Part shown: positions 1 through 64,000 of the stretch, in pieces
How the letters are laid out: each line of letters opens with the position of its first letter
How positions within the stretch are numbered: position 1 is the first letter of the stretch
DNA from: Phaeodactylibacter xiamenensis
Lineage (GTDB): Bacteria; Bacteroidota; Bacteroidia; Chitinophagales; Saprospiraceae
Direction of reading: 5' to 3'
NCBI RefSeq assembly: GCF_000759025.1
Contig: NZ_JPOS01000010.1
Coordinates: 244,233 to 308,232, forward strand
Length of the DNA: 64,000 nt
Position numbers and translations under genes: made by a program
The notes under the pieces: generated by a model
What the model was told of the DNA's origin: nothing
Database searches by the model: none
Seen by the model: the letters and a program-made list of their open reading frames with translations, nothing else

Positions 1-1
1 C

Positions 2-3000
2 CCTGCCAACGGAGACCTTTACTGGACCACTAATGCGGCCATTCTGACCTCGAAAGTCAACGGTATTGATGCACAGGTCCTTATGGATTGGGCGTCCTCT
101 CCCCTTACGCTCCCTCCAAACAGCAATTATGGCAGAGCTATTGCTCTTGATGCCACCAATCAAAAAATGTACTTCACCGATGCGGGCAACATCCTTCGCG
201 CCAACCTCGATGGCTCAGGGCTGGAAACCATTGTGGATGAAGCATCAGATATTATCGAAATTGAGCTCGACGTAACCGCCCAACTCCTCTACTGGTCTAA
301 CGCAGAGGGGCAGCTCAACTCGGCTACATTTGATGGGGATAATATTTCGATCGTTTCTGATGGCACGTTGGCAGATGGCATCGGGGATCTTGGGATTTTC
401 AATACCGCCTCCACCAATCCGCCACTTCCCACCGTGACCATTTCCGGAACGAACTGTAGCACGGTAGGCTATGCCATTGATGGGGTGTACACCTATGACG
501 AGGATTTGACACTCGCGACTGGAGTTACCATCTTCACCCATGAAAACCAGTTGCTGCTTTTGCTCAAAGATCATCTGCTCAACATCAATGGCTGGCATAT
601 CCTATTTGCTGATGGTAGTGGCTTATTTTACTCCAATCCCAATCAGACGGAATGGCCACCAACCGATGGATGGATACTGAACGGTAATGGTCCGGATTTT
701 TGTAATGAGCTTCCTACGCTAACCGGCTACGTCATCCCCTCCTGCACTGCTACCTTAACAGCTGGCTCCGATACCCAATCTGCTTGCGCGCTGGAGGAAA
801 TCATTGAAGTCTCCTATAGTACCACTGGAGTGACTGGCCTTACCGAAACCGCCAACCTGGTAACCGGTATGTTTGGGCTGCCCGATGGGGTAAGTGCCGT
901 TTGGAGCGACGACCAGCTAACGATCTATGGAGCACCTACGGAAACAGGGATATTCAATTATGCTATTCCGCTTTGGGGCTGTACCGACCTGACGGTTGCC
1001 GGCACGATTACCGTAGACCCCTGCGGTGGCCTGCAGGCCGGCTGTACTGACCCGACAGTACCACTGGGAAATGACGGTACGGTAGAAATCACCCCCGCAC
1101 AGGTGGAGGAAGGCACCATTGCCTTAGACGGCATCGCCAGCCTTTCCCTCGATCAAAGCTCATTCGACTGCTCCCACATCGGCAGCGACAACCCGGTGGT
1201 ATTAACTGTCACCGACTTAGACGGAGACGAAAGCACCTGTGCGGCGAACGTAACCATCCTGGACGAAACGCCTCCCGAAGCGGTTTGCCAGGATATTATC
1301 ATTTCCACAGATGCCACAGGCAACGCCACCATTAGCCCTTCCGATTTAGACAATGGGTCTACTGATGCCTGTACCTCCGACCTTGGCTTCACCGTAGATA
1401 TGGCAACCTTTGATTGTGCCGATACGGAGGTGATGGTTACGCTGACTGTGACTGATGATTCGGACAATCAGAGTACCTGCATGGCTACCGTTACTGTTCA
1501 GGATCAGGTGGCGCCAACAGCTGTCTGTCAGGATATTGCCGTTCAGTTGGATGCATCGGGCAACGGCAGCTTTATGCCTCAGCAAGCCGATGATGGCTCT
1601 GCGGATAACTGTTCCGACAACCTGACTTTTGAAGCCAGTCAGAGTAGTTTTGACTGTGCGGATCTTGGGGATGTGCCTATTATGCTGTTCGTCAGTGATG
1701 GCAGCCCTCATTCCGGTTCGGGTAGCTGTATGGCTACCGTAACGGTACAGGACCTGATCCCTCCACAGGCTGTTTGCACCCCTGCCACCGTTAGCCTGGA
1801 TGAGAACGGACAGGGCACGCTCCCTACTTTCGCCATTGACGGCGGCTCTACGGACAACTGCAGTACCCTTCAAATTGCAGCAAGCAAAAACAACTTCGAC
1901 TGTGCCGGCCTGGGAGCACAGGACGTCATCCTCACTGTGACCGATGGCAGCAACAATACAGACAACTGTACTGCGAGTGTTACCGTAGTGGACGAATTGC
2001 CTCCTGTAGCCCTGTGCCAGGACCTGATACCGCTCACCCTGGACATCAGCGGGCAGGCGACACTCGAAGCCACAGATGTAGACGATGGCTCCTTTGATAA
2101 TTGCGGCATTACCCTCCGTTATCTCGACCGTACGACCTTCTCGTGTGAGGATGGGACATCACAGAATGTACTGCTTACGGTGGAAGATGAATCTGGCAAT
2201 TCGGCAACCTGCTGGACTACCGTATCCCTTAACGACATTACTCCTCCTACCGCACTTTGCCAGGACATCACTGTTGCTGTAGATGCAAATGGCCAGGCCG
2301 TTCTTGATGGCAGTAGCCTGGACGCCGGATCAACGGATAATTGCGGCATCGCATACTTCGAAGCCTCCCCTGCCGGACTAACCTGTAATGACATCGGATT
2401 CAACACCGTAATTCTGACCGTGAGAGATGAAACCTACGACAATTTTGCCAATTGTGTTGCTACGGTGACCGTTGTGGATGACACACCTCCTGAGGCGATT
2501 TGTATCCCTTCCAATACTTTTGCATTGGAGATTGACCCTGCCGGTGCCACACCCACTACACTCCATGCTGCTGATATTGATAACGGCTCCTTTGACGCAT
2601 GTGGCATTCAGGTACTTTCTGTGTCCCCTGCTATGTTTACCTGTGCAGATGTTGGGGCCGCCGATGTTACCCTAACCGTCACTGACCAGTCCGGGCTCAG
2701 TAGTTCCTGTACCACTTCGATTTCCATTGTAAACGCACTCATCGGGCAAGCCTGTGACGACGGTGATGATTGCACGCAAAATGACGTCTACGATGCAAAT
2801 TGCAACTGTGCGGGCGAACTGATTGATGAGGACAACAACGGCGTTTGCGATCTAAATGAGTGCACAAAACCTGTCGACCTGCAAGTTAGCAATATCACTT
2901 CAAACACAGCAGAGCTATCCTGGACAGAGGTGGGGGCGGCAGAAGAGTACCTGATCCGTTACCGCGTCAATGGCGGCCCTGCTAATAATGCCCTGTCTGC

Positions 3001-4384
3001 CAGCAACAGCTTTACGCTCAACAACCTGCCGGGAAGCGCTACAATAGATTGGCGGGTACGGTCGATCTGCCTGACCGGGCAATCCGCTTTTGAAAATGGG
3101 CCGGCGTTTGAAACGCTGTCAGATGACTGCCCCGATGCCGATGGAGATGGCATTTGTGATGCAGAGGATAACTGCCCGGATTTTGACGACACCCTCATCG
3201 GCCAACCCTGCGATGACGGCGACCCCTGTACCATCAATGACACCTATAGCAGCGACTGCGACTGCCTCGGTGCATTACTGGACGAAAACTTCAATGGAGA
3301 ATGCGACTTAGAGGAGCCCGAATGCGGCGCGCCCGAAAACCTCGCTGTCTCTAATGTAGGGCCCAACCAGGCAACCCTATCCTGGGAAGCCGTAATTGGT
3401 GCGGTGGAATACCGCCTGGGCTATGCACCGAACGGACAGGGCGGCTTTGTGCTTTCTGTCCCCTCAAATACACACACTTTAACCGGTCTTTCACCGGAAA
3501 CACTACACTTTTGGCAAATCCGGGCAAAATGCGATGGCGTTAATTCCCCAAATACGCCTGGCCCGGCGTTCACGACTGCTGCCGACGGTTGTCCCGATGC
3601 GGACCAGGACGGCATTTGCGATGCGGATGACCAGTGCCCGGGTACCGACGACAACATCATTGGTACGTCTTGCAATGACTTTGACAACTGCACACAGAAT
3701 GATGTCTACACTGCTGACTGTACATGTACAGGGACCCTGATTGACAATAACAACAACGGCATCTGTGACCTCGATGAGCTCTGCGATGCCCCCGGCAACC
3801 TGAGCAGCACCGCCCTCTCCCCCACCTCAGGGACGGTTTCCTGGGCTCCTGTACCCGGAGCCGTAGCTTACAAGCTGCAGTATTTGAGCCAGAGCACAGG
3901 AGTCGGGCAGCAGACCCTCTCCGGCAACAGCTACACTTTTGAAGGCTTCCCCGGAGGTGACCTTATACAGTGGCGGGTACGGACCATATGCGCCAATAGT
4001 AACTCCAGTTGGGAAGTAGGCCCTGCCCTGCAATTGCCCGTTGCCTTCCAGGGTACGCCCGAAGCAGGCAGGGGAACCCCAAAAAACCAAATCCAATTGC
4101 CCGACTGGCCCGCTATTGAGCAGCAACTTCAGGAGCTGAGCATTGAAGTTTTCCCTAATCCGGCCCGCCATCAGGCTACCTTGGTCTTGTCAAACCCCTT
4201 ACCGGAAGCAGAGGTGGTGGCCTACAGCCTGCTTGGGCAAGAACTGATGCGACAAAACCTGCGCGGCCAGCAGGTGCTGCAACTTAAGTTGGGCAGCTGG
4301 GCCATCAGGCATACCGCTGTTGTCATAGCGGTCTTTGAACCCGGGCAGCCGCCTAAAACACAAAAGCTGCTTTTGGCAGAATAG
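2..4384 (+). CDS. Large modular secreted/surface protein, 5'-truncated by the window (YWTD-like N-part, repeated HYR-like domains, three FN3-like + 'CDDGDxCTxNDxYxxxCxC' modules, T9SS-type C-terminus)
   Basis: Frame stays open upstream of the listed ATG to base 2 (PANGDLYWTTNAAILTSKVNGIDAQVLMDW...). Repeats 'PPxAxCQDIxxxLDxxGxxxxxxxxxDxGSxDNC'. C-terminal 'IEVFPNPARHQATLVLSNPL' resembles a T9SS type A domain. Confidence 0.85.
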   Translation, partial: PANGDLYWTTNAAILTSKVNGIDAQVLMDWASSPLTLPPNSNYGRAIALDATNQKMYFTDAGNILRANLDGSGLETIVDEASDIIEIELDVTAQLLYWSNAEGQLNSATFDGDNISIVSDGTLADGIGDLGIFNTASTNPPLPTVTISGTNCSTVGYAIDGVYTYDEDLTLATGVTIFTHENQLLLLLKDHLLNINGWHILFADGSGLFYSNPNQTEWPPTDGWILNGNGPDFCNELPTLTGYVIPSCTATLTAGSDTQSACALEEIIEVSYSTTGVTGLTETANLVTGMFGLPDGVSAVWSDDQLTIYGAPTETGIFNYAIPLWGCTDLTVAGTITVDPCGGLQAGCTDPTVPLGNDGTVEITPAQVEEGTIALDGIASLSLDQSSFDCSHIGSDNPVVLTVTDLDGDESTCAANVTILDETPPEAVCQDIIISTDATGNATISPSDLDNGSTDACTSDLGFTVDMATFDCADTEVMVTLTVTDDSDNQSTCMATVTVQDQVAPTAVCQDIAVQLDASGNGSFMPQQADDGSADNCSDNLTFEASQSSFDCADLGDVPIMLFVSDGSPHSGSGSCMATVTVQDLIPPQAVCTPATVSLDENGQGTLPTFAIDGGSTDNCSTLQIAASKNNFDCAGLGAQDVILTVTDGSNNTDNCTASVTVVDELPPVALCQDLIPLTLDISGQATLEATDVDDGSFDNCGITLRYLDRTTFSCEDGTSQNVLLTVEDESGNSATCWTTVSLNDITPPTALCQDITVAVDANGQAVLDGSSLDAGSTDNCGIAYFEASPAGLTCNDIGFNTVILTVRDETYDNFANCVATVTVVDDTPPEAICIPSNTFALEIDPAGATPTTLHAADIDNGSFDACGIQVLSVSPAMFTCADVGAADVTLTVTDQSGLSSSCTTSISIVNALIGQACDDGDDCTQNDVYDANCNCAGELIDEDNNGVCDLNECTKPVDLQVSNITSNTAELSWTEVGAAEEYLIRYRVNGGPANNALSASNSFTLNNLPGSATIDWRVRSICLTGQSAFENGPAFETLSDDCPDADGDGICDAEDNCPDFDDTLIGQPCDDGDPCTINDTYSSDCDCLGALLDENFNGECDLEEPECGAPENLAVSNVGPNQATLSWEAVIGAVEYRLGYAPNGQGGFVLSVPSNTHTLTGLSPETLHFWQIRAKCDGVNSPNTPGPAFTTAADGCPDADQDGICDADDQCPGTDDNIIGTSCNDFDNCTQNDVYTADCTCTGTLIDNNNNGICDLDELCDAPGNLSSTALSPTSGTVSWAPVPGAVAYKLQYLSQSTGVGQQTLSGNSYTFEGFPGGDLIQWRVRTICANSNSSWEVGPALQLPVAFQGTPEAGRGTPKNQIQLPDWPAIEQQLQELSIEVFPNPARHQATLVLSNPLPEAEVVAYSLLGQELMRQNLRGQQVLQLKLGSWAIRHTAVVIAVFEPGQPPKTQKLLLAE

Positions 4385-4461
4385 AGGCACAGCACGGTGG
4401 AGCCTGCTCCGGAACTAAACCACGGTCAGTTCCGTTTTTATAGCGTAAAGCAAACCAATCA

Positions 4462-5001
4462 ATGAGCAAGCTCCGCCATTTTTTCCAACGTCTGGGCTGG
4501 CTGAAACCGGACCCGCCGGAGGCAGCAGAACCATCAAAGCCCTTTTTGGAAGAGCTCAAAGCGGAATTGCGCAAGCGACTCGTAGGGTATTCCGCAACTC
4601 TTATCTTCGGAGCGATTGGGCTCATCTTTTTCCTAATGGGCGGATACATCGTTTATGATTGGATTCAGGATACTAAAGACCGCAGGCGCAACTTCCATGA
4701 GGTATGCATCGATGGATATGTGCTTGACACCTATGAAGGTACTGCTGTTGAAAATGCTATGGTTTTCATTGAAGGCAATTCGGAGTGGACAGATCAATCC
4801 AATACCAGTGGCTATTTTCGTATTTGTATCAACATCCCGAAAACTCAGGCAACCGTCAACCTAACGATTGAAAAAGCAGGTTACATCAGGCAGTATTACC
4901 ATCAGGTATCCGTGCCAGATAACCCTCATACCGAGAAAAATATTCAGCATTTCAACCTGACAAATGTTAAAAATGTGGAGGACGAGCCCTTCCCGCACTA
5001 A
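4462..5001 (+). CDS. Membrane-anchored protein with carboxypeptidase regulatory-like/Ig-fold extracytoplasmic domain
   Basis: 179 aa, single TM 'LIFGAIGLIFFLMGGYIVYDW' followed by 'DGYVLDTYEGTAVENAMVFIEG...TSGYF'. Confidence 0.7.
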   Translation: MSKLRHFFQRLGWLKPDPPEAAEPSKPFLEELKAELRKRLVGYSATLIFGAIGLIFFLMGGYIVYDWIQDTKDRRRNFHEVCIDGYVLDTYEGTAVENAMVFIEGNSEWTDQSNTSGYFRICINIPKTQATVNLTIEKAGYIRQYYHQVSVPDNPHTEKNIQHFNLTNVKNVEDEPFPH

Positions 5002-5089
5002 AACTGCGTTCTTTTATTGACATTACATTTGATTTCCAGTATCTTATGCCGCATCACCTAAAAACCTCCATGCAAAACTGAACGTCCCA

Positions 5090-5734
5090 ATGACTCCGAA
5101 AAAATCACTGCTCACAGTTACAGCCCTTCTTCTGGCCGCCTGGATTGTGTTCTCTGCCCTCAATCCGGGAGATACTTCGTATGTCATCATCGCAAAGTTT
5201 GATGGCATCTATGGCAACCCTGCCGGCGCTCAGGTCTATATCACTCAAGAGCGTGAACTAATCTCCAAATTCAACAAAAACCACGATTTCCATTCTTGCC
5301 AGCTAGGGCACGGGGGCACATTAAATACGGAATTCAGGGGAGTACCGAACCGGGAGACCTTTATTTACATCCTTAAAGAAGGTTTCGTGCCAGCGCGTTA
5401 CTCTTTTATGCCTGGCGATCCGTTGACAGATCAGGAAATCGGGGAGGTAGCCCTGGTAAGTTACCCGGCGAAGCAGCAGCCTGCAATAACAGACCGCCCG
5501 CAAGTGCCATGCAGCGGGCAACTGGCTGACAACCCGAAACTGGCAGAGGTACAATACCTCGAAAACTTCCGCCCGGTAACTGACTTTCACTGTGAGGACA
5601 ATAGCCACACCATTGTCTTTCAGGGAAAGCTTATTCAGTCCGGGCAACTAGTGCATCAGCAAGACTTCTCCATCATTTACCCGCCTCATCAACAGATGGG
5701 CGTGCTGCGAACAGGAACAAGCCGGGGGAAGTAA
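5090..5734 (+). CDS. Hypothetical exported/membrane protein
   Basis: 214 aa, N-terminal hydrophobic segment 'LLTVTALLLAAWIVFSAL'. Confidence 0.65.
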   Translation: MTPKKSLLTVTALLLAAWIVFSALNPGDTSYVIIAKFDGIYGNPAGAQVYITQERELISKFNKNHDFHSCQLGHGGTLNTEFRGVPNRETFIYILKEGFVPARYSFMPGDPLTDQEIGEVALVSYPAKQQPAITDRPQVPCSGQLADNPKLAEVQYLENFRPVTDFHCEDNSHTIVFQGKLIQSGQLVHQQDFSIIYPPHQQMGVLRTGTSRGK

Positions 5735-5749
5735 CTCCCCCAACACAGT

Positions 5750-8377
5750 CTAATCTTTATCATCCGGAAGCAACAGGCGAATCTCCACCCGGCGGTTTTT
5801 AGCCCGCCCGGCTTCCGTATCGTTTTTCGCCACCGGCATACCAGAGCCTCTCCCGACTGGTCTTAGGCGTTCTTCAGGCAGTCCAAGATTCCGCAAATGG
5901 CTGGACACCGACTCCGCCCGCTCTTTTGAAAGGCGCAGGTTGTAAGGCTCTGCCCCTTCCTGATCAGTATGACCGGATATTTCCAGTACCCAAGTACGGT
6001 CCTTCACCAATTCAAACAATTGCTGAAGGTTGAAATAGGAGGTAGAATCCAATTGTGCACCATTTGTAGGGAAATAAACTTCTATGGGTGCCGCTTTGCC
6101 CTCCTGTACCATAGCCTTGAGGGTCACGACATCCATCGTGTCATTTAACCGGACCACCTCTTTGCCTGCGGGTAGTTCAGCAACTGCAGACTTGGGGAAA
6201 ATGCCCGGACGGTTCACCTCAAACTTCACCTGTGCCACAGAATCCGGCAGCACATACTGGAACCGGCCATTAGGCTGAGCAGACACCTCGGCAATCACCG
6301 CGTTCGATTTGGCATCCCGAATAACGATTTTGGTATCACTGGTAATAGGATATTCGCTAGTCACTGCTCCGATTACTGTCTTCTGACGCTGGGGTCGTGC
6401 AGCTTCCGGAATGCCCGTAGCGTAGAGGTCACTATGGTAACTCCACCCCAAATCATCGGAGGAGAGATAGCCAATACTTCCGGAAGGGCTTAACGAAAGA
6501 TTGTACCCCCAGTCGTGGTAAATGGAATTAATTTCTTTTCCCAAATTGACAGGCTCCGTCCAGTTGCGCCAGGTGTCATCCAGCCGGCGGCACATAAAGA
6601 CATCAGTTTCGCCAAGGCCACCGTGCCCGCTGGAGCTGAAGTAGAAAGTCTTCCCATCAGCATGCAGGAAGGGGGAACGCTCCTGTTCATCGGTATTGAT
6701 AGCAGGACCGATGGGAAAAGGATGCCCGAACCGCCCGTCTTTTTGCCTTAAGGCGACGAAGATGTCAATATCCGAGGGGCGGTACAGATTCTCCAGGGCC
6801 TCTTTGGAGGCAGCAAAGATGAGCGCATTCCCATCCGGTGACAGCACGGCCCTGCCCAGCCAGGGAAAGGCATTCACCTCGCTCTTCAGGGAATCAGCGG
6901 GGCTCCAGCCATCAATTGAACGGCGGCTGGTGAATAGCTTACCGTTGCGGAAAAGCAGCATGGTGTTCCCATCGGCAGTGATGGACAATGGTGCTTCATT
7001 CTGCTCCGTGGACAGAGAGGCAACTACTTTAGGCTGCTGCCATTTTCCAGATTCATAGTCGTAGGTGGACTCCAGGATTTCAGTGCCCATTTCAGCATCA
7101 GGGCTGGAATAGTACAGGACTTCACCCGATACATCAATCACTGGTGAACGTTCATTGCGGCCGGTATTCAGCTCGTCGATTGGGTAAAGGTGCAGGCTAT
7201 CTGCAGGCCGGCTCAGTATAGCGGTTGCATCTTCCACCCAGCGCTCTTTGGTGGTATAGTATACAAAATTAGCCCGGCAGCCGGGCGGGCGCTCATCCGG
7301 GAACTGAGGGCCACAGGCGCTGATGAGGCGGATCGCGGACGCCCATGCCTTATCACGGCGCAATTGCTCCACCACCCGTTGCATCAGCACGTAGGTACGC
7401 TGTGCCGGTGCCCCGCGGTTGATGACTTCAATGAGTCCGTCTATGTCATCGGGCGCAAGGCCCCATCGCATCTGATTATTGACTTTGGTAAAACTACGGA
7501 CCTCCTGAAGGCGGGCGGCCTGTACCTCCGTCAACGCGCTTTGATCAATACCGGACAGCTGACGAGCCACCGCCTCTGATGCAAAATCATTAATCATAGA
7601 GAGCGGGTAATCATTCAGAAAATCGAGTAAAGCCCCAATACCGGGTGATTTAGCAGCCTCTACAAAGGCATCAAGATAGCACTCAGCGGCAATCCAATGG
7701 CTGGGATGGTCTTCTGCCATTTTTTTCAAATCTCCCAATTCATAGGCTTTGAGGAAAGACCGGAGCAACTGACCTTTGATACGGTTTTCAAAGCCCAGAT
7801 GATTTTTGCGCAGTAGGTCCCCATGCCGGTTAACCAAAGCTGTGAGGGTTTTGTAAGATAATGAATTAAGACGTTCCATTTCTGCATTTACAATAAAGCT
7901 CCGGACACCTTCTGCCCGGCGTTGATTGAAGCGGGACAGGGGCGGCACCTCATCCATAAACTGATCGTATGCCAGAATTTCACCTTGCTCCTTTAGCAAA
8001 CCCATAGCCAATTTAACCATATCCGACTGCGCACGCCTGAGGGTATTTGGGCTCACGCCGAGCTTACGTTGTTTGCGCTGTTTTTTGGAAGGAAGCGATT
8101 GATAGATAGAATCGGCAGCACTGATATAACTCAGCGCAGACTGGATGTCAGACAGGGAAATCGTCTCCTCTAAAGTCAGCAGATGGCCCATTTCCAAATG
8201 AGCAGCAGCGCCCCACTTAGCATGAGAAAGATGTCGCTCAAAAGCTGCTGCTGCCTCGTCGTAGGCTTTAGCGTTGATGTACTTGCGCCCTTTTTTGACT
8301 TGACCGAAAAGTGGGAAAGCAAGCAGGCCACAGAGCACTATAAAGACTGCGGGCCTGAGGGAGGGTAGATATCGCAT
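5750..8377 (-). CDS. OmpA-family protein with TPR-like N-part, PD40/WD40-like propeller and CarboxypepD_reg-like segment (PorE-like architecture)
   Basis: C-terminal OmpA motif 'LEISGHTDQEGAEPYNLRLSKERAESVSSHL...GSGMPVAKNDTEAGRAKNRRVEIRL'; propeller blades 'RSPFLHADGKTFYFSSSGHGGLGETDVF'. Confidence 0.85.
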   Translation of the reverse strand: MRYLPSLRPAVFIVLCGLLAFPLFGQVKKGRKYINAKAYDEAAAAFERHLSHAKWGAAAHLEMGHLLTLEETISLSDIQSALSYISAADSIYQSLPSKKQRKQRKLGVSPNTLRRAQSDMVKLAMGLLKEQGEILAYDQFMDEVPPLSRFNQRRAEGVRSFIVNAEMERLNSLSYKTLTALVNRHGDLLRKNHLGFENRIKGQLLRSFLKAYELGDLKKMAEDHPSHWIAAECYLDAFVEAAKSPGIGALLDFLNDYPLSMINDFASEAVARQLSGIDQSALTEVQAARLQEVRSFTKVNNQMRWGLAPDDIDGLIEVINRGAPAQRTYVLMQRVVEQLRRDKAWASAIRLISACGPQFPDERPPGCRANFVYYTTKERWVEDATAILSRPADSLHLYPIDELNTGRNERSPVIDVSGEVLYYSSPDAEMGTEILESTYDYESGKWQQPKVVASLSTEQNEAPLSITADGNTMLLFRNGKLFTSRRSIDGWSPADSLKSEVNAFPWLGRAVLSPDGNALIFAASKEALENLYRPSDIDIFVALRQKDGRFGHPFPIGPAINTDEQERSPFLHADGKTFYFSSSGHGGLGETDVFMCRRLDDTWRNWTEPVNLGKEINSIYHDWGYNLSLSPSGSIGYLSSDDLGWSYHSDLYATGIPEAARPQRQKTVIGAVTSEYPITSDTKIVIRDAKSNAVIAEVSAQPNGRFQYVLPDSVAQVKFEVNRPGIFPKSAVAELPAGKEVVRLNDTMDVVTLKAMVQEGKAAPIEVYFPTNGAQLDSTSYFNLQQLFELVKDRTWVLEISGHTDQEGAEPYNLRLSKERAESVSSHLRNLGLPEERLRPVGRGSGMPVAKNDTEAGRAKNRRVEIRLLLPDDKD

Positions 8378-8636
8378 GTTTACCGGGGTTGTTCAATGAT
8401 TTTCAAATATATAATTTTTTCGTGAAATCCTGACTTCCGATACATGGTCTTTGTCCAAATACCACAAGGGCCCTTAAAAGGAATATACCCTCTTACTACC
8501 GCCACAAAATCACCAGAATACTATAATTTCCAATAGGACAGCCCCCGCAAATTCCCTACTTTTGTGGCTTCTTAGCGACGGAGAAGAAATTTCCGTCACA
8601 CTGCTTAAGCATCCCTGAACTCAAAACAAACAACGC

Positions 8637-10406
8637 ATGTACCGTACTCATACCTGCGGAGAGCTCCGCATATCCCATGTTGGCCAGGAAGTGACCCTTA
8701 GCGGGTGGGCGCAAACCGTGCGCGACAAAGGCTATATGGTTTTCATTGACCTGCGCGACCGCTATGGCGTGACGCAACTGCTGTTCAATGAAGATATCTC
8801 TTCTCCTGAATTGCTGGCAAAAGCCCGGGAAGTAGGCCGCGAATTCGTGCTGCAAGCCAAGGGCAAAGTAGCAGAGCGGACTTCCAAAAACGATAAGATC
8901 CCAACGGGTGAAGTGGAGATTGAAGTCACCGAACTGACCATTCTGAATGCGTCAAAGGTGCCTCCCTTTACCATTGAGGCCGAAAGCGACGGGGGCGATG
9001 ACCTGCGTATGAAGTACCGCTACCTCGACCTGCGCCGCGGGCCCGTACAGGAAAATATTATGTTCCGCAGCCGCCTGGCGATTGAGACCCGCAAGCACCT
9101 GTCGGATGAGGGCTTCCTCGAAATTGAGACACCATTCCTCATCAAGAGTACGCCGGAGGGGGCACGCGACTTTGTCGTGCCTTCCCGTATGAACCCCGGG
9201 CAGTTCTATGCGCTGCCGCAGAGCCCGCAGACCTTCAAGCAAATCCTGATGGTCTCCGGTTTTGATAAGTACTTCCAGATTGTGAAGTGCTTCCGGGATG
9301 AGGACCTGCGTGCCGACCGGCAGCCGGAGTTTACGCAGATTGACTGCGAAATGGCTTTTGTAACCCAGGAGCAGGTGCTCAACACCTTCGAAGGACTGAC
9401 CCGCCACCTTTTTAAAACCCTTAAGGGTATTGAACTGCCTGAATTCCCACGCATGTCCTACGACGAGGCGATGACCCGCTTTGGTTCTGACAAACCGGAC
9501 TTGCGCTTCGGCATGGAATTCACAGAACTGAATGACGTAGCGCAAAATAAAGGCTTCAAGGTTTTTGACAGCGTTGAGCTGATCGTGGGCATCGTGGCTG
9601 AAGGCTGCGCCGAGTACTCCCGCAAGCAGGTAGACGAGCTTACAAAGTGGATGCAGCGCCCGCAGATCGGCGCAAAGGGGCTGGTTTACGTCAAGTACAA
9701 TGAAGATGGTACTTTCAAGTCTTCTGTAGATAAATTTTTCTCCGCCGAAGACCTCAAAGTCTGGGCGGACAAAATGGGTGCCAAGCCTGGCGATCTGATG
9801 CTCGTCCTGGCCGGCGAAACTGACAAAACCCGCAAGCAGCTCAACGAACTCCGCCTGGAGATGGGCCGCCGCCTCGGCCTGATGAAGGAGGGCGACTTCA
9901 AACCGCTTTGGGTAGTCGACTTCCCCCTCCTGGAATGGGATGAAGAAACCGAACGCTTCTACGCCATGCACCACCCCTTCACTTCTCCGAAGAAGGAGGA
10001 TGTGGCACGCATGCTGGATGGAGACCATGAGACCATGAAGGCCCTGCGCGCCGATGCTTATGACCTGGTCATCAATGGGTCAGAAATTGGCGGAGGCTCC
10101 ATCCGTATCCACGACCGGAAGCTGCAGGAGCGCAACTTTAAACTTCTCGGCTTCACAGACGAAGAGGCAGAAGCGCAGTTTGGCTTCCTTATGGGCGCCT
10201 TCGAATACGGTGCGCCGCCCCACGGTGGCATTGCCTTCGGTTTTGACCGCCTGTGCGCCGTGATGAACGGGCAGAGTTCTATCCGGGACTTCATCGCTTT
10301 CCCCAAAAATAACATGGGCCGCGATATGATGATCGATGCCCCCGCTCCGGTGCACACAGAGCAGCTTGATGAGTTGTACCTGGCGCAAAAGCAGATTGAA
10401 GAATAA
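8637..10406 (+). CDS. aspS: Aspartate--tRNA ligase
   Basis: 589 aa, '[32 protein letters not shown]', '[21 protein letters not shown]', '[10 protein letters not shown]'; TACTTTTG-type -7 box just upstream. Confidence 0.97.
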
Positions 10407-10427
10407 GATAAAAACCAAATTATACCT

Positions 10428-11957
10428 ATGGATACCAAATTCCTCCAAGAACTTGGACTGCATACTGAAAACGCCGGTACCAGCACCGGTCAAAACTCGA
10501 TGGACTCCGGTCAGTACATTGAGTCCTACTCTCCCGTGGATGGCAAGCTCATCGGCAAGGTGAGCCAAACCACCCGCGAGGAGTACGAACAAGTAATGGC
10601 TACGGCTCAGGAAGCCTTCAAAACCTGGCGTATGATGCCTGCTCCGGCCCGGGGCGAGGTGGTACGGCAGTATGGGCTGAAACTGCGCGAGCATAAAGAC
10701 GCACTCGGCCGCCTTGTTTCCTACGAAATGGGCAAAAGCCTGCAGGAAGGCTGGGGAGAAGTACAGGAGATGATCGACATCTGTGACTTTGCCGTAGGGC
10801 AGTCCCGTCAGCTGTATGGCCTGACGATGCACTCTGAGCGCCCGAGCCACCGCATGTACGAGCAGTACCACCCGCTGGGTATTGTGGGTATTATTTCAGC
10901 CTTCAACTTCCCGGTAGCGGTATGGTCCTGGAATTCCATGATCGCACTCATCTGTGGTGATGTGACGGTTTGGAAAGCTTCTGAAAAGTCTCCCCTATGC
11001 TCCGTAGCCTGCCAAAACCTGCTGCGCGACGTGCTGAAGGAGAACAACGTGCCCGAGGGCGTAAGCTGCATCATCAATGGTGACTACAAGGTGGGCGAGT
11101 TTATGACCAAAGACCATCGCGTACCCCTCATTTCGGCGACCGGCAGCACCCGTATGGGTAAAATTGTGGCGGCGGAAGTGGGCAGCCGTCTGGGCAAAAC
11201 CATCCTGGAGCTGGGTGGCAATAACGCCATCATCGTTACGCCAAGCGCTGACACCAACGTTGTCCTCACCGGTGCCCTCTTCGGCGCGGTAGGCACAGCC
11301 GGGCAGCGTTGTACCTCCACCCGCCGCCTGATTGTACACGAGAGCCTCTTTGACGAGGTGAAGGAGAAAATGACCAAAGCCTACGGGCAACTGCGCATCG
11401 GCAACCCATTGGATGAAAACAACCACGTGGGCCCGCTGATTGATAAGGATGCTGTGCAGAACTACCTGAATGCGATCGAAACGGTTCAGAAAGAAGGCGG
11501 TAAACTCCTCGTGGAAGGTGGCGTACTCGAAGGCCCCGGATATGAAAGCGGCTGCTATGTGAAGCCTTGCATTGTAGAGGCGGAGCACGACTACAAAACA
11601 GTGCATACCGAGACCTTCGCCCCTATCCTCTACCTCATCAGGTACAAGGATATGGATGAGGCGATTGCTTACCACAATGAGGTACCGCAGGGCTTGTCAT
11701 CGGCCATTATGACCAATAACCTGCGGGAAGCAGAGCGTTTCCTTTCCCATGCCGGTTCTGACTGTGGTATTGCCAACGTCAACATCGGTACAAGCGGTGC
11801 GGAAATCGGTGGCGCTTTCGGTGGCGAAAAGGAAACCGGCGGTGGCCGCGAAAGTGGCTCCGATGCCTGGAAGGCCTACATGCGCCGTCAGACCAATACC
11901 ATTAACTACAGCACAGAGGTGCCGTTGGCACAGGGTATTAAGTTTGACCTGGACTAA
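10428..11957 (+). CDS. Aldehyde dehydrogenase, ALDH7/alpha-aminoadipic semialdehyde dehydrogenase-like
   Basis: 509 aa, 'LELGGNNAIIV', 'GTAGQRCTSTRRLIVHE', C-term 'GGEKETGGGRESGSDAWKAYMRRQTNTINYS'. Confidence 0.9.
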   Translation: MDTKFLQELGLHTENAGTSTGQNSMDSGQYIESYSPVDGKLIGKVSQTTREEYEQVMATAQEAFKTWRMMPAPARGEVVRQYGLKLREHKDALGRLVSYEMGKSLQEGWGEVQEMIDICDFAVGQSRQLYGLTMHSERPSHRMYEQYHPLGIVGIISAFNFPVAVWSWNSMIALICGDVTVWKASEKSPLCSVACQNLLRDVLKENNVPEGVSCIINGDYKVGEFMTKDHRVPLISATGSTRMGKIVAAEVGSRLGKTILELGGNNAIIVTPSADTNVVLTGALFGAVGTAGQRCTSTRRLIVHESLFDEVKEKMTKAYGQLRIGNPLDENNHVGPLIDKDAVQNYLNAIETVQKEGGKLLVEGGVLEGPGYESGCYVKPCIVEAEHDYKTVHTETFAPILYLIRYKDMDEAIAYHNEVPQGLSSAIMTNNLREAERFLSHAGSDCGIANVNIGTSGAEIGGAFGGEKETGGGRESGSDAWKAYMRRQTNTINYSTEVPLAQGIKFDLD

Positions 11958-12008
11958 TAACGGAACGCCCGGCCCTTTTTAAGAGGCGGGCAAGCCAGAT
12001 ATGCAATT

Positions 12009-12046
12009 ACGCCCGGTGGAGGTAGCTCTGCCGGGCGTTTTTTTTT
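12009..12046 (+). terminator. Intrinsic terminator downstream of the ALDH gene
   Basis: acgcccgg ... ccgggcgt followed by a T run. Confidence 0.85.
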
Positions 12047-12169
12047 GGAAGAGGCTAGCCCCAAACAAAAAATCAAAAAAATTATTACCGGCATGAGTAC
12101 AGCAGGAGGAAGTCCTGCCTTATTGGGGTGTAAGACATCGAAAACAATACATCACCAAATATCAAACTT

Positions 12170-13084
12170 ATGACATCCCGAATTTTGAAAATCACCGCAC
12201 TGCTCTTTTTCGCTGCGACCCTTTTTGTAGCCTGCGATAAAGAAGCTACGACCGACAGCTTCGGCGAAATTGAAACGCAGGAAGCTTTCATGCAAATGGA
12301 AGAAGCCGGCCACCTGGGCTCCAACGGCTGTTTCCAGCTGGTTTTCCCCGTTACCCTTGTTTTTGAAGATGGCACCACTGCTGCTGTCGATAGCCGCATC
12401 GCCATCCGTCAGGCGATCCGGGCATGGATTCAGGTTAATGGCCGCCCGACTCAGCGCCCGCAGTTTGAGTACCCCTTTGACGTCACTCTGGAAGATGGAA
12501 CCGTACAGACCATCACCTCTGGGGAGGAGTTCCGTGCGTTGATACAGGAGTGTCGCCCCAACGGTCCGAATGGCCCGCACGACCACACCCCTTGCTACGA
12601 TTTGGTCTTCCCGGTTACGCTCGTCTACCCGGACGGCACAGAGGCAGAAGCCGCAGGCCCGCTGGCACTCCGTCAACTGCTGCGCCAATGGAAGGTGAAC
12701 AACCCGGACAGCGACGAGCGCCCTACCCTTGGCTTCCCGATTCAGGTGACCCTGTCTGCCAACGACTCCCTCGTCACGGTAAACAGTCAGGAAGAACTGA
12801 TGGCATTGCGTGAGGACTGTGCGCCTGGCAACTTCGGCCCTTGCTTCACCATCAACTATCCGGTGACCATCGCACTGCCGGATGGCACAACGGCTGAAGC
12901 GGATAGTCCTCAGGCGGCTCGCCAAATTTTCCAGGACTGGCGCGAGAACAACCCTGGCCCGCCAACCGCAAGTGAACGCCCCGGCTTCGTTTTCCCAATC
13001 GAAGTGACCCTGACCGAAGACGACTCGGTAGTGAGTGTCGAAAGCCCGGAGGAACTACGCGCGCTTTGGAATGACTGCCACTAG
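12170..13084 (+). CDS. Lipoprotein made of three tandem ~80-aa repeats
   Basis: Lipobox 'LFVAC'; repeats begin CFQLVFPVTLVFEDGT / CYDLVFPVTLVYPDGT / CFTINYPVTIALPDGT and end in ExxALxxxCxP-like motifs. Confidence 0.85.
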   Translation: MTSRILKITALLFFAATLFVACDKEATTDSFGEIETQEAFMQMEEAGHLGSNGCFQLVFPVTLVFEDGTTAAVDSRIAIRQAIRAWIQVNGRPTQRPQFEYPFDVTLEDGTVQTITSGEEFRALIQECRPNGPNGPHDHTPCYDLVFPVTLVYPDGTEAEAAGPLALRQLLRQWKVNNPDSDERPTLGFPIQVTLSANDSLVTVNSQEELMALREDCAPGNFGPCFTINYPVTIALPDGTTAEADSPQAARQIFQDWRENNPGPPTASERPGFVFPIEVTLTEDDSVVSVESPEELRALWNDCH

Positions 13085-13099
13085 CGCTGTGTAGCGTGC

Positions 13100-13114
13100 G
13101 ACTTCTACGAAGTC
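13100..13114. repeat. 15-bp palindrome GACTTCTACGAAGTC (copy 1)
   Basis: 6-bp arms around TAC; extends to CGACTTC...GAAGTCG. Confidence 0.8.
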
Positions 13115-13148
13115 GGTCTTCCCTGGCGTCACCTGGATAGCAGCATTT

Positions 13149-13163
13149 GACTTCTACGAAGTC
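13149..13163. repeat. 15-bp palindrome GACTTCTACGAAGTC (copy 2)
   Basis: Identical to copy 1, 49 bp downstream. Confidence 0.8.
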
Positions 13164-13230
13164 TTCTTCAGGTGCACGATCGCGCTTCTGTCCTACTGAA
13201 GGTATTTGAAAAAAGTTTGACTATTCTGGA

Positions 13231-13262
13231 AAGCCGGGTGCCTAAAGGGTGCCCGGCTTTTT
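13231..13262 (+). terminator. Intrinsic terminator
   Basis: aagccggg ... cccggctttttt hairpin plus T run. Confidence 0.75.
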
Positions 13263-13286
13263 CGCATTAGGGTGGTAGCGATAACC

Positions 13287-13525
13287 CTATAGCTGTATGA
13301 CTAAAGGCAAAGCAATATGCTTCCCTTCAGCCCGGATGCTCAACTGATACCAACCTTCCGGCAAGTTGCCCAGCCGGAAAGTGGCATTACCGCCTGCGGG
13401 CTCCAGGGTACATTGTCATACCGGCTGCCCAAGGGCATTAACAACCAGGTGTAGTCGTGTTTTTGAGCGGATAGGTTGGATAAAAGGAAAAGGGCGTGAA
13501 AAAGGCAAAGCGTTTTTCTATACAT
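13287..13525 (-). pseudogene. Remnant of a T9SS-exported protein: signal peptide joined to a frameshifted sorting domain with a stop codon
   Basis: Frame 1 gives MYRKTLCLFHALFLLSNLSAQKHDYTW. The shifted frame gives LHLVVNALGQPV*QCTLEPAGGNATFRLGNLPEGWYQLSIRAEGKHIALPLVIQL*, a typical T9SS type A C-terminus. Confidence 0.75.
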
Positions 13526-13677
13526 GAGCGCCGGTTTTGCAAAAAAACGAGTGGATCCAATGTCAAGTTACGCCAGCCTTGGAGAAATTTCAACTGGGAG
13601 GAGGAGTTCGTCAGGGTATAGGCTTCTTATTTTGGGAATCTTTTACGGGGCAATTATTCAGGCTCACGCTTGAAATG

Positions 13678-13715
13678 AAATGGTCCGGCACACTTCTTAG
13701 CGTACCGGGCCATTT
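13678..13715 (-). terminator. Hairpin downstream of the TPR gene, probable terminator
   Basis: aaatggtccgg ... ccgggccattt inverted repeat. Confidence 0.55.
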
Positions 13716-13742
13716 TATCTCTTAGGTTCTTGCGAGTGTTTA

Positions 13743-15152
13743 TTAATCCTTAAAGCGTACAGTAACTGTTTCGCCGATACCGCAGCCTACGGACACCTGC
13801 TGCCCTTCCGAAACGTTACGCATGAAGCCTTCCTGCTTATCCGGCATAGCACCGTAGTACTGGCTCAGGCGCTTGTCGGCGTCATCAGCTACCTCACCGT
13901 CCACGGACTTAGCATAGCGGTACTTTTCCATAGCTGCCAGGATCGCCAGGCGAGAGGTCCAGTCGTCGCAATTACGGCCCAGTTTGGCGTAGCAGTCACC
14001 AATTAGGAGGTAAGGCCGACCCCAGCCATCGGTCAGGCTTGCCGCTTTGCGGGCGGCAGAAAGTGCACCACCAGCATTATTCTTACGGTACAGCTTGATA
14101 GACGCGATACTGTAGTAAATCTGGGCTTTGCCCTCATCGTCCATTTCCTGGTCAGAGTTGAGGCATTCTTCGTACCGGGCCAGTGCCTGATCATAGTTGC
14201 CTTCTTTTTGCAGCTGTGTGGCATCGTAGCAGGCATTGCGCTCCCGGCGTGCCGTCTCCAGCGAGTCATTAACAGCTTTAGCCAGCTGCTCGTAGTTGGA
14301 CTTCATGTCCTGCATGAAAGTCTCAGTGGAATCACAGCCTTGCTGACGCAGCTTTACGTATACGTACTTCACGACTTCCAGATCGGTAGGGTTCTCCTCA
14401 TACTGTGGCATAAGCTTTTTCTTGAAATAGCCACAGTCAAACACCTGGTCCTCTACTTCCTTGAAGGCGTTGTCCATACGTGCTTTTGAGGCTGCGTAGT
14501 ACTCTCCGTAGGTATCATTGTTTTCCTGGTTATACTCGGCAATCGCCTCCAGTTTGCTGTACATTTCCTGTGCTTCCGGCTGCTCAATCTTGCCTGACTT
14601 GAAGAAATAAGCCAGGATTTGCCCCATAGGTTCCAGAAGAATATACTCTGCATCATTGCCGCCCTGTTCCACAGCAGCCTTCAGTACATCGTAGGTAGAT
14701 TGGCGGAAGCCATATTCCGGCATATAAAACATGTCAAAGCCTTTACGTCCAAGCAGGAACGCTTCGTTCTTGTAGCATTCAATCTGCTGGTCATAAAGGT
14801 TCAGGATGCGCTCAGCAATTGCTTTCTTTTCTTCTCCATCCGTTGTCTTTTTATATTTGACTTTGAGCAAGTCAATACCATCGGAGAAGTGAGAAGGGCG
14901 CTGACCATCCGCTGCAGGTGCCAGTTTGTAAGCCTTTTCCCAGTTTTCATAGGCAATCTGGAACTCTGTTTCAGACAATGCCTCAAGATCAGCTACAGTT
15001 TTGCCTTTAACGACTCCACGGTAAAGTACGTGAGCATTTGTTGCTTCTTCCTCAAAGGGTTTACCATTCCAGGTCTCGCACTGCGCCCCTGCAGCGGTTG
15101 CAAAAAGCACAGAAAGCGAAAGGGCGATCAGTGAAATACGTAACTCTTTCAT
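13743..15152 (-). CDS. Exported TPR-containing protein
   Basis: 469 aa, signal peptide, TPR-like helices (YDQALARYEECLNSDQEMDDEGKAQIYYSIASIKLYRKNN). Confidence 0.8.
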   Translation of the reverse strand: MKELRISLIALSLSVLFATAAGAQCETWNGKPFEEEATNAHVLYRGVVKGKTVADLEALSETEFQIAYENWEKAYKLAPAADGQRPSHFSDGIDLLKVKYKKTTDGEEKKAIAERILNLYDQQIECYKNEAFLLGRKGFDMFYMPEYGFRQSTYDVLKAAVEQGGNDAEYILLEPMGQILAYFFKSGKIEQPEAQEMYSKLEAIAEYNQENNDTYGEYYAASKARMDNAFKEVEDQVFDCGYFKKKLMPQYEENPTDLEVVKYVYVKLRQQGCDSTETFMQDMKSNYEQLAKAVNDSLETARRERNACYDATQLQKEGNYDQALARYEECLNSDQEMDDEGKAQIYYSIASIKLYRKNNAGGALSAARKAASLTDGWGRPYLLIGDCYAKLGRNCDDWTSRLAILAAMEKYRYAKSVDGEVADDADKRLSQYYGAMPDKQEGFMRNVSEGQQVSVGCGIGETVTVRFKD

Positions 15153-15155
15153 AGT

Positions 15156-16523
15156 TTAATTAAATTTTCGTTTGAAGAACCAAGTGTTATCATTTAATGT
15201 AAATCCAAGTGTCATATTGATGTAGGTTTCCCGAAGGGCTTGCTGTAGCCCAAACTGACCAGCCTCCACTGTAAAGTTAACAAAGGAGGTCCGCTGACGG
15301 GGCAGGATGATCGGGAAGCCAAAACCGAGGCTTAACCCGTAATCCAGCAGCTGATCGCCTTCAAAGGAACGGGGATCATTGCCGTAGAAGGCCCCAACCC
15401 GGTATCGTATACGCTCCCAATAGCTATCATAAGAGAGGTAATCCGGGATGTACTCCCCTCCTACTCGTACCTGCCACGAATTAGACAAATCGGTATTGGA
15501 TTGTGCGTCGTTGCGGTAATTGCTCCACTGCGCAAGGCCCATTTCCACCCCCAGCCGTACTTTGTTGAGGCGCTCGTAGGTCACACCAGCGGTAAACTCA
15601 GCCGGCAGCTGACCTGTCCCTTCTACCGCAACCTCGTTAAATAAGGTATCCACCAGGTTAACGAAGCCGAAATTGGAGTTGAACCTTTGCCCAAAGCGAT
15701 ACGCTTCGGTATTGAACGAGTTGGCGGTGTTGCCGTGCAAACCAAAAATCAGCCGGCGGCCCGTTGGTTTCAGCTCGCCGTTCTCATCGGCTTTTTTGAA
15801 GACAAAGGTGTACTGCAGGCCAAGCCGCCAGAAAAGCCCAGTCATGGTATACTCATCCAGGAATTCGGTAGTATAGCTCAGTGGAAGATCATTAAATTCC
15901 ACCCGGCGGCTGTTTTCCAGGGTACCCCAGTTGTAGCCCAGCGTCAGCCCTCCCGACAGGCCGCCGTAGCGAATGCCATTGCTCCAGCTCAGGCGATAGG
16001 TCTCTCCCTTGCCTCTTAGAAAATTCGTACTCAACCCGGCTGAACCGGCTTCCTGTGTCGTTTCCACATTATACCCCACTGTAGTATAGGGCTGCAATAT
16101 AAATGCCATGCCCAACCCGAGCTTGGTATCCTTTCGGTCCAATACTTCGTTGATCGGGTTGATCAGCGGGAAAGCCAGGGCAAGGTAGGTCAGGTTTCCG
16201 CTCCAAAACGGAGCAGAAGCATCCTCTGCAGTGAGTGTACTGTACCTGGCGTCAATGCCAATTTCAAAAGCCGTAGCGTCAAGTCGTGACAGTGCCGCCG
16301 GGTTCAACGGGTTAATATGATAAGGATCATGGTAAGCGGCCGTAAGCCCCCCCATACCACCTTGTGCCGGCATATACTGAGCGTTGAAATCCCCCAGCCC
16401 AAACCGGGAGTAAGGAGAATTGATCTTCGGATCTGCTTCCACAGCAACGTCCTGTCCCAACACCACAAAGGCACTGCTGCATAAACAGGCCAACACAATT
16501 ATTCTACTCCAGACGCTTGACAT
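15156..16523 (-). CDS. Putative outer-membrane beta-barrel protein
   Basis: Signal peptide then 'NSPYSRFGLGDFNAQYMPAQGGMGGLTAAYHDPYHINPLNPAAL'; alternating strands to the C-terminus. Confidence 0.75.
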   Translation of the reverse strand: MSSVWSRIIVLACLCSSAFVVLGQDVAVEADPKINSPYSRFGLGDFNAQYMPAQGGMGGLTAAYHDPYHINPLNPAALSRLDATAFEIGIDARYSTLTAEDASAPFWSGNLTYLALAFPLINPINEVLDRKDTKLGLGMAFILQPYTTVGYNVETTQEAGSAGLSTNFLRGKGETYRLSWSNGIRYGGLSGGLTLGYNWGTLENSRRVEFNDLPLSYTTEFLDEYTMTGLFWRLGLQYTFVFKKADENGELKPTGRRLIFGLHGNTANSFNTEAYRFGQRFNSNFGFVNLVDTLFNEVAVEGTGQLPAEFTAGVTYERLNKVRLGVEMGLAQWSNYRNDAQSNTDLSNSWQVRVGGEYIPDYLSYDSYWERIRYRVGAFYGNDPRSFEGDQLLDYGLSLGFGFPIILPRQRTSFVNFTVEAGQFGLQQALRETYINMTLGFTLNDNTWFFKRKFN

Positions 16524-17238
16524 TATATTCCAGAATTTTATTTAGCCCCAGCAGGACCAAATGATGGTTCACAAATATCTCGCTTTTGAGCTTATTCGCC
16601 AAAAAAATGGCATCTCCCCCTGTCAGTAAGGCCTTCACAGGCCCTAAATTAGCCTCTGACCACTGCCGGTAGCCTTCTATTTCGAACAAAATACCTTGCT
16701 GTGCGCCATTACGCATGGCTTTTTCGGTAGATCGCCCGATCAGCGCCGTTGCTTCACCCCGCTTTACCTCAGGCAACCGGGCTGTAAACCGGTGCATAGC
16801 CTGTAGCCGCATAGATAAGCCCGGTGCAATATTCCCACCGAGGTATACCCCTTCCGCGCTCAGCCAGTCGTAGGTAATGCAGGTACCTGCATCCACAACC
16901 AGGCAATGCTGTTGGGGAAATAATGTATACGCACCCACTACAGCGGCCAGGCGGTCTTTGCCCAGAGTTTCGGGTGTATCATACTCATGGCTAACAGGTA
17001 TAGGAGTTGTAGGGTGTAGCTCAAAAAAGCGAAAATGATGCTGTAACTGCTCCTGCACATCCAAATGCACAGCACCGGCTACATTAGATAAGATGATATT
17101 TTGAACGGCTTGGTTGGTTGCGTACTCAAAAAAGTTGGGCACACTTCCGTTGGGCCATTCTTCGTGCTGAACCAAAACACCATCGTTAAAAACGGCAGCT
17201 TTGGTCCTGGTATTGCCTATGTCGATGGCTAAATTCAA
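16504..17238 (-). CDS. coaX: Type III pantothenate kinase
   Basis: 'MNLAIDIGNTRTKAAVF', 'CLVVDAGTCITYDW', 'YLGGNIAPGLSMRLQAMHRFTARLP', 'LLTGGDA'. Confidence 0.95.
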   Translation of the reverse strand: MNLAIDIGNTRTKAAVFNDGVLVQHEEWPNGSVPNFFEYATNQAVQNIILSNVAGAVHLDVQEQLQHHFRFFELHPTTPIPVSHEYDTPETLGKDRLAAVVGAYTLFPQQHCLVVDAGTCITYDWLSAEGVYLGGNIAPGLSMRLQAMHRFTARLPEVKRGEATALIGRSTEKAMRNGAQQGILFEIEGYRQWSEANLGPVKALLTGGDAIFLANKLKSEIFVNHHLVLLGLNKILEYNVKRLE

Positions 17239-17244
17239 ACGGGA

Positions 17245-18774
17245 TTAGTGTTTAAAGTGGCGTACGCCGGTAAATACCATAGACATACCGTTGGCATCGC
17301 AATACTCAATGCTGTCTTTATCCCGAATAGAACCGCCCGGTTGCACCACTGCTGTAACCCCGGCTTCACAGGCGATTTCCACGCTGTCTGCAAAGGGGAA
17401 AAAAGCATCGGAAGCCATTACTGCTCCGTCCAGTTCAAAACCGAAATGCCTGGCTTTGTCGATCGCCTGCTTCAGCGCATCTACCCGGGAGGTCTGCCCG
17501 CAGCCCATGCCCAGCAATTGCTGCCCACGTGCCAGTACGATGGTATTCGATTTGAGGTGTTTGGCACATTTCAGTGCGAAGATCAGGTCTTCCTTTTCCG
17601 CTGCTGTAGGTGCCTTTTGGGTTACCGTTTCCAGTTCCTCTGCGGTTTCCATCTTCAGGTTAGTGTCCTGCTCGATAACGCCATTGAGCAAACTCTTGAA
17701 GCTACGCTCGTGCGCATAAAACGCCTTGATGCGGAGCAAAATGCGTTTTTTCTTTTTTGAAAGAAATTCCTGTGCCTCTGGTGCAAAATCTGGTGCGATG
17801 AGCACTTCGTAGAAAATCTTATCAATTTCCTGCGCGGTCGCCAGATCTACCGTCGTATTGGCAATCAGGATCCCCCCAAATGCGGAAACGTTGTCCGCAG
17901 CAAGGGCATCCGTCCAGGCCTGAAGGAGCGTGGGGCGTGTCGCTACACCGCATGAATTGGTGTGCTTGAGGATCGCAAAGGTAGGGTCCGCATCCTGAAA
18001 TTCGCGCATCAGCCCCACTGCCGCATCGATATCCACCAGGTTATTGAAGGACAGGGCCTTCCCGCCCAGGATGTCGAACATATCCTCCAGTTTCCCGTAG
18101 AAAGTGCCCGCCTGATGTGGGTTTTCGCCGTAGCGAAGGGCCTGTGCCTCCGGTATGCTTTGCTTGAAGGCAGCCTCTGCGCCTTCTCCCTGATTAAAGT
18201 AATTGAAAATCGCGGTATCATAGTGAGAGGAAACGCCAAAGGAACGCAGGGCCAGCGCCTTGCGGTCAGGCAATTCCGTTACACCGTCTTTTTCCTTAAG
18301 CAGCTTTTCCAGCATGCCATATTCTGCCTTGGAAGGCACTACGACCACATCTTTGTAGTTCTTAGCCGCTGCCCGGATCAGCGAAATACCACCGATGTCA
18401 ATCTTCTCGATGATCGCTGCCTCGTCGTCTGTATTGGCCACCGTTTCCTCAAAGGGGTACAAGTCTACGATTACCAGATCAATTTCCGGTATGTCATATT
18501 GTTTTAGTTGTTCCTGATGGTTCTCCTCGCGACGGGCCAGGATACCGCCAAAAACTTTGGGGTGCAGCGTTTTCACCCGCCCATCAAGGATGGAAGGATA
18601 GGAAGTCAGGTCTTCCACCGCATTCACGGTAGCACCAAGCGACTCCAGGAATTGCTGTGTGCCGCCAGTGGAATAGATTTGAACGCCCAAACGTTTGAGC
18701 TCTTCCACGATAGGCTCCAGGCCATCTTTATGGTAAACGGAAATGAGTGCAGATTGTATTTTTTTGCTTGCCAT
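17245..18774 (-). CDS. purH: Bifunctional AICAR transformylase/IMP cyclohydrolase
   Basis: 'IQSALISVYHKDGLEPIVEELKRLGVQIYSTGGTQQFLE', 'RYGENPHQAGTFY'. Start assigned to MASKKIQ, downstream of the ORF-track start. Confidence 0.96.
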   Translation of the reverse strand: MASKKIQSALISVYHKDGLEPIVEELKRLGVQIYSTGGTQQFLESLGATVNAVEDLTSYPSILDGRVKTLHPKVFGGILARREENHQEQLKQYDIPEIDLVIVDLYPFEETVANTDDEAAIIEKIDIGGISLIRAAAKNYKDVVVVPSKAEYGMLEKLLKEKDGVTELPDRKALALRSFGVSSHYDTAIFNYFNQGEGAEAAFKQSIPEAQALRYGENPHQAGTFYGKLEDMFDILGGKALSFNNLVDIDAAVGLMREFQDADPTFAILKHTNSCGVATRPTLLQAWTDALAADNVSAFGGILIANTTVDLATAQEIDKIFYEVLIAPDFAPEAQEFLSKKKKRILLRIKAFYAHERSFKSLLNGVIEQDTNLKMETAEELETVTQKAPTAAEKEDLIFALKCAKHLKSNTIVLARGQQLLGMGCGQTSRVDALKQAIDKARHFGFELDGAVMASDAFFPFADSVEIACEAGVTAVVQPGGSIRDKDSIEYCDANGMSMVFTGVRHFKH

Positions 18775-18909
18775 GGCAGAGGTTTGTTGAACAGGCTGCA
18801 AAGGTAGGGATTCAGCCCGAGATAGCAAAGGCGAAAGCCCGTCGCCTTATGGCAATCAGGAACCTGACATAAGCCCTTTTTTCGGTTGGTTTACGGCCGG
18901 CATTGCCCA

Positions 18910-18917
18910 TAACTTTG
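18910..18917 (+). promoter_or_regulatory. Bacteroidota-type -7 box TAACTTTG
   Basis: Matches TAnnTTTG; precedes a ~165-nt non-coding stretch ending in a terminator. Confidence 0.55.
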
Positions 18918-18923
18918 AATTGT

Positions 18924-19084
18924 ACGAAACAACAAGCTATGAAAACAAGCGCGCTTGCTCTGACACAGGGTTAACAAGCCGTGCTGCCATCTAAATGGGT
19001 GGCAGCATGCTTCCCCAGGAAATCAAGAACTCTTCATACAAAGCAATTTTAGGTACGCCGGGGCGTCATGTCCCGGCTTTTTTA
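18924..19084 (+). ncRNA. Candidate small RNA or leader/attenuator upstream of the 19105 gene
   Basis: Promoter-like box, 11-codon ORF (MKTSALALTQG), stem TGCTGCCA/TGGCAGCA (18982-19007), terminator GCCGGGgcgtcatgtCCCGGCTTTTTT. Confidence 0.4.
19057..19084 (+). terminator. Intrinsic terminator
   Basis: gccgggg cgtcatg tcccggc + TTTTTTT. Confidence 0.75.
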
Positions 19085-19104
19085 TTCATTAAAAACTTGA
19101 AGCT

Positions 19105-19788
19105 ATGAAAATGAAATGTACATTCATCCTGACTTGCCTGCTGCTCTTTGGCAGCTCGCTGCTTCTGGCCCAAACCGCCCTTGTCGGCCAAATCAACGAT
19201 GCAGAAGGGCAGCCGCTTTATGGTGCGAATATTGAGCTTTTCAAACATAATATTCTGATAACGGGTACGGCCTCTGAAGATGGCGGGCATATTGAACTTT
19301 CCGGCCTGGATCCGGGAACTTACGATATTCAGGTATCTTACCTTGGGCACCAAACCGAAAGCGTCCGTGGTTTCAAGATGTACGCTGGAAAGCAGAACTG
19401 GCTTTATGCTGAATTAATACCGGAAGCTGTAAACATGGATGAGGTAATAGTTAGCGCGAATGGCCCCTTTTATGCTTCAGGTTGTACATATCGGTGTGGC
19501 TCTATAATCAGGAACCAGAAGGACGCCGAACCCGAAGTTGATGCTCCCATCTCGTTGCCGGACATCCAATATTTCCCTAACCCTGCAACCGAAGTGGTTA
19601 CCGTGGAATTGACACAGCCACTGAAAACACTGCAAGTCTACACTGCATCAGGGCAGATAGTGGAACAATACCACAATTTACCTCCCTCTCCATTTAGGCT
19701 ACGGGTCGATCAATGGCCAACAGGCACCTACTTACTTCGATGCATCGATAAAGACAATCAGCTGACTTTACCGCTAATCGTTGAGTGA
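19105..19788 (+). CDS. T9SS-sorted protein with CarboxypepD_reg-like domain
   Basis: 'ALVGQINDAEGQPLYGANIELFKHNILITGTASEDGGHIELSGLDPGTYDIQVSYLGHQT'; C-term 'PDIQYFPNPATEVVTVELTQPLKTLQVYTASGQIV...WPTGTYLLRC'. Confidence 0.85.
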   Translation: MKMKCTFILTCLLLFGSSLLLAQTALVGQINDAEGQPLYGANIELFKHNILITGTASEDGGHIELSGLDPGTYDIQVSYLGHQTESVRGFKMYAGKQNWLYAELIPEAVNMDEVIVSANGPFYASGCTYRCGSIIRNQKDAEPEVDAPISLPDIQYFPNPATEVVTVELTQPLKTLQVYTASGQIVEQYHNLPPSPFRLRVDQWPTGTYLLRCIDKDNQLTLPLIVE

Positions 19789-19793
19789 GCCAG

Positions 19794-20693
19794 CTAAAAC
19801 GGTAAAGGCTCTCCCCCTGACCGGGTCATCGCCCGGAAGTAGCCCTTGATTTGTTCCAACAGGTCTTCTTCCATGCGGCTTCGGATGGCACGCCCATCGA
19901 TTTCGGCGACTTTGGTGAGCTCGCCCATCGTGCCCGTGGTAAAAACCTGATCAGCGGTGTAGAATTCGGTAAGCGACAGGTTTTTCTCCACGATGGGGAT
20001 GCCTTGCTCCCGGCACAGGTTGATCACATGCTGACGGGTGATGCCCGGCAGGCAGCTGTCGGCGTGAGGGGTGTAGACCACGCCTTTGCGGATACAGAAT
20101 ACATTCACCCCATTGGCCTCCGAGACGAAACCATCCTTGTCGAGCATCAGCCCGGCATCTGCGCCGGCATGGTTGGCTTCGATCTTGGCCAGGATGTTAT
20201 TGATGAGGTTGTTGTGGTGGATTTTAGAATCCAGCGACATAGCAGAGTTCCGGCGGACTGAAGAGGTGACCAGCGTAATTTCCGGGGGGTATACGGGTGG
20301 TTTCCACTCCGCCACAATAATCAGGGTGGGCCCAAACTGATTGAGGCGGGGGTCCATACCTGAAGTGATTTTTTTGCCCCGGGTCAGGGTCAGGCGGATG
20401 TGGGTTTCGTCCCGCATGCCATTGGCCTGAAGGGTTTTAAAAAGTGCGGCTTTGATTTCCTCATTAGAGGGCACTTCCCGGAAAGCCATAGCGTGGGCGG
20501 AATTCTGAAGGCGCTCCAGGTGCTCATCCAGGGAGAAGATCCGGCCATCGTACACCCTGAGGCCTTCCCAGACCGCATCACCGCCCTGTACGGCGCTATC
20601 GAAAACCGAAATTTTGGCTTCTTCGCGAGGGTAAAGCGCCCCATCGATGTAAATCAGGAGGTGCTCATTTCTCGGATCATATTGTTGTAACAT
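19794..20693 (-). CDS. Class IV PLP aminotransferase (branched-chain aminotransferase-like)
   Basis: 'FDSAVQGGDAVWEGLRVYDGRIFSLDEHLERL', 'SKIHHNNLINNILAKIEA', 'VSEANGVNVFCIRKG', 'TGTMGELTKVAEIDGR'. Confidence 0.9.
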   Translation of the reverse strand: MLQQYDPRNEHLLIYIDGALYPREEAKISVFDSAVQGGDAVWEGLRVYDGRIFSLDEHLERLQNSAHAMAFREVPSNEEIKAALFKTLQANGMRDETHIRLTLTRGKKITSGMDPRLNQFGPTLIIVAEWKPPVYPPEITLVTSSVRRNSAMSLDSKIHHNNLINNILAKIEANHAGADAGLMLDKDGFVSEANGVNVFCIRKGVVYTPHADSCLPGITRQHVINLCREQGIPIVEKNLSLTEFYTADQVFTTGTMGELTKVAEIDGRAIRSRMEEDLLEQIKGYFRAMTRSGGEPLPF

Positions 20694-20702
20694 GTTTTCA
20701 GA

Positions 20703-22616
20703 TCATTTTGGCAGATAAACTAAAAAGCGGGTTCCTTCGCCGAGTACAGACTCCAGCTCTATTTTGCCGCGGTGGCGCGCCACAATTTTCTGACAAATAG
20801 CCAGGCCCAGGCCCGTACCCTTGTATTTGTTTTTCTCCAGGCGGTGAAAGATCTGAAAAACTTTAGACTTGAAGGCCTCATCAATACCAATTCCGTTGTC
20901 CTCTACTATAATCTGATGCATATCGCCCTGATCCTGATAACGTACCCAGACCTTTTTCTCTGCCTTGTCATTGAACTTCATTGCATTGGCAATCAGATTC
21001 TGGAAAAGCTGGGAAAGCAGTGCCCGGTTACCATTAACTACCGGCAGTTCGTCCACTCGTATATCGGCTTGAGTATCCCCAATCTCAGCATCCAGAATTT
21101 CCAGGACATTCCCTACCAGCGTATTCAGGTTAAGCGGCTCTAGCGCAAGCGACTCCGTATTGCTGACCTTCGCGTAGGAAAGGAGCCCGTCGAGTAGCAA
21201 GCTCATGTGTTTAGTCCCCTTGACAATAAAATTGATGTACTCCCTGCTCTGACTATCCAGATCGTTGGGGAAACGCCGGGCCAGCAAAGTCGTGAAGGAC
21301 CCTATCGTGCGGAGCGGCTCCCGAAGATCATGAGATACCACATATGCGAATTCTCTCAGGGAGCCATTGGAGTTCCGCAGGTCTTCATTCTGAGTCGCCA
21401 ACACTTTATTGACGCGTTCGATTTCGCTCGCTTTTTCCTTTAGCTTGCGGTCTGTTCGCTGCAGGCGCTGATTTTTAACATACATTAAGCGGATAAAGAA
21501 AATGAGTAACGCTACAATAGCTACAGACAGCCAGATTAACAGCCGGTTACTACGCTGCTGCCTGAGCAAAAGCCCGGTTTTCTCCAGTTGTGACCGGTAC
21601 TGCTCCTGTACATCAAAGAGAACCCGGGCTTGTTTCTCTCCGGTGATTTTTTCGTCTGCTATTTGATAATTGATGGCGTAGAAATAGGCACTGTCGAACT
21701 GTTCCAGGGCAGCATAATTCAGGCTCAGCTTTTTGAGCGCCTCGGCCTCCAGGTCATTCGCATCAATCACACGGCTAATCTCTACTGATTCATACAAGGA
21801 ATCTATTGCAGCGGCATACGCCCCTTCAAGAGCTTTCACCGAGGCAATTTCCAGCAGGTTTTCAGCGAGCTGGTTTTGGTTTCCGATTTCGCGGTTTATG
21901 GAAGCGGCATCCAGAAAATAATCCAAAGCCTCATCTAACTGCTTTTTACTTAGCATAATTTGCCCGAGGTGTTCATAGCAGAATGCTTCCGCGTCAGGTT
22001 TTTGTATTTGTCTGGCCAAATCAAGGGCCTGCAGACCGTAGCGCTGCGCTTCTTTGAGGTCATCCTGCAAGGCAGCCACTTCTGCAAGGCTTACCAGAGA
22101 ATATACCATACCGGAACTATCCTGCAGCTCCCGCCGAAGGTCCATAGACCGTTTGTAGTACAAGCCGGCCTCCTGAAAGTTATTTTGCCAGCTAAAGACA
22201 TTCCCAATGTTATTATAGGAACGGGCCAATCCCAGTTTATCATTAATTTTTTCCCGAATTTCCAATGCCTTAAAGAACGCCTTTGAGGCTTCTGCCACTT
22301 TGCCCTGATACCAATAGACAGCGCCTTCCACGTGAAGGGCATCAGCTATGGCTCTTTGGTTGTTGAGCTGTTCCGCGATTTCCAGGGAGCTCCGCGCATA
22401 GCTGTGCGCAGTGGCAGGTCGGTCTGACTTATAATGGAAAGCCAGTTCCTTGAGCCAGAAGGCATGTCGTTCTCCTGTTTTAGCCTGATCGAGAGAGTCA
22501 AGCAGAGACTGTTCCGTTATGCTGCCGGGCTGAGCCGTTACACTCATAGTGAGGAACAAAAGAGTGCCTGCAATTGTGGCAATATAACTTTTTCGATGCT
22601 GCATATTTATGAGCAA
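20703..22616 (-). CDS. TPR-containing membrane sensor histidine kinase
   Basis: TPR N-half, TM 'LLIWLSVAIVALLIFFIRLMYV', H-box 'FAYVVSHDLREPLRTIGSF', N/G boxes 'NLIANAMKFND', 'VEDNGIGID', 'GTGLGLAICQKIVARHRGKI'. Confidence 0.92.
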   Translation of the reverse strand: MLINMQHRKSYIATIAGTLLFLTMSVTAQPGSITEQSLLDSLDQAKTGERHAFWLKELAFHYKSDRPATAHSYARSSLEIAEQLNNQRAIADALHVEGAVYWYQGKVAEASKAFFKALEIREKINDKLGLARSYNNIGNVFSWQNNFQEAGLYYKRSMDLRRELQDSSGMVYSLVSLAEVAALQDDLKEAQRYGLQALDLARQIQKPDAEAFCYEHLGQIMLSKKQLDEALDYFLDAASINREIGNQNQLAENLLEIASVKALEGAYAAAIDSLYESVEISRVIDANDLEAEALKKLSLNYAALEQFDSAYFYAINYQIADEKITGEKQARVLFDVQEQYRSQLEKTGLLLRQQRSNRLLIWLSVAIVALLIFFIRLMYVKNQRLQRTDRKLKEKASEIERVNKVLATQNEDLRNSNGSLREFAYVVSHDLREPLRTIGSFTTLLARRFPNDLDSQSREYINFIVKGTKHMSLLLDGLLSYAKVSNTESLALEPLNLNTLVGNVLEILDAEIGDTQADIRVDELPVVNGNRALLSQLFQNLIANAMKFNDKAEKKVWVRYQDQGDMHQIIVEDNGIGIDEAFKSKVFQIFHRLEKNKYKGTGLGLAICQKIVARHRGKIELESVLGEGTRFLVYLPK

Positions 22617-22654
22617 GCCATTCCTGGGCGCGCTTATAAGGGTTAATTTAGGTA

Positions 22655-22825
22655 ACTAGTGGTCTGTCAAGTGTTAATTTATGGGTTGAGTGGGAGCGAA
22701 TTTTGAGGCTAATCAAGGCGGATGTTCCCGCGCATAGTAGCGCTACGTAAGGGGTTATCCAACGAAGAGTAGCCTCAAAAGTCGCCGCAGGCAACCCCTA
22801 GTTTTAGCCTTGACAGACCACTAGT
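22655..22825. mobile_element. MITE-like 171-bp element with 17-bp perfect terminal inverted repeats
   Basis: ACTAGTGGTCTGTCAAG (22655-22671) versus CTTGACAGACCACTAGT (22809-22825); imperfect pairing continues inward (...GGGTTG..., ...TTTTGAGGCTA); no ORF. Confidence 0.8.
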
Positions 22826-23032
22826 GCCGGCTGATGGGTTTACAACTGCCCAAACCTTTAGTTTTCCAGCCTCCCTGCCGAGCCCGGGCAGCGTGTGCTT
22901 GGTATTTACAACTTGGTTCTGACCTGTGCGCCTGTCCCTTTTAGCCATTAGCTCTACACAACCGACAAGGTAAGCATTTTACACAAAAAAAACACAATAC
23001 CTCTGTGATAGAAGACAGATAAGACCCTGCGG

Positions 23033-23776
23033 CTAAACCTCTCTTGCTTTTAGTGCTAAATCAAACAGCGTATGGTAATAAGGAGCACAATGCTTTGCCA
23101 GCGCTTCCAGTTTCGGGGGTACTTCATAGGTACGTTCCTCGTAAGCCTGGAACCCGGTTGAAGTATGTACCCGGCTGTACCAGTAGCTGGCCCAAACCCC
23201 GTCTTCCGGACGCGGTCCGGGAGCCCATTTCAGCATACCCTTATCAAATGCCAGCCCCAGTCGGTCACAGAGCTGCCGCAGCACCCCTTCCGGGTCCAGG
23301 AGCAACTGACGGGCATCAACCACTGCCCTTAGCGCCCCCATAGCCTGTAACTTTTGAAACAGATGATACTGCTGTTCCACTCCGATATCATCAATGCCCG
23401 GATTAGGGATGACTTTGGCGTAAGAGGCAATGATAGCTCTGGGGTCCCGAATAAGCATGATATTATCCATGTGCTGCAAGAAGGACTCATCCATAGCGAC
23501 CAGATGGTGGGTCATTTGCTTAAAAAAGGCCACCGGAGTGGTATAATGCCCCAGGAGCACCTGCTTTACTACCTCCTCTCCTTCATTCAGCTGGCTGCTG
23601 AGGATTTCTGATGCGCCAGGGTGTACAACCTCCGTTTGTCCATGCTTCAGGAAATGCGCGTAGAGGGGCTCGTCGACCACCGTCGTGTCTGCTCTTTGCC
23701 GGAAGGCGTACATCAGAGCAGTACTAATATTGCGGGGGCTGGACCATGCGTTGATGCGTTGTACGATAGCGGACAT
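23033..23776 (-). CDS. Sulfotransferase-like protein
   Basis: 'INAWSSPRNISTALMYAFRQRADTTVVDEPLYAHFL' (P-loop-like region) and 'IMLIRDPRAIIASYAKV' (PAPS-binding-like). Confidence 0.8.
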   Translation of the reverse strand: MSAIVQRINAWSSPRNISTALMYAFRQRADTTVVDEPLYAHFLKHGQTEVVHPGASEILSSQLNEGEEVVKQVLLGHYTTPVAFFKQMTHHLVAMDESFLQHMDNIMLIRDPRAIIASYAKVIPNPGIDDIGVEQQYHLFQKLQAMGALRAVVDARQLLLDPEGVLRQLCDRLGLAFDKGMLKWAPGPRPEDGVWASYWYSRVHTSTGFQAYEERTYEVPPKLEALAKHCAPYYHTLFDLALKAREV

Positions 23777-23800
23777 ATATCAGGGATCTGATGAAGCGCT

Positions 23801-23844
23801 AAAATAAAAAAAGCTCCTGCAAACCGGTTGCTGCAGGAGCTTTT
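23801..23844 (-). terminator. Strong intrinsic terminator for the YegP-like gene
   Basis: aaaagctcctgca ... tgcaggagctttt; on the minus strand followed by TTTTTTTATTTT. Confidence 0.85.
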
Positions 23845-23867
23845 CAAAACTATAAAAAGTATTGAGG

Positions 23868-24206
23868 CTAGCTCTCAACCGTAAGGTCTTCGATTGTCGC
23901 TTCCGGAGCGTTGGTTTTTACAGACTCAATCCCCTTTTCCATACCCGACTTTGCTGCGTACATCTGGCTGCTGCCAATGATTTGCTTATTGCCGGCGAGC
24001 AGGTTGAAGTGGAATTTGCCATTGCTGGCTTCCTTGCGCTCAAAGAGCTCATCTTTGGCAGCGTTTTTCTTTACGCTCTCAATGCCGTTCTTAGCGCCAG
24101 ACTTGTTGGCATAGCCCTGGCTGGAGAGAATAATCTGCCCGTTTTTTGCTTTAAGGCGGAAATAGTATTTCTCGTTATTCTCGCTCTGAAAAATCTCGAA
24201 TTTCAT
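23868..24206 (-). CDS. YegP-family protein (DUF1508, duplicated domain)
   Basis: 'KFEIFQSENNEKYYFRLKAKNGQIILSSQGYANKSGAKNGIESVKKNA' repeated as 'GKFHFNLLAGNKQIIGSSQMYAAKSGMEKGIESVKTNA'. Confidence 0.93.
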   Translation of the reverse strand: MKFEIFQSENNEKYYFRLKAKNGQIILSSQGYANKSGAKNGIESVKKNAAKDELFERKEASNGKFHFNLLAGNKQIIGSSQMYAAKSGMEKGIESVKTNAPEATIEDLTVES

Positions 24207-24449
24207 AGAGGTCTTTGGTTTGGTAGTGTTTTGAATAAAGTGAAATTAATCTTTTTGGTTGGGGATTGCCTAAAAGAAGACGCGCTTTTTACGGTAAAGT
24301 CACTACATAACGCACTAAAATTATCTCTTTTTCACGTTTACAGCAAGTTTTTATGGCAATTTGCCGTTCAGGCACTGCATACTAAATGCATGGGCCCAAC
24401 TCTTAGGCCCTCCCTGATGTTCGCATTTTGAAACCTAAACGGAGCTCCA

Positions 24450-25178
24450 ATGCTAAGAACCATCCTGCTTTACACTTTACTGAACACCGGGATTGTAGCG
24501 CTACAAGCGCAGGCAGACGAACCCGCCCGCTATCCTTTATATATGCAGATTGGTGGCCACTTTTCAGTGCTCAACCCATTAGAAGGCTTCCGGCAGGTGC
24601 TGGACATGAACGGCATCGGAGGGGGTGGGCAGGTCCTTTTTCAAATGGGCCCCGGACGGCCCGTCTTTGCAGGGCTTGACTTCAGCCTGGTGCGCTTTGA
24701 TGAGGAGACCGTAGGGTTTACCACCACTCAAAACGGCTTTCCGGAAAACTATGAGCTGCGCACCCGTACCAATATGCTGCTGGGGCATGTGCTCCTCCGT
24801 TTCAAACCCTTCACCAACTTTTTCCTACAGCCATATGCTGATGGGCTCATCGGGTTGAAGCGCCCGTACACCCGCACGCAATACGTACAGCTTTTTGATG
24901 AAGGTGAAGAGGATTTGATTGAGGCTTACCCGGAACTCAATGACAATACATTCAGTGCAGGGCTGGGCGCTGGGTTGCAAGCCCGGTTGACTTCCTGGCC
25001 TGACTTGCTGCTCGATGCCCGCTGTACGTACCTCATGGGGGGAAGCGCGCGTTACCTGGTACGAATGGACGATCCGCCTGCCGTTATCGATGACCCTATT
25101 GAGGTTTTCGAAGAACGTATCACCGCGACCACCACGCTGCAGATTCAAATTGGCCTTACCCTGCAGTTTGGCCTTTAA
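24450..25178 (+). CDS. Putative outer-membrane beta-barrel protein
   Basis: 242 aa, signal peptide, alternating hydrophobic strands to C-term 'LQIQIGLTLQFGL'. Confidence 0.65.
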   Translation: MLRTILLYTLLNTGIVALQAQADEPARYPLYMQIGGHFSVLNPLEGFRQVLDMNGIGGGGQVLFQMGPGRPVFAGLDFSLVRFDEETVGFTTTQNGFPENYELRTRTNMLLGHVLLRFKPFTNFFLQPYADGLIGLKRPYTRTQYVQLFDEGEEDLIEAYPELNDNTFSAGLGAGLQARLTSWPDLLLDARCTYLMGGSARYLVRMDDPPAVIDDPIEVFEERITATTTLQIQIGLTLQFGL

Positions 25179-25252
25179 GGCGCCTGGTGATCTGTATTAC
25201 TGAGCCCGTAGCAACAAACTCCTATCTTTACCGCCAACAAAACTGACATCCA

Positions 25253-25627
25253 ATGTACAAAACACTTTTTATCGCACTGCTTTCCGTTTTCACCCTGAAT
25301 GCCTGTCAAAGCCAAAACACCGCAGAGAAGCAATACGTCCTTCCCAAAAAGGAATATCAGCAGAAAATGGCGGCTATTGAGGATTTGCAATTGCTGGACG
25401 TTCGCACGCCGGATGAATACAACGCCGGGCATATTGAAGGCGCAGAACTGATCAATTTCTTTGATGAGGATTTCGTACAGCAGGTTGAATCCCGGTTTGA
25501 TAAGGATGAGCCGCTAATGCTTTACTGCCGCTCCGGCAACCGAAGCGCTAAGGCCACTGCTAAGCTCAAAGCTGTGGGCTTTAAGGAAATTTATGACCTG
25601 AAAGGGGGCTATAAAAACTGGGAGTAA
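25253..25627 (+). CDS. Rhodanese-like domain lipoprotein
   Basis: Lipobox 'LNAC'; 'LLDVRTPDEYNAGHIEGAELINF', active-site loop 'LYCRSGNRSAKA'. Confidence 0.92.
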   Translation: MYKTLFIALLSVFTLNACQSQNTAEKQYVLPKKEYQQKMAAIEDLQLLDVRTPDEYNAGHIEGAELINFFDEDFVQQVESRFDKDEPLMLYCRSGNRSAKATAKLKAVGFKEIYDLKGGYKNWE

Positions 25628-25628
25628 G

Positions 25629-25665
25629 AAAACCGGGGGGCGCTGCCCCCCATTCCACCGTTTTC
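25629..25665. terminator. Hairpin between convergent genes
   Basis: gaaaac..ggggggcgctgcccccc..gttttc nested inverted repeat. Confidence 0.6.
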
Positions 25666-25666
25666 A

Positions 25667-26350
25667 TTACAGCTTCCGGATACCGCCGGAAATAAGAGAC
25701 CGGACATTTTTAATTTCCGGTTCGCCACTGTAATCAATACTGCCACCGGTATTAGCGCTGGCATCGAGCCGCTTGTGGGCAACAACTTCTGCCATGCCAC
25801 CGGTATTAGACTTAACGTAAGTGCGCATGCACTGCAATTCCAGCCCTTCATACATGCCGCCGGTGGAAACCGTCACTTCCTGGTCTTCTGCCTGGCCGGA
25901 AACCGTAAGTACGCCACCCTCTGAAGCAGAAGCCTCAATAGCATTTACGTCCACCTCCGCAAACAACTGCCCACCACTTGAAGCCCGGAGGTTCAGCTCA
26001 TCCCCAGTGATGGGGCCTGAAGTCCGAACAGATGCTCCTGCACTGGAGCGGATGGCCCGCAGGTGATTATAAGTCAGCGTGATCTCAACCCGGTCGAAGT
26101 CCTTAAACAACCCCTCGATCAGCTGGATTTTCAGGGTCTTGCCTTTCACATAGAGTGTAATCTCATCCGCATCAATCCCATCGGTCTCGATCAGGGCGGA
26201 AGGCGAGTCGCCCTTTACCAGCGTCACTGAAATATCGCCGGTTACGGATACGGCGTCGAAGTGGTCCAGCTTTCTGGCCTCTTGTGCATAGGAGACTACG
26301 GCAAAGCCGAGGAGGAGGAGTAAAACAACTGCTCTTAGAATGGTATTCAT
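25667..26350 (-). CDS. Head GIN domain (DUF2807)-like exported protein
   Basis: 'FDAVSVTGDISVTLVKGDSPSALIETDGIDADEITLYVKGKTLKIQL...LRAIRSSAGASVRTSGPITGDELNLRASSGGQL'. Confidence 0.88.
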   Translation of the reverse strand: MNTILRAVVLLLLLGFAVVSYAQEARKLDHFDAVSVTGDISVTLVKGDSPSALIETDGIDADEITLYVKGKTLKIQLIEGLFKDFDRVEITLTYNHLRAIRSSAGASVRTSGPITGDELNLRASSGGQLFAEVDVNAIEASASEGGVLTVSGQAEDQEVTVSTGGMYEGLELQCMRTYVKSNTGGMAEVVAHKRLDASANTGGSIDYSGEPEIKNVRSLISGGIRKL

Positions 26351-26505
26351 AATTTCTGGTTTTTTTACGTTCAGCTATTTGATGACTTTAGGCAACTTGT
26401 TCCCCTATTCTGCGTAGTATATTTTCTGGTTCTTCTGTTTTAGGAGAACCTGATTGCACTTTCGTAAGTTCTTAAAACCGATTCCCAAAACTAACCTGAT
26501 AACCT

Positions 26506-27759
26506 ATGAACCGTTATTCGCTCGTACTTATCCTGGCCATCGGGCTTTGGAGTGGCTGCAATAAAGACGATGATGAACAGGATTGCACCCCACCGGAATA
26601 TACCTGGAATACGCCCACCTTTGAAAGTCAGGGCAGCTGGCTTTGGGTAACGGATACCTCTGGTGCTGTTATTGCCCGTACGGAGGCAGAAAGCCAAAGC
26701 AATGTGCTGTTAATGGCAGAGCAATGCGCAGGCCACCCCAACCTCAATCTGTTGGAAATCTCCTCCACCGCAGCACCGGACAACACTAACCGCACCGTTT
26801 TCAACCTGATCTCTGTTTTGAATGCACCGGACAGATTGAGTTGGGATACGCTACCCTCACCCCGCCCCGAACAATGGGAGGTAGCGGTAAGTGGCGTCAG
26901 CAGCCTGGACGAACTCCTCTGGCCAGCGCAAAGCAAAGAGATATTCGCCGGCGATATCTTCATCGATCCGGCTGCCGACTTACTGAGTTTTGCGCTTCAG
27001 GTTCCGGAAGGGGCACCAGCTTATGCCACCCTGCAGGCCAATGGGGAGGCAACGCCCCGCTATCTTTGGGCACCTGCCGCCGGGCCGGATGCCTTCAGTT
27101 TTGACTATGACGCCCTGCCTGCTCCGGTACAGGCAGGCCCTATCGGGCTGCCCAATGCCGGCAACTGGCGGTACCGGATCTTTGGCCTTGCTCCAAATGG
27201 GGAAGCCGTACTTGATTATTCCTCAATGCCGGACCTGGTCAGTGGCAGCTTCGATCCGCTCCTTCCTGCCAGCCTGCCCGATGGATTCCGGCTGCTCGTT
27301 CAGGAAGAAAACACCTTTGAGGGGCTGCCTTTTGCAGCAAACCGCTACAACAAGATCGTCAGTACCCTTCCAGGCAGTATCACCGCTTCCACTACAGCAT
27401 TCAGCATGGAGCGGGCAGGCGATACCCTCAGCGTGAGTACCACCGGCGATACGCCCGACCTTTACGTACTGCGCATTATTGACTACCAGGGCGCAGGCCC
27501 GTGGCTCAACTGGACCATCTACGGCACTGCCCGGGACTTTGAGCGGCTCGTTCTCCCGCAGTGGCCGGAAGTTTTCGCTGCCAACCGCTCTGTATTACTG
27601 GGCAACGGACGGCAAACAGTCGCCTTGCTCAGCGCACGCTCCTATGACTCCCGCCCCACTTATGGGCAGATATTGGAAGCCATTGCACAACAACAAACCC
27701 ACTGGGAAGCTGAACAGGGAATGCTCGAACGGACCCGCGCTTTCCAATTCCAACCGTAA
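26506..27759 (+). CDS. Lipoprotein of unknown function
   Basis: 417 aa; lipobox 'LWSGC'. Confidence 0.75.
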   Translation: MNRYSLVLILAIGLWSGCNKDDDEQDCTPPEYTWNTPTFESQGSWLWVTDTSGAVIARTEAESQSNVLLMAEQCAGHPNLNLLEISSTAAPDNTNRTVFNLISVLNAPDRLSWDTLPSPRPEQWEVAVSGVSSLDELLWPAQSKEIFAGDIFIDPAADLLSFALQVPEGAPAYATLQANGEATPRYLWAPAAGPDAFSFDYDALPAPVQAGPIGLPNAGNWRYRIFGLAPNGEAVLDYSSMPDLVSGSFDPLLPASLPDGFRLLVQEENTFEGLPFAANRYNKIVSTLPGSITASTTAFSMERAGDTLSVSTTGDTPDLYVLRIIDYQGAGPWLNWTIYGTARDFERLVLPQWPEVFAANRSVLLGNGRQTVALLSARSYDSRPTYGQILEAIAQQQTHWEAEQGMLERTRAFQFQP

Positions 27760-27873
27760 ATCTCCGTATTTTCCGGGCATTCAGTTCCGGATAAGTGATG
27801 TTTTTACGACCTTAGCGGGCTCGAAAACGGGCGGTGCGACAGCGTACAGCCTTGTATAATTAATCAGGAAACT

Positions 27874-29430
27874 ATGGCACAGCAAAACGATCTGTTCAAA
27901 AAACTGGTAGCCCACTGCAAAGAGTATGGCTTTATTTACCAGTCCAGCGAAATATACGATGGCCTGAGCGCCGTATATGATTACGGCCCCTATGGTGTTG
28001 AGCTCAAAAATAACCTCAAGGATTATTGGTGGAAAAGCATGGTACAGATGCACGACAACATCGTCGGGCTGGATTCTGCCATTTTCATGCACCCCAAGAC
28101 CTGGAAAGCTTCCGGCCATGTGGATGCCTTCAACGATCCACTGATCGACAATAAAGATAGCAAGCGCCGTTTCCGGGCTGATGTGCTTATCGAGGAGCAC
28201 ATGGAAAAAATCGAGGGCAAGATCGATAAAGAAATCACCAAAGCCCGCAAACGCTTCGGTGACGATTTTGATGAGGCGATGTACCGGGAAACCAACCCGC
28301 GTGTATCCGGCTACGTTAAGGAGCTGTCGGAGATTGAAGCCCGCCTGGGTGCCGCTATGTCCAACAGCGACCTGGCCGACCTGAAGCAAATGATAGAGGA
28401 CCTGGACATCACAGACCCGGATACCGGCTCCCGCAACTGGACGGAGGTACGGCAGTTCAACCTGATGTTCTCCACGCAGCTGGGCAACATCGCGGGTGCG
28501 GAAGGCAAGCTTTACCTGCGCCCGGAAACTGCACAGGGTATCTTTGTCAACTTCCTCAACGTACAGAAGACGACCCGGCAGAAGCTACCTTTCGGTATTG
28601 CCCAGATTGGCAAGGCATTCCGAAATGAGATCGTTGCCCGGCAGTTTATTTTCCGTATGCGGGAATTCGAACAGATGGAGATGCAGTACTTCATCAAGCC
28701 CGGCGAGCAGATGAAGTGGTATGAATACTGGAAAGAAACCCGCCTCAAGTGGCACCTTGCCCTGGGCACGCCTAAGGAAATGCTGCGCTTCCATGATCAC
28801 GGCGAGAATCTGGCGCACTATGCAGATGCCGCTGCGGATATTCAGTTCAACTTCCCATTCGGGTTCAAGGAGCTGGAAGGCATCCACAGCCGGACGGACT
28901 TCGACCTGGGCGCTCATCAGGAGCTTTCCGGCAAAAAGCTACAGTTCTTCGACCCCGAAACCAAGGAAAGCTACGTGCCTTATGTGCTGGAGACTTCTAT
29001 TGGCTGCGACCGGATGTTCCTGGCTACCATGTCGCAAGCCCTTCAGGAAGAGACCGTAACAGGCGCCAACGGAAAAGAGAGCACCCGGGAAGTGCTGAAG
29101 CTACACCCTGCTCTTTCGCCCATCAAGTGTGCCATTTTGCCGCTTAAGCGCAATGACGAACGCCTGGTGAACATGGCACGGGATATCTTCAACAACCTCC
29201 GCTTGTCCTTCAACGTGCAATACGACGATACGGGCAGTATTGGCAAACTGTACCGCCGTCAGGATGCGATTGGTACACCTTTTTGTGTAACCGTGGATTT
29301 TGAAGCCCTCGATGATCAGACCGTGACCCTCCGCGACCGGGACACCCTGGAACAGGAACGCGTACATGTGGATCAGCTGGAGGAGATTATCCGCAAGCGG
29401 GTAGACATGAAACAATTGCTGGTGCAATAG
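27874..29430 (+). CDS. glyS: Glycine--tRNA ligase (alpha2, class II)
   Basis: 'LVAHCKEYGFIYQSSEIYDGLSAVYDYGPYGVELKNNLKDYWWKSMV', 'RPETAQGIFVNF', 'EFEQMEMQYF'. Confidence 0.96.
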   Translation: MAQQNDLFKKLVAHCKEYGFIYQSSEIYDGLSAVYDYGPYGVELKNNLKDYWWKSMVQMHDNIVGLDSAIFMHPKTWKASGHVDAFNDPLIDNKDSKRRFRADVLIEEHMEKIEGKIDKEITKARKRFGDDFDEAMYRETNPRVSGYVKELSEIEARLGAAMSNSDLADLKQMIEDLDITDPDTGSRNWTEVRQFNLMFSTQLGNIAGAEGKLYLRPETAQGIFVNFLNVQKTTRQKLPFGIAQIGKAFRNEIVARQFIFRMREFEQMEMQYFIKPGEQMKWYEYWKETRLKWHLALGTPKEMLRFHDHGENLAHYADAAADIQFNFPFGFKELEGIHSRTDFDLGAHQELSGKKLQFFDPETKESYVPYVLETSIGCDRMFLATMSQALQEETVTGANGKESTREVLKLHPALSPIKCAILPLKRNDERLVNMARDIFNNLRLSFNVQYDDTGSIGKLYRRQDAIGTPFCVTVDFEALDDQTVTLRDRDTLEQERVHVDQLEEIIRKRVDMKQLLVQ

Positions 29431-29525
29431 CACCCCTTCTCAGAAACAGGCGGGGCAGCCTTCCGGGCGCCCCGTCCCCTTTCTATACCGGCCCACCCTC
29501 CGGCCGCTAACCAAACCTACAAGCT

Positions 29526-30629
29526 ATGGAAAACATCCTTCAAAAGTATGCCCACCTGTTGGTCCACTATTGCCTGAGCACTAAGCCGGGAGATAAGATG
29601 TACCTGCGCAGTACCACGCTGGCAGAGCCTCTTGTGCGTGAAGTCTACCGGGAAGCGGTCAGGGCAGGTGCCGTTGTGGAAACAGACCTCTCTTTCCGCG
29701 AACAAAGCCGGATTCTGCTGGAAGAAGGCGGAGAAGATCAGTTACAGTACATTTCTCCGCTTTACCAAAAAGCAATGGAGGAATTCGACACCTACCTGTA
29801 CATCATCGCACCTTACAACCTGCGGGAAGATCAAAACGTAAATCCGGACAAGCGCAAAATCCGGCAGGAAGCCCATGCACCGGTGATGAAAAAGTACTTC
29901 GAACGCACTGCCACGCTGGATATGCGCCGCAGCCTTTGCCAGTATCCTACCCTCGCTAATGCGCAGGAAGCAGGAATGTCTTTGGAGGAATACGAAAAAT
30001 TTGTCTTTACCGCCTGCCGTCTCTATGATGAGGACCCCATCCAAAGCTGGACAGAAGTCCGGGAGCAGCAACAGCAAATCGTGGACCTGCTCAACGACCG
30101 GGAAGAAGTATATTACAAAGGTGACGGTGTGGACATCCGTTTCAAAATCGACAAGACCCGCCGCTGGATCAACTCTGACGGGCGCACCAACATGCCTTCC
30201 GGAGAAGTGTACACCTCCCCGCTTGAGGACTCCGTTAACGGGGTGATCCGCTTTTCGTACCCTGCTCTGTACATGGGCCACGAAGTGGAAGGCGTCACGT
30301 TGTACGTCAAAGACGGCTACGTGGAGAAATGGGAAGCCACCCGGGGCAAGGATTTTCTGGACCAGATTTTTCAGATCGAAGGCGCCAGGCGTTTTGGAGA
30401 AGCTGCCATCGGGACCAACTACCGTATTCAGCAGATGACAAAGAACATCCTGTTTGACGAAAAAATCGGAGGTACGGTGCACATGGCTATCGGCCAATCG
30501 TACCTGCAGGCTGGCGGCAAAAACCAGTCCACCGTACATTGGGATATGATCACCGATATGACCAAAGAGGGTGAGATTTATGCCGATGGAGAGAAAATTT
30601 ACGAGAAAGGCAAGTTTTTATTCCTCTGA
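29526..30629 (+). CDS. M29-family aminopeptidase
   Basis: 'LVHYCLSTKPGDKMYLRS', 'SGEVYTSPLEDSVNGVIRFSYPALYMGHEVEGV', 'HMAIGQSYLQAGGKNQSTVHWDMITDM'. Confidence 0.92.
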   Translation: MENILQKYAHLLVHYCLSTKPGDKMYLRSTTLAEPLVREVYREAVRAGAVVETDLSFREQSRILLEEGGEDQLQYISPLYQKAMEEFDTYLYIIAPYNLREDQNVNPDKRKIRQEAHAPVMKKYFERTATLDMRRSLCQYPTLANAQEAGMSLEEYEKFVFTACRLYDEDPIQSWTEVREQQQQIVDLLNDREEVYYKGDGVDIRFKIDKTRRWINSDGRTNMPSGEVYTSPLEDSVNGVIRFSYPALYMGHEVEGVTLYVKDGYVEKWEATRGKDFLDQIFQIEGARRFGEAAIGTNYRIQQMTKNILFDEKIGGTVHMAIGQSYLQAGGKNQSTVHWDMITDMTKEGEIYADGEKIYEKGKFLFL

Positions 30630-30907
30630 AGTTAAACTAAACCGGGTATTCATTTGTGAAAGAGTACAGTAGGTTAAACGGTGCGTTTTGCCGTTAAAAG
30701 TCTGTTAGATTGTAGGTTTTATTGAAATTTCAGCCTTTCAAAATTTAATGGATTTGAATTTTCTGTATAACTTGCGAATGGAAATGCTTTTTGCCCAAGC
30801 CAAATGAATGAGAACGAAAAGCCCTGGTCATCAAGCAAATTATGCATCAGAACGAGAACACTCGACGAAACACAATTAAATAAACCAACATTTAATCTCC
30901 TTAAACC

Positions 30908-31639
30908 GTGAACAATAATATTGCATTTCTAGAATTAAAGTACGGCAACATTTACGGAGGATATCCCAATTTCTACGCCATTAGTGAAATCTGCCTGCTG
31001 GTATTTGAACAAGACACCAACCGAATTTTCATAGAGACCTTCATCAACAACGCCAATGTTGACTTCGTGAGCGTCTACTCTAAAGTAGATGAACTGGGGC
31101 ATACAGTCGGCCGCGTTAAGGAGGTGGTGAATATGCGCACACACCGTCGTAAACCATTCCGTGAAGATTTCCGATTGGAAGAAAAGGAACTGGCCGGAGC
31201 CTTCAATCAGCTCCGTCCCTCCCGGATGCCAATCAAGAACTTCCTGATCAAAAACCTGCGTAAGTACCGCTTCCGCGACCTCATCACCTTCGATGGGCGC
31301 CGGGATGTTTTCCTGTGCGAGCGCTCCGGAGGCCGGTTTGACCGCTACAACATCATTGACCTGCAGAAAGAGCTCAATAAAGAGACTGATTACCTGTTCT
31401 CCCTCAACAAGCTCTCCAAGGTCATTAATTTTGAGCATGACCGTAGCTACCTGCGTTCTCACAACCTGGAATATTGGCTGCACCCCATCGCAGACCGTCA
31501 GATTGTACCTAAATCTGCCGCTTACGATGCCGCTCGCCTGCTGATGATCCACAATGAGTACCGGGACCACCATGATGACTTCATGATGAAAGGTGCCCTC
31601 CTGCTCAATAAAATTCAGCAGAACAAGCAACCTGAATAA
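30908..31639 (+). CDS. Unknown protein with possible degenerate DEDD exonuclease-like (RNase H fold) pattern
   Basis: 243 aa; 'FLELKYGNIYGGYPNFYAISEICLLVFEQDTNRI', 'LITFDGRRDVFLCER', 'NIIDLQKELN', 'KSAAYDAARLLMIHNEYRDHH' follow the exonuclease motif order but lack a canonical DxE. Confidence 0.8.
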   Translation: MNNNIAFLELKYGNIYGGYPNFYAISEICLLVFEQDTNRIFIETFINNANVDFVSVYSKVDELGHTVGRVKEVVNMRTHRRKPFREDFRLEEKELAGAFNQLRPSRMPIKNFLIKNLRKYRFRDLITFDGRRDVFLCERSGGRFDRYNIIDLQKELNKETDYLFSLNKLSKVINFEHDRSYLRSHNLEYWLHPIADRQIVPKSAAYDAARLLMIHNEYRDHHDDFMMKGALLLNKIQQNKQPE

Positions 31640-31703
31640 CTACCACACTGACACTTCTACGCTTTTTGGGCAGAACAAGCTCAGCGCATCATTACATAAA
31701 ATC

Positions 31704-31748
31704 AGCCCCGCAGTGCTCACTGGGTTTACTGCGGGGCTTGCTGTTTTT
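31704..31748 (+). terminator. Intrinsic terminator
   Basis: agccccgcagt ... actgcggggct + TTTTTT. Confidence 0.85.
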
Positions 31749-31766
31749 TACGTTAGGCAGGGCTTC

Positions 31767-33170
31767 TTAAATCCGATATTCCTGGTGTAACTCAGGAATC
31801 TCTACCTGATCAAAGCCGTTTTCACTTAAGAAGCCCCTGAAAGCTTCCTGCCGGTCCAGTGTACCATGCACCAGGAACAGCTGCCGGAGTTTGGGCTTTT
31901 GATTCCGCAAAAAGTCCAGAATCTCATGCCGGTCCGCATGAGCAGAGAACGAGTCCATGACCTCTATATCGGCATTCACGGGGCGTTCCTGGCCAAATAC
32001 CCGTACTTCCTTCGCGCCATCGCGCAAACGCCCGCCAGGGGTATGAGGCGCACAATAGCCCACTATAAGAAACGTATTGCGCTGATCTGCAACATGGTGG
32101 TAAAGGTGGTGCTTAACCCGGCCGGCATTCATCATACCCGACGAACTGATGATGATGCAGGGCGCATTAGAATTGTTCAGATCCTTGGAAACAGAAGCTT
32201 TGCGTACGTACTGTAGCCCATTGAAACCAAAGGGGTCATCGTCTTCCAGCAAGTATTCATTCAATTCATTGTCGTAGCACTCCGGATGGGCACCAAAGAT
32301 GGTGGTGGCGTTAACCGCAAGGGGGCTATCCACATAGACCGGTATACGCGGCAGTTCGCCGGCAGATGCCAACTGATCCAGCATGTATACAATCTCTTGT
32401 GTTCGGCCAATGCTAAAAGCCGGGATAATCAGCTTGCCTTGTTTCTCCACACAAGTCCGCTCAATGATCCGCTGAAATCGCTTGATTTCATTAGGTGCGT
32501 TCTCATGGTCTTTGTTGCCGTAGGTGGACTCACAAATGAGATAGTCGACTTCAGGCATAGGTATAGGGTCCCGAAGGATAGGACGGTTGGGCCGCCCGAT
32601 ATCTCCGGTAAACCCAATGGAGGTTTTGCGCCCCAGCTGATCGATACGCAGGGTGACAGAAGCACTACCCAGGATATGACCGGCATCACGGAAAAGGACT
32701 TCTACCCCATCGTGTATGGTAAACCAGCGGTTATAGCCATGCCCTTCGAAGAGATTCCATGCCTGTTCTGCATCCCTGGGCGTATATAAAGGCTCCACAA
32801 AGCCATCCGTACGCCCTTTTTTGCGAAGCCGCTTATTGTGGTACTCTGCATCATACTCCTGGATTTTGGCACTGTCCAAAAGCATGATCGCGCAAAGGCT
32901 GCGGGTAGCGTGCGTACAATAAATATTCCCCCGGAAACCATCTTTGACCAGCTTGGGGATACGCCCGCTGTGATCAATATGAGCATGAGAAAGGATCAGA
33001 CAGTCAATCTCAGCAGGGTCAAAAGGCCACTGTGCATTGAAATCTTTCATGTCGTCATCACTCCCCTGATACAGACCACAGTCCAGCAAAATCGTATACC
33101 CGTCGTCTAGTGTAATAAGGTGAGCACTACCCGTCACTTCCTGAGCAGCTCCGCAGAATTTTATCTTCAT
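31767..33170 (-). CDS. MBL-fold/beta-CASP RNA metallohydrolase
   Basis: 'LILSHAHIDHSGRIPKLVKDGFRGNIYCT', 'IIISSSGMMNAGRVKHHLYHHV', 'SFSAHADRHEILDFL', 'LFLVHGTLDRQEAFRGFL'. Confidence 0.93.
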   Translation of the reverse strand: MKIKFCGAAQEVTGSAHLITLDDGYTILLDCGLYQGSDDDMKDFNAQWPFDPAEIDCLILSHAHIDHSGRIPKLVKDGFRGNIYCTHATRSLCAIMLLDSAKIQEYDAEYHNKRLRKKGRTDGFVEPLYTPRDAEQAWNLFEGHGYNRWFTIHDGVEVLFRDAGHILGSASVTLRIDQLGRKTSIGFTGDIGRPNRPILRDPIPMPEVDYLICESTYGNKDHENAPNEIKRFQRIIERTCVEKQGKLIIPAFSIGRTQEIVYMLDQLASAGELPRIPVYVDSPLAVNATTIFGAHPECYDNELNEYLLEDDDPFGFNGLQYVRKASVSKDLNNSNAPCIIISSSGMMNAGRVKHHLYHHVADQRNTFLIVGYCAPHTPGGRLRDGAKEVRVFGQERPVNADIEVMDSFSAHADRHEILDFLRNQKPKLRQLFLVHGTLDRQEAFRGFLSENGFDQVEIPELHQEYRI

Positions 33171-33236
33171 GGCTTGGATTGAATTCAGATTTTCAATTTG
33201 TCTGCCATCAAGATAGTAAAATCCCGGGAAGGTCTG

Positions 33237-34442
33237 TCAATCCGCTTCTATCGTCAGCCCACCGTAATCCAGTGAAGCCTCCACGCGCCCAATATTACTT
33301 TGCCGCTGCTGACCGAAATAACCAGACACCGTATGCCGGTCGCTGGTCTCGATTTCCTCAATCAGGTGCAGGGTGTAGGGGTAGCGAATACCAGCGTGGC
33401 GGGCTGTTGCCCGGAGCTGGCAATTGATCAAGGGGTCAAGAACTAACCTAAAGTCAGTAAATCGGCCTTCAAGCTTAACAGTCCGGAACTGATCGGGCAG
33501 ATCCGTAATACGGACCCTGCTGCTGTCTGCTTCAATTGTTGCGGTATGGCGGAGCCGGTTCACGTAAAGGCGGGAAAGTGAGGTGCTTACCTGTACCTCC
33601 CGGACCCGATCGAGCGAAATTTCATCGTACCGCCCCTGATTGGTAAAAATACCGCCTCCATCAACGTAGTAGTTGTCGTAGCGCGTTTCACTCTCCAGTC
33701 GGCCGATATTCCGGAACTTCAGGATGGCAGAGCGGCTCCGGACTTTCACCCAATCCCCGGAAGTCAGGCTACCCTCAACATTAACCAAATCGGCATTCAG
33801 TCGGGTGATTTGTTCGAGGTTGAGGGTGCCGTCTTTCTGGTTGAGCGTCACTTCGCCCTTAAGGTTTGCACCAAATACATCTCCGCTAAGCACTTCTGCG
33901 GACACATTGCCCGTAATATTCTTCACCGTAACCGCCCCGTGCTTGTTCAGTAGGGAAATCGCTGCCGGTTGAGGCAAAAACACCCGGATGGACACGGAGT
34001 AATCAGCCGTTTGTAAGCTCGGAAAGGGCCACCAGGTCTGCTCAACCGGTGCAATATTGGTTTGAATATTCACCAACCGCTGCTGTAGGTTCATCTCCGT
34101 TTCGATGCGGTCAAAAACCCGGGCTGCTGCAGCCTCGTGTTCCGCCTCTACTTCCGTAAGCGCTTCCACCCGGATACGGTTGTGCGCCCACCCTTCCACA
34201 CTGACCGGACCGTATTTATTGGAAATATTGACCAATACGGTTGGATAGACCTGGTATTCTTTCTTGATCAGCCTGGAAAAGGTCTCACAATCACAGGAGG
34301 ACTGCCCCTGAAGAGACACTGCAAACAGCGTGGCCAACAGCACAAGCGCAATGGTAAAGGTAGCGCCATTGCGCTGCTCTGTTGCCGGAAGCTTAGAGAA
34401 TCCGGTCATCCGTATTGGCTTTCTTCGGTGGAGTGGACTCAA
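33237..34442 (-). CDS. Exported beta-helical/adhesin-like protein (DUF4097-like)
   Basis: 'YPTVLVNISNKYGPVSVEGWAHNRIRVEALTEVEAEHEAAAARVFDRIE...', 'ISLLNKHGAVTVKNITGNVSAEVLSGDVFGANLKGEVTLNQKDGTLN'. Confidence 0.75.
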   Translation of the reverse strand: MSPLHRRKPIRMTGFSKLPATEQRNGATFTIALVLLATLFAVSLQGQSSCDCETFSRLIKKEYQVYPTVLVNISNKYGPVSVEGWAHNRIRVEALTEVEAEHEAAAARVFDRIETEMNLQQRLVNIQTNIAPVEQTWWPFPSLQTADYSVSIRVFLPQPAAISLLNKHGAVTVKNITGNVSAEVLSGDVFGANLKGEVTLNQKDGTLNLEQITRLNADLVNVEGSLTSGDWVKVRSRSAILKFRNIGRLESETRYDNYYVDGGGIFTNQGRYDEISLDRVREVQVSTSLSRLYVNRLRHTATIEADSSRVRITDLPDQFRTVKLEGRFTDFRLVLDPLINCQLRATARHAGIRYPYTLHLIEEIETSDRHTVSGYFGQQRQSNIGRVEASLDYGGLTIEAD

Positions 34443-34953
34443 AATCAGGATCTGCCATCTGTATGCGGTTCAAAACCCGCTCCAGGATGTACACCTTGGC
34501 CTGGTAATTTTCCAGCAGGTCTTTTACGATATCTTCTGCTTTGCCGGGAGGAGCAGCCTGAAGCTCTTTGCGCAATTCCGCAATCGTAGCATCCAGGTGC
34601 TTCAAATCCTGCTGCACTGCGCCCGCTTGTTCGTAGCTGACCAGCTGTTGGTATTTCTGCTGTATTTCTTCCTGATAGGCCGCTTCCTGAGCGGCATACT
34701 GCGCCCCTACGTCTTCCAGAGCTACAATTGAATGGGGCGTTGGCGAATTGAGGTAGCCGCCCAGGGCCACCCCGCAGAAGAGCAGTCCGATTACAGCGGC
34801 AGCGATACCCGCTACCCGCCAAAGCAGGAGGCGGCGGTGCTTTCGGCGGTCAAGGTCCTGCCGGATACAGCCCCAGACCTTCAGTTCGGGCACATCGCTA
34901 TCGAAAGCGTCCCGGTTATCGTGAATGAATTGTTCAAATTGATCGCGGTGCAT
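34393..34953 (-). CDS. Single-TM, anti-sigma-like regulatory membrane protein
   Basis: Soluble N-part, one TM 'VAGIAAAVIGLLFCGVALGG', coiled-coil C-part; directly downstream of an ECF sigma gene; overlaps the next CDS. Confidence 0.7.
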   Translation of the reverse strand: MHRDQFEQFIHDNRDAFDSDVPELKVWGCIRQDLDRRKHRRLLLWRVAGIAAAVIGLLFCGVALGGYLNSPTPHSIVALEDVGAQYAAQEAAYQEEIQQKYQQLVSYEQAGAVQQDLKHLDATIAELRKELQAAPPGKAEDIVKDLLENYQAKVYILERVLNRIQMADPDFESTPPKKANTDDRIL

Positions 34954-35027
34954 AGTCTACTTGTCTTAAAACGGGCTTTGCCCGCTTTACCCTGTGATGA
35001 AAAATGTGGCACTCCGAAATATACCTT

Positions 35028-35675
35028 TCAGCTCATTTCACTGATAATGCTTCGGAGTTTCTTTTTGGCACGGCTGTACTGCGACTTGGAAGTAGCCTCA
35101 GAAACATCGAGGATTTCAGCAATTTCCTTGTGGTCATACCCTTCGATAGCATAAAGAGTAAAGACCACCCGGTACCCATCGGGCAATTGCTGTACCCCAC
35201 GCTTCAACAGCTCAACGCTGAGGCTAAGGTCATCAGTCGTACTGCCGGCCTGATCGGGCTCGTCTGCCACAAACCGGTCTTCCAGTTCCTCCAGCTTTAA
35301 ACGGTTGCGCTTAAGATGATTGATGCAGTTGTTTACCACAATGCGCTTGATCCAGGCCCCAACAGAAGATTGGTACCTGAAGGTATGCAGCTTGGTAAAT
35401 ACATCAACAAAGGAGTTCTGTAACAAATCCTCAGCATCATGCTCGTGCCGGAGCATACGCAGGCACACATTGTACATGGCACGGGAATAGAGCCGGTAAA
35501 GCTCAAATTGAGCACGGCGGTTGCCGCGTTTGCACTTCTCGACAATATCCTGATGTGTACTTGCGTAATCCAATTTCAGGTGTTTGTAATCAACAGCGGG
35601 TGACTTTAATGCATGCATGACTTTCAGTTGATCATCTGTACTTCCAAAGACCTTACACTCGTATAAAGGTTGCAC
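35028..35675 (-). CDS. ECF RNA polymerase sigma factor
   Basis: 'LYRLYSRAMYNVCLRMLRHEHDAEDLLQNSFVDVFTKLHTFRYQSSVGAWIKRIVVNNCINHLKR', 'LPDGYRVVFTLYAIEGYDHKEIAEILDVSEATSKSQYSRAKKKLR'. Exact start uncertain. Confidence 0.93.
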   Translation of the reverse strand: MQPLYECKVFGSTDDQLKVMHALKSPAVDYKHLKLDYASTHQDIVEKCKRGNRRAQFELYRLYSRAMYNVCLRMLRHEHDAEDLLQNSFVDVFTKLHTFRYQSSVGAWIKRIVVNNCINHLKRNRLKLEELEDRFVADEPDQAGSTTDDLSLSVELLKRGVQQLPDGYRVVFTLYAIEGYDHKEIAEILDVSEATSKSQYSRAKKKLRSIISEMS

Positions 35676-35737
35676 GAAAATCCGGAATTCGGAAATTCTC
35701 CCCGATGTACCTTATATTGGCAGCGAAACGAAGATAC

Positions 35738-36376
35738 ATGGCGAAGAAGAAAAAGTACTATACGGTTTGGGAAGGTATGACGCCTGGAGTTTACGATTCC
35801 TGGGCGGCCTGTCAGGCACAAATCAAAGGGTTCCCGAATGCGCGGTACAAGTCCTTTAAAAGCCGGGAGGAGGCAGAAGCAGCCTTCAGGGGTAATTTTG
35901 CAGACCACATTTCCAGCGGCAGCCCTTCCACCCGCAAAGCCAAGCCAATAGTTACGGAGGAGGCCCGGAAAGAAATCATTTGGGACAGCCTCAGCGTGGA
36001 TGCTGCCTGCAGCGGCAACCCGGGTGTCATGGAATATCAGGGCGTTGACACCAAGACCGAGGCACAGATTTTCCACAAAAAATTCAGCCTGGGCACTAAC
36101 AATATCGGCGAATTCCTGGCTATCGTGCATGCCCTGGCCTTACTTCAGCAACAAGGCAAAGACACACCAATTTATACCGACTCCAGAACGGCTATGGGCT
36201 GGGTCAAACGCAAAAAAGCCAACACCAAACTGGTCAAAAATGCCAAAACCAAGCTGCTGCACGAGCTCATCGCCCGGGCAGAAATCTGGCTGCGCAATAA
36301 CACCTACAGCAACCCTGTTATGAAGTGGGATACGGAGCGCTGGGGTGAAATCCCTGCCGACTTCGGGCGGAAGTAA
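35738..36376 (+). CDS. Ribonuclease H1 (viroplasmin-like N-domain + RNase H)
   Basis: 'KKKYYTVWEGMTPGVYDSWAACQAQIKGFPNARYKSFKSREEAEAAF' hybrid-binding domain; 'GTNNIGEFLAIVHAL', 'IYTDSRTAMGWV'. Start at the MAKKKK methionine. Confidence 0.92.
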   Translation: MAKKKKYYTVWEGMTPGVYDSWAACQAQIKGFPNARYKSFKSREEAEAAFRGNFADHISSGSPSTRKAKPIVTEEARKEIIWDSLSVDAACSGNPGVMEYQGVDTKTEAQIFHKKFSLGTNNIGEFLAIVHALALLQQQGKDTPIYTDSRTAMGWVKRKKANTKLVKNAKTKLLHELIARAEIWLRNNTYSNPVMKWDTERWGEIPADFGRK

Positions 36377-36403
36377 GCAGCGTTGAACAACCTTTAAGCC
36401 ATA

Positions 36404-37444
36404 ATGAGCTGTCATTTTATGAATTACTGGTGGGCCATCTTCATGCCGGGGTTGCTGCTCCTGAGTTGTCAACCGGTGCCCGAGGCGGAAAGTACTTTTG
36501 AGCCCTCTCCCGGCAAAGTGGTGCACCTGCTGGATAGCATTCAGGCCGCGCAGCAGCTCCAAACGGATAAAAAGGAAGGCTTCTTTGAAAAAATCAGCCC
36601 CCTGGATACCCGGCTGCAAATGGGTATACCGCTGGATAGTGCGATTCCAGCGCCTGTCCTCCGAAAAAACTACAAACCCTTCCTGGGCAGGCAGGCGATG
36701 CCCCTAAAGACTACAGACCGGACACTGCTAAAAGCCACCTTCGAGCAAGCTTACGCCTTCTGTGATTCGCTTAGCCCTGGTTTATTGCCTGACACAGTGC
36801 TCTTGGGCAAGATGGAAACCGACATCTTCGGCCCCTCCGTCTACTTTACCCGCGAACGCGCCATTTTCATACCCAAAAATGAGCTGTACGAGGGCAACCA
36901 GGCCCTACTCCCGGTCGTACTGCATGAGTTGTTCCACCTTATCTCCCGCTACAACCCGGCATTGCGCAGCAAATTATACGCGTTGATCGGTTTTCAAAAA
37001 CTCGACGCCCCGCTGCACTTCCCCACCCCGCTGCTGAAACGGCGCCTGCTTAATCCCGATGGCATTGACCATAACTATGCTATTGAGCTGCCTGACAGTA
37101 CCGGGGAGGCCAAACGCTACATTTCCGTCATCACCGCAGATACGGCTGGCCCCTATCCCGGTAAACGCTATTTTGATTATATCGACTTTCGCCTGTATCC
37201 GCTGCTGCCCACAGACACGGGGTACACGGTGCAGCCGCAAGGCGTGCCACCGGAAGCTGCGCCCGGTTTTTTCGGGCAGATTGGCGATAATACGGGGTAC
37301 ATTATCCATCCTGACGAAATTCTGGCAGATAACTTTGTACTGCTCGTTTTGCGAAAAACTGGCAAAAAGAACTTCGCTGCCCGCCCGCTGTCGGAGGGGG
37401 GAGAAACCCTGCTAAGACAAATGGAGGCCGTACTTAAGCGCTAA
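36404..37444 (+). CDS. Putative zinc metallopeptidase lipoprotein (HExxH)
   Basis: Lipobox-like 'LLLLSC'; 'LPVVLHELFHLISRYNPALRSKLYALIGF'. Confidence 0.7.
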   Translation: MSCHFMNYWWAIFMPGLLLLSCQPVPEAESTFEPSPGKVVHLLDSIQAAQQLQTDKKEGFFEKISPLDTRLQMGIPLDSAIPAPVLRKNYKPFLGRQAMPLKTTDRTLLKATFEQAYAFCDSLSPGLLPDTVLLGKMETDIFGPSVYFTRERAIFIPKNELYEGNQALLPVVLHELFHLISRYNPALRSKLYALIGFQKLDAPLHFPTPLLKRRLLNPDGIDHNYAIELPDSTGEAKRYISVITADTAGPYPGKRYFDYIDFRLYPLLPTDTGYTVQPQGVPPEAAPGFFGQIGDNTGYIIHPDEILADNFVLLVLRKTGKKNFAARPLSEGGETLLRQMEAVLKR

Positions 37445-37478
37445 GCAACATGTTTTGTAGCCAGAGCGTTTTTAAAAT

Positions 37479-38210
37479 ATGGTACGAACCTTTCTCACCG
37501 CCCACTGGCGCAACCTGATTATGGCCAACTACCTGGTCGACCCCACCCTGCTCCAACCCTATGTCCCTCCCGGTACTGAGCTGGACACCTGGAATGGGCG
37601 CTGTTACGCCAGTTTAGTCGGCTTTTTATTTGACCGTACTCGGGTACTTGGGTTGCCCATACCTTTTCATCAACGGTTTGAAGAGGTCAACCTGCGGTTT
37701 TACGTCCGTTATCATGATGCAGGCGAGTGGAAGCGGGGCGTGGTTTTCGTCAGTGAGATTGTTCCCAAGCGTGCCATTACCTGGGTAGCCAATGGGTTGT
37801 ACGGGGAGCGTTACGCTGCCATGCCCATGCGGCACCTTTGGGAAGAAGGCCCGGAGCAGCAGCGCTACCGCTACGAGTGGCGGCATGCCGGTCATTGGAA
37901 CCACTTGGAAGTCACGACGCGGGGAGCACCTCAACCTCTGTTGGAAGGTAGCGAGGAGCAATTCATTGCAGAGCATTACTGGGGCTATGCCCGACGGGGC
38001 AAAAAGGGAACGACCGAATATCAAGTCGTGCACCCTTCCTGGGAACTCCGCCCGGTAGTTGGCTATGAGATCAATTGCGATGCGGCCGCCCTTTACGGTG
38101 AGGCTTTTGCGGTTCCACTCTCCGAACGGCCCTCTTCGGTTTTTCTGGCGATCGGTTCAGCAGTAGCCGTAAAAGCCGGGCAGCGTCTGATTCTGGACAA
38201 AAACGCTTAA
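37479..38210 (+). CDS. YqjF-family protein (DUF2071)
   Basis: 'AHWRNLIMANYLVDPTLLQPYVPPGTELDTWNGRCYASLVGFLF', 'VNLRFYVRY', 'KRGVVFVSEIVPKRAI'. Confidence 0.9.
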   Translation: MVRTFLTAHWRNLIMANYLVDPTLLQPYVPPGTELDTWNGRCYASLVGFLFDRTRVLGLPIPFHQRFEEVNLRFYVRYHDAGEWKRGVVFVSEIVPKRAITWVANGLYGERYAAMPMRHLWEEGPEQQRYRYEWRHAGHWNHLEVTTRGAPQPLLEGSEEQFIAEHYWGYARRGKKGTTEYQVVHPSWELRPVVGYEINCDAAALYGEAFAVPLSERPSSVFLAIGSAVAVKAGQRLILDKNA

Positions 38211-38266
38211 TTTCAAGTTCAAAAATACGGTAGTCCTGCTGCCAACGTTAACAATCAAAACAACAG

Positions 38267-38722
38267 ATGAAAGCTACACTTACCATTTTCGCCCTGCTTG
38301 CCCTCCCCTTCCTGGCTGTTGCTCAGGATAAGGCTGACCTAGCCCAATGCATTCAGGCCACACTCGAATATCCGGAGATTGCGGAGGTCCTTGAGGCAGA
38401 GTGGACCAATCAAGAGAAAGTCTACCTGCGCCACAGTGCCATTACCATGACGAACCCGCCCCACTTTACCCGCTTGTTTAAGCAACTGCAGGATACTGAC
38501 CTGGGTGGGATTGACTTTGAGGTCCATCTCATACAGCCCGGTGAAGAAGGCTTTATGCCCAGTGAAGCCAGAGACCATGGCATTATTGATATCAGCGGAG
38601 CGTTCCGGGGTGACCGCATGAGTATTACGCTTTTTGCATGGTTCCCCAACAATCCCCGGCAGAAGCTGAGCAAGGCCTATGTGCTGGAGCGTTATGAAGA
38701 CGGCTGGAAAGTTGTTGACTAA
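38267..38722 (+). CDS. Exported hypothetical protein
   Basis: 151 aa with signal peptide 'MKATLTIFALLALPFLAVAQ'. Confidence 0.7.
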   Translation: MKATLTIFALLALPFLAVAQDKADLAQCIQATLEYPEIAEVLEAEWTNQEKVYLRHSAITMTNPPHFTRLFKQLQDTDLGGIDFEVHLIQPGEEGFMPSEARDHGIIDISGAFRGDRMSITLFAWFPNNPRQKLSKAYVLERYEDGWKVVD

Positions 38723-41069
38723 AAAGCTATCCCTCAAACAATGGGCCTTGCTTCTGGCAGGTCTGATCTTCCTCCTTTGGTATGCCTTTTGCCTGCCCCG
38801 GCCTCTCTTTGATGCGCCGCTGAGCGTGGTTTTGGAAGACCGGAACGGGCAACTGCTCAGCGCCCGAATTGCCGCGGACGAACAGTGGCGGTTCCCTCCT
38901 CCGGATACTATCCCTAAGCGCTTCGAGACTGCACTGCTTACCTTTGAGGACCAACGGTTCTACAGTCATCCGGGTATTGACCCGGCTGGCCTTGGGCGCG
39001 CTATCGTGCAAAATCTGCGTGCGGGACGGATCGTCAGTGGTGGCTCCACACTCAGTATGCAGGTCATCCGGATGGCGCAGGGCAATCCACCCCGGACCTT
39101 TTTGAGAAAAATTCAGGAGATGCTCCTCGCTACCCGTCTGGAGCTCCGGTTTTCCAAGTCCGAGATCCTCCGGCACTACGCTACGCATGCCCCTTTTGGC
39201 GGAAATGTAGTTGGGCTTGAAGCCGCTTCCTGGCGCTACTTTGGCAAGCCCCCCACCCTGCTGTCCTGGGCAGAGGCAGCTATGCTCGCCGTACTCCCCA
39301 ATCAGCCCGGGCTCATCCACCCCAGCCGCAACCGGAAAGCCCTGTTTCAAAAGCGCAACCGCCTGCTCACCCGATTGGGAGCAGCAGGCCATCTCGACAC
39401 CCTAACCCTGGAATTGGCACTGGATGAACCGTTGCCGGAAGCCCCCCTGCCACTACCCCAACACGCTCCACACCTTTTAGGTAGCGCGATGAACAACGGG
39501 CAGTCCGGCCGCCTGCAAACCACCCTTGACGTCCAGTTACAACAGCAAACTACCCAACTGCTGCAGGCACATCAGGCGCAGCTGGCAGGCAATCAGATTC
39601 ACAATCTCGCAGCCCTGATCCTGGATGTCGAGACCGGTGATGTACTGGCGTACGTAGGCAATGTCCTTGGTGCCGGAACAGTGCACGACGAGTGGGTGGA
39701 TATTATCCCGGCACCGAGAAGCACAGGCAGTATCCTCAAGCCTTTTTTGTACGCCTTTGCCTTGCAGGAGGGGCTCATTACCCCGCAGCGGCTGCTTTCT
39801 GATATCCCCATGCGGCTCAGTGGGTATCAGCCGGAAAATTATCATGAAGATTTTGATGGCGTGGTTGCCGCTGAGCGGGCACTTGCCCGTTCCCTCAATG
39901 TACCGATGGTGGAATTGCTCTCTGCCTATGGATTAGAGAAATTCCACTACCGCCTGGAGCAGATTGGTATGACGACGCTGGTACATCCGCCGGGGCACTA
40001 TGGCCTCCCGCTTGTATTAGGAGGTGCGGAAGGATCCCTTTGGGAAATCACAGGTATCTATGCCAGTATGGCCCGGATGCTTAGCCATACCTACGATTAC
40101 AATGGCCAGTACAGCCCGGCTGATTTCCGATCTGCGCGTTACCTGCCCGCTATTGATGCACAAGTGCCTCTGCAGGATGCCCCTCAACCCATGAGTGCCG
40201 GTGCTGCCTGGCTGACCTTTCAGGCGATGCAGCAGGTGGAACGCCCCGCCAGTGAGGGCGGATGGAAAGTTTTTGAATCCAGTCGGCGGATTGCCTGGAA
40301 AACCGGTACCAGTTTTGGATTCCGGGATGCCTGGGCTATTGGTGTAACGCCCCGGTTTGCGGTAGGAGTCTGGGCAGGAAATGCCGATGGTGAAGGGCGC
40401 CCCGGCCTGGTAGGCGTGAAAGCCGCAGCTCCGGTACTGTTCGATCTTTTTAAGCTGCTGCCTGCGTCGGGGGATTGGTTCCTCACGCCTTATGACGACC
40501 TCAAACCAACAGTTATTTGCCGGGAAAGCGGTTATCAGGCCGGACCGGTTTGCCCAAAGGATACCATACAAGTTCCCCGAACAGCAACCGGACTTCAGCC
40601 CTGCCCTTTTCATGAAGTCATACACCTGGATGAGAGCGGTCAATTCAGGGTAAATGCAGATTGCTATCCGCCTGAGCGGATGCAGCCCGCTCCCTGGTTC
40701 GTCCTCCCCCCCACCGAAGCTCATTACTATGCCCGACGCAACCCTGCTCATAAGCCGCTCCCGCCTTACCTCACAGGTTGCGGTGAGTTGGCGGATAGCC
40801 CTATGGAACTGATCTACCCGAAATATCCGACCCGCATCCTTGTCCCCCGCGACCTGGATGGCAGCCGGTCCCGTACGGTATTCACGGTAGCGCACCGGCA
40901 GCCTGAGACGGAAATCTACTGGCATCTGAACGAGACCTTCATTGGGCGTACTACTCAGTTTCACACTATGGAACTCGATCCGCCTCCCGGAAAGCATTTG
41001 CTGACGCTTGTAGATGAGGAGGGGCATCGGCTGGAACAGCCCTTTGAGATTATTGCGAAGCAGGAGTAA
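38694..41069 (+). CDS. pbpC: Penicillin-binding protein 1C
   Basis: TM, transglycosylase 'TFEDQRFYSHPGIDPAGLGRAIVQNLRAGRIVSGGSTLSMQVIRM', transpeptidase 'PRSTGSILKPFLYAFAL', 'AWKTGTSFGFRDAWAIG', C-term 'IYWHLNETFIGRT'. Start ambiguous (38679, 38694 or later); overlaps the upstream CDS. Confidence 0.93.
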   Translation: MKTAGKLLTKKLSLKQWALLLAGLIFLLWYAFCLPRPLFDAPLSVVLEDRNGQLLSARIAADEQWRFPPPDTIPKRFETALLTFEDQRFYSHPGIDPAGLGRAIVQNLRAGRIVSGGSTLSMQVIRMAQGNPPRTFLRKIQEMLLATRLELRFSKSEILRHYATHAPFGGNVVGLEAASWRYFGKPPTLLSWAEAAMLAVLPNQPGLIHPSRNRKALFQKRNRLLTRLGAAGHLDTLTLELALDEPLPEAPLPLPQHAPHLLGSAMNNGQSGRLQTTLDVQLQQQTTQLLQAHQAQLAGNQIHNLAALILDVETGDVLAYVGNVLGAGTVHDEWVDIIPAPRSTGSILKPFLYAFALQEGLITPQRLLSDIPMRLSGYQPENYHEDFDGVVAAERALARSLNVPMVELLSAYGLEKFHYRLEQIGMTTLVHPPGHYGLPLVLGGAEGSLWEITGIYASMARMLSHTYDYNGQYSPADFRSARYLPAIDAQVPLQDAPQPMSAGAAWLTFQAMQQVERPASEGGWKVFESSRRIAWKTGTSFGFRDAWAIGVTPRFAVGVWAGNADGEGRPGLVGVKAAAPVLFDLFKLLPASGDWFLTPYDDLKPTVICRESGYQAGPVCPKDTIQVPRTATGLQPCPFHEVIHLDESGQFRVNADCYPPERMQPAPWFVLPPTEAHYYARRNPAHKPLPPYLTGCGELADSPMELIYPKYPTRILVPRDLDGSRSRTVFTVAHRQPETEIYWHLNETFIGRTTQFHTMELDPPPGKHLLTLVDEEGHRLEQPFEIIAKQE

Positions 41070-42227
41070 TTACCTTAGCAACTCATCGATTCCTTCCTCT
41101 CCAATAAGGGTACCAATGGCCACCCCCATGCCCCCCAGGCGCACTGCCGCCACCACGCGGTCAGAAAGATGCCGGATGACCGGCCGTTTGCGGCGGCCAA
41201 CGCCCAGTATCCCACTCCACCAGTGAGCTACTCCAACGTCTTGCCCGGGAAGGATAACCTCCCGCAGCAAACGGACCAAGGCAGACCGGATGAGCGGTGT
41301 GGTGCCGAATTCAGAGGTCGCCTCGGCTTCGGTATCGAGATTGCGGCCGCCTCCGAGTAATATCCGGTTGTCAATATTACGGAAGTAAAAATAGCCCCGG
41401 TCGTAATGAAAGGCACCCCGGATCTTCAGCGCTTTGACAGGCTCTGTGATCAACACCTGATTGCGGGCAGGCCGGACTTTCAAATCAGGCAATAACTGCC
41501 GGGCAAAGCCATTGGTGCAAACCAGGACCTGCCGGGCACTGACGGACCAGCCCAGGGTGGTTTCCACTTCCACTTTTGTGCCTGCATCGTGCACGGTTTC
41601 TACACCCAGGCCTGTGTAGATAAAAATGTCAGCCGCCCGGGCCTTTTCGAGTAATGCTCTGACCATTTCGCCAGTATGCAGTTGTCCTTCTGCCTGATTT
41701 TTGATCAGGTAGCGTACGCCTTTTAGCCCAAAATCCGCAGCAGCTTCGTGCGTCCTTTGATAGGTTTCTGCCAGCCCGGTAATGGATTTTAGTCTTTGAT
41801 TGAAAGCAGTGATTTGGTCGGCACAAGTCTCGTACCGTTCCGCTTCTTCGGCACGGAAGAGCTCAAATCCACCCAATGGTTCATACCGGATAGCCGCGTC
41901 ACCAAGGAGTGCCCTAAGCCGTTGCAGCCCTTTCCAGCGCCGCTCCACCAACGCCCAGACCTCGTCTTCCGGGCTTTCGGTCATATCATCGAGCAGCTCT
42001 GAGACACTGCCAAAACAAGCAAACCCGGCATTACGGGTACTTGCGCCCACCGGCAACGGCCCGCGTTCCAGTATGAGGATTTTGGCATTTGGTGCTTTTT
42101 CCCGGGCGCGCAGCGCAGCGCTTAGTCCTACAATACCAGCACCAATGATGATGATATCAATATCCGAAAAGAAGGAGGCATGCTCCCAGTAGCTGAGCTG
42201 ATAACGTAAAGAAGTGAGTTGTGGCAA
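41070..42227 (-). CDS. FAD-dependent oxidoreductase (DAO family)
   Basis: 'DIIIIGAGIVGLSAALRAREKAPNAKILILERG', 'STRNAGFACFGS', C-term 'LGGMGVAIGTLIGEE'. Confidence 0.9.
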   Translation of the reverse strand: MPQLTSLRYQLSYWEHASFFSDIDIIIIGAGIVGLSAALRAREKAPNAKILILERGPLPVGASTRNAGFACFGSVSELLDDMTESPEDEVWALVERRWKGLQRLRALLGDAAIRYEPLGGFELFRAEEAERYETCADQITAFNQRLKSITGLAETYQRTHEAAADFGLKGVRYLIKNQAEGQLHTGEMVRALLEKARAADIFIYTGLGVETVHDAGTKVEVETTLGWSVSARQVLVCTNGFARQLLPDLKVRPARNQVLITEPVKALKIRGAFHYDRGYFYFRNIDNRILLGGGRNLDTEAEATSEFGTTPLIRSALVRLLREVILPGQDVGVAHWWSGILGVGRRKRPVIRHLSDRVVAAVRLGGMGVAIGTLIGEEGIDELLR

Positions 42228-42322
42228 TTGATCAATCTTTTTGACGGACAGCTAATATACAACCTGCTGATGAGAGTCTTTCAAATGATCCTTATCTTCG
42301 CGCTAAACAACCGAAACAGACT

Positions 42323-42763
42323 ATGATTCAAAGAATTCAATCTATCTTCTTGTTTTTGGCAGGAGGGGCTTCACTGGGACTGTTTGGGCTCCCTTTTGCC
42401 ACAACACCAAAGGCGATTGAAAGCTCAATGATTTTTGGAGATGCCCTGTATAACGTCAATGATCAGGTGGGGCTTTCTGTACTTTTTGGCCTGGCCGGGG
42501 CGTTAGCAATCATTGCCATTTTTCTATTCCGCAACCGGGGACTACAGTCTAAGGTGAGCCTTTCTGCGCTCATCCTGAATATCGGCGGGTTAGTATTTGC
42601 CCTTTACTACCTCACTCAAAACCTGACAGAAGCAGGTAAAGCAGCGATTGAATTTGCCCTTGGAGCTACGTTTCCAATTATTGCGGTGTTCTTTTGCTTC
42701 CTGGCTTATCGGTTTATCAAAAAAGATGACAAGCTTGTTAAGTCGATGGACCGCTTACGGTAG
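42323..42763 (+). CDS. Four-TM membrane protein (DUF4293-like)
   Basis: 146 aa, 'MIQRIQSIFLFLAGGASLGLFGLPFA', four hydrophobic helices. Confidence 0.85.
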   Translation: MIQRIQSIFLFLAGGASLGLFGLPFATTPKAIESSMIFGDALYNVNDQVGLSVLFGLAGALAIIAIFLFRNRGLQSKVSLSALILNIGGLVFALYYLTQNLTEAGKAAIEFALGATFPIIAVFFCFLAYRFIKKDDKLVKSMDRLR

Positions 42764-42778
42764 TGCACTATCTCCCTT

Positions 42779-42833
42779 TTAAAAAATCAAAGCGCCTTTC
42801 ACCGAGAATAATCCGGTAAAAGGCGCTTTTTTA
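42779..42833. terminator. Bidirectional intrinsic terminator
   Basis: aaagcgccttt-accg ... cggt-aaaaggcgctttttt. Confidence 0.85.
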
Positions 42834-43077
42834 TAGAGGAAACGAAATAGATTATACCGACGATAAAGTGGTTTGCCACAGCAACCGGCTTGATGTCGGC
42901 ATAATCGCTGGGAAATGGCTCGCGCTTGCCCTGACAAGCTGCGCTTCGTCAGTGGCCGATGTCGCAAATCCAAGATTCCAGACGATGAATGTCTGGATCA
43001 ACGACCCGACATTTATCGTTCCCCGTGCTGACCATCAACGCCAGTAGGTGACCACTTCGTATTGCGTATAAAAGAGT

Positions 43078-43554
43078 CTATTGTTTCGCGTTCGGATCTT
43101 TTTTAGCGGAGTAGTTCACTTTCAACTGACCCGACTTACGAAGCTGAGTCTTAACGTCTGTAACGATACCCATAGTTACTTCACCATCCACCCGGAGGGA
43201 AGAAGTGATCTGACCGTGACGTGCTTCCGGCACTTTGATTTTGTGCTTTTCCAGAAACAGTGGGATATCAGAAATGGTAGCGAACTTATCGCCGAGCTGC
43301 AGCCTTGGCTTTGTACCATAAGTGCTTTCGTACTTCTGCGTTGGTCGGCCAATATACAGGTAGTTAACCAGTGATTTTTCCTCCAGCTTTGTCAGCTCCG
43401 ATGCATAAGGCGTAGAAACCTTTACCATCAGCTCTGCATCTCTCAGTACGGTTACCACCATAAAGAAGAAAAGCAGCATGAAGATAATATCCGGGAGCGA
43501 AGCTGTAGAAACTTCTGGTTTAGATTTTCCTCTCTTTTTAGAAAACTTAGCCAT
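43078..43554 (-). CDS. ExbD/TolR-family protein
   Basis: 'STASLPDIIFMLLFFFMVVTVLRD'. Confidence 0.93.
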   Translation of the reverse strand: MAKFSKKRGKSKPEVSTASLPDIIFMLLFFFMVVTVLRDAELMVKVSTPYASELTKLEEKSLVNYLYIGRPTQKYESTYGTKPRLQLGDKFATISDIPLFLEKHKIKVPEARHGQITSSLRVDGEVTMGIVTDVKTQLRKSGQLKVNYSAKKDPNAKQ

Positions 43555-43653
43555 AGTTAATCAATTTTAACTGCCCGAAGGCAAAGGGTGAAAGAAATAG
43601 GGCGGCAGTTTTTCGACTTAGGGGGACAAGCTTGGCACCTATCCCCATACCGT

Positions 43654-44208
43654 CTACTCCTCACCGAAGGCTGTTGGTTCAGCTTCCGAGAGTACAAAAG
43701 GTATCTCTTCCCGAATTGCTTTCTTATACGCAAAGGGCATATCCTCGCTGTACGGAACACCGTATCTGCGCTGACTGAGCTCATCCCACAGCTCAGAGTA
43801 AGCTGCTTTCAACTCGTTATAAACGGTCAGGTAGGCATCGTAAGATGTACCCCGGTCGTTTTTGAGTGAAATAATGGCTTTCGTTGGCTTTTCAGCCAGA
43901 TTCTCTAATTTGCTGGGATTGCTAATGAACTCTTTCGCACGTCCACGTAGTTCTTCAATGCGTGCCGGCTCACCACGAACCAAAAGCTGATCCTGTGCAT
44001 TAACCAGTACCGAAAAGACATTCCGCTTTTTCAGCTTGGTAATATCAGGCTCCTCTTCTGACCAGGGTGGTAGTTTAACTGTAATCCCCTTGTCCTCAAC
44101 GATAGTTGTCGTGACGAGGAAGAAGATCAGGAGCAGGAAGGCAATATCGGCCATTGAGCCTGCATTGATCTCATTACTCATCCGATCTCTGGTGCTCGTT
44201 TTTGCCAT
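43654..44208 (-). CDS. ExbD/TolR-family protein
   Basis: 'EINAGSMADIAFLLLIFFLVTTTIVEDKGITVKLP'. Confidence 0.93.
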   Translation of the reverse strand: MAKTSTRDRMSNEINAGSMADIAFLLLIFFLVTTTIVEDKGITVKLPPWSEEEPDITKLKKRNVFSVLVNAQDQLLVRGEPARIEELRGRAKEFISNPSKLENLAEKPTKAIISLKNDRGTSYDAYLTVYNELKAAYSELWDELSQRRYGVPYSEDMPFAYKKAIREEIPFVLSEAEPTAFGEE

Positions 44209-44217
44209 AATGCCTTA

Positions 44218-44703
44218 TTATTTGAACAGGTTAGTAATCTCAGACACAACGAAGGCTGCTGCTGCCACTACTACCAAAACGATAGTTGTGGAGATACCGC
44301 CACTGATGAATTTGAGGTTCCCTTCGGTGAACTCAGCACCACCTTGTTCGAACTTGTCGATGGCACCCTGAATATATGGACTTATGTCTGTGTCCGTCAT
44401 GGAATAGGAGACAAAGAAGACAACCAGCAGCGCAACAAAGCCCAAAATCCCTTTCATAGAGCTTTTGAAGCTTGTGACGACCTGAGCCAGGCCGAAGATG
44501 ACCATAGCGGCGGCTGCAATAACAGCCAGTGCCATCGCACCGTACAGACCAAAGTCGAAGATGGTGGTTTCCATCTGCTTCTCTTCCGCCATCGCTGTAA
44601 ATTCACCCATATTGGAAACTACAGAGATCAGGAAGATCACGGTTATCAGAACTCCTAAACCGAAGGCCAGTGTCTGACCATTTTTGGTTAGAAATTTATA
44701 CAT
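44218..44703 (-). CDS. Small polytopic membrane protein inside the ExbB/ExbD operon
   Basis: 161 aa with ~4 hydrophobic segments, between the exbB-like and exbD-like genes. Confidence 0.85.
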   Translation of the reverse strand: MYKFLTKNGQTLAFGLGVLITVIFLISVVSNMGEFTAMAEEKQMETTIFDFGLYGAMALAVIAAAAMVIFGLAQVVTSFKSSMKGILGFVALLVVFFVSYSMTDTDISPYIQGAIDKFEQGGAEFTEGNLKFISGGISTTIVLVVVAAAAFVVSEITNLFK

Positions 44704-44718
44704 AATAGTTGGTTTCTC

Positions 44719-45564
44719 TTACTGCTTGAAAATGTTGTTTGACGCCATGATGTCTACCAGTGCGATAGATGCATCCTCCATCTTATTAACGATACCGTCA
44801 ATCTTGGAAACGATATAGTTGTAAAAGATTTGCAGGATAATCGCAGTGATCAGACCGAATACAGTCGTCAAAAGGGCTACCTTAATACCACCAGCAACTA
44901 CTGAAGGAGAAAGGTCACCTACCGCTTCGATACGGTCGAATGCCTGAATCATACCGATTACCGTACCCATAAAGCCAAGCATCGGTGCGATTGCGATGAA
45001 AAGAGAAATCCAAACCAGACCACGCTCAAGCAAGCCCATCTGAACACTACCGTAAGAAACAATAGCTTTTTCAACTGCCTCAGCGCCGTCATCAGCATTT
45101 TTAAGACCTTCATAAAGGATACTTGCTGTTGGTCCCTGAGTGGACTTGCATACTTCCATTGCGCCCTGTACGTCACCAGACTTCAGGTGCTCATCAATAC
45201 GAGCGAGCAGCTTGTCAGTATTAGTGGTTGCGATGTTCAGTGTGATGATACGCTCAATACAGAACGCAAGACCGAGGATCAGACACACGAGTACGAAGCT
45301 CATAAAGCGCCAGTCACCATCGATGAAGTACTTCTTCAGCACTTGATAGCCGCTCTGCTCAGCGCCAGCCTCTTCTTCACCTGCATCAACAGCAGGAGAT
45401 TCAGGCTCGATGGGGTCTACCTCTGCCTCTGCAGCAGTGGTAGTGTCTTCCATTTGCTCAGTTGCAGTAGTGTCGGTATCGCCATCCTGAGCATACACGA
45501 AATTCCCGGAGAAAACTGCTAAGCCGAGTACCAGCAGCAGTGCTATTAATTTTCGCATAGTCAA
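44719..45564 (-). CDS. MotA/TolQ/ExbB proton-channel protein
   Basis: 'LVWISLFIAIAPMLGFMGTVIGMIQAFDRIEAVGDLSPSVVAGGIKVALLTTVFGLITAIILQI'. Confidence 0.95.
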   Translation of the reverse strand: MTMRKLIALLLVLGLAVFSGNFVYAQDGDTDTTATEQMEDTTTAAEAEVDPIEPESPAVDAGEEEAGAEQSGYQVLKKYFIDGDWRFMSFVLVCLILGLAFCIERIITLNIATTNTDKLLARIDEHLKSGDVQGAMEVCKSTQGPTASILYEGLKNADDGAEAVEKAIVSYGSVQMGLLERGLVWISLFIAIAPMLGFMGTVIGMIQAFDRIEAVGDLSPSVVAGGIKVALLTTVFGLITAIILQIFYNYIVSKIDGIVNKMEDASIALVDIMASNNIFKQ

Positions 45565-45665
45565 TAAGGTTTTTTCGATTGTTTTTTAAAAGTTAGTCAA
45601 ACCAGTTAAAGTTGGAAATCGTACAAAATCTGCTCCGGAAATCCCAGCTACAGATATTGCGCTTG

Positions 45666-45753
45666 CGGAGAGAGAGGGATTCGAACCCTCGATACTGGGT
45701 TACAGTATACACGCTTTCCAGGCGTGCCTCTTCAGCCACTCGAGCACCTCTCC
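45666..45753 (-). tRNA. tRNA-Ser (anticodon GGA)
   Basis: Minus strand GGAGAGGTGCTCGAGTGGCTGAAGAGGCACGCCTGGAAAGCGTG-variable arm-GGGTTCGAATCCCTCTCTCTCC-G; long variable arm, acceptor 7 bp with one G-U, G73. Confidence 0.95.
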
Positions 45754-45900
45754 GTTCAATATTCCATCGCCGCTTCTACCAGCGGCGCACGAGCAAATAT
45801 AATTATTAAGCGTCTTTTGCCAATATCAAGGCACACAAAAATTGTAAAAAGATATTACAAATCCTAATTCGCGCTTATGCAAACTGCTTTATCCCTAAAT

Positions 45901-46695
45901 TTATAACAGGGACTGGGACGTAAGTTCCTCTACCCTAAACAGGGCCTCTGCATTCGCAGTGGTCTGACGGGCAACCTCCGCAAAGGGCACCTGCTGTACA
46001 GCTGCGATCTTCTCCGCTACCAAACGTACATACGCGCTTTCATTGCGTTTCCCTCGCTTTGGCACGGGTGCCAGGTAGGGCGCATCCGTTTCCAGTACCA
46101 GGTGCTCCAGGCTGATCTCTTGCACCACTTTATCTAACCCACCATTCTTAAATGTCACGACGCCCCCAATGCCCAGATAAAAATCTAAATCAATAATGCG
46201 GTGGGCTTCTTCCAGCGTACCGGTAAAACAGTGGAAAATCCCTCGAAGCCGCTCGTCTTTTTGCTCGTCCAGGATTTCCAGCACTTCTGCCGTAGCATCA
46301 CGGGAATGAATCACAATCGGGATATCAAGGGCTTTCGCCCATTGAATTTGCTGACGGAAAGCGTCTTGCTGCTGACGAAAATGGGTTTTGTCCCAGTACA
46401 GGTCTATGCCTATTTCGCCAATCGCGCAGAACGGTCGCTCTCCAAGCCATTTTTCCACTACCGCCAGTTCCTCCTTATAGTTTTCTTTGATAGAACAAGG
46501 GTGAATGCCCATCATCGCAAAACATTGCCCCGGATAGTCTTCCTCCATCTTCAGCATGCCCTCAATAGAAGCATGGTCTATATTAGGTAGAAAAAAGCGG
46601 TCAACCCCGCTCTCCATGGCCCGCTCCACCATCTCTGCCCGGTCGGTATCAAATTTTCGGGAGTATAAATGCGCATGTGTGTCTATCAGCCTCAT
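45901..46695 (-). CDS. TatD-family hydrolase
   Basis: 'MRLIDTHAHLYSRKFDTDR', 'IGEIGIDLYWDKTHFRQQQDAFRQQIQWAKALDIPIVIHSRDA', 'GIFHCFTGTLEEA', 'LVLETDAPYLAPVPKRGKRNES'. Confidence 0.95.
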   Translation of the reverse strand: MRLIDTHAHLYSRKFDTDRAEMVERAMESGVDRFFLPNIDHASIEGMLKMEEDYPGQCFAMMGIHPCSIKENYKEELAVVEKWLGERPFCAIGEIGIDLYWDKTHFRQQQDAFRQQIQWAKALDIPIVIHSRDATAEVLEILDEQKDERLRGIFHCFTGTLEEAHRIIDLDFYLGIGGVVTFKNGGLDKVVQEISLEHLVLETDAPYLAPVPKRGKRNESAYVRLVAEKIAAVQQVPFAEVARQTTANAEALFRVEELTSQSLL

Positions 46696-46856
46696 ATATG
46701 CATTTTATGTTCTGGCAACGCTGCAAAGGTAGAGATTCAAAATGAAGGTTTTTTGGTGGGAAGCAGGAAGATTTATTTAAGACTGATGCCTACACATTAT
46801 ATATGGTATACCAGACTGTAATTTACATTACGTACCGCCCCTCTGTGAAGCTTTGC

Positions 46857-47885
46857 CTAACCTGCTTCCTTTAACCCATCTAATCGTTGCTGCGCCTGCT
46901 CATAGTCAGGTGCCATGCGCAGGGCCTGCTCGTAGTCCGCTTTAGCGTCAGCAGCCTTACCCTGCATTTCCCGGCTCAGGCCACGGAAGTAGTAAGCCCG
47001 GATATGCGTTGGCGATGTTTTGACGGTCAGGTCGAATTGTTGCTCCGCTTTGGCCACCGAGTCCATATCAAGATACAAAAGGCCTGAATTGAAGTAAGCC
47101 TCATCGTACTGCGGGTCAATCGTAATGATCTTACGGTACAATTCAACGGCGCCTTCCAGGTCATTGGTTGCAGTCAGGTAATCCGCTTTGGCATGCAGGG
47201 CGGTGATATCGTTGGGTGCGATACGGGTGGCATTATCAAAATAACGCAAGGCCAGCGGATCGCCCAAACCGGCATAAAGCTGCCCCAGGTTGATCCAGCC
47301 ATCAATAATATTGGCATCGAGCTCCACTGCCTTTTGATAACTGTTGATAGCACGCACCGTATCCTGCCGTTCCTCGAAGTTCATCCCGAACATAAAATAG
47401 GCTTCTGCATTCTGCGGGTCAATTTTGAGCACCCGGTCAATGGCCTTCATGGACTCTTCATACTGAGTGAGAATGAGGTGGTATTCGCTCAGCTTCAGCA
47501 GTGTGGGAATGTCTTCCGGAAAGCGCTCTGCGGCACGCTTAAGAATTTCAACAGCCTGACGTGACTTGAAATAGTCCAGGTAAGCATCCGCCAGCTTGTG
47601 GTAGTAAACGGGCTGCGTGGTGTCCAGCTGAATGGCCTTGGTATAGTCGCGGATGGCTTCATCGTAGCCGCGGTTTTCATAAAACACATCGCCCCGCTGC
47701 ACATATAGCCCGGGGTCAGTCTGATCAGCAGCGATCGCCTGCGTCAGGCCATCGATCGTCGGGTTGCCCGTCTGCCCGAGCTCAGGCTCACCACTTTGGC
47801 CCTGCTCTTGTGAGCTGCCGCCACAGGCGTTTATCGCCAGCGCTGCCAACAGTGTGAGAAAGGGGAAAAACAATTTAGCTTTCAT
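46857..47885 (-). CDS. TPR-repeat lipoprotein
   Basis: Lipobox 'AINACGG'; multiple TPRs (YVQRGDVFYENRGYDEAIRDYTKAIQLDTTQPVYYHKLADAYLD...). Confidence 0.9.
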   Translation of the reverse strand: MKAKLFFPFLTLLAALAINACGGSSQEQGQSGEPELGQTGNPTIDGLTQAIAADQTDPGLYVQRGDVFYENRGYDEAIRDYTKAIQLDTTQPVYYHKLADAYLDYFKSRQAVEILKRAAERFPEDIPTLLKLSEYHLILTQYEESMKAIDRVLKIDPQNAEAYFMFGMNFEERQDTVRAINSYQKAVELDANIIDGWINLGQLYAGLGDPLALRYFDNATRIAPNDITALHAKADYLTATNDLEGAVELYRKIITIDPQYDEAYFNSGLLYLDMDSVAKAEQQFDLTVKTSPTHIRAYYFRGLSREMQGKAADAKADYEQALRMAPDYEQAQQRLDGLKEAG

Positions 47886-47991
47886 AGAGTATGTAACGTT
47901 GATTACAATTAAGATGCGCGAAGTTAGTTATTTTACCGGTTCTTCAAGAACGGATGGTGCATCCGCAGTTGTCACGAAAACTTCATTCCGC

Positions 47992-49605
47992 ATGAAAACG
48001 CTCTGCCTTCTCCTTCTGTTTGGCCCGGTGCTGGCCTTTTCCCAAACCTGGCCCCTGCTCCGGACTGTGGATGGGGACAACTTTGAGTCCGTGGACGCCC
48101 TGCTGCCCCTGCAGAACGGGGAGACTATCATCGCCGGGACTTACTTTGGCTCTTCTGCTTTCCCGGATGGCACACCAAGCTCCGGAAAAGCAGACCTGTT
48201 TTTGGCAGGTTACGATGCAAATGGCGATCTGAACTGGTTTCTGGAAGGCGGCGATCAGGAAAACGAAACGGTAAGTGGGCTGGCCGAACTCCCGAATGGC
48301 GATATCGCAATAGCCGGCAGCTACTGGTTCAGCCTTCCGCTAGGCGATACGATCCTTACTACCGGTAGCAGCGTGCGATCCTTATTTGTGGCTCGGTTCA
48401 CACCACAAGGCCATCTGGTTTGGGCAAAGCGCCTGAGTGGTGACGGGCTGAAAGACATCGCCGATGTGGGAGTCCTGCCTGACAGCTCAATCGTCATCGC
48501 AGGTTTTTTCAGAAATACGCTGGAGCTTGGAGACAGCACGCTTGTGACCGAAGCCGAACCGGGCAGCACCTCGCTTTTTGTTGCGGCCTATGCTCCCGAT
48601 GGCCAACTGCGCTGGGTGACTCAGGCCGGAGGGGAAGATGACCTGCGCATTACAGCCATGGCAGTCGACCCGGAAGGACAAATCGGCGTGGGCGGCAATT
48701 TCAACGGCGTTTCTCAACTGGCTGGCACTACGCTCGATGCCGGCTTTTTCAATCAGGATGTGTTTCTTGCAGCCTTCTCCCCTACCGGCATACCGCTCTG
48801 GGCACGTGACCTGGGGGGCGTAATCGACGACAACCTTCAGGACGTTGCCATTGACACCGCCGGAAACCTCTACGCTACCGGCAACATTATCGGCGTCATG
48901 AACCTGTCTGAGGAGATCAGCATCGAAAGTAGCAATGGCAACGACGACTGCTTCCTGGTCAAATACAGTGCTGATGGCACACCACTCTGGGGCAGGGCCC
49001 TCGGCGGCCCCGATGTGCAGGACGGGCTAAGTGTTGCGGTACAACGCGACTTCGTGGTCATTGGTGGCGGTTTTCAGGGGAGCATTGGCTGGGATGGGCT
49101 GAGCGCTGACGTCGGCGAGGATGGCATCATCTGGGGGCTGATTGCCGCTTTTACACCTGATGGCGATGCCCGGTGGCTGCGTACACTGCCCACCAATGAC
49201 TTTGGCCTGATCGAGTGCCTGGCTTTCTCCAGTGATCAGCAATTATACGCCGGGGGCAGTTTTGGAAATACAGGCGCTTTCAACGGTGAAACGATCCCGA
49301 GCGATGGCCCTAATAGTGGATTCTGGGGTCGGCTGAGCGACCTTTTATCTCCGATCCCAATGGACGCAGAAGCGGAGGCCACCCCGATCGTGGCATTCCC
49401 CAACCCTACGAAAGGCGAGGTACAGTTGACAAATATCCCTATGGAGGCTACGGTTTCTATCTTCAACGCCATGGGGCAGTGCGTTCAGCCCTCCGCTCCC
49501 GCAAACAGACCGGTCGACCTCTCCCATTTGCCGGAAGGCTGGTATGTACTGCGGGTAAAAAATGAACTTGGGGCAATCCGCACGTTAAGGGTACTGAAGC
49601 AGTAA
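47992..49605 (+). CDS. T9SS-sorted beta-propeller (SBBP-like) protein
   Basis: Signal peptide 'MKTLCLLLLFGPVLAFSQTWP'; repeats 'DLFLAGYDANGDLNWFLEGGDQENE'; C-term 'IVAFPNPTKGEVQLTNIPMEATVSIFNAMGQCV...LPEGWYVLRVKNE'. Start moved from 47764, which would overlap the divergent gene. Confidence 0.85.
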   Translation: MKTLCLLLLFGPVLAFSQTWPLLRTVDGDNFESVDALLPLQNGETIIAGTYFGSSAFPDGTPSSGKADLFLAGYDANGDLNWFLEGGDQENETVSGLAELPNGDIAIAGSYWFSLPLGDTILTTGSSVRSLFVARFTPQGHLVWAKRLSGDGLKDIADVGVLPDSSIVIAGFFRNTLELGDSTLVTEAEPGSTSLFVAAYAPDGQLRWVTQAGGEDDLRITAMAVDPEGQIGVGGNFNGVSQLAGTTLDAGFFNQDVFLAAFSPTGIPLWARDLGGVIDDNLQDVAIDTAGNLYATGNIIGVMNLSEEISIESSNGNDDCFLVKYSADGTPLWGRALGGPDVQDGLSVAVQRDFVVIGGGFQGSIGWDGLSADVGEDGIIWGLIAAFTPDGDARWLRTLPTNDFGLIECLAFSSDQQLYAGGSFGNTGAFNGETIPSDGPNSGFWGRLSDLLSPIPMDAEAEATPIVAFPNPTKGEVQLTNIPMEATVSIFNAMGQCVQPSAPANRPVDLSHLPEGWYVLRVKNELGAIRTLRVLKQ

Positions 49606-49606
49606 G

Positions 49607-50293
49607 TTAAAGCAATTTCTTTTTCGACTTGGTGACATTCGGCGGCTTGAGGTAAAAAGGACTGTAGTAGGCCACATTTTCAAACTGTTCCGCTTCATAC
49701 CGCTGCAGGGCAAGTGGGATCAGGTGCGCAGCCGAACAAACCACCGGGCTGTAGACGATTCCGGATGCCGGGAGTATCTTTTTGCATTTTTCTGCGCCGT
49801 TACCGGAAAGGATCAATGGGATGCCCTTGTCCAACTCCTCCTGAAAGGTATCCGCTGCCACGATAAGGGGGGCCGCTTCAGTGAGCTGTTCATTGGTGGC
49901 ATCAAAGCGAGCCGTGTAGACCTCCATGCGGCGGGCATCAATCATGGGCAGATAGAGCCCTTCTTCCCGTTCCATGTTCAGGCTGGCCAGGGCGAGGGAC
50001 TGCAAAGTGTCTACCGCAATCAGAGGCTTATCCAGCGTGTAGCAGATGCCTTTGGCAGTTGAAGTACCTACACGCAGGGATGTATAGGACCCCGGCCCGC
50101 TGCTCACACTAACCGCATCCAATTCTGACAGGGAGAAGCGGGCCTGTCCGAGCACCGATTGGATCAGGAGGGTAATCTGCGCCGCGTGCTGCCGGACACC
50201 ATCTGCCGTTTGTATGCTGAGCAATTCCAACCCATCACTGACTGCGATGGAGCAGATATCTGTCGCCGTTTCTATGTGGAGTATTCTAGCCAT
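49607..50293 (-). CDS. tsaB: tRNA threonylcarbamoyladenosine biosynthesis protein TsaB
   Basis: 'MARILHIETATDICSIAVSDG', 'SELDAVSVSSGPGSYTSLRVGTSTAKGICYTLDKPLIAVDTLQSLA', 'MIDARRMEVYTARFD'. Confidence 0.93.
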   Translation of the reverse strand: MARILHIETATDICSIAVSDGLELLSIQTADGVRQHAAQITLLIQSVLGQARFSLSELDAVSVSSGPGSYTSLRVGTSTAKGICYTLDKPLIAVDTLQSLALASLNMEREEGLYLPMIDARRMEVYTARFDATNEQLTEAAPLIVAADTFQEELDKGIPLILSGNGAEKCKKILPASGIVYSPVVCSAAHLIPLALQRYEAEQFENVAYYSPFYLKPPNVTKSKKKLL

Positions 50294-50373
50294 ATTGACG
50301 TGCAAAAGTAAGAAAGCCCGGGCAGGGAACTTAAATTCCACTCCTTTTTGTTTTCTCTGTGCGGCACAGGTGT

Positions 50374-50381
50374 TAACTTTG
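50374..50381 (+). promoter_or_regulatory. -7 box TAACTTTG upstream of prfA
   Basis: TAnnTTTG match with a TTTTG stretch upstream (spacing not perfect). Confidence 0.4.
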
Positions 50382-50506
50382 CTGTCCAAATTGAAGCAGA
50401 ATGAACCTCATCAACAGCATTCCGTATCAGTTCATGTAGCGTAGTGTACCGCACTACCCCCTCTCTTTTTTTTCTTTTCCACCCTCTTTAACAAACGACA
50501 AGAATC

Positions 50507-51592
50507 ATGCTGGATAAGCTCGAAGCCATAAAAGACCGTTACCTCTACCTGGAAGAACAGATGGCCGACCCGGACGTCATTTCCGATATGGACCGCTACA
50601 CCAAAATCGGTAAGGAATATAAAGACCTCAAGTCCATCGTGGAAGCCCACGACGCCTACGCGGAGTTGCTCGGCAATATCGATACCGCCCAGGAAATGAT
50701 CAAAGAAGAAGATAGCGAAATGCGGGAAATGGCTAAGATGGAGCTGGAAGAGCTCCTGCCACAAAGGGAAGAAATGGAAGAGAAAATCAAAATGCTCCTC
50801 ATCCCAAAAGACCCGGAAGACACCAAGGATGTGATCTTCGAAATCCGCTCCGGTACGGGGGGGGACGAAGCCAGCCTGTTTGCCGGCGATCTCTACCGTA
50901 TGTATTCCCGTTATTTTGACACCAAAGGGCTCAAGACAGAAACCGTTAGTGTTAACGAAGGTACCGTGGGCGGCTACAACAAAATCGTCCTGGAAGTCAG
51001 TGGTGAAGATGTGTACGGTTTGCTGAAGTTCGAATCCGGTGCCCACCGGGTACAGCGCATTCCCCAAACAGAGTCTCAGGGCCGGGTGCATACGTCTGCC
51101 GCCACTGTGGTCGTGATGCCCAAGCTGGAAATGGAAGATGTAGACATCAACAAAGCCGACCTGAAAATCGACACATACCGGTCCAGTGGCGCGGGTGGGC
51201 AGCACGTCAACAAAACAGAATCTGCGGTACGGATTACCCACCTGCCTACCGGTATTGTCTCGGAAAGCCAGGACGGGCGCTCCCAGATCAAGAACCGCGA
51301 AATTGCCCTGAACCGCCTGTACGTAAAGATTATGGAAGTCCGTCGGCAGGAGTACGAATCCGAGCAGGCCGCCAAGCGGAAATCTCTCGTTGGCTCGGGC
51401 GACCGGGCGGGTAAAATCCGTACCTACAACTACCCGCAAAACCGCGTCACCGACCACCGCCTCGAAGGGGAGCACAAGAACTTCCCATTGCAGACCATCA
51501 TTGAAGGCGACCTCGACCCCATCATCGAGCAGCTGAAGGTGACGGAAAATGCCGAGCGCATGAAGGAAGGGGCGGATGCACAAATCAATTAA
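50507..51592 (+). CDS. prfA: Peptide chain release factor 1
   Basis: 'RSSGAGGQHVNKTESAVRITHLPTGIVSESQDGRSQIKNREIALNRLYVKI' and 'KIRTYNYPQNRVTDHRL'. Confidence 0.95.
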   Translation: MLDKLEAIKDRYLYLEEQMADPDVISDMDRYTKIGKEYKDLKSIVEAHDAYAELLGNIDTAQEMIKEEDSEMREMAKMELEELLPQREEMEEKIKMLLIPKDPEDTKDVIFEIRSGTGGDEASLFAGDLYRMYSRYFDTKGLKTETVSVNEGTVGGYNKIVLEVSGEDVYGLLKFESGAHRVQRIPQTESQGRVHTSAATVVVMPKLEMEDVDINKADLKIDTYRSSGAGGQHVNKTESAVRITHLPTGIVSESQDGRSQIKNREIALNRLYVKIMEVRRQEYESEQAAKRKSLVGSGDRAGKIRTYNYPQNRVTDHRLEGEHKNFPLQTIIEGDLDPIIEQLKVTENAERMKEGADAQIN

Positions 51593-51626
51593 ATACATTT
51601 TGAGTTAAAATCTATTTTATTTAAAC

Positions 51627-51664
51627 AGGTTTTGTATTTTTGGGGCAGACGTAATCTCTGTACT
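51627..51664 (+). promoter_or_regulatory. Leader/promoter conserved upstream of Rpn copy 1
   Basis: AGGTTTTGTATTTTTGGGGCAGACGTAATCTCTGTACT|ATGCCC; contains TATTTTTG (TAnnTTTG). Confidence 0.6.
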
Positions 51665-52720
51665 ATGCCCCAAAATCTAAATATCTATCAGCCGGACGAC
51701 CGCTTTTTCAAGTCGGCTATGAGCGACCCGGAGGTGGTCAAAGCTTACCTTCAGCATTTCTATCCTAAAATTGCAGCTATTGCAGATCTTGCAAGCTTGA
51801 AGCTGGAAAACAGTGTCAGCCTGCGCCCCAGCCTGAAGCGATTCGAGGCGGACGTTATTTACCGCTGCCGGTTTCAGGGAGAGACTGATGGCTACTTCTA
51901 TTTTTGTTTGCTATTTGAGCATAAGTCCAAGCCCGATAAGTATGTTGCGGTGCAGGTTGGTCTATACCTTATGGAACTCCTGTCCAGCATGGTGAAAAAA
52001 CAGGGCCGGGAATTGGAGCCCGTACTGCCCCTCATTTTTTATAACGGTAAGGAAAAATGGATGCCGCAAACGCTGAGCGAGCTATTTCAGGGGCATCCGC
52101 ATTACGCTGTTTTGGAACCCTATATCCCTAATTTCCGTTTTTTATTTCAGGATGCTACGCGCCTTAGCCCGGAGGAGCTATTGCGGCTCGACCTGAGCTA
52201 TTTCCGCAGCGTACTGATGTCGATGGCTTTCCGGCACCGGCAGCACTTGATATTCAAGTACCTTCAGCTTATCTTTGAAGGGACGGACGGGAAAGAAAAG
52301 ATTATCGCAGTGACGACCTACATCCTGGGGGTGGCAGAGCGTTCGGAAGAAGAGTTCCTAAAGCAGATCCAAGACACAACATTCACGATAAAACCAGAAG
52401 TCATGAGTACTTTGGAGCAAATTTTGGAGAGAGGCCGAAAAGAAGGATTAGAGAAAGGCATGGACAGGGGGGCATACAAAAATAGCATTTTCAACCTGCT
52501 CAAAACTGCGGTACATTTCCCAGACTGGACTGCCGCGAAATTATCAGACTTCACAGAGCTGAGCCTGGAGGTGGTGACCACATTCCTGTCCGTCAAATCA
52601 CAGGGAGATGCTTTTGCGCTAAAAAAGCACGTCCTTCAGGACTTGCTGGCTGACATCCCGCTGAACGCGGAAGATGAGCAGAAGCTGGACCGGTTGATCG
52701 GGCAGTTGACCGGGGTATAA
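51665..52720 (+). CDS. Rpn-family (PD-(D/E)XK, recombination-promoting nuclease/putative transposase) protein, copy 1
   Basis: 'YQPDDRFFKSAMSDPEVVKAYLQHFYP...FEADVIYRCRF...YFYFCLLFEHKSKPDKYVAVQVGLYLMELL', 'PLIFYNGKEKW'. Confidence 0.9.
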   Translation: MPQNLNIYQPDDRFFKSAMSDPEVVKAYLQHFYPKIAAIADLASLKLENSVSLRPSLKRFEADVIYRCRFQGETDGYFYFCLLFEHKSKPDKYVAVQVGLYLMELLSSMVKKQGRELEPVLPLIFYNGKEKWMPQTLSELFQGHPHYAVLEPYIPNFRFLFQDATRLSPEELLRLDLSYFRSVLMSMAFRHRQHLIFKYLQLIFEGTDGKEKIIAVTTYILGVAERSEEEFLKQIQDTTFTIKPEVMSTLEQILERGRKEGLEKGMDRGAYKNSIFNLLKTAVHFPDWTAAKLSDFTELSLEVVTTFLSVKSQGDAFALKKHVLQDLLADIPLNAEDEQKLDRLIGQLTGV

Positions 52721-52863
52721 ACCCGGGCATAAAGGCTTAGCTGCAACAGCCTCTTTACCTATCTGATAGAACTTATTGCGCTCCCTGCGGAGTCTGGCTC
52801 TGATACCTTCGGCTACTCAAAGAGCGAGTAGCATACCTAATAACCCGAAAAAAACGGCCAAAC

Positions 52864-52878
52864 GACTTCGTAGAAGTC
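52864..52878. repeat. Palindrome GACTTCGTAGAAGTC (copy 3, reverse complement of the 13.1-kb copies)
   Basis: Exact reverse complement of GACTTCTACGAAGTC. Confidence 0.8.
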
Positions 52879-52910
52879 ACATCTTGATCTTTCAGGCACT
52901 CAATGCAGCT

Positions 52911-52954
52911 CGACTCCGTAGAACCTGTCTACCCGGCGCAGGCAGGTAGAGTCG
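52911..52954. repeat. Degenerate palindromic repeat/hairpin between the Rpn genes
   Basis: CGACTC ... GAGTCG with internal CTACC/GGTAG; starts with GACTCCGTAGAA, a variant of GACTTCGTAGAA. Confidence 0.5.
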
Positions 52955-53207
52955 CATGTTTTCCAACCAAGCCAGAAATAACGCTCCATCCACACCCACC
53001 ACAAGCCTAAAAAACAACAATGTTTTAACGCAGCAACCTTGACATCCACAAATAAAAATCTTTTCTCTCCGGGTGCACCCACCGCTCGACATAGTTTCAC
53101 AACGAAGTCGATGCCTTCACCCGGCGCACTTAAAAACGAAACAGTTCATTCCTGTACGATCGGGTTGATTGAATTTATTTGTTTAAATTATTTTGGACCC
53201 TATTACA

Positions 53208-53243
53208 AGGTTTTGTATCTTAAGGGCGCTTAATCTCTATACC
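53208..53243 (+). promoter_or_regulatory. Leader/promoter conserved upstream of Rpn copy 2
   Basis: AGGTTTTGTATCTTAAGGGCGCTTAATCTCTATACC|ATGCCC, closely matching the copy-1 leader. Confidence 0.6.
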
Positions 53244-54320
53244 ATGCCCTCGAGACCCAAAATACATCAACCCGATGACCGCTTTTTCCGCCACGCTATG
53301 AGCAAGCCGGAGGTAGCAAAGCGGTATATTGAGCACTTCTATCCGGATATTGCCAGCATCACCGACCTCGGGAGCCTGAAGCTGGAAGGCAGCCTCAGCA
53401 TTCAGCCCAACCTAAGAGAATTCCAAGCCGATGTCATCTACCGCTGCCGCCTCCAACAAGACGGGGAGAAGCATCTGTACTTTTGCCTGCTGCTTGAGCA
53501 CAAATCACAGCCCGATAAATACGTGTCCGTGCAGGTCGGGCTATACATCATGGAGCTCATGCTGCGCTCCGTAAAAGAAGCCGGGCGGGAACTGGAGCTG
53601 GTGCTCCCCATCATATTCTATAACGGGAAAGAAAAATGGCAGCCCCTGACGCTCGCAGAGCTTTTTGCCGGCCATCCGCAGCTCGGCCTGCTGCAACCCT
53701 ATATCCCGAATTTCAGTTTTGTATTTCAGGACGTCTCGCAGCTCAGCACGAAGGAGCTGCTGCAGCTTGACCTGAGCTTTTTCAGGAGCGCCATCATGGC
53801 GTTATCCTTACGGCATCAGCCCTACTTGATTGTTAAATATCTTAGGCTTATTTTTGAAGGGGCAGACGGCAAGGCCAGCATCAGCGCACTGACCCATTAC
53901 ATCCTCGGAGTGGCAGAGCGCTCCGAACAAGAATTCAAAGCAATCATTGAAAACACGGACCTCGAAATAATACCAGATGTCATGAGCACACTTGAGCAAA
54001 TCCTGACCCGCGGCCGCAAAGAAGGCATGGAAAAAGGCAAACAAAAGGAGCGCATTTTCTACCTTTTGAAGACAGCACTCAAATTTCCGGAAATGTCGGC
54101 CGTTGACCTCGCTGACTTCACTGGGCTGCCTCAGGAAACCGTGCAGGGTTTTATCGATATCACCGCAAAAGGCGACAAAGACAAGCTCCTCAAATATGTG
54201 CAGGAAGAACTGCTTGCCGATATCCCGCTCAATGCAGAAGAAATGGAGAAGCTGCAGGAGCTGGTGGAAAAGCTGCTGGCAGGCACAGACAGGTATGGGT
54301 CGATTCCTAAAATAAGTTGA
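53244..54320 (+). CDS. Rpn-family nuclease/putative transposase protein, copy 2
   Basis: Paralog of copy 1 ('HQPDDRFFRHAMSKPEVAKRYIEHFYPDIASITDLGSLKLEGSLSIQPNLREFQADVIYRCRL...LLEHKSQPDKYVSVQVGLYIMELM'). The last codons overlap an IS-end-like repeat. Confidence 0.9.
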   Translation: MPSRPKIHQPDDRFFRHAMSKPEVAKRYIEHFYPDIASITDLGSLKLEGSLSIQPNLREFQADVIYRCRLQQDGEKHLYFCLLLEHKSQPDKYVSVQVGLYIMELMLRSVKEAGRELELVLPIIFYNGKEKWQPLTLAELFAGHPQLGLLQPYIPNFSFVFQDVSQLSTKELLQLDLSFFRSAIMALSLRHQPYLIVKYLRLIFEGADGKASISALTHYILGVAERSEQEFKAIIENTDLEIIPDVMSTLEQILTRGRKEGMEKGKQKERIFYLLKTALKFPEMSAVDLADFTGLPQETVQGFIDITAKGDKDKLLKYVQEELLADIPLNAEEMEKLQELVEKLLAGTDRYGSIPKIS

Positions 54321-54391
54321 CAGATTATCGGATAAAATCCTGAAAAAGGTTGTCACATAATCTTATTCCTGAATTAGGTTGTCAAAGATAC
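54305..54391 (+). repeat. Three direct degenerate copies of the IS3-element end motif
   Basis: TCCTAAAATAAGTTGACAGATTATC (54305), TCCTGAAAAAGGTTGTCACATAATC (54338), TCCTGAATTAGGTTGTCAAAGATAC (54367). Confidence 0.7.
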
Positions 54392-54534
54392 ATTGTATAG
54401 CTTAAAATTTAGTGAGTGAAGCGGAGAAGGCTCTGCTGAGGAGCACCCTTCGAGGAATAGCTCACTCTTTAAACGCCTGTCAAGGTATAGCCGGCCTCCT
54501 AAAGTGAGGCTGGCTATTATGATAGGCGGCAAAG

Positions 54535-55461
54535 TCATGCCTTCAAAACCTTTGCCGCTTTTGTCTTTTTCTTTCGTTGTTTCCATAGTTTTTTCAATGG
54601 TCCGCTGCCTTTTTCATGAGCTTGCTGCGGAGTCAGCATATTGCAGCTGCGGTGGGGCCTTCGGGTATTGTAAATGTGCACTGCCCTGGTGACCATTTCC
54701 ACAGCGTGCTCAAAGTTGTCAAAGGTGTCTGTAAGGAGCAGCTCATTTTTGATAATCCCATTGAGGCGCTCGCTGACAGGGTTGTCAGAAGCTTTCCCGT
54801 CCTGGGTCATGCTGGGCCCGATCTGGTGGCTGTCCAGAAAGCCTTGGAATAGCCCGCTTTTAAACTGGCTGCCCCGGTCAGAATGGAAAACCAGGCCAAA
54901 GCTAAACTTATAATCCAGTGGAGCCCCTTGTGCAGCCACCGCCATTTTCAGAGCCTCTAGCGTAGCTTGTGCGCTCATGTCCTGCGCTACGGTAAACCCC
55001 ACGATGAGATGGGAGTATTCGTCAACGACAAAGGTGGCGTAGCAATGCCTTCTGCCTTCCCTGAGCCACATATATGTTATGTCTGAGCACCAGAACTCGT
55101 TGGCTCGTTCTACAGGCCCTATTTCCTTTCTCAGGTCTGGCCATATGCTATTGCCGTCACCGTCCGTTAGCTTTGGCCCGCGCTTCCTATGCTTTTTCAC
55201 CAATAGCTTGTTGGCTCTTAGCAGGCTGTAAAGGGCGTCGCGGCCAATTAAAATGCCGGCTTGGCTGGCTAGCATATACTGTAGCTTCTCCGTACCGACC
55301 CGGGGCAGGTCTTTGCGCTGCTCCTTGACAAAGGCCAGTATGTGCCCATGCTTTTCCTGGCGGGTTTCCGCATTGCTTGTGCTTTTATGATAGGCCTGGC
55401 GGGTTTTGCCAAACAGTCTACATAGTTCGTCCAGGCTGACGTTACTATGTACCGCTTTCAT
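54535..55461 (-). CDS. IS3-family transposase OrfB (rve/DDE)
   Basis: 'RANEFWCSDITYMWLREGRRHCYATFVVDEYSHLIVGF', 'FHSDRGSQFKSGLFQGFLDSHQIGPSMTQDGKASDNPVSERLNGIIKNELL', 'YNTRRPHRSCNMLTPQQAH'. Confidence 0.95.
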   Translation of the reverse strand: MKAVHSNVSLDELCRLFGKTRQAYHKSTSNAETRQEKHGHILAFVKEQRKDLPRVGTEKLQYMLASQAGILIGRDALYSLLRANKLLVKKHRKRGPKLTDGDGNSIWPDLRKEIGPVERANEFWCSDITYMWLREGRRHCYATFVVDEYSHLIVGFTVAQDMSAQATLEALKMAVAAQGAPLDYKFSFGLVFHSDRGSQFKSGLFQGFLDSHQIGPSMTQDGKASDNPVSERLNGIIKNELLLTDTFDNFEHAVEMVTRAVHIYNTRRPHRSCNMLTPQQAHEKGSGPLKKLWKQRKKKTKAAKVLKA

Positions 55462-55832
55462 TTCTTCGACCGTTTGGCGCCAGACTTTTTTTCGATTGGC
55501 AGATTGTACTTCTGTTCTGCCAGTTTGATCATCGCCAGGTAAGCTTCGCTGCGCAGGCGTTCCTGTTCAAGCAAACGGCGCACACTGGCAAGCTCGGCCT
55601 CCAGTTCGTCTATGCTCTTTGTCCCTTTAGGTTCATCTGTCATAGCTTGGGGCAATTGTGTGCCTAAAATTTTTTCTTTACGGTCTAGCCAACGGTACAC
55701 AGTCATTTTACCGCCTATCCCGTATTCTTTTGATGCTTGGTTCGCGGTGATCTCGTTGGACAAGATACGCTTTAGCACTTGCTTTTTAAATGCTAAGGAA
55801 TAACCCGTGGGTTTTTGCCTGAAAGTTGTCAC
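55458..55832 (-). CDS. IS3-family transposase OrfA (HTH); GTG start
   Basis: 'YSLAFKKQVLKRILSNEITANQASKEYGIGGKMTVYRWLDRKEKIL'; ATGA overlap with OrfB. Confidence 0.92.
   Translation of the reverse strand: MTTFRQKPTGYSLAFKKQVLKRILSNEITANQASKEYGIGGKMTVYRWLDRKEKILGTQLPQAMTDEPKGTKSIDELEAELASVRRLLEQERLRSEAYLAMIKLAEQKYNLPIEKKSGAKRSKK
55485..55491 (-). promoter_or_regulatory. Programmed -1 frameshift heptamer A_AAA_AAG
   Basis: OrfA codons gaA AAA AAG (55493-55485). The -1 frame continues VWRQTVEEMKAVHSNVSLDEL... into OrfB with no stop. Confidence 0.75.
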
Positions 55833-56047
55833 AATTTTGATGGTTTTGATGTCAACCTATTTCAGGAGATGACCTATCCTGTAAGGTTTGAATGCCCCCA
55901 ATAGAACTTTAGCCTGCTCTGGCAAGTTGATTCTAAAGGACGGAAAAGTCTAAAGAGAAAACGGTCTGGCTTATCGCATGGCGCAGCAGGCGCTATTTCC
56001 GTCAAACTACTTAAGTACCTTCCGTGGTCTAAAACCTACTTCACGTA

Positions 56048-59000
56048 ATGAGAAAACCTACCCGCCCCCTGTTTCACCTAATACTTTTCCTGGGGCTTAC
56101 TTCTTGTGCCAACTACCAGCTTAACTACAGCCCGGAGGCTTCCAACTGGGCAGCAGAATCTCCTCCACCGGACCAACCTTTAATGCACACGGTATTCCTG
56201 GTAGGGGATGCGGGCAAAGACAGCAATCCCGCTCTGGACCTATTGCAGTACAAGGTGCAGAATGCAGGAAAAGAAAGTACCGTCCTGTTTTTAGGGGACA
56301 ACATTTACCCCAATGGCATGGCCCCCAAATCAGGCGCAGACCGGGCACAGGACGAAGAACGCCTGAAAGCCCAGCTCAACACCGTATTGGATTACGAGGG
56401 GAATGTCTTTTTCATCGCTGGCAACCACGATTGGGACAAATACGGTATCGATGGCCTGAAGCGGCAGAAAAAATTCATCGAAAAGTACCTGAACAGGGAG
56501 GATGTGTTCTTCCCGGACCCCGGCTGTGGCGATCCGGAAGAAATAGAAATCAATGACAAGTTGGTCATCGTTTTGATTGATTCAGAATGGTACCTGTCTG
56601 ACTGGGACAAAGACTATCAGGTCAACGCAGGCTGTGAGGTCAAAAGCCGTGCTGTTTTTGCGGAGTTTATGGTAGAAGCCGTTAAGGGCAACCGCAATAA
56701 AGATGTACTCATCGCTATGCATCACCCGCCTTATTCCACAGGGCCGCATGGTGGGCAATTTACGTTCAAACAGCACTTGTTCCCGCTTACGGAGTTTGTG
56801 GAGCCGCTCTACCTTCCCTTGCCTGTAGTGGGGTCAATCTTTCAATTTTTGAGAGGTACAGTGGGCCACCGCCAAGATCTGATACACCCTAAATACCAGG
56901 AGCTTTCTGACATCGTGGTAGGCGCTGCCCGCCGCAATGGAAGTTTCGTGATTGCTTCGGGGCACGAGCACAGCCTTCAGTACATCGAGCAGGACGAACA
57001 ATCTTTTATCGTAAGCGGTGCGGGTTCAAAGACTACGGCTACCAACGCCCGCAACGGAGGGCAATTTGCCTACGGGCACCTTGGCTTCGCACAGCTGGAT
57101 TATTACGAGGACGGCTCTGCCTGGGTGAAATACTGGGTGCCTGATGCAGAAGAACCACTGGGCAAGCTGGTATTCCAAAAACAAGTGCAGCCTCCTTTGC
57201 CTAAGGTGGTGGAAGACTCGCCTGAGTCCTTTGAGCCACTGCAAGACTCCATCACGGTCAAGGTGAGTGAGAATGACTTTGAGCGGGGCAGGCTTTGGGA
57301 CTGGTTTTGGGGCAAACACTACCGGGGCGCCTATAACGCAACGGTGAAATTACCGGTCCTGGACCTGACCAGGTACAAAGGCGGGGTACGCCCGGTTAAG
57401 CGTGGCGGGGGGTATCAGACCAATTCCCTGCGGCTGGAGGGAGCAGATGGCCGGCAGTATGCCTTACGCTCCATCGACAAAGATGCCTCCCGTACCCTGG
57501 GCTACCCTTTCAATGAGTCCTTCGTGACGGCGGTATTAGAGGACAACTTTAGCGCGGCCCACCCCTTTGCTTCTATTGCAACCGCTGATTTGGCAAAAGC
57601 CGCAGGTATTTACTACACGCAGCCTAAGATGTTTTACCTGCCCCGGCAGCCGGCATTGGGCATCTACAATGAAGATTACGCCGGTGCTTTGTACACCGTG
57701 GAAGAGCGCCCCGATGACGAAGTTTGGAATGACTACGAGCAATTCGGCGCACCCAAGCGCATCCGCAGTACCCTCGATACCCGGGAACGGATACAGGAAG
57801 ACCACGATGAGCAGATTGACTATCCCTTCGTCGTTCGGAACCGCCTGTTTGATGTGCTCATCGGCGACTGGGACCGCCATGATGACCAATGGCGCTGGTC
57901 AGAAATTGACAGCGGAGAGGTCGATTACTACCGCCCCATTCCCAGAGACCGGGATCAGGCCTTCAGCAACTACGATGGGCTAATCCTGGAATTGGCCAAG
58001 GGCACCACCCCGGACATCAAAAAGCTAAAAGCCTACCGTGGCGATGAGAACCGCCTGGAATGGCTGGTCTACAACGGGCGCCACTTCGACCGTACCTTTT
58101 TGTCCGGTGCAGATTGGCCGGTTTGGGAAGCCGAAGCCCGCCATCTGAAGGAACAACTGACCGATGAAGTGATTGAGGAAGCCTTCAAAAACAACTGGCC
58201 TGGACCGGTCTATCAGCTGAATGCACCCGACATCATCCAAAAGCTAAAGGCCAGGCGGGATAACTTCATGGAAATTGCCCGCAAGTACTACGAGCTTATG
58301 GCGAAGGAAGTGGACATCGTTGGCACCTTCAAACGGGACCTGTTCGTCATTGAACGCATGGACGACGGCCGCACCCGGATCCGGGCTTACGACACCAACA
58401 GCAAATCCGAAAAGGAGCTCAAATTCTATGACCGTACCTTTCTTCCGGAAGAAACTAAAGAAATTGCCGTGTATGGCCTCACGGATCAGGATGTATTCCG
58501 GGTGAAAGGCACCTGCAGGAACAACTGCATCAAAGTCCGTATGATTGGCGGGGTAGGGCAGGACATTCTGGAAGACGAGTCGAACGGGAAAGGCCTGATT
58601 TATTATGATGCCAAAAACGAAGGTAACCTGCTTCAATCCGGTTCCAAAGCGAAAGTGAAAAGGCGTTTTGACCCCGCTTTCAATATTTACGACCGCGAAT
58701 CGAATGATTATAATTTCAATTACACCTCCCTCTTGCCTGCTGCCGGCTTCAATCCGGATGATGGCATCCTCCTTGGGCTGAGCGCGGCTTATACCACCTA
58801 TGGGTTTAAGAAAGACCCCTATGCCTCCCAGCATAAAATTGATATGAAATTCGCTACCGGTACGAATGGGTTTACCCTTGATTACCAGGGAGAGTTTATC
58901 GATCTTTTTGGGCCCTTTGAGCTTGGCCTGGATGCCGAATACCAAACGCCACTTTACTCCCGGAACTTCTACGGGCTGGGCAATGAAAGCATCAATATTG

Positions 59001-59785
59001 AAAACCTGCTGGACGACGAGGCCCTGAATTACAACCGCATCAAGCAGCGGGTGATTCGCGTGATGCCTTCGTTTATGCGCCGGCTCAATGCGCAGTCCAG
59101 AGTCCTTGTGGGCCCTACTTTTGAATCCATCGAAGTCGAGCGCACAGAAGGCCGCTACATTGATGAAATCGGCAACCGTTTTCAGGACGAACTCTTTGAT
59201 GGGCTGGAATTTGCCGGGCTTCGTTTCCTGCTCGACTACAGGACCCGGGACAACAACGCCATTCCTACCCGCGGACTGGGCTTCTTTTTGGAAGGTGGCT
59301 GGAAGCAACAGCTGGAAGAGGGGCGCAAAAACTTCGCCTACCTGAACACCTCATTTTCCGCCTATCAGCGCATCGACCGGCGGGGAAAGCTGGTATTTGC
59401 CACCCGGTTGGAGTTCCAGCACCGCTTCAATGAAGATTATGAGTTCTATCAGGGCGCAACCCTTGGCGGGCCTGGGGAGGGGGCGAACTTCCGGGGATTC
59501 CGACGCGACCGCTTCATTGGCTCTACTGCCTTTGTGCATAATACCGACCTGCGCTGGAAGACCATCACTTCGGAGAACCCGACGCTGCCCTTCTCCCTTG
59601 GGCTCATGGCTGGCTTTGACCACGGCCGGGTATGGCTGCGCGGCGAAGATTCGGAGGTCTGGCACTACAGCTACGGCGGCGGCATCTGGCTTAGCCCCTT
59701 TGACTTATTTGTAGTAAGTGGTGGCGTCTACCGGGGTGATAATAAGGACAATCGGGTGGTGGTGACGGGCGGCTTCTTTTTTTAG
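56048..59785 (+). CDS. Lipoprotein-signal metallophosphoesterase / kinase-like / outer-membrane beta-barrel fusion
   Basis: Lipobox 'GLTSCANY'; MPP motifs 'FLVGDAG', 'GDNIYPNG', 'GNHDWD', 'HHPPYSTGPHGG', 'ASGHEHSLQ'; middle 'GRQYALRSIDKD...VLIGDWDRHDDQWRW...YRPIPRDRDQAFS'; C-terminal ~400 aa barrel ending 'VVTGGFFF'. Confidence 0.9.
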   Translation: MRKPTRPLFHLILFLGLTSCANYQLNYSPEASNWAAESPPPDQPLMHTVFLVGDAGKDSNPALDLLQYKVQNAGKESTVLFLGDNIYPNGMAPKSGADRAQDEERLKAQLNTVLDYEGNVFFIAGNHDWDKYGIDGLKRQKKFIEKYLNREDVFFPDPGCGDPEEIEINDKLVIVLIDSEWYLSDWDKDYQVNAGCEVKSRAVFAEFMVEAVKGNRNKDVLIAMHHPPYSTGPHGGQFTFKQHLFPLTEFVEPLYLPLPVVGSIFQFLRGTVGHRQDLIHPKYQELSDIVVGAARRNGSFVIASGHEHSLQYIEQDEQSFIVSGAGSKTTATNARNGGQFAYGHLGFAQLDYYEDGSAWVKYWVPDAEEPLGKLVFQKQVQPPLPKVVEDSPESFEPLQDSITVKVSENDFERGRLWDWFWGKHYRGAYNATVKLPVLDLTRYKGGVRPVKRGGGYQTNSLRLEGADGRQYALRSIDKDASRTLGYPFNESFVTAVLEDNFSAAHPFASIATADLAKAAGIYYTQPKMFYLPRQPALGIYNEDYAGALYTVEERPDDEVWNDYEQFGAPKRIRSTLDTRERIQEDHDEQIDYPFVVRNRLFDVLIGDWDRHDDQWRWSEIDSGEVDYYRPIPRDRDQAFSNYDGLILELAKGTTPDIKKLKAYRGDENRLEWLVYNGRHFDRTFLSGADWPVWEAEARHLKEQLTDEVIEEAFKNNWPGPVYQLNAPDIIQKLKARRDNFMEIARKYYELMAKEVDIVGTFKRDLFVIERMDDGRTRIRAYDTNSKSEKELKFYDRTFLPEETKEIAVYGLTDQDVFRVKGTCRNNCIKVRMIGGVGQDILEDESNGKGLIYYDAKNEGNLLQSGSKAKVKRRFDPAFNIYDRESNDYNFNYTSLLPAAGFNPDDGILLGLSAAYTTYGFKKDPYASQHKIDMKFATGTNGFTLDYQGEFIDLFGPFELGLDAEYQTPLYSRNFYGLGNESINIENLLDDEALNYNRIKQRVIRVMPSFMRRLNAQSRVLVGPTFESIEVERTEGRYIDEIGNRFQDELFDGLEFAGLRFLLDYRTRDNNAIPTRGLGFFLEGGWKQQLEEGRKNFAYLNTSFSAYQRIDRRGKLVFATRLEFQHRFNEDYEFYQGATLGGPGEGANFRGFRRDRFIGSTAFVHNTDLRWKTITSENPTLPFSLGLMAGFDHGRVWLRGEDSEVWHYSYGGGIWLSPFDLFVVSGGVYRGDNKDNRVVVTGGFFF

Positions 59786-59972
59786 ACTGTGTAGGGAATT
59801 CGCTTTTGGAGCGAATGTAGTCAAATTTTATTCTGAACAAGTCTTTGATCCCGACATTCATCGTCGGGGGCGCGATGAGGGAGCCTAGCCTTAGCTAAGC
59901 GACTGAAGAGCAACGAAGTGCAGGATAAAATTTGGCAAATGTAGCCCAAATGGTGAAATCCCTACACAGTCT
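59784..59972. mobile_element. MITE-like 189-bp element with 14-bp perfect terminal inverted repeats
   Basis: AGACTGTGTAGGGA (59784-59797) versus TCCCTACACAGTCT (59959-59972); inner arms CAAATTTTATTCTG / CAGGATAAAATTTG; no ORF. Confidence 0.8.
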
Positions 59973-60058
59973 TTAATCCGATTGTTTAAAAACCAGTTAA
60001 CCTTCAATTTATACCAATTGGCGTTTTTGCGGTCGATTTTTTCATCCAAAAATTGATC

Positions 60059-62110
60059 ATGAAAAAGACCCTCTTTCTTTTGGCCATCCTACTGCCAGTC
60101 AGCTTGCTGGCACAGGACCAACTTTTGCACAACGACCGGGTGGAAGCCCGCCATAATCCAACAACTTTTAATCCCAACTGGGCACCGTTCTACCATGGAG
60201 TGGCTTCCGGTGACCCCCTGGAAGACCGGGTCATCATCTGGACACGGGTCACCCCTGCAGAAATGGACAATATGCCCATTGAAGTAGACTGGTTCGTAGC
60301 CACCGATGCAAACATGAGCAACATCGTTCAAAACGGGACTTTCACCACCGGGCCGGAGCGTGACTACACGGTAAAAGTGGATGTGACCGGGCTTGCATCC
60401 GGTACGACTTACTACTACGCATTCTCTGCCAACGGTGCAAATTCGCTTATCGGTAAAACCAAGACTACGCCCACTGCGGATGAAGCCAGCCACTTGAAGT
60501 TTGGCGTGGTGTCCTGTTCTAATTTTCAGGCCGGCTACTTTAATGCCTACAAGCGCCTTTCGGAGCGTACGGACCTGGACGCGATCATTCACCTCGGCGA
60601 TTATATTTACGAATACGCCGATGGGGGCTACGGTGATAGCACTCTGACCGCCAACCGCCCGCTTGAGCCTTCCACTGAAATCGTTACCCTGGAAGAGTAC
60701 CGCGCACGCTATTCCACCTATCGCCTTGATACCGCCCTGGCACGCGCCCATCAGCAGCATCCTTTTATTGCCGTATGGGACGACCACGAGAGTGCGAATG
60801 ATGCCTACACCGATGGTGCCCAAAACCACACCGAAGGCGATGAAGGTAGCTGGACAGACCGCAAAGCTGTTGCCAAGCAAGTCTACTTTGAGTGGATGCC
60901 AATTCGGCAAAATGCAGACGAGAGCATCTACCGCACCATCCGCTACGGCAATCTCATGGACCTCATTATGCTGGATACCCGGCTGGAAGGGCGGGAGGAG
61001 CAAATTCTGGACATCGAATCTCCCGAATTGTATGATCCGGAGCGCACCCTTCTGGGGGAAACGCAGCGGGCCTGGTTCCTGGAGCAGCTCTCAACTTCTG
61101 CGGCCAAGTGGAAAGTCATCGGGCAGCAGGTGATTTTCTCTGAGCTTAACGTGGGGTGGGCAGCACTGCTCGATCCTAACGGGGCTACCTATCAGCAACT
61201 GGAGAGTACTTTTCTGGACATTTGGGATGGTTATCCGGCGGAGCGTTCAGCCATCATTGAGCACATTAGCACAAATGATATCGATAATGTGGTCATTCTG
61301 ACCGGAGATTTCCACAGCACCTTCGCTTTCGATGTGACGGGAATGCCAGTGGATTTGCAGTTCCAGGATATTCCAAATGTTGGTACGCTACCTTTCTATA
61401 ATACCTCTGGCACGTATGATCCGACAGATGGTTCCGGCTCAGTAGCCGTAGAATTTGCTGTGCCAAGTGTGACTTCCGCGAATTTTGATGAGAATGTGGG
61501 GGCTCCTACTGCCGTTGTTTTCGAAGGTCAAATTAACACCCCAATCGCGGCAGGGCCACTACAACTGGGTAATCCCAACCCTCATATGAAGTACACTGAC
61601 CTCATTCAGCATGGTTACTTTGTACTTGACGTCAGAGAAGAGCAGGCACAAGCCGACTGGTTCTTCACTGACATCAGCCAGATTGTGGAGGAGGAAGCCT
61701 TTGGTGAAGGCTGGCTGACACTCGATACCGAGAACCACCTTCAAATTGCAGCCGGTCCTGCAGAGCCAAAAGACATACAGGACATACCTGCGCCTAACGA
61801 CCCACCGGCTATTCTGAGCAATGTGGAAGAAACGATCAACCGGGCAGATCAGGGATTTGTGGTGCTTTCGGTCCACCCCAATCCTTTCCGGGACATCAAT
61901 ACGCTGCACTACGCGCTTTCCCAAAAGGCACAAGTGCACATCGCGCTCCACGATGCCACCGGCAAACAGGTACGCCAACTGCTGCATCAAGAAATGCAGC
62001 CCGGCGTTTTCTCGCTTCAGTTGGATGCGAGCGGGCTACAGGCCGGCACCTATTTTTACCAGATTGCGGTCAACGGTCAACAACAAACCGTGAAAGTGAT
62101 ACTCAAGTAA
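60059..62110 (+). CDS. PhoD-like alkaline phosphatase with T9SS sorting domain
   Basis: 'FYHGVASGDPLEDRVIIWTRVTP', 'HLGDYIYEYADGGYGD', 'AVWDDHESANDAY', 'VILTGDFHSTFAFD'; C-term 'LSVHPNPFRDINTLHYAL...LQAGTYFYQIAVNGQQQTVKVILK'. Confidence 0.93.
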   Translation: MKKTLFLLAILLPVSLLAQDQLLHNDRVEARHNPTTFNPNWAPFYHGVASGDPLEDRVIIWTRVTPAEMDNMPIEVDWFVATDANMSNIVQNGTFTTGPERDYTVKVDVTGLASGTTYYYAFSANGANSLIGKTKTTPTADEASHLKFGVVSCSNFQAGYFNAYKRLSERTDLDAIIHLGDYIYEYADGGYGDSTLTANRPLEPSTEIVTLEEYRARYSTYRLDTALARAHQQHPFIAVWDDHESANDAYTDGAQNHTEGDEGSWTDRKAVAKQVYFEWMPIRQNADESIYRTIRYGNLMDLIMLDTRLEGREEQILDIESPELYDPERTLLGETQRAWFLEQLSTSAAKWKVIGQQVIFSELNVGWAALLDPNGATYQQLESTFLDIWDGYPAERSAIIEHISTNDIDNVVILTGDFHSTFAFDVTGMPVDLQFQDIPNVGTLPFYNTSGTYDPTDGSGSVAVEFAVPSVTSANFDENVGAPTAVVFEGQINTPIAAGPLQLGNPNPHMKYTDLIQHGYFVLDVREEQAQADWFFTDISQIVEEEAFGEGWLTLDTENHLQIAAGPAEPKDIQDIPAPNDPPAILSNVEETINRADQGFVVLSVHPNPFRDINTLHYALSQKAQVHIALHDATGKQVRQLLHQEMQPGVFSLQLDASGLQAGTYFYQIAVNGQQQTVKVILK

Positions 62111-62136
62111 ATCTGTACTACCTCTATCCATAAATG

Positions 62137-62175
62137 AAAAATCCCTGCTCCGTATGCAACGGAGTGGGGATTTTT
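62137..62175. terminator. Bidirectional intrinsic terminator between convergent genes
   Basis: aaaaatccctgctccgt / acggagtggggattttt. Confidence 0.88.
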
Positions 62176-62191
62176 CTGCTGTACAAAAGGC

Positions 62192-62914
62192 TTACTTCTT
62201 AGGCGGCTTCGTCGGCCGTACTTCCACCTTGCTGGGCAGGGTACGCGGGTGCATCTTCAGCAGGTCCATGACCATCTGCCCCATGTCTTCAGGCTGTATC
62301 TTCCAGGCATCCTTTTCGTTGGGCGTGTGGTCGTTGAAATAAGTGGCCACCGAGCCCGGCATGATGGTGGTGACTTTTACATCATCCTGTCGCAGGTCGA
62401 GCATTACTGCCTGCGTAAAGCCCACCAGGCCAAACTTGCTGGCATTGTAAGCGGAGCCGGAGGGGAAGAAGTTCGTTCCCGCCAGGCTGGCAATAGTGAT
62501 CAGATAACCTTTAGTCTTTTTGAGTTCCGGTATGGATGCCTTGGTCGTATAAAACACCCCCGTCAGGTTGGTGTCGATAACGGCATTCCACTGTTCCGCA
62601 GTCATCTCTTCGATAGGTGCGAAGTGCCCTACACCGGCGTTGGCAATAGCGACATCCAGCTGTCCCCATTCCTCAATTACCCGCTTTACGGCATTCTCCT
62701 GAGCCACCATATCGCGCACATCCGCAGCAATGCCAATAGCCTTGCCAGGCCCCAATGCGGTGAGCTTTTCGGCTGCTGCATCGGCTGCTGTTTGCTCGCG
62801 GCTTGTCACTGCCACATGCATACCGTTTTTAACCATGGCTTCGGCTACGCCGAGCCCTATTCCTTTGCTGCCGCCCGTGATGAGGGCGGTCTTTCCGTTG
62901 AGTTTTGTTTCCAT
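62192..62914 (-). CDS. Short-chain dehydrogenase/reductase
   Basis: 'GKTALITGGSKGIGLGVAEAMVKNGMHVAVTSR', 'VAIANAGVGHF', 'SGSAYNASKFGLVGFTQAVMLDLR'. Confidence 0.95.
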   Translation of the reverse strand: METKLNGKTALITGGSKGIGLGVAEAMVKNGMHVAVTSREQTAADAAAEKLTALGPGKAIGIAADVRDMVAQENAVKRVIEEWGQLDVAIANAGVGHFAPIEEMTAEQWNAVIDTNLTGVFYTTKASIPELKKTKGYLITIASLAGTNFFPSGSAYNASKFGLVGFTQAVMLDLRQDDVKVTTIMPGSVATYFNDHTPNEKDAWKIQPEDMGQMVMDLLKMHPRTLPSKVEVRPTKPPKK

Positions 62915-63081
62915 ACCTGTACAACGGCTGGGTGGGGGCTGGGTTTAGATGGGCAATATTATTTCTTATAGGATTCTGTTAAAAAAGTATTCTTTATATT
63001 CTTAGATTCAACAGATAAATGCAGTTGTATTTAGCGGTTAAATCCACGTTGTTCTGCAATCCATTTCCAAAGGTATTTATC

Positions 63082-63513
63082 ATGAGACGAGGCTTTTACT
63101 TTTTTAGTTTCTTAGTACTCCTTCAATTTCCTAATCATGTTTATACACAGGTTGCTTTTCCTGAAGCAAGTGAAAACCCTTTGTGGGAAGTATTTGTAAA
63201 TGGTGGTGTTCCAGGTACCTTTCAGTATAAAGTAGGAGGTGTTGCCTCAATTTGTGGTCAGGATTGGAATAAGGTGCAGGAATACAGTTCTCTAAGTCAA
63301 GCGGTAAGGGATATTGGCTTTTATCGCTGCGAAGATAGTCGTGTGTTCTTTCGTTTTACAGTACACTGTGATGAGGAGCCTTACTTAATATACGATTTTA
63401 ACCTGCAGGAGGGGGATACATTTACCGGGTTTACCTCCTTAGCTGGACCTAATGGTGGTTTACCGGTCGAATTTGAAGTGGTTGCTGTAGATACATTAAA
63501 CGTAACTATTTAG
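63082..63513 (+). pseudogene. Exported protein gene probably truncated by IS66-family insertion
   Basis: Signal peptide 'MRRGFYFFSFLVLLQFPNHVYTQ'; the reading frame ends 'VDTLNVTI*', and the last codons and stop lie in GTAACTATTTAG, the apparent IS66 left end. Confidence 0.6.
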
Positions 63514-64000
63514 GTCAATTTGCAAAATAGCGAGAAAATAGCGAACTAGCACAGGTGAACAAGGACGAGATCATAGCGCAACAAGCTGAGCAAATAGCGA
63601 AGCTGGAATCACTGCTGGAAGCAGCGCTGGCTCGTATTGCAGAGCTGGAAGCTCAGCTGAAAGCCAACAGCCGGACTTCGTCGCGGCCTCCGAGCAGCGA
63701 TGGGCTGAAGAAGGCCCCTGCTTTCCCGCGCAAGAAAGGCGGCAAGAAGGGAGGCCAGTCTGGGCATAAGGGGAAGACGCTTGAGATGGTCGCCCCGTCT
63801 GCAGCAGACCGCCATATTGTCCACCCGGTAGCTGAGCAAACATGCAGCTGCGGGCAGAGCCTGGAAAGCACTGTGCCAAGCATAAGCTTAGAGCGCCGCC
63901 AGGTTTTTGACCTCCCCCCGAAGCTTTTGCAAATAGAAGAGCACCGCCTGGAGGTCAAACATTGCCCTTGCTGTGGCGAGCAGCATACAGGCAGCTTCCC
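63502..64000 (+). mobile_element. IS66-family element, left end (right end beyond window)
   Basis: GTAA-type terminus followed by an IS66 TnpC-like ORF. Confidence 0.7.
63555..64000 (+). CDS. IS66-family transposase (TnpC-like), truncated by window end; GTG start
   Basis: Open frame to the window edge: NKDEIIAQQAEQIAKLESLLEAALARIAELEAQLKANSRTSSRPPSSDGLKKAPAFPRKKGGKKGGQSGHKGKTLEMV...CSCGQSLESTVPSISLERRQVFDLPPKLLQIEEHRLEVKHCPCCGEQHTGSF. Not in the supplied ORF track. Confidence 0.92.
   Translation, partial: MNKDEIIAQQAEQIAKLESLLEAALARIAELEAQLKANSRTSSRPPSSDGLKKAPAFPRKKGGKKGGQSGHKGKTLEMVAPSAADRHIVHPVAEQTCSCGQSLESTVPSISLERRQVFDLPPKLLQIEEHRLEVKHCPCCGEQHTGSF

Follow-up and report, generated by a model that had tools for sequence, protein, structure and literature searches.

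Architecture of the locus

Here we analyse a 64,000-nucleotide stretch of the Phaeodactylibacter xiamenensis genome (hereafter the window), which carries an intact reading frame open for 1245 codons and encoding an unusual envelope protein of 1245 aa (Table 1). The frame begins with a putative signal peptide and the SPII-type lipobox LTSC that the first-pass annotation had pointed out, found again both by eye and by alignment to end at C20; its cysteine is aligned in 77 of 104 near-complete fusions of the same type. Downstream of the lipobox lie four parts: a metallophosphoesterase (MPE), a kinase-fold domain, a small beta domain and a 16-strand Omp85/BamA-type barrel. The three parts proposed originally are real, but the beta domain between kinase and barrel had been overlooked. 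Pfam matches are confined to the two ends of the protein (Metallophos, residues 49-241, E 2e-8; Omp85, residues 959-1234, E 7e-7), apart from a further, sub-threshold match of ShlB to the barrel, and residues ~390-890 have zero Pfam matches. The barrel is the sole part named by NCBIfam (Omp85_fam, E 2e-23, below cut-off).

Table 1. Coordinates of the fusion gene, its parts and the split version of the architecture
Feature	Position	Strand	Length or basis
Whole ORF, MPE-kinase-beta-Omp85 fusion	56048..59785	+	1245 aa
Putative signal peptide and SPII lipobox LTSC (C20)	56048..56107	+	Sequence
MPE, residues 46-385, purple-acid-phosphatase-like with GDxxY	56183..57202	+	Pfam PF00149 E 2e-8, fold, conservation
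Kinase-fold domain, residues 398-755	57239..58312	+	AF2, Foldseek PDB, CtkA by sequence profile
Gly-rich loop GGG, residues 453-455, between predicted beta1 and beta2	57404..57412	+	AF2, conservation
beta3 with R474 and K478 (VAIK-Lys candidates)	57467..57481	+	R474 156/156, K478 154/156
Catalytic loop GDWDRHDDQW, residues 606-615: D609 (base), H611, Q614 replacing the usual Asn	57863..57892	+	Conservation, CtkA alignment
Metal-binding motif PRDRDQ, residues 632-637 (D634, D636), directly after beta8	57941..57958	+	Conservation
Beta-rich connector domain with IGGxGxD motif, residues 755-880	58310..58687	+	AF2, domain HMM matches
16-strand Omp85/BamA-type barrel, no POTRA	58715..59782	+	Pfam, NCBIfam, AF2, BamA fold match
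Omp85 L6-type motif RGFRRDRFIG, residues 1149-1158, between strands 11 and 12	59492..59521	+	Conservation, AF2
Split version (ABC-2 exporter genes before, MgtE after)	L189:7129-11097; L190:4838-8793		

The next gene downstream (60053-62110, forward strand) encodes a phosphatase of the PhoD type that, according to the Pfam scan, carries PhoD_N as well as a type IX secretion (T9SS) tail. A Riemerella metallophosphoesterase with virulence data was considered as a counterpart of the fusion and rejected, since it is cited as a T9SS effector and is thus closer to this T9SS-tailed PhoD. Directly upstream of the fusion gene the ORFs read as an IS3-like transposase pair (54535-55832, reverse strand), preceded by two similar tandem ORFs (51632-52720 and 53193-54320, forward strand) that by eye resemble Rpn/PD-(D/E)XK transposase-family proteins.

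A kinase fold in the middle region

Modelled by AF2 from an alignment of 22 homologous middle regions, the region between MPE and barrel gave a mean pLDDT of 90.8 and a pTM of 0.91, and on the strength of this model it almost certainly has a kinase fold. A Foldseek search of the PDB placed chains of CtkA, the Helicobacter pylori Ser/Thr kinase (3akj, 3akk, 3akl), at the top (E 3.9e-6; by target length, TM 0.55). Next came PI4KII-alpha, YihE, Rio2, HipT and Fam20C (E 1e-3 for Fam20C), all of which we take to be kinase-fold proteins; CotH was absent among the 50 best matches. The DSSP assignment, converted to ORF residues by an offset of 397, runs through beta1 (447-453), Gly loop (453-457), beta2 (458-465), beta3 (470-478), alphaC (492-503), beta4 (527-531), beta5 (547-553, with E552), alphaE (592-605), catalytic loop (606-614), beta7 (615-621), beta8 (626-632) and metal motif (634-636), and so satisfies the complete two-lobe order of a protein-kinase-like domain. 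The kinase-like character suspected by the first-pass annotation is thereby borne out, with the predicted fold being neither a linker nor an extension of the phosphoesterase, although its limits of ~57360-58240 have to be widened to about 57239-58312. Of the kinases that it named for comparison (Fam20C, CotH and HipA), Fam20C and the HipA-type HipT are fold matches; the domain stands closest to CtkA/HipA and PI4K, not to CotH.

At the sequence level the resemblance to known kinases is no more than marginal (E 0.05 for CtkA, 0.06 for CotH). A direct search of the middle domain against the PDB returned nothing usable, but a profile built from a wider family alignment that includes stand-alone members again ranked CtkA first, at a weak E of 0.049. 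In this alignment the CtkA segment GNFDRHNGNWGF faces the family motif DWDRHxxQWxW, with GNFDRHNGNW set against GDWDRHDDQW, and D609, H611 and Q614 fall on CtkA positions 155, 157 and 160; the catalytic residues of CtkA are presumably D155, N160 and D179. Against CotH, hhalign aligned the metal motif at E 0.064, short of significance. In profile-profile comparison the alignments with CotH and HipA were by far the longest, and CotH scored best against shuffled and reversed controls, in neither case significantly. Neither the window protein nor any of 22 family members has a Pfam match to CotH (PF08757), and the window protein and 21 of the 22 have none to HipA_C (PF07804). The exception is the stand-alone relative L030 (E 0.0013 to 0.0017), whose 18.5 bits lie below the curated cut-off of 30.5.

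The putative active-site motifs sit exactly where they had been reported, GDWDRHDDQWRW at 57863-57898 (residue 606 beginning at 57863) and PRDRDQAF at 57941-57964, and both DRH and DRD are conserved across 156 kinase domains drawn from three architectures. R474, D607, R610 and D634 are invariant in all 156, with K478 (154), E552 (153), D609 (152), H611 (151), Q614 (153) and D636 (155) nearly so. Given at least 595 homologous stretches and the invariance of D607, R610 and D634, these motifs are far from chance. Gln in place of the catalytic-loop Asn, found in 153 of the 156, is a signature of the family; L030, the same member that touches HipA_C, keeps the usual kinase Asn (DWDRHAKNW). At three loci (L181-L183) two or three kinase-plus-beta genes stand side by side, and in L182 DRH has changed to SRR.

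The phosphoesterase and the barrel

The MPE scores 35.3 bits against a PF00149 cut-off of 21.5, and the complete calcineurin-like motif set claimed for it is present: D54, GDNIY (83-87), GNHD (125-128), HHP (225-227) and GHEH (305-308), with all metal ligands intact. Its matches in the PDB are purple acid phosphatases by sequence, weakly, and GAP50 by fold (3tgh, E 8.5e-11). Cys160 and Cys196, each conserved in 95 of the 104 fusions, are a possible disulfide.

To compare the two enzymes we scored seven MPE ligands and five kinase residues in the 104 fusions. All seven ligands are kept in 81, and two or more are missing in 21, one of which (L081) owes this to a start called late. All five kinase residues are present in 101 fusions, the remaining three missing just one, and both sets are intact in the window protein. 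Selection thus keeps a tighter hold on the kinase than on the phosphatase and, because the MPE is degenerate in 21 of 104 fusions while the kinase is essentially intact, kinase plus barrel is the core.

A full-length AF2 model (residues 46-1245; pLDDT 89.3, pTM 0.80) contains 16 barrel strands, and its best PDB fold matches are BamA (TM 0.66 to the isolated BamA barrel) and, for the MPE, GAP50. The Pfam Omp85 score is 29.5 bits against a cut-off of 24, and the RGF..RF.G motif of L6 is near-invariant among the fusions (R1149 in 103 of 104, R1155 and G1158 in all). The outer-membrane barrel proposed earlier is accordingly confirmed and can be assigned to the Omp85/BamA type, but it starts at about 58715 and not right after 58240. 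The Pfam scan found no POTRA domains, and the region ahead of the barrel is taken up by the kinase and beta domains, the latter of which, according to the domain HMM, accompanies the kinase in most of the versions that exceed about 500 aa.

The N-terminal domains of Omp85 proteins are periplasmic. An acidic surface-export signal following the lipobox cysteine is known from Bacteroidota, and the residues just after the cysteine here include no acidic ones, hence no obvious signal of this kind. The conserved cysteine pair would suit an oxidising compartment. On these three grounds we take a periplasmic location of the enzyme domains as the default.

Distribution and architectures

Relatives were found in 19 of 40 near relatives searched, two of the 19 (L018 and L019) matching by the MPE only, and the at least 595 homologous stretches in reference genomes belong to Bacteroidota plus one Gemmatimonadales. 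Over the phylum, 143 of 396 sampled genomes contain relatives of the kinase domain, which is present in a single copy in the P. xiamenensis genome and has no family entry in Pfam or NCBIfam. Viral contigs were without any relatives, and a phage origin was rejected.

Open frames fall into length classes: about 1240 aa for MPE-kinase-barrel, about 870-960 aa for kinase-barrel, about 515-560 aa for the kinase with its beta domain, and about 425 aa for the kinase by itself, either anchored in the membrane or as a lipoprotein. Barrel-less stand-alone kinase copies occur at L030 and L184-L188. In two genomes (L189 and L190) the modules are spread over three neighbouring genes, first the kinase lipoprotein, then the MPE, then the barrel, and this split operon shows that the modules belong together even when unfused. 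On a FastTree phylogeny of the kinase domain, architecture changes 9 times compared with a shuffled mean of 38.7, and fusion states are therefore inherited by clades.

Gene neighbourhood

We examined about 8 kb around 40 further loci from genomes across the phylum, whose relatedness means that the counts are not independent, together with 20 arbitrary control windows, which came from a subset of these genomes. The commonest neighbour was an HD-PycTM protein (26 of 40 loci), followed by an SdiA-regulated propeller (17), a SixA-type histidine phosphatase (10) and the polyphosphate kinase PPK1 (8), none of which occurred in the 20 controls; a generic histidine-kinase profile matched loci and controls alike. 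The propeller lipoprotein usually lies directly upstream on the same strand, with a median gap of 19 bp. No Pycsar system is evident around the proteins combining an HD domain with a PycTM membrane part (L077:7555-8736 and relatives). A 787-aa protein family with zero Pfam matches (L103:129-2489 and relatives) recurs near Flavobacteria-like loci, and at L193, L196, L198 and L199 a CotH kinase gene and an adjoining Porin_O_P gene lie within a few genes of the one for the kinase-barrel protein. The window gene itself adjoins neither PPK1 nor HD-PycTM; in its genome PPK1 and PycTM proteins are on other contigs.

Interpretation and rival explanations

The explanation that we favour, with a probability of about 0.55, is an outer-membrane-tethered, most likely periplasmic and competent atypical kinase with an accessory MPE and an envelope substrate; that the domain is an active phosphotransferase is somewhat more probable. 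The kinase fold and small beta domain would occupy the place of POTRA in other Omp85 proteins, the kinase part being held beneath the BamA-type barrel and by the N-terminal lipid, and an envelope substrate meeting the barrel would be phosphorylated there. The purple-acid-phosphatase-like MPE would serve as an accessory hydrolase whose phospho-compound is that of the kinase or a related one; the MPE can be lost, degenerate or separately encoded. We infer that the protein would be enzymatically active and periplasmic in topology, that its substrate would lie in the envelope and that the two activities might oppose each other. Given the polyphosphate-kinase neighbourhood, polyphosphate metabolism is the best lead, and just a lead, on the phosphate donor. 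Counted against this explanation are the marginal sequence-level resemblance to known kinases, the periplasm, which is generally held to lack ATP, the loop Gln, which could alter metal binding, and the position of the window gene apart from PPK1 and HD-PycTM.

Some of the same observations could be accommodated by a kinase fold with other or no chemistry, such as a SelO-like adenylyltransferase or a glutamylase, or else a sensor of nucleotides or polyphosphate that gates the barrel or the MPE: nearly all members have Gln for Asn, there is no known periplasmic ATP, and SelO itself neighbours a few loci. Pseudokinases, however, usually lose some of the Lys, catalytic Asp and metal Asps, all of which are retained here, and we regard this explanation as unlikely. 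Less likely still is a phosphate or polyphosphate unit in which barrel and MPE would release or move phosphate while the kinase fold would shuttle it among polyphosphate, small phospho-compounds and acceptors. PPK1, SixA, PAP2 and HD-PycTM do cluster across architectures, CotH and Porin_O_P genes are adjacent at four loci, and the next gene in the window is PhoD, but PPK1, a housekeeping gene of wide occurrence, is linked at a small minority of loci and not in the genome of the window, and synteny can reflect inheritance. We rate lower again the more ambitious proposal of periplasmic phosphotransfer from a non-ATP donor (e.g. polyphosphate) by a barrel-borne kinase and phosphatase, as a phylum-wide envelope phosphorylation system of Bacteroidota. 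A BamA-type barrel that retains its L6 RGF motif and lacks POTRA might instead be chiefly an outer-membrane insertase or translocator, the kinase-fold domain being a POTRA-replacing docking platform of little enzymatic role; this is improbable, as invariant catalytic residues would then be needless and stand-alone copies exist that have no barrel. The idea that the middle region, which has no Pfam match, is a mere linker or MPE extension is barely credible against a confident kinase fold and a module also found on separate genes.

Relation to known proteins

CtkA, the best match by both fold and sequence profile, shares 10% identity with the kinase domain of the window protein, has Asn where the latter has Gln, and is a free secreted kinase and not part of an envelope fusion. 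HipA/HipT-type kinases are linked by fold and by a D-x-H-x-x-N-like loop, although L030 is alone in approaching the HipA_C profile. The extracytoplasmic kinases CotH and Fam20C are approached by profile and by fold, respectively, but neither gives a Pfam match. With BamA and TamA the window protein shares the 16-strand barrel and the RGF-type motif of L6, but it has enzyme domains in place of POTRA.

Half of the architecture had been described before. A 'Metallo' subfamily of Omp85 proteins, with PF00149 plus an Omp85 barrel, goes back to Heinz and Lithgow (2014; PMC4104836), who termed PF00149 a metalloprotease and made no mention of a kinase domain. Their subfamily probably comprises these same MPE-barrel fusions, which have been filed so far as 'Omp85 metalloprotease'. 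Recent papers on TamL and BAM of Bacteroidota do not discuss the fusion protein, and full-text literature searches found no description of the kinase-fold domain, which is apparently new within the databases and literature searched.

As judged from sequence and model, the domain points to the transfer of phosphate groups within the cell envelope and, if active, would be to our knowledge the first kinase that forms one polypeptide with an outer-membrane barrel, raising the testable question of phosphate transfer where ATP is thought absent. A kinase-fold family whose putative active-site residues are conserved, invisible to Pfam and NCBIfam, is present in about one third of the sampled Bacteroidota genomes.
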